DNA of 38,716 nucleotides from an uncultured Candidatus Saccharibacteria bacterium (GTDB lineage Bacteria > Patescibacteriota > Saccharimonadia > Saccharimonadales > Saccharimonadaceae), in assembly GCA_946560015.1 (NCBI GenBank), contig CAMNUC010000002.1, positions 1 to 38,716 on the forward strand. The letters are read 5' to 3'. The translations under genes and the position numbers were made by a program. Of this stretch, positions 1 to 38,716 are shown piece after piece; the first letter of the stretch is position 1; each line of letters starts with the position of its first letter. The notes beneath the pieces were generated by a model that was given only the letters and a program-made list of their open reading frames with translations, was not told the DNA's origin and searched no databases.

Positions 1-434
1 AGTGGTAAACCCTCGTGCCATTCAGGTGTATTTTGGGGGCGGAAGTTGCGGTATAGATAAGGGACTTTTTCTTTGGCGCATTGCTCGCGGTAGGCCTGAA
101 TCTGCTCGCTAGAAGTATCGTCGGCGTAGGCGCGACCAGCATCGATAAGTTTTTTAGCCCATTTGTGGTAGATAGCTTTGCGTTCGGACTGGAAGTAGGG
201 TTCGTTAGGGCCGCCAACAAGAGGACCCTCGTTCCATTGCAGGCCTAGCCAAGATAGGGTCTCTTCGATTAGTTCAGTAGCACCTTCCACATAACGGGCT
301 TGGTCGGTATCTTCAATGCGTAAGATTAGTACGCCATCATTTTGGCGCGCCAAAAGATAAGGATAAATCGCACTACGTACGTTGCCAATATGTATATAAC
401 CAGTCGGGCTGGGTGCAAAACGAGTTCTTACCAT
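1..434 (-). CDS. gltX: Glutamyl-tRNA synthetase, N-terminal part (cut by window edge)
   Basis: Reading the minus strand from the ATG at 434 gives a protein beginning MVRTRFAPSPTGYIHIGNVR. This is the class I glutamyl-tRNA synthetase start, with the HIGH-type ATP-binding signature seen as HIGN. The following LRIEDTDQARYVEGA segment is the conserved Rossmann-fold region that contacts tRNA and ATP. About 144 codons are present and the reading frame is open to the left edge, so the gene continues outside the window. The enzyme charges tRNA-Glu with glutamate in the cytoplasm. An extended -10 (TGG-TATAAT, 441-446) ends exactly 6 nt before the ATG and no Shine-Dalgarno is visible, so the message is probably leaderless. 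Whether the enzyme is discriminating for Glu alone cannot be told from this fragment. Confidence 0.95.
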   Translation of the reverse strand, partial: MVRTRFAPSPTGYIHIGNVRSAIYPYLLARQNDGVLILRIEDTDQARYVEGATELIEETLSWLGLQWNEGPLVGGPNEPYFQSERKAIYHKWAKKLIDAGRAYADDTSSEQIQAYREQCAKEKVPYLYRNFRPQNTPEWHEGLP

Positions 435-452
435 AGATATATTATACCACGG

Positions 453-2027
453 CTACATTGAGGTGACAATATTGCGGAGTTGTTTCTTAGTGAGAGTATT
501 GTTACTAGCATTTATTTTGTAGAGGACGCCACCATTAACCCAGGCAGCGTTAGCGCCAGAGATATAAATGGTGATTCCCTGTTCGTGGGTGGTAATGTAG
601 TTGGTTTGCCAAGTCGGCTCGACATAGTTGCGCAAGAGCGCGGTACTATCCCAAGAAGATTTCTCTTCGGTGAGGGTGAAAGTGGTCTTTTCTGGACCCT
701 TGAAGGTCATTGTAATCTTACCATCCTCGGAGCTAATGTCGCTGAGAGAATAATCACGAGGGATATAAGAAGGGTAGGATGCCTCAATGCCGGTTTGGAT
801 GGCGGCGACTTTGACAGATATATCAGGGATGCTTGAGCCAACAAAGTAGACAATACCAGCCACGCATAGGACTGCACAAAAGAAAGCTAGAACTAGACGT
901 TTTTTATTGCCGCGCTTCTTGGCGATGGGGCGGCGCGCGAGCTTTTCTTCTGGTTCGCCATCCATGGCAGCGACATTGCGAAGGGCTTTGCGAAGGGCGA
1001 TATCTTCGTCGGTGGCTACTGTCGAGCGAGTACGCGTGGTACGACGCATGGATGGAGTTGGCTTGGCGACGCCCTTGGTGCTGCGTGGAAGAGTCTTAGC
1101 GGTTCGAGAAGATGGTTTAATGGTGGCGCGCGTCGATGATTTTTTGGGTGGAGTTTTGGTTGTGGGTAGTGTTGTCGGAATGAGTTTAGAGTCAGCTTTG
1201 GATTGTTGAAGAGCTTTTTTCTGGACCTCTTCTTGAACTTTAGTGGATTTCATTGCGACGTCAACAAATTTGTCGATAGTATTGCTGAGTTCAAGCATTT
1301 CTGGGGTGGCAGAGTTGGCTTTGAGATTTTCAGCGAAAGCTTGGAGGGAGGTGACTTGTTCGGCGATTTCTTCTGGATTAGTAGCTGTACGAATGGCGGC
1401 GATAGCTTCAGAGGTAGCGCGAGCAATAGTGTCGATGGAGTTATCGGCGTTTTCTACCATTCCGATGCTTGCCGTCGCGTAATCTGCTGCGATATTCATA
1501 GCAAGATCTTGCGAATCGAACGGTGTTGGGTTAGATGTTGTGGCGAGGGTGGTTTCTTGCGCCATAGCCATTTGGTTAGACTCTGGTGTTGCAAAGAACT
1601 CAGTAGGCGTAGATGAAGCTATGACTGGAGTGTAATTATTAATTGTTGTTTCTTCGATGGTGGCTTCTTCTGGCACCATATTGGCGAGATCTATTGGTGA
1701 TGAATCGGTAGATTGGGTGCGATCAATGGTGCCAAGTTCGACGACGTTAGGGACAAAGGTCTGCATCTGCATCTGGGGTGAGGTAGTAGATGGCTCTGGT
1801 TCGACTTGAGCGGCAACGAGATCTGATGCGTGAACGCGTAGATTAACTAGACGTGAAGGTTGTGCATTAGCAGTGTTAATGGCGTGTGTTTGTGTAGAGC
1901 GGGCAGCCTCTTCGATAGCAAGATTGGTGGGCCGCACTACACTGCGACGATCGATGGTGTGAGAAGATTGTGTTAAGCGATGGGTGTTGGAGCTTGCTGC
2001 GCCAGAACCAAGTTGTATTGTAGCCAT
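453..2027 (-). CDS. Single-pass membrane protein with long Thr/Ser-rich cytoplasmic region and DUF4367-like ectodomain
   Basis: This 524-aa protein has no recognised enzyme domain. Residues 1 to about 370 are low-complexity, rich in Thr, Ala, Ser and Pro, with a basic stretch (KKSSTRATIKPSSRTAKT) and a Lys/Arg cluster just before one membrane segment near residues 375-397. The C-terminal 125 residues would face outward. Their ending (ITIYISGANAAWVNGGVLYKI, then TKKQLRNIVTSM) resembles DUF4367-type domains, where a W-x-x-x-G-x-x-Y motif is followed by a final helix. A -10 TATAAT lies at 2067-2072 with TTGCTT 18 nt upstream. AAAGG directly abuts the ATG and GAGGAG lies 12 nt upstream, so the start is a little uncertain. 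It stands alone between gltX and a divergent gene. The function is unknown and the DUF4367 link is a tentative recollection. Confidence 0.8.
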   Translation of the reverse strand: MATIQLGSGAASSNTHRLTQSSHTIDRRSVVRPTNLAIEEAARSTQTHAINTANAQPSRLVNLRVHASDLVAAQVEPEPSTTSPQMQMQTFVPNVVELGTIDRTQSTDSSPIDLANMVPEEATIEETTINNYTPVIASSTPTEFFATPESNQMAMAQETTLATTSNPTPFDSQDLAMNIAADYATASIGMVENADNSIDTIARATSEAIAAIRTATNPEEIAEQVTSLQAFAENLKANSATPEMLELSNTIDKFVDVAMKSTKVQEEVQKKALQQSKADSKLIPTTLPTTKTPPKKSSTRATIKPSSRTAKTLPRSTKGVAKPTPSMRRTTRTRSTVATDEDIALRKALRNVAAMDGEPEEKLARRPIAKKRGNKKRLVLAFFCAVLCVAGIVYFVGSSIPDISVKVAAIQTGIEASYPSYIPRDYSLSDISSEDGKITMTFKGPEKTTFTLTEEKSSWDSTALLRNYVEPTWQTNYITTHEQGITIYISGANAAWVNGGVLYKINASNNTLTKKQLRNIVTSM

Positions 2028-2057
2028 CCTTTAACTTAACTCCTCATCACGTTTATA

Positions 2058-2072
2058 CTTAGTACTATTATA
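2058..2072 (-). promoter_or_regulatory. Promoter of the 453-2027 gene with shared TATWATWGTACTAAG motif
   Basis: The minus strand reads TATAATAGTACTAAG: a -10 hexamer (2067-2072) fused to AGTACTAAG at the expected transcription start. The same arrangement occurs at 8712-8726 and 16318-16332. Confidence 0.55.
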
Positions 2073-2137
2073 ACGTTAATGACTACAAAAAAGCAAGAGC
2101 AAAATTTGTATTTTGGTCAAAGCTGGTTAAATTGTTA

Positions 2138-2143
2138 TATAAT
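2138..2143 (+). promoter_or_regulatory. -10 element of the PEGA-domain gene
   Basis: TATAAT ends 9 nt before the ATG at 2153. The expected transcript start is therefore only 2-3 nt upstream of the start codon, and no Shine-Dalgarno sequence is present. Confidence 0.55.
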
Positions 2144-2152
2144 ATATGATGT

Positions 2153-3685
2153 ATGGATTTTGAAGAAAAACGTAAGCGTCAAACGATTCGGGTTATAGTT
2201 GCAGAGATTGGTATGGTGCTGGCGATTGTGGCGGTCGTAGTAGTTTCGACTTTGGCTGCGATGGGTTTTATGATTTCTGGTAACGGAGGGATTGAACAAT
2301 CTGGCTTAATGCAGCTACACACCTTGCCGACTGGCGCGAGCGTTAAGATTGATGGGAATACAATTTTTGCACGAACCAATCTAAGCCGGACCTTGTCGGC
2401 TGGCGAACATAATCTAGAAATTTACCGTGAAAATTATGATACTTGGCAAAAGGTTATCAAGATTAAATCGGGAGTATTAGTGCGAATCTATTATCCGCGA
2501 TTGTTTTTACAGAATCGAGTAACGGAGTCGGTGCGTAAGTTGTCAACAACACAAGATTTGGAGTTCTATGCGCCATCAGCTAATCGTAATTATATCTTGT
2601 ATGCATTAAATGATGCTCCAGAATGGCAGTTGCTTGATATTCGGGGAGATGAAGTCAAAGCAACGCCTCTGGATTTGTCGGGGATTTTGCCAGGCATGGT
2701 AGAGGAAGTGCCAGCCAAAAGAACTGCGCAAACCATCGAAACTCATACGTATCAGTTTCGGGGCAAAGTTGAGGACATCAAGTGGTCAGAAAATGAAGAG
2801 AGCGTGTTGGTAAAAGTTTCGTATGATGGTAAGACGGAGTGGGTATTAGTGCGACTTAAAGACCCTGTACGAAGTGTAAATTTGACAAAAACTTTTGGAC
2901 TGAGTAATACTGCAGAGTTACGTATGATTGATAATTCAGCTAATCAGCTATATCTTTTGGAGAACCGCCAACTAAAAAGGATTAATGCAAACGATGGAGT
3001 AATGTCACGTGTGCTGCTGGATAATGTGTTGAGCTTTGAAAGCTTTGATACAAGAGTAATTTATGTGGCCGAGGCGGCTAGCGATAAGAAACGCACAGTG
3101 GGGGTGTATCGTGATGATGAAAAATCTGGCACAGTATTAGCGGAAATCCCAGAAGACGAAAAAGTGCAAGTAGCTTTGTCGAGTTATTATGGTGATGATT
3201 ATATGGTATGGACAGTTGGTGCAAAAATGAGAATAATGTATGGTAGGATGCCATCATATGATGAAAATCGTGTGGGACTACCGGCGGATTTACAGCCGCT
3301 AGTGGAAGGCGATATTACTCTGAGTGAGGCTCCAGACCGATTGATGATAAGTCCTGGTAATGAGTTTGTAGTGGCGCAGAAAGGCGCTAAATTAATGGTG
3401 ACGGACTTGGAGATGGGTGACCTGTATGAGTATGAAGCGCCAAGTAGCAAGATAAATTGGTTTGATGCGAGCATGCTTTATACTGTAAAAGATCAACAGA
3501 TTGTAGTTTGGGATTTTGATGGAACGAATCGGCGGAATTTAGCGGAGAGCGCAAAAACTGTAGGTAACAAGAGTCCAGTAGTGGATGATAATCCAGTGGT
3601 GTTGGCAAATAATAATCGCTGGTTGTATTATTTAGTAACACAAGATGGGAATACATACTTAACACGCGAAAAAATACGCGAGTAA
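2153..3685 (+). CDS. Membrane-anchored PEGA-domain protein
   Basis: This 510-aa protein has a short basic N-terminus, one membrane segment at about residues 13-40 and a large extracytoplasmic part. Residues 54-115 form a PEGA domain: LHTLPTGASVKIDG, then an S-A-G-E-H-N-L-E-I turn and YDTWQKVIKI. This beta-sandwich repeat is common in surface proteins. The remaining 390 residues contain repeated short beta-strand blocks with W, D-G and Y motifs (EWQLLDIRG, EWVLVRLKD, NRQLKRINAND, QQIVVWDFDGTN, NRWLYYLVTQDGNTYL). These are suggestive of a beta-propeller, but that fold is inference. The gene is convergent with the sortase gene and divergent from the gene ending at 453. There is no catalytic motif, and a cell-surface binding or scaffold role is most likely. 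Confidence 0.85.
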   Translation: MDFEEKRKRQTIRVIVAEIGMVLAIVAVVVVSTLAAMGFMISGNGGIEQSGLMQLHTLPTGASVKIDGNTIFARTNLSRTLSAGEHNLEIYRENYDTWQKVIKIKSGVLVRIYYPRLFLQNRVTESVRKLSTTQDLEFYAPSANRNYILYALNDAPEWQLLDIRGDEVKATPLDLSGILPGMVEEVPAKRTAQTIETHTYQFRGKVEDIKWSENEESVLVKVSYDGKTEWVLVRLKDPVRSVNLTKTFGLSNTAELRMIDNSANQLYLLENRQLKRINANDGVMSRVLLDNVLSFESFDTRVIYVAEAASDKKRTVGVYRDDEKSGTVLAEIPEDEKVQVALSSYYGDDYMVWTVGAKMRIMYGRMPSYDENRVGLPADLQPLVEGDITLSEAPDRLMISPGNEFVVAQKGAKLMVTDLEMGDLYEYEAPSSKINWFDASMLYTVKDQQIVVWDFDGTNRRNLAESAKTVGNKSPVVDDNPVVLANNNRWLYYLVTQDGNTYLTREKIRE

Positions 3686-3773
3686 GATTTGTAAACACGT
3701 AGGCATGTTTTGTGCGTGCGTGAGCATGTTTTGTGAACTTGCTGGTATGTTTTAAAAACGTGCGAGTATGTTT
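3682..3773 (+). repeat. Degenerate tandem repeat, 21-bp period (locus A)
   Basis: Units begin at 3682, 3703, 3724, 3745 and 3766, exactly 21 nt apart, with a core of GYATGTTTTGTRAAC followed by a G/C-richer half. The first unit overlaps the stop of the PEGA gene and the last runs into the sortase stop. The same repeat lies at 8737-8862. No conventional terminator is seen between these convergent genes. Confidence 0.75.
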
Positions 3774-5015
3774 TTAGCTGCCGAAGATACCATTCCAAAG
3801 GTTTTCGAAGAAGGAAGGTTCGTTGGCGGGCATTTCGGAGTCGGATGGGGTGACTGGATTGGTAATTCCCTCGTCTGGTATGCCTTCTCCTTCGTTGTAA
3901 TCAAACTCAGGACTGATTTGCTCGCCGGTAATTAATAGGCGATAGCGTGAAGTACCAAGTGGGGTGCATGTAATGAGTGTGATGACTGGCTTTTGAGTGG
4001 GATAAATAAGTGCGGCTACGTCGCTTGGTTCGACGACTTCGCTTTTGGTCATGCGGTAGGTATAGCGAACTGAATTGTAATTGACGTAGATGAGGTCGCC
4101 TTCGGAAAGGCGCTCGAGTCCAGAGAAGATAAACTTATAAGGGTTGCTGCTATAAATATCACCAGCAGAATGCCCAGAGATGACGAGGTTGCCGACTTGT
4201 CCGGGTAGAGCGTTGGCACCCGGTATGGAGAACTGAGCGACGCCGTGGTTCATGGCTTCCATGACATCGTTGGTGAAGATGTTGAAGGCTACTGGTACGT
4301 CGATATTGAGTTTGGGGATGATTAGGCGTGGTTCGGGAGATACAGCTTGTGTAATGCTAGGGTCGACGGCTTCTATGCTAGTATTAACGTCGCCTGTATC
4401 GGGAGAAACATAGGCCATGATGGGGGCGAAGATGAGGCGGTTATACTGTAGGAAAAGGAAGACGCCAACCGTGAGCAAGCCCATAACTAAAGGAAGTAGG
4501 CGGCGAGTGCGACGTTTTTTCTGAACGTTGCCCGTGGCGACGCGCTCGCTTTTGAGCTTCTCGGTAGCAAGATAGTTTTGTGCGGCCTTGGAATAGTAAT
4601 CATTGTAGTAATTTTGGTAGTAGTTTTGCCAGGCAGAGTGGTATTGTTTCCACTCATCGTTGATGATGGTTTGGTTGATGGGGGCGTTTTTAAGGGCGCT
4701 AGCAGCATCGGCACTGGGGATGTGGGTTGATGTTTGAGAAGTATTATAATGATTGATTTGCTCGTAATCATTGCCGGCGATGGACGAGTCGTCATCGTCG
4801 AGTAAGGCATAACTGTCGTAGTCGCTGGTGGGGATGGGTGGAGTGATGTATTCGTTGCCGTTACTAGTGCGGGTGAATTGATCTTGGTTGCTGGTGGGAT
4901 TTTGCTTGAGACTTTCTAGGGTTGAAGAATAGACCGCAAGCACTTTTCTGCGGGCGGCTTCGGCGGCTGATTCGCGCTGTGGTGAAAAGGAAGACCCACC
5001 GTCATTCGTATCCAT
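3774..5015 (-). CDS. Sortase-family transpeptidase with long cytoplasmic N-terminal extension
   Basis: The start is taken at 5015 (MDTNDGG), because the longer open frame merely reads through the antisense of a tRNA gene. The product is 413 aa. Residues 1-170 are hydrophilic, including a Tyr/Asn-rich patch (about 121-148), and are followed by a basic KKRRTRR stop and a membrane segment at about 172-190. The sortase barrel follows at about 228-370. Its expected catalytic residues are present: His282 in VISGHSAG, Cys350 in LITCTPLG and Arg359 in RYRLLITG. A negatively charged tail of about 45 residues ends the protein. Sortases cleave a sorting signal and join the surface protein to an acceptor outside the membrane. 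The TCTPxG...RLLxxG signature is close to class C, but the N-terminal anchor and long extension are unlike typical class C enzymes. No LPXTG-type substrate is visible in the window. A -10 TATAAT (5023-5028) lies 7 nt before the ATG, so the mRNA is probably leaderless. Confidence 0.9.
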   Translation of the reverse strand: MDTNDGGSSFSPQRESAAEAARRKVLAVYSSTLESLKQNPTSNQDQFTRTSNGNEYITPPIPTSDYDSYALLDDDDSSIAGNDYEQINHYNTSQTSTHIPSADAASALKNAPINQTIINDEWKQYHSAWQNYYQNYYNDYYSKAAQNYLATEKLKSERVATGNVQKKRRTRRLLPLVMGLLTVGVFLFLQYNRLIFAPIMAYVSPDTGDVNTSIEAVDPSITQAVSPEPRLIIPKLNIDVPVAFNIFTNDVMEAMNHGVAQFSIPGANALPGQVGNLVISGHSAGDIYSSNPYKFIFSGLERLSEGDLIYVNYNSVRYTYRMTKSEVVEPSDVAALIYPTQKPVITLITCTPLGTSRYRLLITGEQISPEFDYNEGEGIPDEGITNPVTPSDSEMPANEPSFFENLWNGIFGS

Positions 5016-5095
5016 ATTTATTATTATAACATAAAGGTGTCGAAAAGCGTGGAGTTTTGTGATATTTTTATCTTCCCTAAAGTAATGTTTTGTGG

Positions 5096-5101
5096 TACAA
5101 T
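5096..5101 (+). promoter_or_regulatory. Extended -10 of tRNA-Leu
   Basis: TGG-TACAAT lies 33 nt upstream of the mature tRNA 5' end, leaving a short 5' leader for RNase P to remove. It is divergent from the sortase promoter at 5023-5028. Confidence 0.5.
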
Positions 5102-5134
5102 TGTGCGTAGAAAAGTAGATTTCAGTGTAATTAT

Positions 5135-5221
5135 GGGCGAGTGGCGGAACTGGTAGACGCGCTAGACTCAAAATCTGGTTCTCGCAAGAGAGTAAGGGTT
5201 CAAGTCCCTTCCCGCCCACCA
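5135..5221 (+). tRNA. tRNA-Leu (anticodon CAA)
   Basis: The gene folds as a type II tRNA: acceptor GGGCGAG, D arm GCGG...GGTAGAC, anticodon stem CTAGA/TCTGG with loop CTCAAAA (anticodon CAA, reading UUG), long variable arm TCTC-GCAA-GAGA, T arm AAGGG-TTCAAGT-CCCTT, and an encoded CCA end. The acceptor stem has one A-C mismatch at pair 6-67 (GGGCGAG against CCCGCCC). The other 6 pairs are Watson-Crick. Confidence 0.96.
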
Positions 5222-5323
5222 TGCTGTGCCAGGTGTTATTGCCTTGGCATTTTTCTTGCTCAGAGAACGTTGTCTAGGTATATTTGGCTGTGGTTATTGG
5301 TGGCATGGTATAATTGGGTAGAT

Positions 5324-5893
5324 ATGAAGAAGAAAATTGTTTTAGGGGTTATATTGGTGGTGTTGGTAGTGGCAGCGTGTTTGAGCGTTGGTGTAATGCT
5401 GAATTGGCGTAATAACACCAATAGTGCTATGCAGGATGATGTAGCTTCACGGAATGATGCAGAAGATTTTGCGTCCGGTGGCGGAGTGGTGGCAGAAGAT
5501 AATACTACAGGTGAGAATGCTGGTAGTGCGAATATTGAGGTGAAAGATTTAGCAGAGATCGCTAAGGAGGATGGTAAGGTAAATATTTACTTCTTTTGGG
5601 GCGATGGATGTGCGCATTGCGCGGCAGCATTTAAGTTCTTTGCGAGTATTCGGGAGGAGTATGGTAAGTATTATAATTTATATACTTTTGAGACGTGGTT
5701 TAACGATGAGAATGCAAAACTCGCGAAAGTTTTTGCGGAGAAAATGGGGGATACAGTGAAAGGGGTGCCATATATAATTATTGGTGAGAAGTCTTTCATT
5801 GGATTTGGCGCACAGGACAGCGACAAGCTTGTGCAGGCGATTGAAGAGCAACGTGGTGGTGAGTTTGACGTCTATTGGGATAGGGTGAGATAA
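5324..5893 (+). CDS. Membrane-tethered thioredoxin-like protein
   Basis: The start is taken at the ATG at 5324, because the longer frame begins inside tRNA-Leu. The 189-aa product has a basic N-terminus, a hydrophobic segment at residues 5-26 (with VAAC, a possible but weak lipobox), and an acidic linker rich in Gly, Asn and Asp. A thioredoxin fold starts near residue 72. The redox motif is Cys96-Ala-His-Cys99 in FFWGDGCAHC, and the cis-proline loop is GVPYI (Pro149). Proteins of this kind act outside the membrane as disulfide oxidoreductases. The His in CxHC is more typical of oxidising DsbA-like enzymes, which is an inference. A -10 TATAAT at 5309-5314 ends 9 nt before the ATG, with no Shine-Dalgarno, so the leader would be 2-4 nt. 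Confidence 0.85.
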   Translation: MKKKIVLGVILVVLVVAACLSVGVMLNWRNNTNSAMQDDVASRNDAEDFASGGGVVAEDNTTGENAGSANIEVKDLAEIAKEDGKVNIYFFWGDGCAHCAAAFKFFASIREEYGKYYNLYTFETWFNDENAKLAKVFAEKMGDTVKGVPYIIIGEKSFIGFGAQDSDKLVQAIEEQRGGEFDVYWDRVR

Positions 5894-5949
5894 ATTACTG
5901 AATATCCTTTAGGTATAGTGCCACATCGGCGTAAATGATCGTAGGTGAA

Positions 5950-6195
5950 CTATTGCCAGAGCCAGACACATATATGGACAACAACGTCAGCAACCATAGC
6001 TAGTGCAAGAACGATCATGATGATGCCGAAAAAGATTTCGCAGTTGCGGCAGTTTGATTTATTAGACTTGGCGGTTTTGGTAGTTGTGGTTGCCTTGTAT
6101 CGTTTAGATTTGGTGCTGACGCTGGTGGACTTAGCGGTTGGTTTCTTGGAAGGTTTGGTTTTGGTGGTTTTTGTCTTTTTCGCAGTTGTTGGCAT
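5950..6195 (-). CDS. Small membrane protein with Lys/Thr-rich N-terminus and CxxC
   Basis: This 81-aa protein is unrecognised. Residues 1-48 are almost entirely Lys, Thr, Ser, Ala and Pro (for example KPTAKSTSVSTKSKRYKATT). Cys49-Arg-Asn-Cys52 follows, then one membrane segment at about 54-79 ending in WLWQ. It is kept as a real gene because the composition is coherent, a good Shine-Dalgarno (AAAGGA) precedes the ATG, and a -10 TATAAT lies upstream (6231-6236). A similar Lys/Thr/Ser tail in front of a membrane segment is found in the product of 9492-10244 in this window. The basic tail could bind nucleic acid or acidic lipid, and CxxC could bind metal or form a disulfide. These are guesses. 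Confidence 0.7.
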   Translation of the reverse strand: MPTTAKKTKTTKTKPSKKPTAKSTSVSTKSKRYKATTTTKTAKSNKSNCRNCEIFFGIIMIVLALAMVADVVVHICVWLWQ

Positions 6196-6269
6196 AGAAA
6201 TTCCTTTTTTAGAATTAAATACTTATGCTTATTATAACATATATGAGTGAGAAGTGGGTGACAGAATGT

Positions 6270-6288
6270 TATAATATTAAGAAAGGAG
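6270..6288 (+). promoter_or_regulatory. Extended -10 and Shine-Dalgarno of the MBL-fold gene
   Basis: TGT-TATAAT (6270-6275) and AAGGAG (6283-6288) precede the ATG at 6294. This is one of the minority of genes here with a normal ribosome-binding site, and it decides the start against upstream in-frame codons. Confidence 0.7.
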
Positions 6289-6293
6289 AAGAT

Positions 6294-6929
6294 ATGCAGA
6301 TTACAAAATTAGAGCATTCAGGAATGATTGTAGAAAAAGATGGGAAGAAGTTGGTGTTTGACCCAGTAGAGTTTGCGGAGACTTTGCCAGAGCTGCATGA
6401 TGTGGCAACAGTTATTATTACGCATATCCATGCGGACCATTTGCAGACAGAGAAGATTAACGAGATCTTAGACTTGAATCCAAATGCAAAAGTAATTGCG
6501 CCAGAAGATGTTGCAGAGGTTTTGCCAAACGCGATCTTGGTGGCGGGAGGCGATGAAATGAATGTCGAAGGGTTTGATTTGAAGTTTTTTGGTAAAGATC
6601 ACGCATCAGTGCTGGCGGGTAAAGTTCCTTGTGACAATATTGGCGTGGTGGTGGATGATAAATTGATGAACCCAGGTGATTCGTTTGACCTACTAGACTT
6701 AAATGGTGCGGTAGAAGTGCTATTAGTACCAGAAGTAGCACCATGGACGAAAATCTCGGAGACGATTGAATTTATGAAAATTGCAAAGCCGAAGGTTGTG
6801 ATACCGGTGCATGATGGTTTGCTGTCGAAAATGGGCAAAGGCGTTTATGATAATCTATTGCGTGGTGCATGTACAGAAATAGGGGCAGAATTTGCTCCGC
6901 TTGGCGTGGGCGAAAGCATGGATATTTAA
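6294..6929 (+). CDS. Metallo-beta-lactamase-fold hydrolase (UlaG-like)
   Basis: The 211-aa protein begins MQITKLEHSGMIVE, the short N-terminal strand typical of the UlaG/YtkL-like branch of the metallo-beta-lactamase superfamily. The metal-binding motif is His44-Ile-His46-Ala-Asp48-His49. Further probable ligands are His in KDHASV, Asp in MNPGDSF and His in IPVHDG. Family members hydrolyse phosphodiester, lactone or similar bonds in the cytoplasm, and the substrate here is unknown. Translation starts after an AAGGAG at 5-nt spacing, so an earlier in-frame ATG at 6225 is rejected. It is divergent from the small membrane protein at 5950-6195, with which it shares a short promoter region. It is not part of an operon. 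Confidence 0.87.
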   Translation: MQITKLEHSGMIVEKDGKKLVFDPVEFAETLPELHDVATVIITHIHADHLQTEKINEILDLNPNAKVIAPEDVAEVLPNAILVAGGDEMNVEGFDLKFFGKDHASVLAGKVPCDNIGVVVDDKLMNPGDSFDLLDLNGAVEVLLVPEVAPWTKISETIEFMKIAKPKVVIPVHDGLLSKMGKGVYDNLLRGACTEIGAEFAPLGVGESMDI

Positions 6930-6946
6930 TTAGAGCAGAGTCTTGT

Positions 6947-7228
6947 CTAGGATATATCTGTGGTGTTGTAGTCGTCGAGGTTGGGGATGATCTCGGGATC
7001 TTGATATTCGTTCTCGGACTCGACGTTTTTGAGGATGTCTTTGTGCCCAGTGAGGGTGGCATAGGGCGCGAACTGGGCGGCACGAAGATCGCGGCTCATA
7101 GGTTTGTGGTTTCTAGCGGTGGGGCGAGGTAGGTGGATAATGTCATCATATTTGCCAGTGGGTAAGCTATGAGCGGAACGGTGTTTGGGCACATTGTTAG
7201 CCCGGTTGCCTGAATGTGACTGATTCAT
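6947..7228 (-). CDS. Small Y-family polymerase-associated protein
   Basis: This 93-aa, soluble and mostly charged protein carries the block KYDDIIHLPRP (about 26-36) and PMSRDLRAAQFAPYATLTGH (about 43-62). From memory, proteins with a YDDIINLP...MS..DRAAQFAPFAALTGY pattern are encoded beside UmuC/DinB-like polymerases in Firmicutes, where their role is unresolved. Here the ATG overlaps the stop of the polymerase gene by 4 nt (ATGA), so the two are translationally coupled. This supports a joint role in translesion synthesis. The C-terminal 30 residues are acidic and Asn/Asp-rich, and could be a partner-binding tail. Function beyond association is not known. Confidence 0.75.
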   Translation of the reverse strand: MNQSHSGNRANNVPKHRSAHSLPTGKYDDIIHLPRPTARNHKPMSRDLRAAQFAPYATLTGHKDILKNVESENEYQDPEIIPNLDDYNTTDIS

Positions 7229-8709
7229 GCGCGGTGTCCTCCAATTTGTTGGCGGCGAGTAATGCCAGTGGCGCCAGCTTCGAAATTAGTACCACGAAGA
7301 ATAGCATTATTGCCGTAGCGTTTGCGGATTTTGATGACAGCTTTTTGGAGGCTTTTCTCGCTTTGAAGCTGAGCGAGTTGATGAGCTTTTTGAGTCTCTA
7401 AGAGCGCATAATTAGTAAAGAGGTTTGCCTGGATAAGCTCGGGTTGGGATGAGATTTCCTGATATATATCTTCGTCGATGAGATCGTTGGCGCAGACGGT
7501 GACCTTGCGGGCGGTGAAAGTTGGGTTAAATTCCCTGTCGAAGATTTTGAGGAAGCCGTCGATGAGGAGTTTGGTAGAAGAAGTTTTGAGCGGGAGACGA
7601 TGGGTGCCATGGGCAGGTTTAGGTACGGTACGACCATAATGATCAACAACGGAGCTTGTGGCGGGGTTCTCATGGTCGTAATCGATATGGAGTACAAGGT
7701 GGTCGGTAACGAGGCTCTTATCGACAAGCTGTAGAGATAAAGCTTCGGCCATTTCTTGAACGATGATACGGGCTTTGGTGGCATTGTATGGTGAGCTAAG
7801 GACTTGCCCAGAGCTGAGGCTTTTGGATTCGGGAACGTGAGATTTGATGTCCTTGAGCTCGGTGGGCTCGTAGCCCCAAGCGTGATCGATGAGGAGCTCG
7901 GCGTTGACGCCAAAAAGTTGGTACAAAAGTTCGATATTAGTAAGCGAACAGCGTGCAACGTCACCCATAGTATACATACCGCGACTCTTAAGGCGCTTTT
8001 TGTAGCCACGCCCCACGCGCCAAATATCAGTGATGGGTTGATGTCCCCAAAGTTGTTCACGAAAACTGATCGCGTCGAGGCTGGCGATGCGAACGCCAGC
8101 AGAGTTTGGTTCGGCATGTTTGGCAAGTACATCCATGGCGACTTTGGCGAGGAAGAGATTAGTACCGATTCCGGCGGTGGCGGTAATGCCGGTCTGTTGA
8201 TAAACTGATGTGACAATGTTGGTAACGAATTCTTCGGGAGTGAGGTGGGAGGTTTTGAGGTAACTACTAATATCGCAGAATACTTCATCAATGGAATAAG
8301 CGAAAATGTCTTCGGGCGCGACATGTTGGAGGTAGATTTGATAGATCTTGGCGCTATAGTCGAGGTAGTATTGCATGCGGGGAGTGGCGACAAGATAATC
8401 AAGCTCAAGGTTGGGATTGTTTTGAAGCTCGGGATTGTGATAGCTTTTACCAAGGAAGGTTTGTAAAGGTGCGCGGAGTTTTCTTTCGGCATTGATTTGG
8501 CGGACTTTGGAGATGACTTCAAAAAGGCGAGCACGACCAGGCAGCCCATAACTTTTGAGCGCAGGAGAAATAGCGAGACAAATGGTTTTGTCAGTGCGTG
8601 ATTTGTCGGCGACGACAAGATTAGTAGTAAGCGGGTCTAAGCCGCGCTCAGCACATTCAACAGAAGCGTAAAAGGACTTGAGATCGATAGCGGCGTAGAA
8701 TTTTCCCAT
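7225..8709 (-). CDS. Y-family (UmuC/DinB-like) translesion DNA polymerase
   Basis: The protein is 494 aa. The palm signature begins at once: FYAAIDLKSFYASVEC with metal ligand Asp9. The second catalytic motif is YSIDEVF with Asp141-Glu142, and the helix-hairpin-helix thumb lies in TDIWRVGRGYKKRLKSRGMYTMGDVA. A little-finger domain follows (SSGQVLSSPYNATKARIIVQEMAEAL), then about 90 residues of basic C-terminus (AVIKIRKRYGNNAILRG). This layout, with SRTDKTICLAISPALKSYG, matches the UmuC/UvrX-type branch seen with small accessory proteins in Firmicutes. It copies past damaged bases with low fidelity. The promoter at 8712-8726 carries a motif shared with the YtrA operator. No LexA-type box was recognised. 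Confidence 0.93.
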   Translation of the reverse strand: MGKFYAAIDLKSFYASVECAERGLDPLTTNLVVADKSRTDKTICLAISPALKSYGLPGRARLFEVISKVRQINAERKLRAPLQTFLGKSYHNPELQNNPNLELDYLVATPRMQYYLDYSAKIYQIYLQHVAPEDIFAYSIDEVFCDISSYLKTSHLTPEEFVTNIVTSVYQQTGITATAGIGTNLFLAKVAMDVLAKHAEPNSAGVRIASLDAISFREQLWGHQPITDIWRVGRGYKKRLKSRGMYTMGDVARCSLTNIELLYQLFGVNAELLIDHAWGYEPTELKDIKSHVPESKSLSSGQVLSSPYNATKARIIVQEMAEALSLQLVDKSLVTDHLVLHIDYDHENPATSSVVDHYGRTVPKPAHGTHRLPLKTSSTKLLIDGFLKIFDREFNPTFTARKVTVCANDLIDEDIYQEISSQPELIQANLFTNYALLETQKAHQLAQLQSEKSLQKAVIKIRKRYGNNAILRGTNFEAGATGITRRQQIGGHRA

Positions 8710-8711
8710 GG

Positions 8712-8726
8712 CTTAGTACAATTATA
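8712..8726 (-). promoter_or_regulatory. Polymerase promoter with shared TATWATWGTACTAAG motif
   Basis: The minus strand reads TATAATTGTACTAAG: the -10 hexamer (8721-8726) joined to TTGTACTAAG, which is identical to one half of the YtrA operator at 16306-16327. It ends 2 nt before the start codon at 8709. Confidence 0.55.
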
Positions 8727-8736
8727 TACGATGTGA

Positions 8737-8862
8737 GTATGTTTTTGAAACTTGTTAGTATGTTTTGGAAACACGCGAGCATGTTTGTCTGGCACGGAAG
8801 TATGTTTTGTAAATGTGTGGGTATGCTTGTTGGGTGTGGAGGTATGATAAAATGAAGCTATG
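8737..8862 (+). repeat. Degenerate tandem repeat, 21-bp period (locus B)
   Basis: Six contiguous units start at 8737, 8758, 8779, 8800, 8821 and 8842, each exactly 21 nt, with a core of GYATGTTTTGNAAA and a G/C-richer second half. The last unit diverges, contains the -10 (TAAAAT) of the Nudix gene, and ends precisely on its ATG. It is the same family and the same orientation as 3682-3773. Confidence 0.8.
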
Positions 8863-9396
8863 GAAAAATTTATTTGGCATGAAGAGAATTTACCAAAAGG
8901 CAGAAAACCAGAACGCGTGCATGCGGTGCTAGTGACTAAGGACGGTAGAATGTTGTTGCGCTACAAAAATGGTAGTCCGTTGAAGGTGACGGGTGGCCAC
9001 ATTGATCCTGAGGATATCGACATGTGTTCGGCGGTAGCGCGTGAGGTGTTGGAAGAAATTGATTGCAAAATTGATAAATGCGACTTCATAGGATATTTAG
9101 AATATATTAATGAGGCGGAGAATGTACATGAAATCTGGGCGCGAATGGTAGCGCGGGTGACGGAGATTTTGCCAGCGCAGCCAGATCCAGCTTGCAAGGA
9201 TATTTGGACTTATGGGAGAGTTTTGGAGCCGATAGAAAAAGCGCGTGAAGAAGAAGTTGTACCAGCAGAATTAACAGAAGCAATGCGAGGGGTATTGGAT
9301 GCGGCGATAAGAGCGGCGCAAGAAAAGGGTTATTTTGAAGGCGCCATGAATACGCAGACGGAAGTATTGAACGTAGAAGAGCATATTAAGCGTTAG
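8860..9396 (+). CDS. Nudix hydrolase
   Basis: This 178-aa protein contains a Nudix box at residues 45-71: GGHIDPED...AREVLEEIDCK. The REVLEE helix that carries the metal-binding glutamates is intact. The spacing between the first Glu and the RE pair is two residues longer than the canonical G-x5-E-x7-RE pattern, and the usual Gly after EE is Asp, so it is a divergent member. Nudix enzymes split nucleoside diphosphates linked to another group. The substrate here cannot be read from the sequence, though a housecleaning role beside an error-prone polymerase would fit. A -10 TAAAAT with TG extension (8848-8853) ends 6 nt before the ATG, so the mRNA is probably leaderless. The promoter is embedded in the 21-bp repeat array. 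Confidence 0.88.
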   Translation: MEKFIWHEENLPKGRKPERVHAVLVTKDGRMLLRYKNGSPLKVTGGHIDPEDIDMCSAVAREVLEEIDCKIDKCDFIGYLEYINEAENVHEIWARMVARVTEILPAQPDPACKDIWTYGRVLEPIEKAREEEVVPAELTEAMRGVLDAAIRAAQEKGYFEGAMNTQTEVLNVEEHIKR

Positions 9397-9459
9397 ACAT
9401 AGGCTACCGAGAGTGATTGTGCTATTATGAGGTTACGTTAGAAATAATGTCGATATCAA

Positions 9460-9485
9460 AAAACTCCCCAGTGATGGGGAGTTTT
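9460..9485. terminator. Bidirectional rho-independent terminator
   Basis: Stem AAAACTCCCC / GGGGAGTTTT (10 bp, 6-nt loop) lies between the convergent Nudix gene and the 9492-10244 gene. On the minus strand a run of T follows. Confidence 0.9.
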
Positions 9486-9491
9486 GCTGGA

Positions 9492-10244
9492 CTATTTTGT
9501 AAAGTCGATGGAGTCCATGATGAACTTGCCGACTGGTTGCCATTTTTTGCGGACGCTGTCTTTGCACTCGAAGATGATAGTGACGAGCTTGTTGTCTTCA
9601 GAGAAGAAGATAGTATTGCTATAATCGTCGCCGGTGACAAATTCGATGTCAGCAATGTTGTGGGAACCAGAAGTGTAATATTTGCCATCAATGACTTCGG
9701 CAACGAGTTCAAAGGAAGCCTTCATAGTGTCATAATAGGTTTCTACCTGATCGTTAGCGAGTTTGCTGTCTGTTGGAGCAATAGCAATGTAGGCGTCTTT
9801 GGCTTCGTTGGTATAGGCAGATTTTGGTGCGTTTTGTTTGCCATATTTTTGCTCGATTTCTTTGGCGGAAAGAGCCTTAAAATCGGTTGGGATCTTGAGA
9901 CGGAAATCGTCAAAAGAAACGTAGGCAGTGGTAACTTTGTTGCCGTCGCCGTCTTTGACGGTGAGGCTGTTTTTGCCGCCGTCCATATTGGCGACGAGCG
10001 CGAAGATACCGATGATGATCAGCGCGATAACTGCAATTGCGCCAATGATACAAGCAATGATGCGACCGGTTTCTTTCTTTGGTTTAGTAGAAGTGTTTTT
10101 GGTACCAGCAGAAGTTGACTTAGTAGTTGTTTTGGTGGTTTTGCTGCTAGCGGCGCTAGACTTACTAGTAGGTTTCGCAGTTTTGGTGGATTTTACATCT
10201 TTGGTACTGTTGGTACTTTTGGATGCAGACTTTTTTGTAGCCAC
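9492..10244 (-). CDS. Membrane protein with Lys/Thr/Ser-rich tail and extracytoplasmic domain
   Basis: The 250-aa product starts at a GTG (10244) preceded by AAAAGGAG. Residues 1-60 are a basic, low-complexity tail of Lys, Thr, Ser and Ala. A membrane segment spans about 62-85. The outer domain (about 95-250) has a predicted alternating strand/helix pattern: VSFDDFRLKIPTDFKALS, then a helix, AYIAIAPTDSK, VETYYDTMKASF, and a final NTIFFSEDNKLVTIIFECKD. This is reminiscent of PsbP/Mog1-type folds, but the match is only by eye. The tail resembles that of the 5950-6195 product. A -10 TATAAT lies about 30 nt upstream. It is monocistronic and ends at the terminator at 9460-9485. The function is unknown. 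Confidence 0.8.
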   Translation of the reverse strand: MATKKSASKSTNSTKDVKSTKTAKPTSKSSAASSKTTKTTTKSTSAGTKNTSTKPKKETGRIIACIIGAIAVIALIIIGIFALVANMDGGKNSLTVKDGDGNKVTTAYVSFDDFRLKIPTDFKALSAKEIEQKYGKQNAPKSAYTNEAKDAYIAIAPTDSKLANDQVETYYDTMKASFELVAEVIDGKYYTSGSHNIADIEFVTGDDYSNTIFFSEDNKLVTIIFECKDSVRKKWQPVGKFIMDSIDFTK

Positions 10245-10324
10245 AAATTTCTCCTTTTATATAATTTTGTTAAGACCATTATATAATGCTTTGGCGTTTT
10301 TGTGTGAAAATTCTTATGGTTATT

Positions 10325-11449
10325 TTAACAAGCATCGATACTATATAGTGCATACAGAGTCACTTCTGGCTGAACTGAGTCTATAGTGATTTGGTCTCCG
10401 GGTTGGTATTTTACGCTTGCAGCATCATAGCCTTTTGGTGTGGTAGACCATGAGTAAAAGGTAGCGTAGCAACTGCCAGCATAGCCTTGAGGGATTTTCT
10501 TATCGCTGATAGTGAAAGTGTGGGAGGGGGAGGTGGTAGTGTAGGTTTGTGTACTTGGCATCGGCATGAGCGTACCACCTCCGTCTACTGCGGTTCTGAG
10601 TCCGTTAGCGTTATAGCTTAGTTTGTATTCGATCGCTGTCACTTCTGCTGGCTCCATTACTAAAGTTAGCTTCACATTGGTAGCATAGTGTCCGCTTTGC
10701 ATGTCTTCACCAAATTTCACAGCAAAGGCTAGTTTACCACTTGTATTTACGGTGTTGTTTGATATGGTGTCAGCTGCGGCGCTTTTGATTACGCTACCAT
10801 TGCCGGCTAGCATGGGCTTGTAAGTCATCGTGTTGCTATCGGTGTTTACGAGGTCACTCCAGCCCCATCCCCAAGTATTAGCTACAAGATTGTCTCCTAC
10901 TACGCCGCTATTGTCTACATTGCCTACACTAATACTGCTATTCTCACTATGGGAAAGGCTGGTGCTGCCGTCGTCGTAGCTGATGCTCATGCTATAGCTT
11001 TTGATGCTGGATCCATTGATGCAGACGGTATGGTTGCTATAAGCGGTTTCTCCTACTTTAGCGTCTACGCTGTCAATAGTTTCTGGAGTGATGGTGAGGG
11101 AGATGTTGCTATCGTTAGAACTACGACCTGAATCGGCGGGTAGCGGTCGTGAGCTGCAAGAATCATACCAGTCATCATCCATGATACCATCGTTAGCGTA
11201 GGCTTGGTTGCTATGACTTGATATAGGATTAATAAAACCATATAAACCAACTAGGAGGGATAGCATACATACACTAGGTACTAAGTAGCAAACTATTTTA
11301 CTACTCTGCTTGGAGGATAGTGCAGAATTCTTCTCTCCCCACCATTTGTAGAAATAAGTACTTTTACTATGAAGCAAGTTATTAATAAAAGTTAGTGATG
11401 GGTGAGACTTAGGACTTATGTTATCCTTCCTTCTCCTTCTTTGTAGCAT
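10325..11449 (-). CDS. Secreted surface protein with InlB-type repeat and conserved KWWGEKNS signal region
   Basis: The 374-aa protein begins with a basic arm (MLQRRRRKDN). A conserved block, LLHSKSTYFYKWWGEKNS, follows at about residues 25-42, then a hydrophobic signal or anchor segment at about 51-72. The mature part is Ser/Thr/Asn/Gly-rich. Its last 80 residues (YKLSYNANG ... FYSWSTTPKGYD ... YQPGDQITI ... TLYALYS) match the InlB B-repeat/Flg_new beta-grasp pattern of bacterial adhesins. There is no LPXTG motif, and the chain ends in Cys. A strong AGGAGGG precedes the ATG. The nearest -10 (11688-11693) predicts a 5' leader of about 230 nt with extensive secondary structure. The paralogue starting at 38438 shares the signal block and the leader architecture. 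An adhesin or cell-envelope role is likely. Confidence 0.87.
   Translation of the reverse strand: MLQRRRRKDNISPKSHPSLTFINNLLHSKSTYFYKWWGEKNSALSSKQSSKIVCYLVPSVCMLSLLVGLYGFINPISSHSNQAYANDGIMDDDWYDSCSSRPLPADSGRSSNDSNISLTITPETIDSVDAKVGETAYSNHTVCINGSSIKSYSMSISYDDGSTSLSHSENSSISVGNVDNSGVVGDNLVANTWGWGWSDLVNTDSNTMTYKPMLAGNGSVIKSAAADTISNNTVNTSGKLAFAVKFGEDMQSGHYATNVKLTLVMEPAEVTAIEYKLSYNANGLRTAVDGGGTLMPMPSTQTYTTTSPSHTFTISDKKIPQGYAGSCYATFYSWSTTPKGYDAASVKYQPGDQITIDSVQPEVTLYALYSIDAC
11324..11376 (-). repeat. 53-nt block identical to 38607-38659
   Basis: This is a perfect 53-nt match, on the opposite strand, to the second surface gene. It encodes the LHSKSTYFYKWWGEKNS region. Identity continues at 65 of 68 positions and then ends sharply. 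Confidence 0.95.
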
Positions 11450-11529
11450 CTAGCCCTCCTTGGTTTGGTTTTGGATTAATTAATCACCCTATGGAGTGCC
11501 AAAGTTTTATTTATATTGCGTCACCGATA

Positions 11530-11681
11530 CAAATAAAAATGGCACCACAGGCATGGTGTCCAAACCTAACCAATCAACTCGTAACTTTCGTCCTCATCAA
11601 CTGGGCCTATGGCGCCATTTGTATAGATGAAAACAAGTTACGGATTAAAAATTTTATTGAATGTAATGTTAGGTTTGGACT
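11530..11681 (-). ncRNA. Structured leader/small RNA, copy 1 (P1-P2-pseudoknot-T run)
   Basis: On the minus strand the predicted transcript start (about 11681) is followed at once by P1, a perfect 13-bp stem: GTCCAAACCTAAC (11680-11668) with GTTAGGTTTGGAC (11571-11559). Nested inside is P2, CGTAACTT (11642-11635) with AAGTTACG (11587-11580), plus TCATC/GATGA. The apical region contains ATGGCGCCA (11618-11610), which can pair over 9 bp with TGGTGCCAT (11547-11539) just 3' of P1. A T-rich run follows. The latter segment can alternatively form a local hairpin with CACCA. The same topology is found at 38142-38272. No known RNA family was recognised. It may be the riboregulatory 5' leader of the 10325-11449 gene or a separate small RNA. 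Confidence 0.65.
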
Positions 11682-11687
11682 AACTTC

Positions 11688-11693
11688 ATTGTA
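11688..11693 (-). promoter_or_regulatory. -10 element for the structured leader and surface gene
   Basis: TACAAT on the minus strand ends 7 nt before the first nucleotides of P1, which makes P1 the 5' end of the transcript. Confidence 0.55.
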
Positions 11694-11741
11694 GCGGATT
11701 ATTCTGCTTTTGGCAAGAGTTGTTATTTTGCGGGAGTGTGA

Positions 11742-11747
11742 TATAAT
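11742..11747 (+). promoter_or_regulatory. Extended -10 promoter firing into a terminator
   Basis: GTGTGATATAATGG on the plus strand, with TTGTTA 16 nt upstream of TATAAT. The only thing downstream before convergent genes is the hairpin at 11767-11799, so any transcript would be about 50 nt long. Confidence 0.45.
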
Positions 11748-11766
11748 GGAGATGTTTCTAGCAACA

Positions 11767-11799
11767 AAAAGTTCCACCGGGATATTGGGTGGAACTTTT
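11767..11799. terminator. Rho-independent terminator of the 11831-14237 operon
   Basis: A perfect 12-bp stem AAAAGTTCCACC / GGTGGAACTTTT with a 9-nt loop. On the minus strand it is followed by a T run just downstream of the DUF1653 gene stop. It can also stop plus-strand transcription from 11742. Confidence 0.9.
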
Positions 11800-11830
11800 G
11801 TGTGGAGCGTTCAAGTTTGCATAGCTAAAC

Positions 11831-12064
11831 TCAATGTCCAGCTACGCTTTTGATCTTTTGTAAAGTAAAGCGGAGCTTCCCTGGTGCAATCTCTTCGAGA
11901 AACATAGTCTTTGGGCGAGCCCAGACTGGTGCACCTTCATAGAGTCCACGGTAAATTACCAGTTCTTCGCTAGTTTCGGTGTGGTAGGCGATATCTTCAA
12001 CGATGTAGTAATCGCCTTTGTAATGTTGGTAAATGCCGTGGATGATGAGCTCTTGTGATGTCAT
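11831..12064 (-). CDS. DUF1653 family protein
   Basis: The 77-aa protein shows the DUF1653 pattern throughout: GIYQHYKGDYYIVEDIAYHTETSEELVIYRGLYEG...VWARPKTMFLEEI...LRFTLQ. The family is small and cytoplasmic, has no established biochemical function, and is widespread in bacteria. The ATG follows the TAA of the upstream ABC permease with no gap, so translation is probably coupled and the gene is the last of a three-gene operon ending at the terminator at 11767-11799. It stops with TGA. Confidence 0.88.
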   Translation of the reverse strand: MTSQELIIHGIYQHYKGDYYIVEDIAYHTETSEELVIYRGLYEGAPVWARPKTMFLEEIAPGKLRFTLQKIKSVAGH

Positions 12065-13306
12065 TTACTCTTTTTCCTTGTAAGTGCGAAGCATATCTTT
12101 GAGAGTCATGCGACTGCCGTAGTTAAGAATAGCGCTAGAGTAGATCTTAATGGCGATTTTGGCGATAATGTAGCAGAAAACGAGTAAAATGGCGATGGAT
12201 AATGCCACTTCCCAGCCGCTGGCTAACCCCATCATGATGCGTAGAGGCATGCAGAACGGTGAGGAAATAGGTAGAAGTGCAGCAAAGACATTTAGACTGC
12301 TGGTAGGGTCGGTAAGGGTGAAATATGCAAGGTAGAATCCGATCATCGTAATAATAGCGACCGGCATGTTGGCGGATTGAATATCTTCGGGCTTACTGAC
12401 GGTTGAGCCGGTGAGGGCATAGAGTAAAGCATAGGCAAAGTAGCCAAGAATAAAGTAAACTAGAGCAGCGACGGCGAGGTAAGGCGTAAAGTTGGAAAGA
12501 TCGAATAGCGCATCAAGGATCTCGGGGGCGAGGAATAGCTTGGCGCTAACAATGGCAGTAATAGCGAAAAGCAGAACCTGCAAAAGTCCAACAATGCCAA
12601 TACCGATGGTTTTGCCGAGGATAATGGTGCGTGGGCTGGTGGAGGTAACAAGAGTCTCCATGATTTTGGAAGTTTTTTCGACAGTGATAGAAGCGGAGAC
12701 TTGGTAGGCACAGAAGTAAATGGCAAAGAAGAGTAGCACGGACATCAGCATAGTAACCATGAGGTTGCCGCCAATGTTTTGGTCGTCGGTTTGTTTAAAC
12801 TCAGTGTTGAAGGTGGGGGTGAGGGTAGCGAGTTGCTTGTCGGTGAGACCCAGTTTGTGGATTTGGACATTAGTATATAAAGCGCTGAGCGTATCGATGA
12901 GGGTTTGCGGCGCGTTGCTGGTGGCGGTGGCAATATTGTCTACAATGTAGGTAAAGTTGATTTGATTATCTACCTTATCGACGGTGATAGCAGAGTTGAT
13001 GTCGCCATTGTCGATTTTAGTTTTGATTTCATCAAAAGTTTGCGGAACGATTTCGAATTTGTATCCAAGGTCGGCGTCATTGAGTGCGCCAAGACTATCT
13101 TCAAAGACATTTTGTGGGTCGGAAATGAGAACGGTGTCGGTAAAATCTCCACCGGTAACTTGATTGATGATGTTGGGGAGATTAAATCCAAGTACGATGA
13201 GAATCAAGATAATGATGGTGGAAATGCGGAAGGACTTGCGACTAATGAGATCGCGCATGGTGAATTTGGTAACAGTCCAAATGTCGCGGAAGTGATTAAT
13301 TTTCAT
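12065..13306 (-). CDS. ABC-2 type (NatB-like) permease
   Basis: The 413-aa membrane protein has one N-terminal membrane segment (about 28-45) and a large extracytoplasmic loop (about 50-180). A cluster of five or so segments follows at about 185-205, 235-260, 275-300, 315-335 and 375-395. This is the topology of NatB/YhaP-type ABC-2 exporters, and the motif ASITVEKTSKIMETLVTSTSPRTIILGK is the cytoplasmic coupling region of that group. The start overlaps the end of the ATPase gene by 11 nt, with GAGGAG inside the upstream gene. It forms an exporter with the ATPase at 13296-14237. The substrate (ion, peptide or lipid) is unknown. Confidence 0.88.
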   Translation of the reverse strand: MKINHFRDIWTVTKFTMRDLISRKSFRISTIIILILIVLGFNLPNIINQVTGGDFTDTVLISDPQNVFEDSLGALNDADLGYKFEIVPQTFDEIKTKIDNGDINSAITVDKVDNQINFTYIVDNIATATSNAPQTLIDTLSALYTNVQIHKLGLTDKQLATLTPTFNTEFKQTDDQNIGGNLMVTMLMSVLLFFAIYFCAYQVSASITVEKTSKIMETLVTSTSPRTIILGKTIGIGIVGLLQVLLFAITAIVSAKLFLAPEILDALFDLSNFTPYLAVAALVYFILGYFAYALLYALTGSTVSKPEDIQSANMPVAIITMIGFYLAYFTLTDPTSSLNVFAALLPISSPFCMPLRIMMGLASGWEVALSIAILLVFCYIIAKIAIKIYSSAILNYGSRMTLKDMLRTYKEKE

Positions 13307-14237
13307 AGTTTTGCTCCTCGGTTTCTAGTTGAGTGATTTCGTTTTTGGCGCCTACTTTTTCGATGAATATGTCATTGAGGGTAGGTTTCATGATTTCGAA
13401 TTTGTTGATTTTGATGTTGGCGGAGACCAGCTCTTGTAATAGCTTTTCAGCTTGGGCCTCATTGGATATCTTGATGGTGTACTGGTGGTTCTTGGAATTC
13501 TCGATTTTGAGTTGGTGAGATTTGATTTGTTGGCTGATGTCTTGATCGGTGTCGATCTGGACACGAGTGGCAGGATAGGTGGCTTTAATGTCTTTGAGAT
13601 TGCCCTGCAAGACAGTTTTGCCTTTATTCATGATGAGAATGTTGCTACAGAATTCTTCAATGGTAGCCATCTGATGGGCGGACATAATGACGAATTTGCC
13701 GTCGTTGACGAGTCCTATGATGATGTCTTTGAGGATTTCGGTATTGACGGGGTCTAGGCCGCTGAACGGCTCATCGAGTACGACGAGGTCAGGGTTGTGG
13801 ATGATGGCGGTCATAAATTGGATTTTCTGTTGATTGCCTTTGGAGAGTTTCTCAGCAGGCATATTGAGATATTCTTCGACTTTGAGCTTCTTGGCCCATT
13901 TACAAATAGAAGTTTCGGCGTCGGAGCGAGTCATACCTTTGAGCTCAGCGAAATATAGTAGTTGTTCGAGAATTTTAATTTTAGGGTAGACGCCGCGTTC
14001 TTCGGGTAGGTAGCCGAAGTTGACATCTTTGCGGTTGACGGGCTGTCCGTTCCAAGTAATTTCCCCACTGTCTTTAGTAATGATGCCGAGTAGCATGCGG
14101 ATAGTGGTAGTTTTGCCGGCGCCGTTGGTGCCAAGTAAACCATAGACTCCAGGTTTGCTAAGTTTGAGGGAGACTTTGTCGACGACGAGCTTGCCCGCGA
14201 AGGTTTTGCAGACTCGGTCTAAAATTAATTCTGCCAT
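13296..14237 (-). CDS. ABC transporter ATPase (NatA-like)
   Basis: The 313-aa protein has a Walker A GTNGAGKT (36-43), a Q-loop region YLPEERGVYP, a signature LSKGN (131-135), Walker B LVVLDEP (151-157) and a switch His in MSAHQM. A C-terminal regulatory segment (DUF4162-like, about 215-305) is typical of NatA/CcmA-type exporters. The permease gene overlaps its 3' end. The start is supported by AAAGGAAAC just before the ATG. The 5' untranslated region of about 90 nt contains an 11-base homopolymer, described separately. It powers export through the 12065-13306 permease. Confidence 0.93.
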   Translation of the reverse strand: MAELILDRVCKTFAGKLVVDKVSLKLSKPGVYGLLGTNGAGKTTTIRMLLGIITKDSGEITWNGQPVNRKDVNFGYLPEERGVYPKIKILEQLLYFAELKGMTRSDAETSICKWAKKLKVEEYLNMPAEKLSKGNQQKIQFMTAIIHNPDLVVLDEPFSGLDPVNTEILKDIIIGLVNDGKFVIMSAHQMATIEEFCSNILIMNKGKTVLQGNLKDIKATYPATRVQIDTDQDISQQIKSHQLKIENSKNHQYTIKISNEAQAEKLLQELVSANIKINKFEIMKPTLNDIFIEKVGAKNEITQLETEEQNYEN

Positions 14238-14308
14238 GTTTCCTTTCTTTAATTTAGTTTACAAAATAGCCGATGCGAGTGGGGCGGTGGGTGGTTAAGA
14301 ATAGCTGC

Positions 14309-14319
14309 GGGGGGGGGGG
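14309..14319. repeat. 11-bp homopolymer (G on plus strand, C in transcript)
   Basis: Eleven consecutive G on the plus strand, lying in the 5' untranslated region of the 13296-14237 ATPase gene just after its predicted transcription start. Such tracts are slippage-prone and are also a common place for assembly error. Confidence 0.9.
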
Positions 14320-14332
14320 TCATTATGGGATT

Positions 14333-14338
14333 ATTATA
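14333..14338 (-). promoter_or_regulatory. Extended -10 of the NatA-like operon
   Basis: TGT-TATAAT on the minus strand. The predicted start is near 14326, giving a leader of about 90 nt that contains the homopolymer C tract at its beginning. Confidence 0.55.
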
Positions 14339-14363
14339 ACACGATGTTGATTGCGTGATTAAA

Positions 14364-14387
14364 AATGGCTGGTCTTAGCCAGCCATT
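14364..14387 (-). terminator. Terminator of the YtrA-type ABC operon
   Basis: Stem AATGGCTGG / CCAGCCATT with a 6-nt loop, followed on the minus strand by TTT. It lies directly after the 14393-15235 permease stop. Confidence 0.85.
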
Positions 14388-14392
14388 AATAT

Positions 14393-15235
14393 CTAATCTA
14401 GATTTATGCCGTCATTAAGTAGTTTACGATTGATGAAATAGAGCGTGGTAATGAGGACGGTATAGATAGCGCCTATGCCAGTTAGTACCATGATCATGAA
14501 ATCTTGATTGAAAATTTCGTGAGCGATTTGAGGTGGTTTGGCGTCAAAGAGCATAGCGTGGATGCTGGTATCGAAGTTAGCCCAGACGCGGAAGCATCCT
14601 AACATAATGAGAATGCCTATAATATAGACTGCGAAGCCGCAGATGACGGCGCGGAAATTGCGGTGGTTGTTGGTTTTGCTGCCAATGGTGATGCCGGTGA
14701 AACCACAGATGGTAGCATAAAGATATTGGGTGAAGAATGTGAAAAGATAGACGAGATAGAAAATTGGGGTAGCGTCTGGCATGCCAAACCCAAAAGTTAT
14801 GGCAAGGTCCTTGCCGCTTGGTGTGAGCTGTAAGATACTGAGAGTGATGGCGATGGTGCCGATGACGAGCAGTGTGACAATTATTGCTGAGAAGAATTTG
14901 GAAGCCCAGAGTGTTTTGCGAGTGATGGGTAGGGTGTTTGTGAGATAGCCTTCATCGCTGAAAAGATTGATTTTGAAGCGTATCCAAGTGCGAATGACGG
15001 AGTTGAGGAGTAAACCGATGATGACGGCGAAAATGGCGTTCCAGAAAATAGTGTGAGTGATTTGAAGCAAGACTGGAGGTTCGTCGCAGACGGGCATGTA
15101 ATTATCATCAAGCCAGCAAGGTGTATCATAGGCGGTCATGTTGAAGAGCGCCGCGCAACATAGTAGGATAACAGCATAAATAGCGACAGTTTTGAGGATG
15201 AATTTGAGATCGTATTTGATAAGCTTAGCGAGCAT
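14393..15235 (-). CDS. ABC-2 type permease of the YtrA-regulated module
   Basis: The start is taken at 15235 (MLAKLIKYDLKFILK), giving 280 aa. An upstream in-frame extension would lie wholly inside the ATPase gene. About six membrane segments are visible (roughly 15-35, 65-90, 120-145, 160-185, 200-220 and 245-270). FxDEGYLTNTLPITRKTLWASKF is a conserved cytoplasmic segment of ABC-2 permeases in this group. The start codon overlaps the end of the ATPase gene by 11 nt, with AGAAAGGA as ribosome-binding site. Together with 15225-15926 it makes an export system, perhaps responding to cell-envelope stress as Ytr-type systems do, which is inference. Transcription ends at 14364-14387. Confidence 0.87.
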   Translation of the reverse strand: MLAKLIKYDLKFILKTVAIYAVILLCCAALFNMTAYDTPCWLDDNYMPVCDEPPVLLQITHTIFWNAIFAVIIGLLLNSVIRTWIRFKINLFSDEGYLTNTLPITRKTLWASKFFSAIIVTLLVIGTIAITLSILQLTPSGKDLAITFGFGMPDATPIFYLVYLFTFFTQYLYATICGFTGITIGSKTNNHRNFRAVICGFAVYIIGILIMLGCFRVWANFDTSIHAMLFDAKPPQIAHEIFNQDFMIMVLTGIGAIYTVLITTLYFINRKLLNDGINLD

Positions 15236-15926
15236 TTTTGAATTCCTTTCTGAAGATTTCGTCAATTGAAGCGTTATGTTTAGTGCGAAGCTTGTCGGCG
15301 TCGGCTTGCAGGATAATTTCACCATTGTCGATAAAGATGACTTCATCAAGGATACGCTCAATGTCGGCGATGAGGTGAGTAGAGATTAGTACGCTGGCGC
15401 CCTCGTTGAAGTTGTGTAGAATTGTATCCAGGATATAATCGCGTGTAGCTGGATCAATACCGCCGAGAGGTTCATCAAGTATGTATAATTTGGCGCTACG
15501 GCTCATGACAAGAATGAGCTGAAGTTTTTCCTGCATACCCTTGCTCATATGGAGGATCTTGGCATCTAATGAAAGATCAAGATCGTCAATGAGGCGTGTG
15601 GCTTTATTGATGTCAAAATTATCGTAGAATTCGGCAAAGTAATTGAGGGATTGGCGGACGGTCATGACCTTGTCAAGATATGTGCGTTCAGGAAGGTAGG
15701 ATATGTTGCGTTTACTGTTGATGCCGATTGGCTTACCCTCGAATAATACTTCCCCGCTGGTGGGCGTGAGTAAATCATTGGCGAGTTTGATGATGGTGGT
15801 TTTACCCATACCATTCTTGCCAAGTAAGCCGATGATTTTGCCGCTGGGGATCTTGAGATTGACATCATGAAGGACTTCGGTTTTGCCAAAGCTTTTGGAA
15901 ACGTTTTTATACTCTAGTAACGTCAT
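15225..15926 (-). CDS. ABC transporter ATPase of the YtrA-regulated module
   Basis: The 233-aa protein contains Walker A GKNGMGKT (36-43), SYLPERTYLDKVMTV as the Q-loop-like region, a divergent signature MSKGM (127-131), Walker B LYILDEP (147-153) and switch His in ISTHLIADIE. The short length without a C-terminal extension resembles YtrB/BcrA-type exporters. AAAGGA precedes the ATG and overlaps the end of the repressor gene. One nucleotide separates the repressor stop from the ATG, so the repressor, ATPase and permease are clearly co-transcribed. Confidence 0.93.
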   Translation of the reverse strand: MTLLEYKNVSKSFGKTEVLHDVNLKIPSGKIIGLLGKNGMGKTTIIKLANDLLTPTSGEVLFEGKPIGINSKRNISYLPERTYLDKVMTVRQSLNYFAEFYDNFDINKATRLIDDLDLSLDAKILHMSKGMQEKLQLILVMSRSAKLYILDEPLGGIDPATRDYILDTILHNFNEGASVLISTHLIADIERILDEVIFIDNGEIILQADADKLRTKHNASIDEIFRKEFKNAR

Positions 15927-15927
15927 T

Positions 15928-16293
15928 TTAATCCTTTCTTTTTAGAGTTTCTAGGTGTGAGATAATATCGGCGTGCGACAATCCTAGCTCCTGCATTTCG
16001 GTGAGGAACTTTTGGATTTTGGTGGTGGCGAGCTTGGTGCGCTGTTTGGTGATAAATTTGGCGTCGTCGGTGACGAACTTGCCATTGGTACGCTCAGTGA
16101 TGATGAGACGCTTGTCTTCTAATTCCTGAAGGGCTTTTTGCATGGTATTTGGATTGACTTGAGCTTGTGCTGCAAGATCGCGGACAGACGGTAAACGATC
16201 TCCGGGTGAGAATTGCCCAGAAATAATATAAAGCTCAAGTTGCTCGACTAGTTGAAGGTAGATGGGGCGATCATTGGCGAAAGTGAAATTCAT
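15928..16293 (-). CDS. GntR-family (YtrA subfamily) transcriptional repressor
   Basis: The 121-aa protein has a winged helix at about residues 8-76: PIYLQLVEQLELYIISGQFSPGDRLPSVRDLAAQAQVNPNTMQKALQELE, then a wing with ITERTNGKFV. A short C-terminal helical dimerisation part follows rather than a ligand-binding domain, which is the defining feature of the YtrA subfamily. Such repressors usually control their own operon with a linked ABC exporter, exactly the arrangement here. A 22-bp near-perfect palindrome (16306-16327) lies immediately upstream, over the expected start of transcription, and is the probable operator. The inducing signal is unknown. Confidence 0.93.
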   Translation of the reverse strand: MNFTFANDRPIYLQLVEQLELYIISGQFSPGDRLPSVRDLAAQAQVNPNTMQKALQELEDKRLIITERTNGKFVTDDAKFITKQRTKLATTKIQKFLTEMQELGLSHADIISHLETLKRKD

Positions 16294-16305
16294 GGTTTCT
16301 AACTA

Positions 16306-16327
16306 TTGTATTAATAACTTAGTACAA
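16306..16327. promoter_or_regulatory. Probable YtrA operator overlapping the promoter
   Basis: On the minus strand: TTGTACTAA-GTTA-TTAATACAA. This is two 9-bp half-sites in inverted orientation, differing at one position, separated by 4 bp. A -10-like TATTAT (16327-16332) directly abuts it, so binding would cover the transcription start. The half-site recurs in two other promoters of the window. Confidence 0.7.
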
Positions 16328-16575
16328 TAATACTCAAAATAATACATAAAGTCAAGAATATTTTTGAAAAAAGTGGATAAAAAGTTAATTCACAAAAATT
16401 TTTCATCGTTTTTTGACCTGAAAAAGTGTTCAAAAAGCATGAAATACGAATTAATAAATTTTAATCAGGTAGTTTTGAGGGATTTTAGCGGAGCAGTTTG
16501 GTAAGTAGGCGTGAAATGAATTATTTTTAGAGTTTGATTGGTTCGTGCTTTAATTTTAATATGTGTCATTCATAA
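16328..16575. other. AT-rich intergenic region, nothing further recognised
   Basis: Between the repressor promoter and the metK terminator the sequence is AT-rich with A and T runs. No coding frame, tRNA or convincing RNA structure was seen. Confidence 0.5.
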
Positions 16576-16605
16576 AAAAGTCCTAGCTTACAAGCTAGGA
16601 CTTTT
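16576..16605. terminator. Terminator of metK
   Basis: A perfect 14-bp stem AAAAGTCCTAGCTT / AAGCTAGGACTTTT with a 2-nt gap at the tip, 17 nt downstream of the metK stop on the minus strand. It is symmetrical and could act in both directions. Confidence 0.93.
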
Positions 16606-16621
16606 GGCTAGTGGGCAAAAG

Positions 16622-17608
16622 CTAACTATCCCAGCCGAAGCCTTCACCAAAATGACCGTAGCGGGCGGTAGGTTCATAAATAGGGCGGAGCAAATCAAGA
16701 GTCTTGATAATACCACGTGGAGTCAGATCATATCCTTCAATAAGTTCTGGCTTACCATCAATTATGACGGTACGTTCTAATGGTTCAGCGTAACCAATAG
16801 CATAAGCAAGGCGGACGAAAACTTCTTGAGCCTGGCGTTTCTGCAAGTAGTCAACTGCAACGCGGCGAGCCATATAGGCAGCGGAACGATCGACTTTGGA
16901 TGGGTCTTTGCCGGAGAAGGCGCCACCGCCAATAGGAATGCGGGGGCCGTAGTTGTCAACGATTAGTTTGCGGCCAGTAAGGCCAGTGTCAGCATCAAAT
17001 CCGCCTTGATTCCAGTCGCCAGCGGGGTTGAGATGTAGCTCAGGGTTCCCTGGGAGACTTTCCTGCTCGATAAAGGCGTGGACGAGTTCATTGAGCTCTT
17101 TTTGAGAAGTGTTTTGGAAGCTAGCGACAATAGAATTGAGCGTCCAATTGCTACCATCGCATTCTAAAGTGACTTGGGTTTTGCCATCGTATGGATGTTT
17201 GGTAAAAATGAATTGGTTGAGACGACGAGATAGTATGACTTCGCGCGGGAGCATCTCAGGAGTTTCTGAGCAAGCATAGCCAATCATAATTCCCTGGTCG
17301 CCAGCACCACCAATATCAACGCCTTGGGCGATTTCTGGACTTTGTTCTACGACATTAACAGTAATTTTGATATCGTCGCCAGCGATGTGTTTTACGATAT
17401 CTTTGATGTCGATGTCCCTGGCTTGGGAAGTAACCTCTCCAACAACGAAGATTTGATTATGTCCACCACAGGCTTCCATAGCGACGCGTGAATTGGGGTC
17501 TTGTTCTAGATAGGCGTCTAGGATTGCATCAGAAATCTGATCACAAAGCTTATCGGGATGTTTTGGTGACACGCTTTCAGCGGTACGATAGGTTGTAATA
17601 TTCTTCAT
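16622..17608 (-). CDS. metK: S-adenosylmethionine synthetase (compact form)
   Basis: The enzyme makes S-adenosylmethionine from methionine and ATP in the cytoplasm. The protein shows the MetK start TAESVSPKHPDKLCDQISDAILDAYL (His/Pro/Asp in the ATP loop), the first signature GGAGDQGIMIGYA and the second GGGAFSGKDPSKVDRSAAY. Length is 328 aa against about 380-400 in most bacteria. The loss is spread over the central and C-terminal domains, while the active-site loops are kept. The gene is divergent from a glycosyltransferase gene. The extended -10 (TGG-TATAAT, 17615-17620) ends exactly 6 nt before the ATG, so the transcript is probably leaderless. Transcription ends at 16576-16605. Confidence 0.96.
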   Translation of the reverse strand: MKNITTYRTAESVSPKHPDKLCDQISDAILDAYLEQDPNSRVAMEACGGHNQIFVVGEVTSQARDIDIKDIVKHIAGDDIKITVNVVEQSPEIAQGVDIGGAGDQGIMIGYACSETPEMLPREVILSRRLNQFIFTKHPYDGKTQVTLECDGSNWTLNSIVASFQNTSQKELNELVHAFIEQESLPGNPELHLNPAGDWNQGGFDADTGLTGRKLIVDNYGPRIPIGGGAFSGKDPSKVDRSAAYMARRVAVDYLQKRQAQEVFVRLAYAIGYAEPLERTVIIDGKPELIEGYDLTPRGIIKTLDLLRPIYEPTARYGHFGEGFGWDS

Positions 17609-17614
17609 GCTTTC

Positions 17615-17649
17615 ATTATACCATAAGCGGTGGTACGGTGTGATATAAT
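17615..17649. promoter_or_regulatory. Face-to-face divergent promoters of metK and the GT4 gene
   Basis: TATAAT for metK (17615-17620, minus) and TATAAT for the GT4 gene (17644-17649, plus) are separated by 23 bp and each ends 6 nt before its ATG. Each -10 lies where the other promoter's -35 region would be, so the two polymerases should exclude one another. Confidence 0.6.
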
Positions 17650-17655
17650 GAAGCT

Positions 17656-18873
17656 ATGAAGATAGCGATTTTTACCGACCTTTATGCGCCGTGGGCGGAT
17701 GGTGGTGTGGTAGCGTCGATAAAAACGCAGAAGCAGAGCTTGGAAGGGCTCGGGCATGAGGTGGTGGTGTTTTGCCCTGGGTTTGAGGCGCGAGAGCGAA
17801 ATGTGATTACGGTGCCGAGCCATAAGAAGTTGCGGATAAACGGGGCAGTAGTAGCAAAGCGTCCGAGTATAGTAGAAGAATATATTTTATCGGAGATGCC
17901 GGATTTTGCGAGTTTTGATTTGGTGCATGTGCAATATGAAGCAAGCTGTAGCATTGCAGGAGTGAGACTAGCGAGGAAGTTTAATTTGCCATTAGTACAG
18001 ACGATGCATGGGCGTGAAGATATGGCGATCGCGGTGAATATTCCTCATCCGTTTAAGTTTTTGACGGCTTGGGCGCTGAATTTTGCGCATGGGCGGTGTT
18101 TGAAGCATAGTATTAAAGTAAGGCGTGATAGATTTCAGGCACTAACTTTCACACGAGCAAAAATGTGGACATTAATGGTGAATCAGGCGGAATATGCAGA
18201 TATCGTGACTACGCCGTCACGGCATTTTGCACGTAAATTGGAACATTATGGCGTAACAAAGCCAGTGGTAGCCGTATCGAATGGAGTGCCTGATGAGTTG
18301 ATAGAAACAGAAGTTCAGCCACGTAGTCTGGAGGATGGTGCGGTGCTCAAGATGTTATGGAATTCGCGTACATCAAAAGAAAAACGGATTTTGCCTTTTT
18401 TGCAGGCTGTGGCTATGTTGAATCGCCCTTATATATTATATGTATACGGAAATGGTAATCAACTTAAAAAGGCGAAAAGGTTTGCGCAAAAACATAACTT
18501 AAAAGTAAGATTTTATGGCGCGGTGAAGCGAGAACGAATTTTGGAAAAAATGCGCTCAACGCATCTGGCGATAATGGCATCTTATAATTTTGATACACAA
18601 GGCATGACGCTATTAGAAGCGGAGGCGATGGGATTGCCAGTATTCTTTTGCGATCCGGCGATGGTGGAGATTGTACCAAAGGAAAGTTTTGTATTAGCTG
18701 ATGGACCAGAAGCGGCGGCGATGCAGATAGCGTTAGATAATATCCAAGCAGCGCAGATTGAAAAAATGAGCAAGAAGATGTTGGCGAGTCGTAAGGAAGT
18801 GACGCAAGCAGTACAGGACAAAAAAATGCTTGCAGCATATGAAGCAGCATTAGAAGTACATCGGCAAAAGTAA
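17656..18873 (+). CDS. Glycosyltransferase family 4 protein
   Basis: The 405-aa protein has a GT-B fold. The N-terminal half starts MKIAIFTDLYAPWADGGVVASIKTQKQSLEGLGHEVVVFCPG, with the nucleotide-independent acceptor domain motif and QTMHGREDMA. The C-terminal donor domain has VVAVSNGVPDEL, MLWNSRTSKEKRILPFL and NFDTQGMTLLEAEAMGLPV. In that last motif the first Glu of the E-x7-E pair is replaced by Asp. These features place it with retaining GT4 enzymes that move sugars to lipids or polysaccharides at the membrane. A second GT4 gene (21759-23051) is of the same broad type. The extended -10 (TGA-TATAAT) ends 6 nt before the ATG, so the mRNA is probably leaderless. The acceptor is unknown. Confidence 0.9.
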   Translation: MKIAIFTDLYAPWADGGVVASIKTQKQSLEGLGHEVVVFCPGFEARERNVITVPSHKKLRINGAVVAKRPSIVEEYILSEMPDFASFDLVHVQYEASCSIAGVRLARKFNLPLVQTMHGREDMAIAVNIPHPFKFLTAWALNFAHGRCLKHSIKVRRDRFQALTFTRAKMWTLMVNQAEYADIVTTPSRHFARKLEHYGVTKPVVAVSNGVPDELIETEVQPRSLEDGAVLKMLWNSRTSKEKRILPFLQAVAMLNRPYILYVYGNGNQLKKAKRFAQKHNLKVRFYGAVKRERILEKMRSTHLAIMASYNFDTQGMTLLEAEAMGLPVFFCDPAMVEIVPKESFVLADGPEAAAMQIALDNIQAAQIEKMSKKMLASRKEVTQAVQDKKMLAAYEAALEVHRQK

Positions 18874-18899
18874 AGTGGCTGCCTTTTATGGCCGCCACT
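18874..18899 (-). terminator. Hairpin terminator between convergent genes
   Basis: Arms AGTGGCTGCC / GGCCGCCACT (one mismatch), 6-nt loop. On the minus strand it is followed by TTTACTTTT, fitting termination of the 18914-19495 gene. On the plus strand no T run follows. Confidence 0.7.
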
Positions 18900-18913
18900 A
18901 CGGGGTGGAATGA

Positions 18914-19495
18914 TTATGGATTTAGCGCGCGGTCGAGTTTGTAGATGAACAAACCTAGACCAATAGAGATGCCGGTACCAATAGCAGCGAGTTTAGAAAT
19001 CGTGGACCAGTTAGTGGCAAAGATAAGCAGTAAGATGCCACCCGCAATGCCACCGAAAACGTAAATCCAACGACGTACCAAGATAAGGCATGTAGTGAGT
19101 TTGACGCCAAGGGTATCCTCGCCAACATAAATCAGTATGAGCTCAACAGAGCTGCAGATAACGATGATAGTGGTGCCGAGGTAGACGGCGTAGCAGGCGA
19201 TGTCGGGGTTGCTGGTGCCAAAAAATAAGTAGACCATACAGGTGATAGCGAGGAAAATGTCAGAAAGGTGTTCGATGGTCTTGACGTGTACACGCCACCA
19301 GCGGACTTTGCCGTCATTGGGATAGGACCAGCGACGGGCGCAGGGTCCGTCAAAGGCGTCGCAGAGCTCGCCGAGGACGAACGCCCAAATAGCGTACTCG
19401 GCAGGCATTTTGGTAAAAGTCATTCCCAGTAATATGAATCCGGCGATGACTTCGCACAGAGTCAATGCGTCAGCTAAGTAGTAGAGTCTTTTCAT
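18914..19495 (-). CDS. CDP-alcohol phosphatidyltransferase-like membrane protein (divergent)
   Basis: The 193-aa protein has about five membrane segments. The CDP-alcohol phosphatidyltransferase core is visible as Asp46-Ala-Phe-Asp49-Gly50-Pro-Cys-Ala53-Arg54. In the canonical motif the Ala-Arg is followed about 8 residues later by G-x3-D-x3-D. Here an insertion of about 12 residues (WSYPNDGKVRWWRVH) intervenes and the third Asp is Glu75 (EHLSD). Catalytic capacity is plausible but not certain. Family enzymes join a CDP-activated lipid to an alcohol head group to make phospholipids. A good GGAGGGG ribosome-binding site precedes the ATG, and a -10 lies about 40 nt upstream. The gene is monocistronic and ends at the hairpin at 18874-18899. 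Confidence 0.75.
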   Translation of the reverse strand: MKRLYYLADALTLCEVIAGFILLGMTFTKMPAEYAIWAFVLGELCDAFDGPCARRWSYPNDGKVRWWRVHVKTIEHLSDIFLAITCMVYLFFGTSNPDIACYAVYLGTTIIVICSSVELILIYVGEDTLGVKLTTCLILVRRWIYVFGGIAGGILLLIFATNWSTISKLAAIGTGISIGLGLFIYKLDRALNP

Positions 19496-19625
19496 GTGAT
19501 CCCCTCCTCAAATTTTAATGCCCTAAGTAGCTGAATATTTACATTATACCACACTTTGTATAAAAAGTAAAGAGTAAAATTGAATTTGGTAGGTAAAACA
19601 TGAAAATGAGGAGGAGAAAATGGAA

Positions 19626-19648
19626 AAGCTTAAGGATATTTTAAGCTT
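19626..19648 (-). terminator. AT-rich hairpin after the 19653-20462 gene
   Basis: Arms AAGCTTAA / TTAAGCTT with a 7-nt loop, followed on the minus strand by TTCCATTTTC, a few nt after the stop codon. The stem is weak in GC, so confidence is modest. Confidence 0.5.
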
Positions 19649-19652
19649 AAGC

Positions 19653-20462
19653 CTATTCAAAGAAAATGGCGGCCGTGGTGGCTTCGAGGGGCTTGCGGGG
19701 GTTGAAAAGATTGAGCGCAGAGATTTTACTGGCGAGTTGCCCAGACCAGAGGGAAAGTGGCGTATAGTTTGTATCGTTGATGTGGGTGGTGATAATGTTC
19801 CCGCCATTTGCTGTGATGATGTTGTCTTGGTGAAAAGTGAGTAAAGTAAGGTTGTAGGTGAGGGTAAACTTGTGCAGAGTTTCGATAGTGGGGATAAGGG
19901 GCTGAGAGAGCATGATCATGCGGGGATAGTAGAGGGCGCGGAAGATCTTCTGGAGCTGCGACATAGAGCAGATTAGGAATAAGTTGGGCTTGGTGATGAT
20001 CTGCCCGAAGGTAGGAGCAAGCAAATCGATGGCGTCGCGCGTAATGATAACGGGTCGATCGGTGGGGCGTATAGCATCACTGATGGCGATGGCGGTTTCT
20101 GCATTATGGGAAAGATCGCCAATGAGAAGATTAAAATCGGTTTGATCAAAAATTTTAGTGAGTTCGAAGGATTTGGCAAAGGAGCCACTGTTGGTAGAGG
20201 GAGTAAAGGTCAGTGTGTCAAGTACGGGAAGTTTGCTGCGGAGAGCGTCGGGTAGTATAGTATTAACTTGCTTAAGTGGAAAATGTTGATTAAGGTATTC
20301 TGCAGTCCGAATGACTGTGGAGAAGTTCTGGAGGTTGCCGCCGATGACATTAACGCGTCCAGTTTTTTGCTCGGGGATATTCCAAATTAGGTCGGTAAAG
20401 AGTGGTTTAGTTTGTTTTTGCCAGTAGTCGAAGCTACGATTAATCGTTGCAAAACCTTGCAT
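19653..20462 (-). CDS. Conserved-looking protein of unknown function in the smpB-xth operon
   Basis: The 269-aa soluble protein was not recognised with certainty. The pattern VNVIGGNLQNFSTVIRTAEYL near residues 37-57, FNLLIGDLSHNAETAIAISDAI, then RPVIITRDAIDLL and a final IITANGGNIITTHIN...LSLWSGQLASKISA is suggestive of a ribokinase-like fold such as ADP-dependent NAD(P)H-hydrate dehydratase. The usual catalytic G-A-G-D motif is not obvious, however, so it may be a degenerate relative. The ATG lies 2 nt after the stop of xth, so translation is probably coupled. It is the last gene of the smpB-xth transcript. Confidence 0.7.
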   Translation of the reverse strand: MQGFATINRSFDYWQKQTKPLFTDLIWNIPEQKTGRVNVIGGNLQNFSTVIRTAEYLNQHFPLKQVNTILPDALRSKLPVLDTLTFTPSTNSGSFAKSFELTKIFDQTDFNLLIGDLSHNAETAIAISDAIRPTDRPVIITRDAIDLLAPTFGQIITKPNLFLICSMSQLQKIFRALYYPRMIMLSQPLIPTIETLHKFTLTYNLTLLTFHQDNIITANGGNIITTHINDTNYTPLSLWSGQLASKISALNLFNPRKPLEATTAAIFFE

Positions 20463-20464
20463 TG

Positions 20465-21262
20465 CTAGAACTCCAGTTCGATTGATACAGGACAGTGATC
20501 GGAGCCAAGGATATGTTCGTGAATCTCGGCGGACTTAAGATGAGATAATAAGGATTGAGAAATGAAAAAGTAGTCAATGCGCCATCCGACGTTATTTTCG
20601 CGGGAGTGCCCCCAATGCGACCACCAAGTATAGCGTCGCTCTTGAGGATGGAGGGTGCGGAATGTATCGATGAAACCGGCACTGAGCAAGTTGGTAATTC
20701 CCTGGCGTTCTTCGCTAGTGAAACCGGCGTTATGGGTATTTTGTTTGGGGCGAGCGAGATCAATCTCGGTATGAGCAGCATTAAAGTCACCACAGATAAT
20801 GATGGGCTTGGTTTGCTCAAGAAGTTGGAGTTGCTGCAAGATGGCTGGATCCCAAATTTGTTTACGGAGTTGAAGACGAGAGAGATCCGGTTTGCTATTG
20901 GGCGTGTAGACATTGACGAGATAAAAGTGCTCATATTCGGCGATTTGGAGGCGGCCTTCGGTGAGAGGACAGCCGTATTTATCATTTTGCCAGTTGTAAT
21001 GCTGGATAAGCTTGGGGTCGAATTCGGTGCAACAATTGATGGCGGGAATTTTGCTAAAAATAGCGGTGCCAGAATAACCAGCGCGTTCGGCGCTATTCCA
21101 GTATTCGGTATAATTAGGGAGATCAATTTCGACTTGGTCGGCTTTAGCCTTAGTCTCTTGCAAGCAAAGAATATCTGGATTTTTGGTATTCATAAAATCG
21201 AGAAAAGTGCCTTTTTTGAGGCCAGCACGGAGACCATTAACGTTCCAGGAGAAGATACGCAT
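20465..21262 (-). CDS. xth: Exodeoxyribonuclease III / AP endonuclease
   Basis: The 265-aa protein belongs to the endonuclease/exonuclease/phosphatase fold. Landmarks in order are MRIFSWNVNGLRA (Asn8), LQETKAK (metal-binding Glu36), YSGTAIFSK, VNVYTPN, GDFNAAHTEIDLARPK (catalytic Asp/Asn pair), RYTWWSHWG, WRIDYFFIS and the terminal GSDHCPV with catalytic His256. This is a complete set for the ExoA/XthA group, which nicks DNA at abasic sites in base-excision repair. The ATG shares one nucleotide with the smpB stop (TAATG), and the next gene begins 2 nt after this stop. Confidence 0.95.
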   Translation of the reverse strand: MRIFSWNVNGLRAGLKKGTFLDFMNTKNPDILCLQETKAKADQVEIDLPNYTEYWNSAERAGYSGTAIFSKIPAINCCTEFDPKLIQHYNWQNDKYGCPLTEGRLQIAEYEHFYLVNVYTPNSKPDLSRLQLRKQIWDPAILQQLQLLEQTKPIIICGDFNAAHTEIDLARPKQNTHNAGFTSEERQGITNLLSAGFIDTFRTLHPQERRYTWWSHWGHSRENNVGWRIDYFFISQSLLSHLKSAEIHEHILGSDHCPVSIELEF

Positions 21263-21675
21263 TAGTACTTCCCGCGATTGAGATCGCGTTGTTTGATGGT
21301 TTCGCGTTTGTCGTATTTTTTCTTGCTTTTGCCGGTGGCAATAACGAGCTTAATATAACGGCTGCTACCAAGGAGCTTGACCGGAACGAGTTGTAGACCG
21401 GCTTGGCGAGCGCGTTCAAGCTGAGCGAGCTGTTTCTTAGTGATGAGGAGTTTGACATTGCGCGCGGTGTCGACACCAAGAGTGAGATTGTTGAGCCAGA
21501 GTTCTCGGCTCCTAATAGTGACGAAAGAGCCTTTGAACTGAACATGATGATCGCGAATGAGACGAACTTCTGGACCAGAAAGCACCATGCCACAAGTCAA
21601 CTCTTCGTCGAGCGCGTAGTCGAAATGGGCACGACGATTGACGGTGACAGAATTAGAGACTTTCTTTTTCTTCAT
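21262..21675 (-). CDS. smpB: SsrA-binding protein SmpB
   Basis: The 137-aa protein is the tmRNA partner that rescues stalled ribosomes. Recognisable segments are NRRAHFDYALDEELTCGMVLSGPEVRLIRDHHVQFKGSFVTI (OB-fold core), REKKLL-type helix KQLAQLERARQAGLQLVPVKL, and the C-terminal KSKKKYDKRETIKQRDLNR that enters the mRNA channel. Length is slightly short for the family but all parts are present. An extended -10 (TGT-TATAAT, 21683-21688) ends 7 nt before the ATG. It heads an operon with xth and the unknown gene at 19653. No tmRNA gene was seen in this window. Confidence 0.96.
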   Translation of the reverse strand: MKKKKVSNSVTVNRRAHFDYALDEELTCGMVLSGPEVRLIRDHHVQFKGSFVTIRSRELWLNNLTLGVDTARNVKLLITKKQLAQLERARQAGLQLVPVKLLGSSRYIKLVIATGKSKKKYDKRETIKQRDLNRGKY

Positions 21676-21758
21676 ATTTATAATTATAACACAATAGCTA
21701 TCAGAGTGGGTATGGCGTGATGCTGAAAAACGACATATGTGGTATAATAATGGTTAAG

Positions 21759-23051
21759 ATGCGTATTGCAATTACTTCGGATTTGTATTATCCAATGTCG
21801 AATGGTGTGGCAGTGTTTGCACATAATTTAGCGAAGGGTTTAGCTCGCCAAGGGCACGAGGTGATGGTAATTTGCCCAAGCTTTAAGGGTAAAAAACACC
21901 GTACACGGCAAGATGGAGTAACTACTGTCTATATGCGGTCAATCAGGTTCCCATTTTATCCAGATCAGATCAACAAAGTACCAACTGGTAAAGAGATATT
22001 GGGCGTGTCGTTGCCGCGTTTGGCCTATCGCCATGGACTGTGGATTACAGTAGATCCATATCCAGAACTTAAGAAAGCCCTAAACAAGTTTCATCCAGAT
22101 GTGATTCATAATCAGACAGCAGAAATGATTGCAATTGCGGCGCGACGTTATGCAAAGAAGTATGATATACCGATGGTCAGTACCGGACATGCTTATCCGG
22201 ATAATTTAACAAGTCAGGTAAAATTACTGAGGCCTTTTAAACGACCGCTGGATGCGGTGTTGCGTACTTATATGGCGAGTTTTTTGAAGCATTCGGAATA
22301 CGCAACAATGCCGACCGAAATGGCGATTGATGACTTAGTACCAAAGAATCGCCGAAGATTTGACGTGACAGTAGAACCGCTATCAAATGGAGTGGATCTT
22401 GCGAAGTTTACGCCAGGCAAGCCGAATTTGAAAGTCCTGCGGAAGTTCCATTTAGATCCAAAGACGCCACGAGTATTATATGTGGGGCGGGTGGATCCAG
22501 AGAAAAGTTTGAGCAATGTGGTGACGGCATTCGCGGGAGTGCTTGAGTCGGTGCCAGAAGCGGAGCTAGTGATTGTGGGGGATGGGACGGATCGGCGGCA
22601 TTTGCTGGATTTAGCGGAGTCGTTAGGAATTGAAAAGAATGTGAAGTTCCCTGGTAGAATTATGCCGCCAGATGTAATTGACATCTATAGGTCGGCGACG
22701 GTATTTGCGACGGCGAGCGAAACGGAGACGCAAGGTATAGTGTTGATTGAAGCAGCGGCGACCGGCTTACCTCTGGTAGCAGTAGATGCAGGGGCGGTGC
22801 GTGAGCTTTGTCAAAATAAGAAGAACGGGATACTATGTGAGTCGCGCGATACAGAACAAATGGCGAAGGCGCTGGTGAAGATTCTCCAGAATGAAGATTT
22901 GCAGCAAAAATATGGTGAAAAGAGCTTAGAGATTGCTCAAAAACACGATTTAAATCATACATTGAAGCGTTTTGCAGAGATCTATGAGGAAGCGATTACC
23001 TTGAAGGGCAAAAAGGTGAGCAAGAAGAAGGGGTTTTGGGGGCGGGGGTAA
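21759..23051 (+). CDS. Glycosyltransferase family 4 protein (diacylglycerol glucosyltransferase-like)
   Basis: The start is set at 21759 (MRIAITSDLYYPMSNGVAVF), because the -10 TATAAT at 21743-21748 lies so close that the in-frame ATGs at 21717 and 21750 could not be on the transcript. The product is 430 aa. It has the GT-B N-terminal domain with the acceptor-site GVAVFAHNLAKGLARQGHEV and HNQTAEM/STGHAYPDN. The C-terminal donor domain has VLYVGRVDPEKSL, VIVGDGTDRRHL, ATASETETQGIVLIEAAATGLP (intact E-x7-E) and NGILCE. The arrangement resembles processive or diacylglycerol glucosyltransferases that make membrane glycolipids. It ends in a very basic tail. Specificity is inference. Confidence 0.9.
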   Translation: MRIAITSDLYYPMSNGVAVFAHNLAKGLARQGHEVMVICPSFKGKKHRTRQDGVTTVYMRSIRFPFYPDQINKVPTGKEILGVSLPRLAYRHGLWITVDPYPELKKALNKFHPDVIHNQTAEMIAIAARRYAKKYDIPMVSTGHAYPDNLTSQVKLLRPFKRPLDAVLRTYMASFLKHSEYATMPTEMAIDDLVPKNRRRFDVTVEPLSNGVDLAKFTPGKPNLKVLRKFHLDPKTPRVLYVGRVDPEKSLSNVVTAFAGVLESVPEAELVIVGDGTDRRHLLDLAESLGIEKNVKFPGRIMPPDVIDIYRSATVFATASETETQGIVLIEAAATGLPLVAVDAGAVRELCQNKKNGILCESRDTEQMAKALVKILQNEDLQQKYGEKSLEIAQKHDLNHTLKRFAEIYEEAITLKGKKVSKKKGFWGRG

Positions 23052-23055
23052 AGTA

Positions 23056-23084
23056 TTGACTTCTTGCGGTAAGTGTGCTATAAT
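23056..23084 (+). promoter_or_regulatory. Near-consensus sigma-70-type promoter
   Basis: TTGACT (23056-23061), a 17-bp spacer and TATAAT (23079-23084) with a TG extension. This is the best -35/-10 pair seen in the window and drives the small membrane protein gene that follows. Confidence 0.8.
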
Positions 23085-23137
23085 GAGAAGATAGGGCCTA
23101 AAACTCTAATAGCACCTTGAAAAGGAGATGGTAAGAG

Positions 23138-23458
23138 TTGGAACTGGTAAAAGAAATTGTCGTGCATTGGCGACGAGATCGGCAATACCGAGAGACATTC
23201 ATGGAAAGTGTAGACGGACATATCGGTGGAGTGAAGCAGGACTCAGTAAACTGGTCTTTGATGGTAAGGTGCATCGTTTTCGGGTGTACGTTTTTCTGGG
23301 ACACGCTTGGTGGCCTGCTGGGCGGGAGTACCGGTGCTGCTTTGGTTAGCGGGTTGTTTTGTAGTCTGACGCTGTTTGGCTTCTCGTCGAAACTGAAGCT
23401 GCCGCAGATGCTTAAGACCGCCCATGAGGACGCTTTGAAAAATTCAAAGGTCAAATAA
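23138..23458 (+). CDS. Small membrane protein of unknown function, TTG start
   Basis: The 106-aa frame begins at a TTG (23138) placed 10 nt after AAAGGAG and behind the strong promoter at 23056-23084. Residues 1-38 are charged. Two hydrophobic stretches follow (about 41-62 and 66-83) with a Gly-rich turn (DTLGGLLGGSTG), and a basic C-terminus (KTAHEDALKNSKVK). Composition is plausible for a real two-pass membrane protein, but no family was recognised. An overlapping ATG frame at 23128 gives an Arg-rich, unlikely protein. The terminator at 23527-23546 lies downstream. Confidence 0.6.
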   Translation: MELVKEIVVHWRRDRQYRETFMESVDGHIGGVKQDSVNWSLMVRCIVFGCTFFWDTLGGLLGGSTGAALVSGLFCSLTLFGFSSKLKLPQMLKTAHEDALKNSKVK

Positions 23459-23526
23459 CAAGCGATATTTAGGTGTACACTGTATAATTTTTTGGTTCTC
23501 TCATGTGCTATCTTCGTCTTTAGCAA

Positions 23527-23546
23527 AACCGCCCTTTGGGGCGGTT
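23527..23546. terminator. Bidirectional terminator
   Basis: Stem AACCGCCC / GGGCGGTT with a 4-nt loop and T-rich sequence on both sides. It overlaps the stop codon of the hydrolase gene and separates it from the convergent small membrane protein gene. Confidence 0.9.
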
Positions 23547-24279
23547 ATTTTATAAAATCTATGATGGCATTGGCGGTCTCGCGGGGCTGCTCATAGTTAT
23601 GAAGATGGCCAGTGTTTGGTAGGAAGTCTAGCTTGGCATTTAGCTGCTGGGCAGCGGCTCTAGTTTGGGCTTGGCTAATCAAACGATCATTGGCACCAGC
23701 AAGAAGAAGAACGCTCTTTGGAATATGAAAATCGGTAATGGCATAGCTGGTAGAAAACTTGGCGGCCTGTATAACTTCGGATTTGACAGGGGGCTGGTCG
23801 TTACTGCAATCATGAGTAACTTCTAAAACATGTTTAAGCAAGGCCTTATCATGAGGCGTAAAAAGGAATTTGGTGGTGATGTAGTCAACGGCGGCTTTGG
23901 GGGTGAGAGCCGAGAGGGGTGCTATCATTCGAAAAGGCACAGCGGTGCGTTTAGAGATAGGCGACATAAGGATGGCTTTTTGATGGAAGAGCTCTGGATA
24001 ATACTTGAGAGTGGCGGCGACGACCAGAGAACCCATAGAATGCCCGATGAGGATTGGTCGGTTGAGGTCTTGCTGTTTGACGAAATCCGCTAGGTATCGG
24101 GCATAAGAGTCAGGTGTGTACGAGGGTAGTTTTTGAGCACCGGCGAAAGGCGGTATGGGAGGTATCAAAACTTGGTACCCAGCTTGCTCAAGAATTTGGG
24201 CGATCTCTTGGAGCCCGATAGGTGAGCCACGAAAACCATGCACGAGGATAAGCGCAGGTTTTTTGGTAGGGTTAGCCAT
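23545..24279 (-). CDS. Alpha/beta hydrolase (carboxylesterase/monoacylglycerol lipase-like)
   Basis: The 244-aa protein opens with LILVHGFRGSPIGLQEIAQILEQAGYQVLIPPIPPF, which carries the oxyanion-hole HGF. The nucleophile elbow is GHSMGS with Ser81. The acid is probably Asp in AGANDRLI and the catalytic His lies in NTGHLHNYE near residue 225. There is no signal peptide, so it is cytoplasmic. Family members cleave esters or lipids, and the natural substrate is unknown. It follows the glutaredoxin-like gene by 11 nt on the same strand and probably shares its transcript. No Shine-Dalgarno is evident. Confidence 0.87.
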   Translation of the reverse strand: MANPTKKPALILVHGFRGSPIGLQEIAQILEQAGYQVLIPPIPPFAGAQKLPSYTPDSYARYLADFVKQQDLNRPILIGHSMGSLVVAATLKYYPELFHQKAILMSPISKRTAVPFRMIAPLSALTPKAAVDYITTKFLFTPHDKALLKHVLEVTHDCSNDQPPVKSEVIQAAKFSTSYAITDFHIPKSVLLLAGANDRLISQAQTRAAAQQLNAKLDFLPNTGHLHNYEQPRETANAIIDFIK

Positions 24280-24290
24280 GAAGGGCTGCC

Positions 24291-24518
24291 CTAGTTAGCA
24301 TCTGTTGTGTTTGACGCGTTGGTTTTGTCGAGAGCCTTTTTGATGGCGGGACGGTCGAAGCCAACTATGCGTTCGCCATTAATTTCAGTAACTGGCACAG
24401 CAGTGATATCAGACATAGTGCTGGCGTCAATTTCTTGATATTCAATGCTTTGTTGTTCGAGCCACTCCATAAGGGCGTGGCAGTAGATGCAAGTAGGTGT
24501 AGTGTAAACTTTAATCAT
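24291..24518 (-). CDS. Glutaredoxin-like thiol-disulfide protein
   Basis: The 75-aa protein is a minimal thioredoxin-fold glutaredoxin: MIKVYTTPTCIYCHALMEWL with Cys10-Ile-Tyr-Cys13, a cis-proline loop in ITAVPVTEINGERIVGFD, and a short C-terminal helix. It would reduce protein disulfides in the cytoplasm or act as an NrdH/Grx-type donor. Its exact reductant cannot be inferred. An extended -10 (TGC-TATAAT, 24525-24530) ends exactly 6 nt before the ATG, so the mRNA is leaderless. The alpha/beta hydrolase gene follows 11 nt downstream. Confidence 0.9.
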   Translation of the reverse strand: MIKVYTTPTCIYCHALMEWLEQQSIEYQEIDASTMSDITAVPVTEINGERIVGFDRPAIKKALDKTNASNTTDAN

Positions 24519-24549
24519 GTTTTAATTATAGCACGTATTATTGCTTGAA

Positions 24550-25737
24550 TTATTGTTTTTTGGCGGCATCAAGCTGGGGATCGCGGCTATGATTTATATC
24601 ATCGAAAGTACGCTCGACTTCTATGTCTGGAGTGATTCCTTCGCCGTTGATGCTGGTACCTTTGGGTGTATACCAGCGGGCTGTAGTAACTTTAAGAAGG
24701 CCGCCGTTTGATAGATCAAGAAGAGTTTGGACTACACCCTTGCCGTAAGTCTGTTCGCCGAGGATGGTGGCTTTGTCATAATCTTTGAGTGCGCCAGCGA
24801 CAATTTCTGAGGCAGAGGCCGTACCGCCATTAACTAAGACGATAGTCTTTATATTAGTAAGTTTGGCTTGATTACGATTAGCTTTGGTAGTTTGTTCTTG
24901 ATCGTTTTTGCCTTTTTGGACGAGAACGGTGTCGCCATCAATCCAGAGAGAGAGGAGGTCTTTGGCTGCATTGACATAGCCTCCGCCATTATTGCGTAGG
25001 TCGAGAATAACCTTATTAATACCACGTTTTTCAAATTCATCTTTAACGATTTTTTGGACGAGCGTGCCAGTGTCGTCGTCAAAACGTGTGACGGTGAGGA
25101 TAGCAGTTTTGCCATCATATTCGGCATAGGCGGAAACATTATTGATGGCTTCACGGATAAGATCAAAGCTCTTTTCTTCACCATCGCGAACCACGGTGAG
25201 TTTAACCTTGGAGCCTTTCTCGCCTTGTAATTTAGAGGCGATATAGTCGGAAGTCTTATCGTAGACCAGCTCATCGTTTACTTTGTAGATAATATCGCCA
25301 GCTTTGACACCAGCTTTCTCAGCGGGGTTGCCGGGGAGCGTACGTAAGATGCGTACGTAACCATCGCGTAAAGCCATTTCTACGCCTATGCCGGTGCCAG
25401 CTTCACCATGTAATGCGGCTTCGTAATCTTTGGCTTCATCACGGTTCATGTAAGCAGTGTAGACGTCACCAGCGGCGCTAACCAAACCAGATTTAGCACC
25501 ATCAAGGAGCTGATCTTTGTCTAATTCCCCATCATAGTATCTAGATAAGACGGAATAAACTTCATCAAGCTCATGCCAATCATTCTTTTCTGTGGTCTGA
25601 AAGCCCAGGTAAGGCAAGAAATTGGAGGCGAAAGTACTCCAGTTTAGTCCCGCAAAAACACCAATCGCTAAAGTTGCTACTGCACTAATAATAGCGCCGC
25701 CGAGGCTAACTTTACGCTCTTCCCATTTTTCTGTCAT
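24550..25737 (-). CDS. S41-family C-terminal processing peptidase (CtpA-like)
   Basis: The 395-aa protein has one N-terminal membrane segment (about 12-30), a cap region, a PDZ domain at about 113-195 (GIGVEMALRDGYVRI...GVKAGDIIYKVND) and the S41 protease core. The catalytic Ser308 lies in NGGTASASE and Lys333 in QTYGKGVVQ, the usual 25 residues apart. Such enzymes cleave C-terminal tails of extracytoplasmic proteins and in several bacteria regulate peptidoglycan hydrolases, which fits the neighbouring CHAP hydrolase. The -10-like TAAAAT (25744-25749) ends 6 nt before the ATG, so the mRNA is probably leaderless. Confidence 0.94.
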   Translation of the reverse strand: MTEKWEERKVSLGGAIISAVATLAIGVFAGLNWSTFASNFLPYLGFQTTEKNDWHELDEVYSVLSRYYDGELDKDQLLDGAKSGLVSAAGDVYTAYMNRDEAKDYEAALHGEAGTGIGVEMALRDGYVRILRTLPGNPAEKAGVKAGDIIYKVNDELVYDKTSDYIASKLQGEKGSKVKLTVVRDGEEKSFDLIREAINNVSAYAEYDGKTAILTVTRFDDDTGTLVQKIVKDEFEKRGINKVILDLRNNGGGYVNAAKDLLSLWIDGDTVLVQKGKNDQEQTTKANRNQAKLTNIKTIVLVNGGTASASEIVAGALKDYDKATILGEQTYGKGVVQTLLDLSNGGLLKVTTARWYTPKGTSINGEGITPDIEVERTFDDINHSRDPQLDAAKKQ

Positions 25738-25779
25738 GTTAATATTTTAACATGGTTTGTTAATAATAGGTTAAAAACT

Positions 25780-26937
25780 TTACCAGAGCCTTTGATCTAG
25801 ATGAATGTAGCGGTAGACATGGGGGTTAACATTGTAACGAGCACCAAAATCACCTGGTAGACCGCTTTTTGAACTCAAGGTGTTATTGTATTCGGTGAGA
25901 TTGATGGTGCCATTAGCATTGACGCTTTCGACCCACATAACATGCCCATAGATACCGGCTGTGCTGTAGGCAATGGTATGCGGTGCGGGAGTATCATTAA
26001 CAACGTAGCCTTGACGTTGAGCAGAATAGCCCCAGCTTTTAGCATCTCCCCAAGATGAAATGTAAATACCAAAGTATTCTTGAGCTTTCCAGCCGGCATA
26101 GCTAGTACATTGACAAACGTATCCACCCACTACAATATAACCAACGTTATCTTGTGGGCAGCGGTGTGCCCATGGGTAAGAATTGTAGCCTTCACCTACA
26201 ACGCCTCCATTGTTGTATTTGGCGATTTCGATGGCGATCTCACGTTGCATAGTCTGGCGAGCTTCTTCGGAGTCGCGTTTGTAAGCGGCCGAGTCGTTTT
26301 CATATTTACTGATGAGGGCAAGCTGTTGATTACGTTTGTTGGCGGCCTCGTTGCGGCTGATTTCGGTGCTAGCGATGAGCGCATCGACGCTTTCTTTTTG
26401 CTTCTCTAATTCCTCTTTAAGAGTGCGGATATTTTTGGCGGAAGTGGTGACTTGGTTCTTGACGTTTTCTTGACGAGACTGTTTCTCGGCGAGTTCACCA
26501 ATAGAACTACTACCAGCTAGGAGAGTGATAGGGTCTGGGTCTTCTTCAAAGTGCATTTTGACAAGCATCTTAGCGAGAGCGACTTGTTGAAGATTTAGCT
26601 TCTCGGTATTGAGCGTGATTTGTTCGGATAGATCATTGGCAACAGCTTGGTTGCGAGCGATTTCGTCTTCAAGGGCAGTGATCTCAGCATTAAGGCGAGC
26701 TACTTCACCTTCAAGGGTATTGGCATAAGCAGCAAGTTCTTTAGCGCGTGCTTCAGAAGCGGCAGCACGGTCGGATGCTTCACGGCAAGCTTGAGTGACG
26801 CAACCAAAAGGGTAGGCTTGGACTTCTTCGGTATTATTACTAAGAGCGACTAGGCTTGCAGTAATAGTGATGCTTATTACTGACATAGCAATGATAATTC
26901 TCAGGCCGATAGTTTTATGTTTTTGTTGTGTCTTCAT
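25780..26937 (-). CDS. PcsB-like peptidoglycan hydrolase: coiled coil plus CHAP domain
   Basis: The 385-aa protein has an N-terminal membrane/signal segment (about 10-32). A long coiled coil follows (about 50-240, heptad-rich ARAKELAAYANTLEGEVARL and later helices, with a hinge at MHFEEDPDPITLLAG), then a CHAP amidase/endopeptidase domain from about 260. The catalytic Cys is in VCQCTSYAGW (Cys277), His332 is in YGHVMWVE, and the third residue lies in LTEYNN. This is the architecture of PcsB, whose coiled coil is held by FtsEX and whose CHAP domain splits septal peptidoglycan. ftsX lies directly upstream, which strongly supports the same role here. The promoter region TGA-TATATA leaves 6 nt to the ATG. 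Confidence 0.94.
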   Translation of the reverse strand: MKTQQKHKTIGLRIIIAMSVISITITASLVALSNNTEEVQAYPFGCVTQACREASDRAAASEARAKELAAYANTLEGEVARLNAEITALEDEIARNQAVANDLSEQITLNTEKLNLQQVALAKMLVKMHFEEDPDPITLLAGSSSIGELAEKQSRQENVKNQVTTSAKNIRTLKEELEKQKESVDALIASTEISRNEAANKRNQQLALISKYENDSAAYKRDSEEARQTMQREIAIEIAKYNNGGVVGEGYNSYPWAHRCPQDNVGYIVVGGYVCQCTSYAGWKAQEYFGIYISSWGDAKSWGYSAQRQGYVVNDTPAPHTIAYSTAGIYGHVMWVESVNANGTINLTEYNNTLSSKSGLPGDFGARYNVNPHVYRYIHLDQRLW

Positions 26938-26993
26938 ATATATTATATATCACACTTATGCTTAGATGTAAATTAATAGAACAGAGTTTTTAA

Positions 26994-28028
26994 TTATTTT
27001 AGATACTTTTGCATGGCAAGGCGGGCAGAGATGGCGCCAATCATCATGCCGATAGCGATCATTACTAGATAAACTAAGACGAGGTTATGTGTACCCATAA
27101 GCATTTCGACAGATGATACGTCCGTACCATAATTGGCGAGCTTTGGGATTAAAAAGCGGTAAATGGCATAGGCAATAGTACTAGAAAGTAATCCGGAAAT
27201 AACGCCGCAGATTTGCGCTTCAACTAGGAACGGTCCACGAATGAACGTGTTGTCAGCGCCTACTAAGCGCATCATGTAAATCTCTTCGCGGCGAGAGAAA
27301 ATAGCCATTCTGATGGTATTAAAGATCATGAGGATGGAAATGATCAAGAATACAGCGCCAAGAATAAGGCCGCCGTTTTTTGCGATGTTAGCCCATGAGC
27401 TGATGGTGGCAATTTCGCTACGGTTAGTGTCGTAAGTGGGCTTTTCTTCGGGGTCGATGTTGTCTTGGATAATTTGAGTGGTATCGATGATATGCTTTAG
27501 CTGTTCGATATTGTCAGGATCATAGACTTTAATACTCATCACGGCATTCATAGTGTCGAGAACAATTTGACTCATTTCTGGATCTTGTAGAACATCCATA
27601 AGCTCGAGGTTGTCTTGATTCTCTTGTAGATACTGCATATAACCCATGGCGGAATCGGCGACTTCAATAGATCGCACGTTAGGGTCGGTTTTAACCATCT
27701 CGGACATATTTTCGAGAGTTTCAAGACTAGTGCCAGGCTTAAAGTAGACGGCGATGTCGATCTTTTGGCGAAGGGATTCGGCAGTAGAACTAAGAATGAG
27801 GCTGGCACCAATAGTAATCATAAGGATTATTAGAGTTACCGTCATGACTAAGGTTGCTGCAATAGAGAGCCAAATATTGCGAGTGAAGCCAGCTGCACCA
27901 TATTTAACTACGCGGCCAGCACTACGCATTTTGCCGACATTGCTATTTTCGACTAAGACTTTGAGATTTTCTTTTTGTTTGAGTCGATCTGCTTTGTCAA
28001 AAGTTCGGATCTTTTTGTGGGATGACAT
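26994..28028 (-). CDS. ftsX: Cell division protein FtsX
   Basis: The 344-aa protein has the FtsX topology: a cytoplasmic basic N-terminus, a first membrane segment (about 52-80), an extracytoplasmic loop of about 135 residues, then three more segments (about 222-245, 270-295 and 315-335). VYFKPGTSLETLENMSEMVKTDPNVRSIEVADS is the conserved start of the outer domain, and RREEIYMMRLVGADNTFIRGPFLVEA is the conserved cytoplasmic loop of the MacB/FtsX family. FtsX passes ATP-driven change from FtsE to a peptidoglycan hydrolase at the septum. The FtsE stop overlaps its ribosome-binding site (TAGGAG), so the pair is translationally coupled. Confidence 0.95.
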   Translation of the reverse strand: MSSHKKIRTFDKADRLKQKENLKVLVENSNVGKMRSAGRVVKYGAAGFTRNIWLSIAATLVMTVTLIILMITIGASLILSSTAESLRQKIDIAVYFKPGTSLETLENMSEMVKTDPNVRSIEVADSAMGYMQYLQENQDNLELMDVLQDPEMSQIVLDTMNAVMSIKVYDPDNIEQLKHIIDTTQIIQDNIDPEEKPTYDTNRSEIATISSWANIAKNGGLILGAVFLIISILMIFNTIRMAIFSRREEIYMMRLVGADNTFIRGPFLVEAQICGVISGLLSSTIAYAIYRFLIPKLANYGTDVSSVEMLMGTHNLVLVYLVMIAIGMMIGAISARLAMQKYLK

Positions 28029-28037
28029 ATTTATCTC

Positions 28038-29165
28038 CTAAACGACACGTTTTTGTTTGGTTTTATTAAGCGGACGCTTGATGGCTTGCTTGATGCTGGG
28101 AGCAGGTTTAAGCTTGACGGTTTGTCCGGAGGTGAGTTTACTGAGTTTTGGTGCGGCTTTGAGTGGCTTACTAGCGGCATACCACTGGTTGGCGGAATCG
28201 CGTGCGTATTTTTTGGTTGACGCAGATGATTTGGTTGGGATAGTTTTTGAACTATTGTTTTTTGACGTGGGTTCTGGTTTGGTCGTTGCATCAATTCGGG
28301 TTTTAGTAATGGATTTACTGGATGGGGATTTGGCTGCCTTGGTAGGTGCTTTTTTGTTGTTTTGTGGAGCCCCCATTAGCGCATTACTAGGTAGATAGAC
28401 TTTTTGGATGAGTGGTGTGGGGGCGATGATTTTGATGGAAGTTTCAGGCTGCGGTGTAGTGGCTTTCTCAGCCTCATCGCCGAGGCGATAGATTCCGTCA
28501 ACTTTCTGATCATTGATGATTTTACCACCTTTGAGAGTGATAACGCGTTTGCGTAAGTTGTTAACGATATTTTCGTCGTGAGTAGTGACGAGTAGGGTAG
28601 TGCCAAAATCGTTGATTTTTTGTAGCAAGTCGATGATCTCCTTGCGGGTGAGCTTATCGAGATTGCCAGTGGGCTCGTCGGCGATGAGGATTTTGGGTTG
28701 TCTAGCGACAGAGCGTGCTATGCTGACGCGCTGACGTTCGCCACCAGAAAGATGCGTCGGGAATTTGTTGGCTTTGTTTTCTAACCCAACTAAGTCTAGA
28801 ACTTTTGGAACGGTTTTTTGGATTTCACGACTGCTCATACCGGCAATTTCGAGGGCGAAGGCGACGTTTTCAAATACAGTACGAGTAGGCAATAACTTAT
28901 AATCTTGAAAAACCACGCCAAGACGACGACGGTAGTGTGGAATGTGACGGCGGCGTACAAAATCTAGGTCGATACCACCTACGACGATTTTCCCAGAATC
29001 AGGGATTTCTTCCTTGGTGATCATTTTGATGAGGGTGGATTTGCCGGCGCCAGATTTGCCGACTAAGAAAACAAATTCATGCGGCTCAATATGCAAAGAA
29101 ATATTGTCCAAAACTGGATCTTCATCGCCTGGATAGGTCTTTGTCACACGATCAAGCAATATCAT
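28038..29165 (-). CDS. ftsE: Cell division ATPase FtsE with long basic C-terminal tail
   Basis: The start is placed at 29165 (MILLDRVTKTYPG). An upstream in-frame ATG at 29183 would lie inside the promoter. The core (1 to about 230) is a complete FtsE: Walker A GKSGAGKST (36-44), Q-loop FQDYKLLPTRTVFENV, signature LSGGE (139-143), Walker B ILIADEP (159-165) and His196 in TTHD. The remaining 145 residues are an unusual extension, low-complexity and rich in Lys, Pro, Thr and Ser, with a central conserved-looking patch (KKYARDSANQWYAASKPLK). Most FtsE proteins stop near residue 225. A -35 TTGTGA, a 17-bp spacer and -10 TATCAT end 6 nt before the ATG. It drives FtsX. Confidence 0.95.
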   Translation of the reverse strand: MILLDRVTKTYPGDEDPVLDNISLHIEPHEFVFLVGKSGAGKSTLIKMITKEEIPDSGKIVVGGIDLDFVRRRHIPHYRRRLGVVFQDYKLLPTRTVFENVAFALEIAGMSSREIQKTVPKVLDLVGLENKANKFPTHLSGGERQRVSIARSVARQPKILIADEPTGNLDKLTRKEIIDLLQKINDFGTTLLVTTHDENIVNNLRKRVITLKGGKIINDQKVDGIYRLGDEAEKATTPQPETSIKIIAPTPLIQKVYLPSNALMGAPQNNKKAPTKAAKSPSSKSITKTRIDATTKPEPTSKNNSSKTIPTKSSASTKKYARDSANQWYAASKPLKAAPKLSKLTSGQTVKLKPAPSIKQAIKRPLNKTKQKRVV

Positions 29166-29208
29166 AATAATATGATACCACAAACATTATGGAATCACAA
29201 CGAAAACT

Positions 29209-30294
29209 TTACTGTGCAGCATTTTGTTCAAGATAACTATTGATGAAGCCGTCTAGTTCACCATCGAGGATTTTTTCAGGTTCGGTACTTTCAAATTTAG
29301 TACGAGTATCTTTGACGAGTTTGTAGGGCTGTAGGACATAATTGCGGATTTGCTGTCCCCAAGAGGCAGACTCGCCAGCGCGGAGTTTGTCAATACTTTC
29401 AGCATGTTGTTCAAGTTGGAGCTGGATGAGCTTACCACGGAGAATTTCCATGGCTTTTTCTTTATTTTGAAGTTGGGAGCGTTCGTTCTGGATGGCAACT
29501 ACGGTATTGGTGGGCAGATGGGTGATACGTACGGCGGAGTTGGTAGTATTGACGCTTTGCCCGCCGTGTCCACCGGAGTGATAGACATCAATGCGCAAAT
29601 CTTTTTCATTAATTTTGATATCTTCGTCAGTTTTGATAATGGGCAGGATTTCTACTAGAGCGAAACTGGTTTGACGTAAGTTATCGGCGTTGAATGGTGA
29701 AAGCCGTACGAGGCGGTGTACTCCATGTTCACTTTTAAGTAAACCATATACGTTAGTGCCAGTGATTTCGTAAACGGCAGTTTTGATGCCGGCTTCTTCA
29801 CCTGTGACACGTTCGAGACATGTAATTTTAAATTTTTGCTTTTCGGCAAAACGTAAATACATACGTTCGAGCATGCCTGCCCAGTCCATTGCTTCAGTAC
29901 CACCAGCGCCTGAAGTAATACGCAAAACAGCCCCAAGTGAATCATATTTGCCACTGAAGCGTAAGGCTTGTTTGAGCTGTGAGAGATTTTGTTCGGAAGC
30001 AGTGAGCTGTTGCTCGAGTTCGTTAAGTAAACTTTCGTCGCGCAGACTAAAAAGCTCAGCGAGATCTTCGGCTTGGACTCTTAGTAGGCGCCATGGTTGC
30101 GCCTCATCATTGAGGCGAGCGAGCTTTTCGTTTTGTTCGCGAGCATATTCAGGGTTAGCCCAGATTTCGGGGTTGGCAACTTCGGTTTCGAGTGCGGTTA
30201 TGGCTTGGATTTTGGCGTCAAGCTGTAATTTCTGCCAGGCACTCGTGAGCTCCGCTTGGAGTGTCTCGAGACGTTTTTTGAGATTGGGGGTCAT
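29209..30294 (-). CDS. prfB: Peptide chain release factor 2
   Basis: The 361-aa protein has the full RF2 layout: N-terminal helical domain, the SPF stop-codon recognition motif at residues 199-201 (RLSPFNADN), and GGQ at 244-246 (SGGHGGQSVNTTNSAVRITH). RF2 reads UAA and UGA, so UGA is a stop codon in this organism. The gene is in one continuous frame without the programmed +1 frameshift site found in many bacteria. The ATG lies one nucleotide after the murD stop (TAA-T-ATG), so the genes are coupled. ftsE begins 43 nt further on from its own promoter. Confidence 0.96.
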   Translation of the reverse strand: MTPNLKKRLETLQAELTSAWQKLQLDAKIQAITALETEVANPEIWANPEYAREQNEKLARLNDEAQPWRLLRVQAEDLAELFSLRDESLLNELEQQLTASEQNLSQLKQALRFSGKYDSLGAVLRITSGAGGTEAMDWAGMLERMYLRFAEKQKFKITCLERVTGEEAGIKTAVYEITGTNVYGLLKSEHGVHRLVRLSPFNADNLRQTSFALVEILPIIKTDEDIKINEKDLRIDVYHSGGHGGQSVNTTNSAVRITHLPTNTVVAIQNERSQLQNKEKAMEILRGKLIQLQLEQHAESIDKLRAGESASWGQQIRNYVLQPYKLVKDTRTKFESTEPEKILDGELDGFINSYLEQNAAQ

Positions 30295-30295
30295 A

Positions 30296-31576
30296 TTATT
30301 GGAGATCCTGGACTAGTTTTTGAAATTGAGCGCCACGATCATAGACACTTTCAAACATGTCAAAGCTAGCAGCAGCTGGCGACATGAGCACGATAGGTGT
30401 CTTGGTAGTATCATTGGAAGCTGGGTCCTGAAGATGATTGGATTGGACGATCTTTTTAGCGGTGGCGGTGGCGAGATTGACGGCTTCTGATAAAGAACCA
30501 GCTTTCGTGATATTTTCTAACATTTTTTCACTTAATAAAGAGTAGAGCTTTTGTCCTGATTCTCCAATGAGGATAAGATGGGCGATGGTGGAAGTGTTTT
30601 GGATGAGGTCGGCAATTTCTGGTAGGTCTTGATTGGCAGTTTTATCACGGCCGCCAGCAATAAGGACGATAGGATTGTTTGGAAAAGCTTCTAGCGCGAC
30701 TTTGAGCGAAGTGGGGGTAGTGGAGAAGTTGTCATCGTAATATTTGACGCAGTTCAGTTCGCGTAAGTATTGCAAACGATGCGGTAAGCCATGGAAATTT
30801 TCCAAGGTTTGGATAATTGTTTCTTGGTATCGCTCAAGAAAGGTTTCTAGTGATAATTGGTAGAAGCTAGCTACAGCGAGTAATGCAGCTTGGGCGTTCT
30901 CGCGGTTGTGTTGGCCTGGAATAGCGAGATGAGCAGTAATTGTATCCAAACAATCATTAGTGATGGGGTAACTGATTTTGCGAGCGAGGCTTTGCTCGGC
31001 GGTTTGAATAGTATCCGGATTGTTGCGGTAGTAAATACAAAAATCGTCAGGGCTTTGATGTTTGGCAATGTTGGCTTTGGCGTTGATATAATCCGCATAA
31101 TCATCATGTACATTAAGATGATCTGGTTCGATGCCGAGGATGACGGCGATATGTGGAGATTTGTGTAAGTCCCAGAGCTGAAAACTACTCATTTCGTAAA
31201 CCACAACATCATTTGCGCCTAACCGATCGAGGATATCTAGAGCTGGGTTGCCGATGTTGCCAATAAGATAGACGTTTTTGCCGAGGTTCTTCAACAAATC
31301 AGTTATGATGGAACAGGTAGTGCCTTTGCCTTTGGTGCCGGTTACACCAATGATAGGACATGGGCAATGGTCAAAGAAGTATTTTGTCATGCTGGAAAAA
31401 TTGGGCTGTGGATGCACGGATGGACTACGCAAGATTAGATCGAATTGGGAGAAATCTTTTTGTTGGAGCTCCTCGGTGGTGAACTTGTCAATGATTTCAA
31501 TTTCGTTGGTTTTTGTTTTGAAATATTTTTCGGCACTCTTACCTTCTTTGCCGTAACCTAAAATCCCAATCTTCAT
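30296..31576 (-). CDS. murD: UDP-N-acetylmuramoylalanine-D-glutamate ligase
   Basis: The 426-aa protein carries the Mur-ligase fold: an N-terminal Rossmann-like domain (MKIGILGYGKEGKSAEKYF), the ATP loop GVTGTKGKGTT (residues 77-87), SSFQLWDL, IEPDHLNVH, and the C-terminal domain with GLPHRLQYL, DNFSTTPTS, AGGRDK and LMSPAAASFDMF. These last motifs distinguish MurD from the other Mur ligases. It adds D-glutamate to UDP-MurNAc-L-Ala in the cytoplasm. A -10 TACAAT with TG extension ends 7 nt before the ATG (31584-31589), so the message is probably leaderless. It forms a two-gene operon with prfB. Confidence 0.95.
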   Translation of the reverse strand: MKIGILGYGKEGKSAEKYFKTKTNEIEIIDKFTTEELQQKDFSQFDLILRSPSVHPQPNFSSMTKYFFDHCPCPIIGVTGTKGKGTTCSIITDLLKNLGKNVYLIGNIGNPALDILDRLGANDVVVYEMSSFQLWDLHKSPHIAVILGIEPDHLNVHDDYADYINAKANIAKHQSPDDFCIYYRNNPDTIQTAEQSLARKISYPITNDCLDTITAHLAIPGQHNRENAQAALLAVASFYQLSLETFLERYQETIIQTLENFHGLPHRLQYLRELNCVKYYDDNFSTTPTSLKVALEAFPNNPIVLIAGGRDKTANQDLPEIADLIQNTSTIAHLILIGESGQKLYSLLSEKMLENITKAGSLSEAVNLATATAKKIVQSNHLQDPASNDTTKTPIVLMSPAAASFDMFESVYDRGAQFQKLVQDLQ

Positions 31577-31639
31577 ATAGTATATTGTAGCATAGAATAG
31601 GCTATGCCGTAGTGTTTTGGTCTGAGGCTTTGACAGTAT

Positions 31640-32887
31640 TTAAAACTTGAGTTTTTCGGCTAGCTCAACTACTAAAGCTTTTTCAACAGAGCTAACAGCG
31701 ACCAGTGCGTTAATATTACTGGAGAGAAATTCTTGAGCTAGTTTGACGATCTCATCTTTTTTGATGTTTTTAACTAGGGTAGGCATTTTTGAAAATTTTT
31801 CAATGGTGCCGTTAGTGAAATAATTATCTGAATAATAATCAGAGAGCTGACCTACGGTTTGAGCACCGATTTGGTATCGTCCAGTGGCGTAAGATTTGGC
31901 GCTTTCGATGTCTTTGCTGCTAATATCGCCATTAAGGACTTTGTCGAGCTCTTGACGGATGAGGCTAAAAAGCTTGTTGGCGTTCTCGGCATTAACCTCG
32001 CCGTCAAAGTCCCAGGACACATTATGCCAACCGTTGGAAATGTCGCTGCCCATACCATAAACTAAACCATATTTGCGGGCTTGGCCAAAAATACGACTAC
32101 TGGTGGTGCCGTTAAGGATTTGGTTTAGGCAGTTCATAGCGGCTACTTCAGGAGGTTGTAGTTTGCGGGGTAGCATCCAAGTAAAGCCAAAAGTAATGTT
32201 GGAAGCATCTTTGCGACGGATTAGTACAGGAGTGGCAGAATGTAGCTCATCGCGAGGAATTTCGAATCTTTCGCCGGATTTGAGATCCCAGTTCTCAAGC
32301 ATTTTGATAATTTTGTGTTTGCGGCCCAAGAGTCGACCAGAAATGATGAAACGTAAGTTATGCGAAGTATGGGTACGGCGATAGTGCTCGCGAATATCTT
32401 TGAGTTCGATGGTGTTAATAGTTTTGATGCGCTCTTGCAGGTCGGGGATATTTTCACCAACGACTTGTTGTAGACGGGGCCAGAGTAATCTGCCGTAATC
32501 GTTCATATAGCCAGTGAGCTCGGCTTTGACATTGCCTTTTTCACTTTTGAGTTCTTCTTCGTTGAAACGCGGTTCGGCAATGGCTAGCTGTTGGAGTTTG
32601 AGGATACGCTCCCACTCGAAGTCTGCACATTCGCTTTCGTAGCAAACTGAAAAATCTGATGTCCAAGCATTGTGGTAGGCGCCGTTTTTGGTAAATTCGG
32701 CTTCGAAGTTTTGCTCGTTGCTGTATTTGGCGTTAGCACCGAATGCTAAGTGCTCAACGACGTGAGCAATTTCGTAGACTTCGGGGCGTTTGGCGTAGCG
32801 CATGCCAGCACGAAATTGAAATTTCGTGTTCATTACGCTAGCGCCAGGCACATTAATCAAGAGACCCCGTGCACCAGAACTCAGCAC
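31640..32887 (-). CDS. M16-family zinc peptidase
   Basis: The coordinates use the GTG at 32887, giving 415 aa. The zinc site is the inverted motif His42-Val-Val-Glu45-His46, with the third ligand Glu123 exactly 76 residues later, so the enzyme looks active. A second half resembling the inactive M16 domain (residues about 210-400) follows, as in pitrilysin-type and mitochondrial processing peptidase-like proteins. It has no signal peptide. The good ribosome-binding site (AAAGGA) is better placed for an AUA at 32911 that overlaps the secA stop and would add KHSIEEVV. The true start may therefore be further upstream, as treated in a finding. It follows secA on the same transcript. Confidence 0.9.
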   Translation of the reverse strand: MLSSGARGLLINVPGASVMNTKFQFRAGMRYAKRPEVYEIAHVVEHLAFGANAKYSNEQNFEAEFTKNGAYHNAWTSDFSVCYESECADFEWERILKLQQLAIAEPRFNEEELKSEKGNVKAELTGYMNDYGRLLWPRLQQVVGENIPDLQERIKTINTIELKDIREHYRRTHTSHNLRFIISGRLLGRKHKIIKMLENWDLKSGERFEIPRDELHSATPVLIRRKDASNITFGFTWMLPRKLQPPEVAAMNCLNQILNGTTSSRIFGQARKYGLVYGMGSDISNGWHNVSWDFDGEVNAENANKLFSLIRQELDKVLNGDISSKDIESAKSYATGRYQIGAQTVGQLSDYYSDNYFTNGTIEKFSKMPTLVKNIKKDEIVKLAQEFLSSNINALVAVSSVEKALVVELAEKLKF

Positions 32888-32907
32888 AACCTCTTCAATA
32901 GAGTGTT

Positions 32908-35682
32908 TTATTGCTGTTTTCCTTTCTTCTTGTTTTGGCGTTCTTTTTTGCGGTTCTGTTTGGTGACGTTGCGCTTTTGGTTATAGTTATGTGTTGGGCG
33001 ACTGCTTTTTGTTTCGTCGTCTTTAAATTCTTTATCGAGGCTCTTTTCTCCGGCGCTGATTTCGTTGACGCCTTTTTCGGTGGCGCTGTCAGCCATTTTG
33101 GTGAGTTCTGATTCGTATTCTTGTCCGTCGGTGAGGCTGTCGGCATGAGCTTCTTGGCGGGTGAGGCTGAGCAGAATCTTGAGGACTTCTTCGCGCAAGT
33201 TTTTTTCTAGGCCGTCGAAGAGTTTTTGTGATTCACTACGGTATTCAACCAACGGATCACGCTGACCGATACTGCGCCAATGAATACCCTCGCGCAAATG
33301 TTGCATGTTTTCGAGATGCTGCATCCAGAGCGTGTCGAGAACCTTAAGATAGACTTCGCGTTCAATCTTGCGCATGATGCCGTCGGTGAACTCGGCTTCT
33401 TTGTTACCGTATTGTCGGGTGATTTCGTCAAGAGCAGCCTTGATGCGGTCTTTTTCTTTACGTTTTTTGCCTATTTCTTCAACGAGCTGTTTGTCGGTAT
33501 CTGGAAAGACTTCAAGGAACTCCTGAGTAAACTTAGGATTCACACGAGAGCTATCTTTGGCAAGATCTTCGGCAGTAACTTTCATGAGTCGCTTAATCTC
33601 ATTGTGGATGTTTTCGCCATCAAGAATCTTGCGGCGCATGCCATAGACGACTTTACGATGACGATTGATGACGTTGTCGTACTGGACGACGTTTTTGCGG
33701 GAGTCGAAGTTGAAGCCTTCGATGCGTTTCTGGGCGGACTCAAGGGTCTTAGAAACGGATTTATTCTGGATAGGTACGTCTTCTTCTATGCCTAAACGCC
33801 CCATCAGCATAGCAATACGATCGCCCTGGAAGATGCGCATAAGATCGTCTTCGCAGCTGACGAAGAACTGCGTAGTGCCTGGGTCGCCCTGACGACCACC
33901 ACGACCACGAAGCTGATTATCGACGCGGCGACTATCGTGGCGTTCGGAGCCGATAACAACAAGACCACCGAGTTCTTTAACACCTTCGCCAAGTTTAATA
34001 TCGGTACCACGACCAGCAAGGTTAGTAGCAAGAGTAACAGCGCCTTTCTCGCCAGCGCGCTCGACGATGGCAGCTTCGCGCTCGTTGTTTTTGGCGTTTA
34101 GAAGTTCATATTTAATCCCTTGACTGTCAAGGTAGCGGGCAATCATTTCGTTTTTTTCGATACTGGCGGAGCCAACTAGGACTGGTTGACCGCGATCGTG
34201 ATATTTTTTAATTTCGGCAGCGATAGCTTTGAGCTTAGCAGCTTCGGTACGATAAATTAGGTCGTCCTTGTCTACGCGCTGGATGGGGCGGTTAGGTGGA
34301 ATTTGGATAACATCAAGTGAGTAGATTTGTTGAAACTCCTCGGCTTCAGTAAAGGCGGTACCAGTCATGCCAGAGAGTTTGTGGTAGAGACGGAAGAAGT
34401 TCTGGAAGGAGATAGTGGCGAGAGTCATGGATTCTTGCTTAACAACGACGCCTTCTTTTGCCTCAATGGCTTGGTGTAGCCCTTCATTATAACGGCGACC
34501 CTGCATAAGGCGACCGGTATGCTCATCGACGATGACTACTTCTCCACTATTGGTGACAACGTAATCTTTATCTCGTTTGAAAACAATTTGAGCGCGTAAG
34601 GCTTGCTCCATATGATAGACAAGACGAGTATGTTTGGTGGAGTAGAGGTTTTTTACGCCTAGCAAGCCTTGGACTTTTTCAACGCCTTTGTCGGTAAGGG
34701 CGACGCTGCGGCGTTTTTCATCGAAGGTATAGTCTTCGGCGACGAGCTGAGCAGCGATCTTGGCGAATTGATAATAGGCATCAGGATTATCGCCAGCAGG
34801 TGCAGAAATGATGAGCGGCGTACGGGCTTCATCAATAAGGATAGAGTCAACTTCGTCGACAATGGCAAAGTTTAGTTCTCTTTGGCGAAGGTATTGAGGC
34901 TCGCTGACCATATTATCGCGTAAGTAGTCAAAACCGAACTCATTATTTGTGCCATAGGTAACATCGGCGGCGTAGGCTTCTTTACGGGTGGCTGGCTTGA
35001 GATGGCGGAAGCGCATGTCTTCGTGCTCTTCGTTTTCGTATTCTGGATCGTAGACGTAGGAGGCTTGGTTGACGATGACGCCAACGCTAAGACCTAAGAA
35101 GTGATATGCTGGTGCATTCCAGCCAGCATCGCGTTGGGCGAGATAATCATTGACAGTAACAACATGGACGCCACGACCAGTTAAGGCATTGAGGTAGGCT
35201 GGAGCGAGAGCGACAAGAGTCTTGCCTTCACCAGTTTTCATCTCGGCTACATTGCCTTCGTGGAGAGCAATACCACCAATGAGTTGTACATCGAAGGGGC
35301 GCATACCTAGAATACGCTTAGCGGCTTCACGCTCGACGGCAAAAGCGTCGGCGAGGATATCATTGAGCTCCTTTTCGGAGCCTTCTTTGAGGCGCTCTTT
35401 GAGGATGCGGGTTTGATCACGAAGCTCATCATCGCTCATGGCGGCGTATTTTGGCTCAAGTTTGCCGATCTCGAGAACTTTTTTATACATGCGTTGGAGG
35501 GTTTTCTTTTGTGCGTCACCAAAAATTCCCTGTAAAATACGGGTCAGTAAGGTCTTATCTGCTAGCTTATCGGTAGGTTGTTTTTCTTTGATAACCTTAG
35601 CTGTTTTATGGTTTTTCTTGGCGGGCTCAGCTTTCTGCAGTTTAGCAGTCGAGCCAGCCTTTTCTGGTGTGCTGGTAGCCAT
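32908..35682 (-). CDS. secA: Preprotein translocase ATPase SecA
   Basis: The 924-aa protein is a full SecA. Motifs in order are MKTGEGKT (Walker A, about 149-155), VTVNDYLAQRDA, TYGTNNEFGFDYLRDN, VDEVDSILIDEARTPLIIS (DEAD-type box), LMQGRRYNEGLHQAIEAKEGV, GMTGTA, ATNLAGRGTDIKL and GGRQGDPG. It drives secretion through SecYEG. The N-terminus has a Lys-rich extension of about 45 residues. The C-terminus lacks the Cys-rich zinc tail and instead ends in a basic run. A GGAG ribosome-binding site precedes the ATG, and a -10 (35711-35716) lies upstream, so unlike many neighbours it has a short leader. Confidence 0.97.
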   Translation of the reverse strand: MATSTPEKAGSTAKLQKAEPAKKNHKTAKVIKEKQPTDKLADKTLLTRILQGIFGDAQKKTLQRMYKKVLEIGKLEPKYAAMSDDELRDQTRILKERLKEGSEKELNDILADAFAVEREAAKRILGMRPFDVQLIGGIALHEGNVAEMKTGEGKTLVALAPAYLNALTGRGVHVVTVNDYLAQRDAGWNAPAYHFLGLSVGVIVNQASYVYDPEYENEEHEDMRFRHLKPATRKEAYAADVTYGTNNEFGFDYLRDNMVSEPQYLRQRELNFAIVDEVDSILIDEARTPLIISAPAGDNPDAYYQFAKIAAQLVAEDYTFDEKRRSVALTDKGVEKVQGLLGVKNLYSTKHTRLVYHMEQALRAQIVFKRDKDYVVTNSGEVVIVDEHTGRLMQGRRYNEGLHQAIEAKEGVVVKQESMTLATISFQNFFRLYHKLSGMTGTAFTEAEEFQQIYSLDVIQIPPNRPIQRVDKDDLIYRTEAAKLKAIAAEIKKYHDRGQPVLVGSASIEKNEMIARYLDSQGIKYELLNAKNNEREAAIVERAGEKGAVTLATNLAGRGTDIKLGEGVKELGGLVVIGSERHDSRRVDNQLRGRGGRQGDPGTTQFFVSCEDDLMRIFQGDRIAMLMGRLGIEEDVPIQNKSVSKTLESAQKRIEGFNFDSRKNVVQYDNVINRHRKVVYGMRRKILDGENIHNEIKRLMKVTAEDLAKDSSRVNPKFTQEFLEVFPDTDKQLVEEIGKKRKEKDRIKAALDEITRQYGNKEAEFTDGIMRKIEREVYLKVLDTLWMQHLENMQHLREGIHWRSIGQRDPLVEYRSESQKLFDGLEKNLREEVLKILLSLTRQEAHADSLTDGQEYESELTKMADSATEKGVNEISAGEKSLDKEFKDDETKSSRPTHNYNQKRNVTKQNRKKERQNKKKGKQQ

Positions 35683-35722
35683 TTATTTTTCTCCACAATG
35701 TTATTCTATGATTATACCATAT

Positions 35723-35753
35723 ATAAGCCCCTTTTGGGTAAAAAGGGGCTTAT
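35723..35753. terminator. Terminator between hpf and secA
   Basis: A 13-bp stem ATAAGCCCCTTTT / AAAAGGGGCTTAT with a 5-nt loop, lying after the hpf stop and just upstream of the secA promoter. Confidence 0.88.
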
Positions 35754-35774
35754 ACTGCGCGTTAATCTGTAAGG

Positions 35775-36137
35775 TTAAGATTTTTTGAAAAAGAGGCTTT
35801 TAAGACCCTTTTTGCTGAGATGAGGTGTAGCTTCAAGCTTGAAGCGGCGCACCTGTCCCTTGAGTTTGGCTTCAAGGATATCGATACCGGCAAAAACATT
35901 GGAACACTCGTCTTTAGACGTGATAACCTTGCCGCCAGGTATCTCCATGGCTGCGGAAATATCGTATTTGTTGCCATGAGCGCGGTCAACTTCGGTAACA
36001 ACGACTTTCATGATAACGTCTTTTTTGTGGCCGCGGGGTAGATAGCGGTCAAGCTTGCCAAGATGTTTTGTAGCATATTTACGAAAGCCGTCAGAGACTT
36101 TGTAATTGTTGCCGCTGATTTCGATTTTTTCTATCAA
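35775..36137 (-). CDS. hpf: Ribosome hibernation promoting factor (HPF/YfiA, short form)
   Basis: The start is a TTG at 36137, placed 5 nt after AAAGGAG. The longer frame to 36170 would run into the upstream gene. This gives 120 aa beginning with a conserved strand (IEKIEISGNNYKVSDGFRKYATKHLGKLDRYL), continuing VIMKVVVTEVDRAHGNKYDISAAMEIPGG, and then ECSNVFAGIDILEAKLKGQVRRFK. This is the beta-alpha-beta HPF domain, which binds the ribosome decoding centre and silences it during slow growth. The C-terminal dimerisation domain of long HPF is absent. It lies 13 nt after the ybaB stop, so the two are co-transcribed. Confidence 0.93.
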   Translation of the reverse strand: MIEKIEISGNNYKVSDGFRKYATKHLGKLDRYLPRGHKKDVIMKVVVTEVDRAHGNKYDISAAMEIPGGKVITSKDECSNVFAGIDILEAKLKGQVRRFKLEATPHLSKKGLKSLFFKKS

Positions 36138-36150
36138 GGTAACTCCTTTA

Positions 36151-36447
36151 TTAGAGGCCGAGACTGCCAAGTCCGCCCATTAATGGTTTCATTTTGTCAG
36201 TGGCGATTTCTTGTGCTTTAGCATAGCCATCGCGCATGCAATCTTCAATCCAATGTTCTAATTCCCTGATGTCGTCCAAGTCGACTTTTTTAGGGTCAAT
36301 CTTGACGCTTTTGATCTTGAGTTCACCGGTGATTTGGACGGTAACTGCACCATCGCCAGCTTCTACTTCGACAATCTCATTCTTGAGGGCTTTTTGTGCC
36401 TTTCGAATTTGATTAAGCATTTTCATTTGATCCATTGTCGCACCCAT
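36151..36447 (-). CDS. ybaB: Nucleoid-associated protein, YbaB/EbfC family
   Basis: The 98-aa protein has the family pattern: an N-terminal helix MDQMKMLNQIRKAQKALKNEIVEVEAGDGAVTVQITGELKIKSVKIDPKKVDLDDIRELEHWIEDCMRDGYAKAQEIATDKM, then a Gly-rich end. These proteins form DNA-binding dimers and influence nucleoid structure and gene expression. It follows the GT-C gene by 4 nt and its ribosome-binding site (AAAGGGAG) lies inside the end of that gene. hpf follows, so the GT-C gene, ybaB and hpf form one transcript that ends at 35723-35753. Confidence 0.93.
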   Translation of the reverse strand: MGATMDQMKMLNQIRKAQKALKNEIVEVEAGDGAVTVQITGELKIKSVKIDPKKVDLDDIRELEHWIEDCMRDGYAKAQEIATDKMKPLMGGLGSLGL

Positions 36448-36451
36448 ATTA

Positions 36452-37933
36452 TTACTCCCTTTCTTCTGAATTTAATTCCACCTCTAGTGCTTGATTACTA
36501 GTATACATATATATTCTATCAGAATTATCGGATTTTGGCGAGGTTATAATGGTATTTAGCTCGCCAGGGATGTTTTGGTGTCCAAGAGTTGCATATTTTG
36601 TGGGTAATTGGTCAGGTGCAGGGATTTGGTTTTCAACAGTGAAAGTGTGGCTCTCTTGTAGGATTTTAAGAAAGTTGTAGGAGATTTCGTCATTAATGAC
36701 GTAGAGTGTTTCTCCTTGGGTGAGATTTTCTTGTATTAAAGTAACATCGTTGTTAAACTCGTCGGCAACCATTGGTACATAGCGGTAACCATATAAGAAA
36801 TGCGTAATGCCACCATAGATCATAATTCCCATGAAGGCGCCAATCGGCAACACGCCACTAATGCGCGCGTAAGGGTTGTCTGGAAAGAGGGTGTACCATT
36901 TGTCTAGGATATAACGTAAGCCGTGGGCGATAAGAATAGAGAGTGGTAGTAGAATGAGGATGGCGGATTCGGGGTTGAGACCGGCTAAGAATATAGTGAA
37001 GACGATTAAACAACTAGCGATAGAGTTGCGTGAGGCAAAGAAACCTTTGGTGGTGGAGAGTAAACCGATGGCGGCAAGCGCAATGGAGGCAAGACCAACG
37101 AATGGCGAGAGGAATTGACTTTCGAGGGTGGTATTCCAAGAGAAAAGTGGAAGGAAGGCAACTTTGACATTTTCGATAAAGCCGCCAAAAGTAAGTCCAG
37201 GAGCGAGTAAGAGTTCGGGGATAATAGCTGGGTTGACGAAAGCAGCAACAACTAGTGCAGCAAGCCCCATGAGGATAATAAATAATGTCAAGATGAGCGG
37301 GACAGTGGGGAGGGTCTTGATGGTGAAGCGTAAATGTGGATGTAAAAGTGCGAACAAGACAATAAAGGCGGCAAGGTAGATAAGGTGCGGAGTAAAAATA
37401 GAAGCAAGCAAGGCAAAAGCGAAGACGAAGCAATAGAGCGGTTTAGGCTTGGTGACGCCTTGGATTTTGGAGCCGAGCCAGAGCAAGAGCGTAGGCCAGA
37501 AGACTAGCATAATAAGTGGTGTGCCGGAACCAGCTAAAAAGAGGAAGGAGGCTGACAGTATAGCAAGAATTGAAGCTAGCAGGGCTACATTAGTCTTGAA
37601 CCAGCGATTGAGTAACAGAATAAGTAATAGGCCAAGTATTAATCCGATGACGATGCTGGGGAGCTTAACAGAGTAGACATTTAGGCCGAAAAGCATGATG
37701 GATAATTTTTGCAGGGTGCGGTATGGAAGGTTGACGATATCGCCTTTGAGCACTGAGTCTGGCTGAAGATCATAAGAGTGTGCAGCTGAGGCCATTTCTG
37801 ATTCGGAGAGTCCATTGGGGGCAAGTAGTGGCAACCCAAAAAGTAAAGCGATATAAGCTAATGCTAACAAAATAAAACCAACATGGAATCGATAGCGGTA
37901 CAAGAATAGACTTGTGGGTGTGCGTTTCTTCAC
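36452..37933 (-). CDS. GT-C fold membrane glycosyltransferase (PMT/ArnT-like)
   Basis: The 493-aa protein starts at a GTG (37933) and has about ten to twelve membrane segments. The first outer loop after the first segment carries GLSESEMASAAHSYDL, the place where GT-C enzymes have acidic catalytic residues. A C-terminal soluble region (about 395-493) follows. This layout matches PMT/ArnT-type enzymes that take sugar from a lipid-linked donor and transfer it to protein or lipid on the outer face. The acceptor is unknown. The extended -10 (TGC-TATAAT, 37940-37945) ends exactly 6 nt before the GTG, giving a leaderless message that starts at a GTG. It is the first gene of an operon with ybaB and hpf. 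Confidence 0.85.
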   Translation of the reverse strand: MKKRTPTSLFLYRYRFHVGFILLALAYIALLFGLPLLAPNGLSESEMASAAHSYDLQPDSVLKGDIVNLPYRTLQKLSIMLFGLNVYSVKLPSIVIGLILGLLLILLLNRWFKTNVALLASILAILSASFLFLAGSGTPLIMLVFWPTLLLWLGSKIQGVTKPKPLYCFVFAFALLASIFTPHLIYLAAFIVLFALLHPHLRFTIKTLPTVPLILTLFIILMGLAALVVAAFVNPAIIPELLLAPGLTFGGFIENVKVAFLPLFSWNTTLESQFLSPFVGLASIALAAIGLLSTTKGFFASRNSIASCLIVFTIFLAGLNPESAILILLPLSILIAHGLRYILDKWYTLFPDNPYARISGVLPIGAFMGIMIYGGITHFLYGYRYVPMVADEFNNDVTLIQENLTQGETLYVINDEISYNFLKILQESHTFTVENQIPAPDQLPTKYATLGHQNIPGELNTIITSPKSDNSDRIYMYTSNQALEVELNSEERE

Positions 37934-37987
37934 ATTATCATTATAGCATAAGTTGTGAATGTGAGAAAACTTTGGGTGTTTCCGGAG

Positions 37988-38078
37988 AACCTAAGCTCTG
38001 AGCTTAGGTTTTGGGGTTTGTCACCCCTGTAAGGAAGCCAAAAAGCTAAGCTCGGGGGTTAGGTTTTGGGGTTTTCGT
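37988..38078 (+). repeat. Two direct repeats with TTAGGTTTTGGGGTTT core and a hairpin
   Basis: Copies at 37991-38019 and 38046-38074 match at 26 of 29 positions, 55 nt apart. The first copy is preceded by AACCTAAG and forms a hairpin with CTTAGGTT (37988-38010) followed by T/G-rich sequence, so it could act as a plus-strand terminator. The origin is unknown. No gene lies here. Confidence 0.7.
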
Positions 38079-38133
38079 GGTTTTGTGTAAGGTTGGTAAA
38101 AAATAAAGCTTGTACTAATAAAATGCAGTGTGA

Positions 38134-38139
38134 TATAAT
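38134..38139 (+). promoter_or_regulatory. Extended -10 for the structured RNA, copy 2
   Basis: GTGTGATATAATGAGGG with TTGTAC (38110-38115) 18 nt upstream. P1 of the RNA begins 3-7 nt after the hexamer. Confidence 0.65.
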
Positions 38140-38141
38140 GA

Positions 38142-38272
38142 GGGTGCATACTAAGATGAACAAAATGTTTTTTCTATTGTACGAGAAAATGGCGTCATGA
38201 ACGTCTAATGTGCAATAGAACGTCTTCGGAAGTTTGTTTGTCTTAGGTATGCCCGTTCGTGGCGCCTTTTTT
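38142..38272 (+). ncRNA. Structured leader/small RNA, copy 2 (P1-P2-pseudoknot-T run)
   Basis: P1 pairs 38142-38156 (GGGTGCATACTAAGA) with 38241-38254 (TCTTAGGTATGCCC), with two bulges. It continues after a TG/TG internal loop as AACAAA/TTTGTT. P2 pairs 38172-38182 with 38210-38220 (11 bp, one G-U). A small hairpin with a TTCG loop lies at about 38219-38234. The P2 apical region contains AAAATGGCGTCATGAACG, of which 38191-38203 can pair over 13 bp (two G-U) with 38254-38266 just 3' of P1, followed at once by six T. The order of parts is the same as at 11530-11681, with conserved ATGGCGYCAT and GTGGYGCC. No known family was recognised. Confidence 0.7.
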
Positions 38273-38282
38273 GGTATTAAAA

Positions 38283-38370
38283 AGCGCATCAAGGATAGGA
38301 TAAATCCTCCAATATATCAAATGGTGTAGATACTACACTAAAAGGATGTATTGTTGTGCGCTATTTTTGT
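38283..38370 (+). promoter_or_regulatory. Second structured element in the leader of the 38438 gene
   Basis: Outer stem AGCGCA (38283-38288) / TGCGCT (38357-38362), inner hairpins AGGA-TAAA-TCCT (38297-38308) and TGGTGTAG-ATA-CTACACTA (38322-38340), then TATTTTTG. It looks like a three-way junction followed by a weak terminator. It lies between the ncRNA and the ribosome-binding site. Confidence 0.5.
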
Positions 38371-38437
38371 TACCGCTAAATAAGCGCCCCACGAGCAAAA
38401 AGTTATAACTACTATAAACCAAAAGGAGGGCCATAAT

Positions 38438-38716
38438 ATGCGTCACAGGTCTAAATGGAGGAAGAGGAGTGATGATAGTACTATTGGTATCAATAATACA
38501 TCATCATTAGTTAATACTACTTCTTCTACTCACCCATCAACAACTTTTACCATACATAATAACAATAACAATGTACTTAGTAACCTCATTACTAATACAT
38601 CTAGACTGCTTCATAGTAAAAGTACTTATTTCTACAAATGGTGGGGAGAGAAGAATTCTATACTATCTTCCAAGTGGGGTGCTAGCAATAGAATAGCTTA
38701 TTCCTGCTTAGTACCT
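38438..38716 (+). CDS. Surface protein, N-terminal part, paralogue of 10325-11449 (cut by window edge)
   Basis: The ATG follows a strong AGGAGGG by 8 nt. The 93 visible residues have a basic start (MRHRSKWRKRSDD), a Ser/Thr/Asn-rich arm that includes a run of five Asn, and then LLHSKSTYFYKWWGEKNS, the same signal-region block as in the surface protein at 10325-11449. The frame is open at the window edge where the hydrophobic segment should begin. The arm is about 35 residues longer than in the paralogue and is not similar to it outside the block. Export and an envelope location are inferred from the paralogue. The upstream 300 nt hold two structured RNA elements. Confidence 0.87.
   Translation, partial: MRHRSKWRKRSDDSTIGINNTSSLVNTTSSTHPSTTFTIHNNNNNVLSNLITNTSRLLHSKSTYFYKWWGEKNSILSSKWGASNRIAYSCLVP
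38607..38659 (+). repeat. 53-nt block identical to 11324-11376
   Basis: A perfect match, in inverted orientation within the window, to the block in the other surface gene. It encodes the LHSKSTYFYKWWGEKNS region. Flanking coding sequence does not align well. Confidence 0.95.

Follow-up and report, generated by a model that had tools for sequence, protein, structure and literature searches.

The window, by which we mean the whole stretch of 38,716 nt from an uncultured Candidatus Saccharibacteria bacterium that was analysed, contains a leader element at 11681-11535 of the minus strand, upstream of a gene for a putative exported surface protein. The promoter of this gene is sigma-70-like (10 of 12 matches), and the outer helix of the element, P1, begins 7 nt downstream of the -10 hexamer, approximately at the predicted +1. 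The perfect 13-bp P1 that an earlier note on this DNA had placed at the predicted transcription start is there, as are the P2 helix nested within it, the T-rich run after the tail and the leader of about 230 nt (11680 to the ATG at 11449). The pairing between the apical loop and the tail also exists, but its dimensions had been given as 9 bp beginning 12 nt after P1; we find that the loop L and the arm A form 16 contiguous pairs, with G-U allowed, that A starts 5 nt after P1 and that the L:A helix runs into the T5 run. The arm also contains one half of a local hairpin at 11558-11543. The 171-nt region as a whole folds better than its shuffles (z = -4.0). The coordinates of all features, including those of a second copy in the window, are given in Table 1.

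Table 1. Features of the leader element, its gene and the other copy in the window
Feature	Position	Strand	Description
Promoter	11688..11716	-	-35 TTGCCA 11716-11711, 17-nt spacer, -10 TACAAT 11693-11688
P1 outer helix	11558..11680	-	13 perfect bp; GTCCAAACCTAAC 11680-11668 with GTTAGGTTTGGAC 11570-11558
U-rich internal motif	11644..11652	-	AUUUUUAAU; UUU nearly invariant across the family
P2 inner imperfect helix	11581..11641	-	11641-11626 with 11598-11581
L apical loop	11605..11620	-	AAATGGCGCCATAGGC; 5' half of pseudoknot
A arm	11537..11552	-	GCCTGTGGTGCCATTT; pairs with L (16 bp) or with D
U5 run	11535..11539	-	End of L:A helix
AU-rich extension of A:D	11505..11538	-	UUUUAUUUGUAU 11538-11527 with AUAUAAAUAAAA 11516-11505
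D	11487..11502	-	TTGGCACTCCATAGGG; downstream competitor, pairs with A
Ribosome binding site	11454..11461	-	AAGGAGGG; predicted from sequence
Downstream gene	10325..11449	-	374 aa; N-terminal KSTYFYKWWGEKNS, then hydrophobic segment
Other window copy	38134..38396	+	-10 TATAAT 38134-38139; gene start 38438
Other window copy, helices		+	P1 38146-38164/38233-38252; L 38191-38203; A 38254-38266
Other window copy, 3' part		+	T6 38267-38272; D-like GCGCCCCACGAGC 38384-38396

A DNA search showed that the last 97 nt of the leader are near-identical before several genes of the window's own genome (G000; 831 kb in 54 contigs); the promoter-proximal parts differ and are all of one architecture. A search pattern built from the loop and the arm detected many copies in congeneric species, and the reversed pattern, used as a control, had almost no matches. 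About 60 loci were retrieved from the pattern matches, and 113 nonredundant copies were collected, one of which (L208, plus strand) probably matched by chance. Nearly all of the more than 110 copies come from Candidatus Saccharibacteria. In named genomes most of the matches listed were to members of this group from the guts of sheep, goat, cattle and deer, and few copies occur in the other genera and families of the class. The covariance model R1, built from other genomes only, matches both copies in the window, with 48.9 bits (E = 1.2e-9) for the present one and 19.5 bits for the other (38149-38272, plus strand), which bears out the suggestion of a structured leader RNA with a second copy in the window. 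The same model finds 14 copies in the window's genome, the other window copy counted, and the most copy-rich genomes carry at least 17 (G282) and at least 15 (G181) distinct copies. The loop and tail motif does lie upstream of further members of the gene family, the check that the earlier note had proposed. The peptide KWWGEKNS is confined to the window's genome, matches in relatives being due to chance, and the RNA is therefore far more widespread than that protein type. We also rejected the pattern matches outside Saccharibacteria (Stenotrophomonas, Halomonas, Bacillus and others) and 9 of 10 matches on viral contigs, all of which were short GGTGCC terminators scoring below 28 bits with the model.

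An N-terminal hydrophobic segment of the export type is present in 85 of the 90 readable downstream ORFs compared with 11 of 33 window genes, and the downstream proteins are mostly large and secreted, with N-termini conserved within species. The window gene had been labelled an InlB-repeat gene, a label that we could not support, as the Pfam search on this gene gave no family even at E = 5; InlB-like repeats are readable in other genes of the set, and a Fib_succ_major domain is weakly matched in one downstream protein. Where the element occurs in other genera and families, the genes after it code for an OmpA-like protein (its Pfam score falls just short of the cut-off), an exported protein that we read as DUF4352-like, and small membrane proteins. 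The clearest non-surface target is at L273, where the element lies before the gene of a Tsp45I-type restriction enzyme (Pfam E = 7e-100).

Comparison of the copies gives good support to the structure of the leader, that is, to P1 and the L:A pairing. We scored 17 pairs of P1 and 13 pairs of L:A in a plain MAFFT alignment (A1) that was not fitted to the structure and that held 61 copies, none from the window's genome. The cells were paired in 97.5% of cases, compared with 80.5% in shuffles and with at most 47.6% when the partner columns were slid by 1-3 positions. Double compensatory changes occupied 289 cells, against 75 in shuffles, although related copies are not independent and the shuffle counts should not be read as probabilities. 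These changes fell on 18 pairs, and 14 of the 17 consensus P1 pairs showed compensatory changes. The P1 sequences of different copies can be wholly different and yet pairing is kept: the mean duplex energy is -27.5 kcal/mol with a copy's own partner and -12.9 kcal/mol (sd 3.6) when halves from different copies are combined. G-U pairs exceed A-C mismatches by 76 to 7 in P1 and by 170 to 17 in L:A, which indicates that the sequence evolves as RNA of the coding strand, unlike a folded DNA site or an operator. The covariation in L:A reaches well past its palindromic core, and even the base preceding the U-run changes in step with its partner in the loop (UA, CG, AU, GC).

The position of the element relative to the promoter and the spacing of its parts are also conserved. 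A -10-like hexamer is present in 107 of the 113 copies and lies 3-6 nt before the first P1 pair in 94 of them. The U-run has exactly 5 T in 104 of 113 copies (6 T in 6 copies and 4 T in 3), and the run of five is kept even where the loop has no A-run able to pair with it. The distance from L to A has a median of 52 nt (sd 4.5), and that on the 5' side is 67 nt (sd 8.5). In most copies the gap between the end of P1 and A is 0-5 nt, so that stacking of P1 on L:A would be possible; if P1 stays intact, the arm would have to fold back in order to form a pseudoknot of 12-16 bp. Outside P1, L and A the sole near-invariant part is the U-rich internal motif, in which two T are invariant and a third is present in at least 90% of the alignment. 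Its UUU(U) stretch (A1 columns 46-50, window 11652-11644) lies on the 5' side of an internal loop, has no consistent partner and is a candidate site for a protein or a triple helix. Two further ideas were discarded. A helix between the A-run of L and the U-rich internal loop can be seen by eye in some copies and is absent in others, and a hammerhead ribozyme, suggested by GATGAGGACGAAA at 11598-11586, has no match in Rfam, the stretch being the unconserved 3' strand of P2.

Most copies carry a third segment, D, which is a second complement of A and lies between the U-run and the start codon (for example TAAAATGGCACCGCAAGG). Against shuffled downstream sequence the A:D pairing reaches z <= -2 in 82 of 102 copies (mean z -3.9), and at least 11 of 13 pairs are formed in 60 of 112 copies compared with about 1.4% of shuffled downstream regions, counts that draw on non-independent copies, since repetition of the leader makes many D segments near-identical within a species. 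D tracks species-specific changes in A, with GCCG in the arm and CGGC in D in one genome (G228) and CCAGGTGG with GGCACCGCCAGGG in another (G271); a conserved A-C mismatch between D and A is retained in many copies. In the window D lies about 33 nt downstream of the T run and pairs with A at -18 kcal/mol, and an adjoining AU-rich stretch lengthens the hairpin to about 24 pairs. A sits in the A:D hairpin in the local fold of 11440-11560 (z = -2.2), and the minimum-energy nested fold of the leader contains A:D as well. The L:A helix is computed to be stabler than A:D in 93 of 103 copies. The long AU hairpin was also considered by itself as the function of the downstream leader and was rejected, being an extension of A:D here and missing from the leaders of other species.

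Because A is complementary to both L and D, the L:A and A:D helices are mutually exclusive. The earlier proposal of two exclusive states therefore holds in its outline, with D (11502-11487) in place of the adjacent CACCA as the partner of A. The proposed CACCA/TGGTG hairpin can form, but as a second state it shows no compensatory change at all, and the four G-to-A changes seen at its first position all break it and leave P1 paired. From the alignments A:D is the better supported second state.

The pairings, their exclusivity and the positions of the promoter and the U-run can be read from the DNA, and the leader may regulate expression of its gene. The mechanism that we favour, to which we give roughly an even chance, is a co-transcriptional switch in which L:A with U5 terminates or pauses transcription and A:D accompanies read-through. 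Transcription would start at the foot of P1, the element making up the first 150 nt of the mRNA of the surface gene, and P1 and the inner arm would display the loop L. The arm A, 0-5 nt past P1, would pair with L in a pseudoknot helix of at least 12 bp that ends at U5. Forming beside the U-tract as A leaves RNA polymerase, this helix would resemble the stem of an intrinsic terminator whose 5' half is held ready in a pre-folded hairpin, and many transcripts would stop or pause at U5. Where L:A came too late, the polymerase would read through and make D, and A:D would then lock A away from L and allow the surface gene to be expressed. The termination, the direction of the switch (which of the two states is ON) and its trigger are what we infer here; the balance might be biased towards L:A by a ligand or protein bound in the U-rich internal loop, by temperature, by the speed of transcription or by chance. 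Two features that mark attenuators with intrinsic terminators are found in this leader, namely a GC-rich helix followed by a U-tract (L:A and U5) and a mutually exclusive alternative helix (A:D). The order of the segments (L, A, U-run, D) means that D cannot compete at the instant of termination, so that A:D, made after the U-run, would have a later role, or else the switch would work on translation or decay. The greater stability of L:A likewise implies that the read-through state would persist only if topology or kinetics decide. Clostridia-type genomes (see below) also carry the element, and a factor private to Saccharibacteria is thus not obviously needed; occurrence in two phyla would mildly favour a mechanism that needs only RNA polymerase.

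A post-transcriptional role is credible although we consider it somewhat unlikely. P1 and the pseudoknot would shield the mRNA from decay at its 5' end, an exchange between A:D and L:A would alter its stability or the access of ribosomes, and U5 would be only a pairing surface. In nearly every copy the first P1 pair falls at the predicted +1, as it would in a 5' stabiliser, the bases of the U-run are able to pair with the A-runs of L and D, and D lies shortly upstream of the ribosome binding site. However, the binding site is not visibly covered in either state, a stabiliser needs no second, exclusive partner such as D, and the length of the U-run is held at five even in copies whose L has no A's. 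We think it rather improbable that the element is a riboswitch for a ligand or protein, in which the arm with its U-rich internal loop would be the sensor and the exchange of L:A for A:D the output. The near-invariant unpaired UUU does suggest a fold beyond pairing, and the L-to-A spacing is more constrained than the 5' side, but apart from that motif the stems and junctions are very variable, unlike those of known metabolite aptamers, and the targets are diverse exported proteins with no pathway that would name a ligand.

It is less probable again that the main product of the element is a stable small RNA, about 150 nt long and with U5 at its end, that acts in trans on the mRNAs of sibling genes through L, A and D with the outcome that few siblings are expressed together. 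Such an RNA would have its 5' end in P1 and a helix with a U-tail at its 3' end, and L, A and D are indeed nearly alike among siblings of one species whose stems differ; cis pairing would nevertheless be closer and stronger, and the repetition of the leaders explains the common A and D equally. A feature of the DNA itself, either attC-like folded single-stranded sites or three copies of an operator with the complementarity as a by-product, is very unlikely in spite of copies at contig breaks and near recombinases and of the near-palindromic GGYRCC core common to L, A and D, since the G-U bias is confined to one strand, where an attC-like site should pair in a strand-neutral manner, the spacing to the promoter and the orientation to the gene are fixed, and the L:A covariation extends well beyond the core.

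We compared the element with known systems. Rfam 15 (4227 models) gave only a tRNA in the window at the gathering threshold, and Rfam searches of five loci at E <= 1 gave one chance match to a microRNA, far below threshold. The literature searched, which covered subscription journals to a small extent, held no such motif for Saccharibacteria. The architecture and the family thus look undescribed in Rfam and in that literature; a leader RNA with exclusive helices is of a known kind. Leader attenuators (trp- and pyr-type, T-box and riboswitch platforms) likewise have a promoter-proximal leader with exclusive helices and a GC-rich helix directly before a U-tract, with the gene further downstream. 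Here, in contrast, the helix that resembles a terminator is formed as a long-range pseudoknot, with its 5' half in the loop of a closed hairpin, and the U-tract comes after the middle one of three competing segments. The window element has no leader peptide, T-box sequence or known aptamer that we could find, and no Rfam match that would place it among the T-box leaders. In the pseudoknot riboswitches (preQ1, fluoride/crcB, SAM-II and ZTP/pfl) a loop also pairs 3' of its own stem and overlaps the expression platform, whereas here the loop-tail helix is much larger (12-16 bp), the stems are highly variable and there is neither an Rfam match nor an associated metabolic pathway. The STAXI motif (Weinberg et al. 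2010, PMC2864571), also a recurring pseudoknot RNA motif from comparative genomics, is repeated in tandem close to DNA-processing genes; the present element is a single unit at the +1 of genes for exported proteins. The attC sites of integrons keep their structure while the sequence varies and are tied to repeated gene cassettes, but strand-specific G-U pairs and the spacing to the promoter and 5' end point to RNA in our case.

Ten of the 14 copies in the window's genome lie at most 600 nt from a contig end (C1, C2, C9, C10, C15, C25, C26 and C39), probably because the repeated downstream part breaks the assembly, and the number of surface genes in this genome is probably under-counted. The repeat consists of the shared leader and the N-terminal coding region. 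A non-coding fragment elsewhere in the genome (L017:1501-1557, G000:C32) is identical to the N-terminal coding repeat CTTGCTTCATAGTAAAAGTACTTATTTCTA and is possibly a recombination scar.

Strong copies (65-98 bits, and one cut-off copy of 46) were also found on rabbit-gut contigs labelled Oscillospiraceae or Clostridia. Seven MAG contigs (L200, L192, L226, L156, L204, L227 and L147) carry the leader with a surface gene. The genomes concerned are of 2-3 Mb, their SecA has 56-60% identity compared with 77% for Saccharibacteria, and the flanks contain serine recombinases and genes without matches in the Saccharibacteria searched, some of the copies lying beside large serine recombinases and defence-like genes. 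Either horizontal transfer between phyla or an unusual mis-assembly would explain these copies; chimeric or mis-binned contigs are a less likely source, as the copies come from seven bins. A further copy (L297:11272-11422, 101.6 bits) is found on an IMG/VR provirus contig, together with a surface gene with InlB-like repeats, next to a tyrosine integrase.

Gene regulation in Saccharibacteria is little known, and these organisms live on other bacteria and need the right surface. With at least 14 copies per genome of about 0.8 Mb, almost all of them upstream of genes for exported proteins, the element would be a main layer of surface control. It would offer a testable RNA mechanism, in which a pseudoknot helix adjoining a U-tract competes with a hairpin further downstream, and it could serve as a marker with which to follow the passage of surface-gene modules into Clostridia and a provirus. 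A wider reading, which we regard as speculative and improbable, is that the pseudoknotted terminator (L:A with U5) and D control a large, recombining surface repertoire whose siblings are cross-regulated, and that the module moves between phyla and into a provirus. If so, the shared L, A and D would let the short leader RNA of one gene act on its siblings, and the choice of the displayed surface protein would be RNA-based.

Some copies depart from the common pattern. Single-copy elements stand before unrelated genes in different species at L263, L265 and L275 (genus g11) and at L272 (another family). P1 is nearly identical in the first three (TGTCTTAAGC...GCTTAAGACA) and more diverged in L272, and an additional crossing helix (CTATGC/GCATAG) may form around the apical loop in these elements. 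At L260:1501-1750 (G279:C5) an inverted and duplicated element upstream of rpsL-rpsG forms a long, near-perfect hairpin with no U-run.
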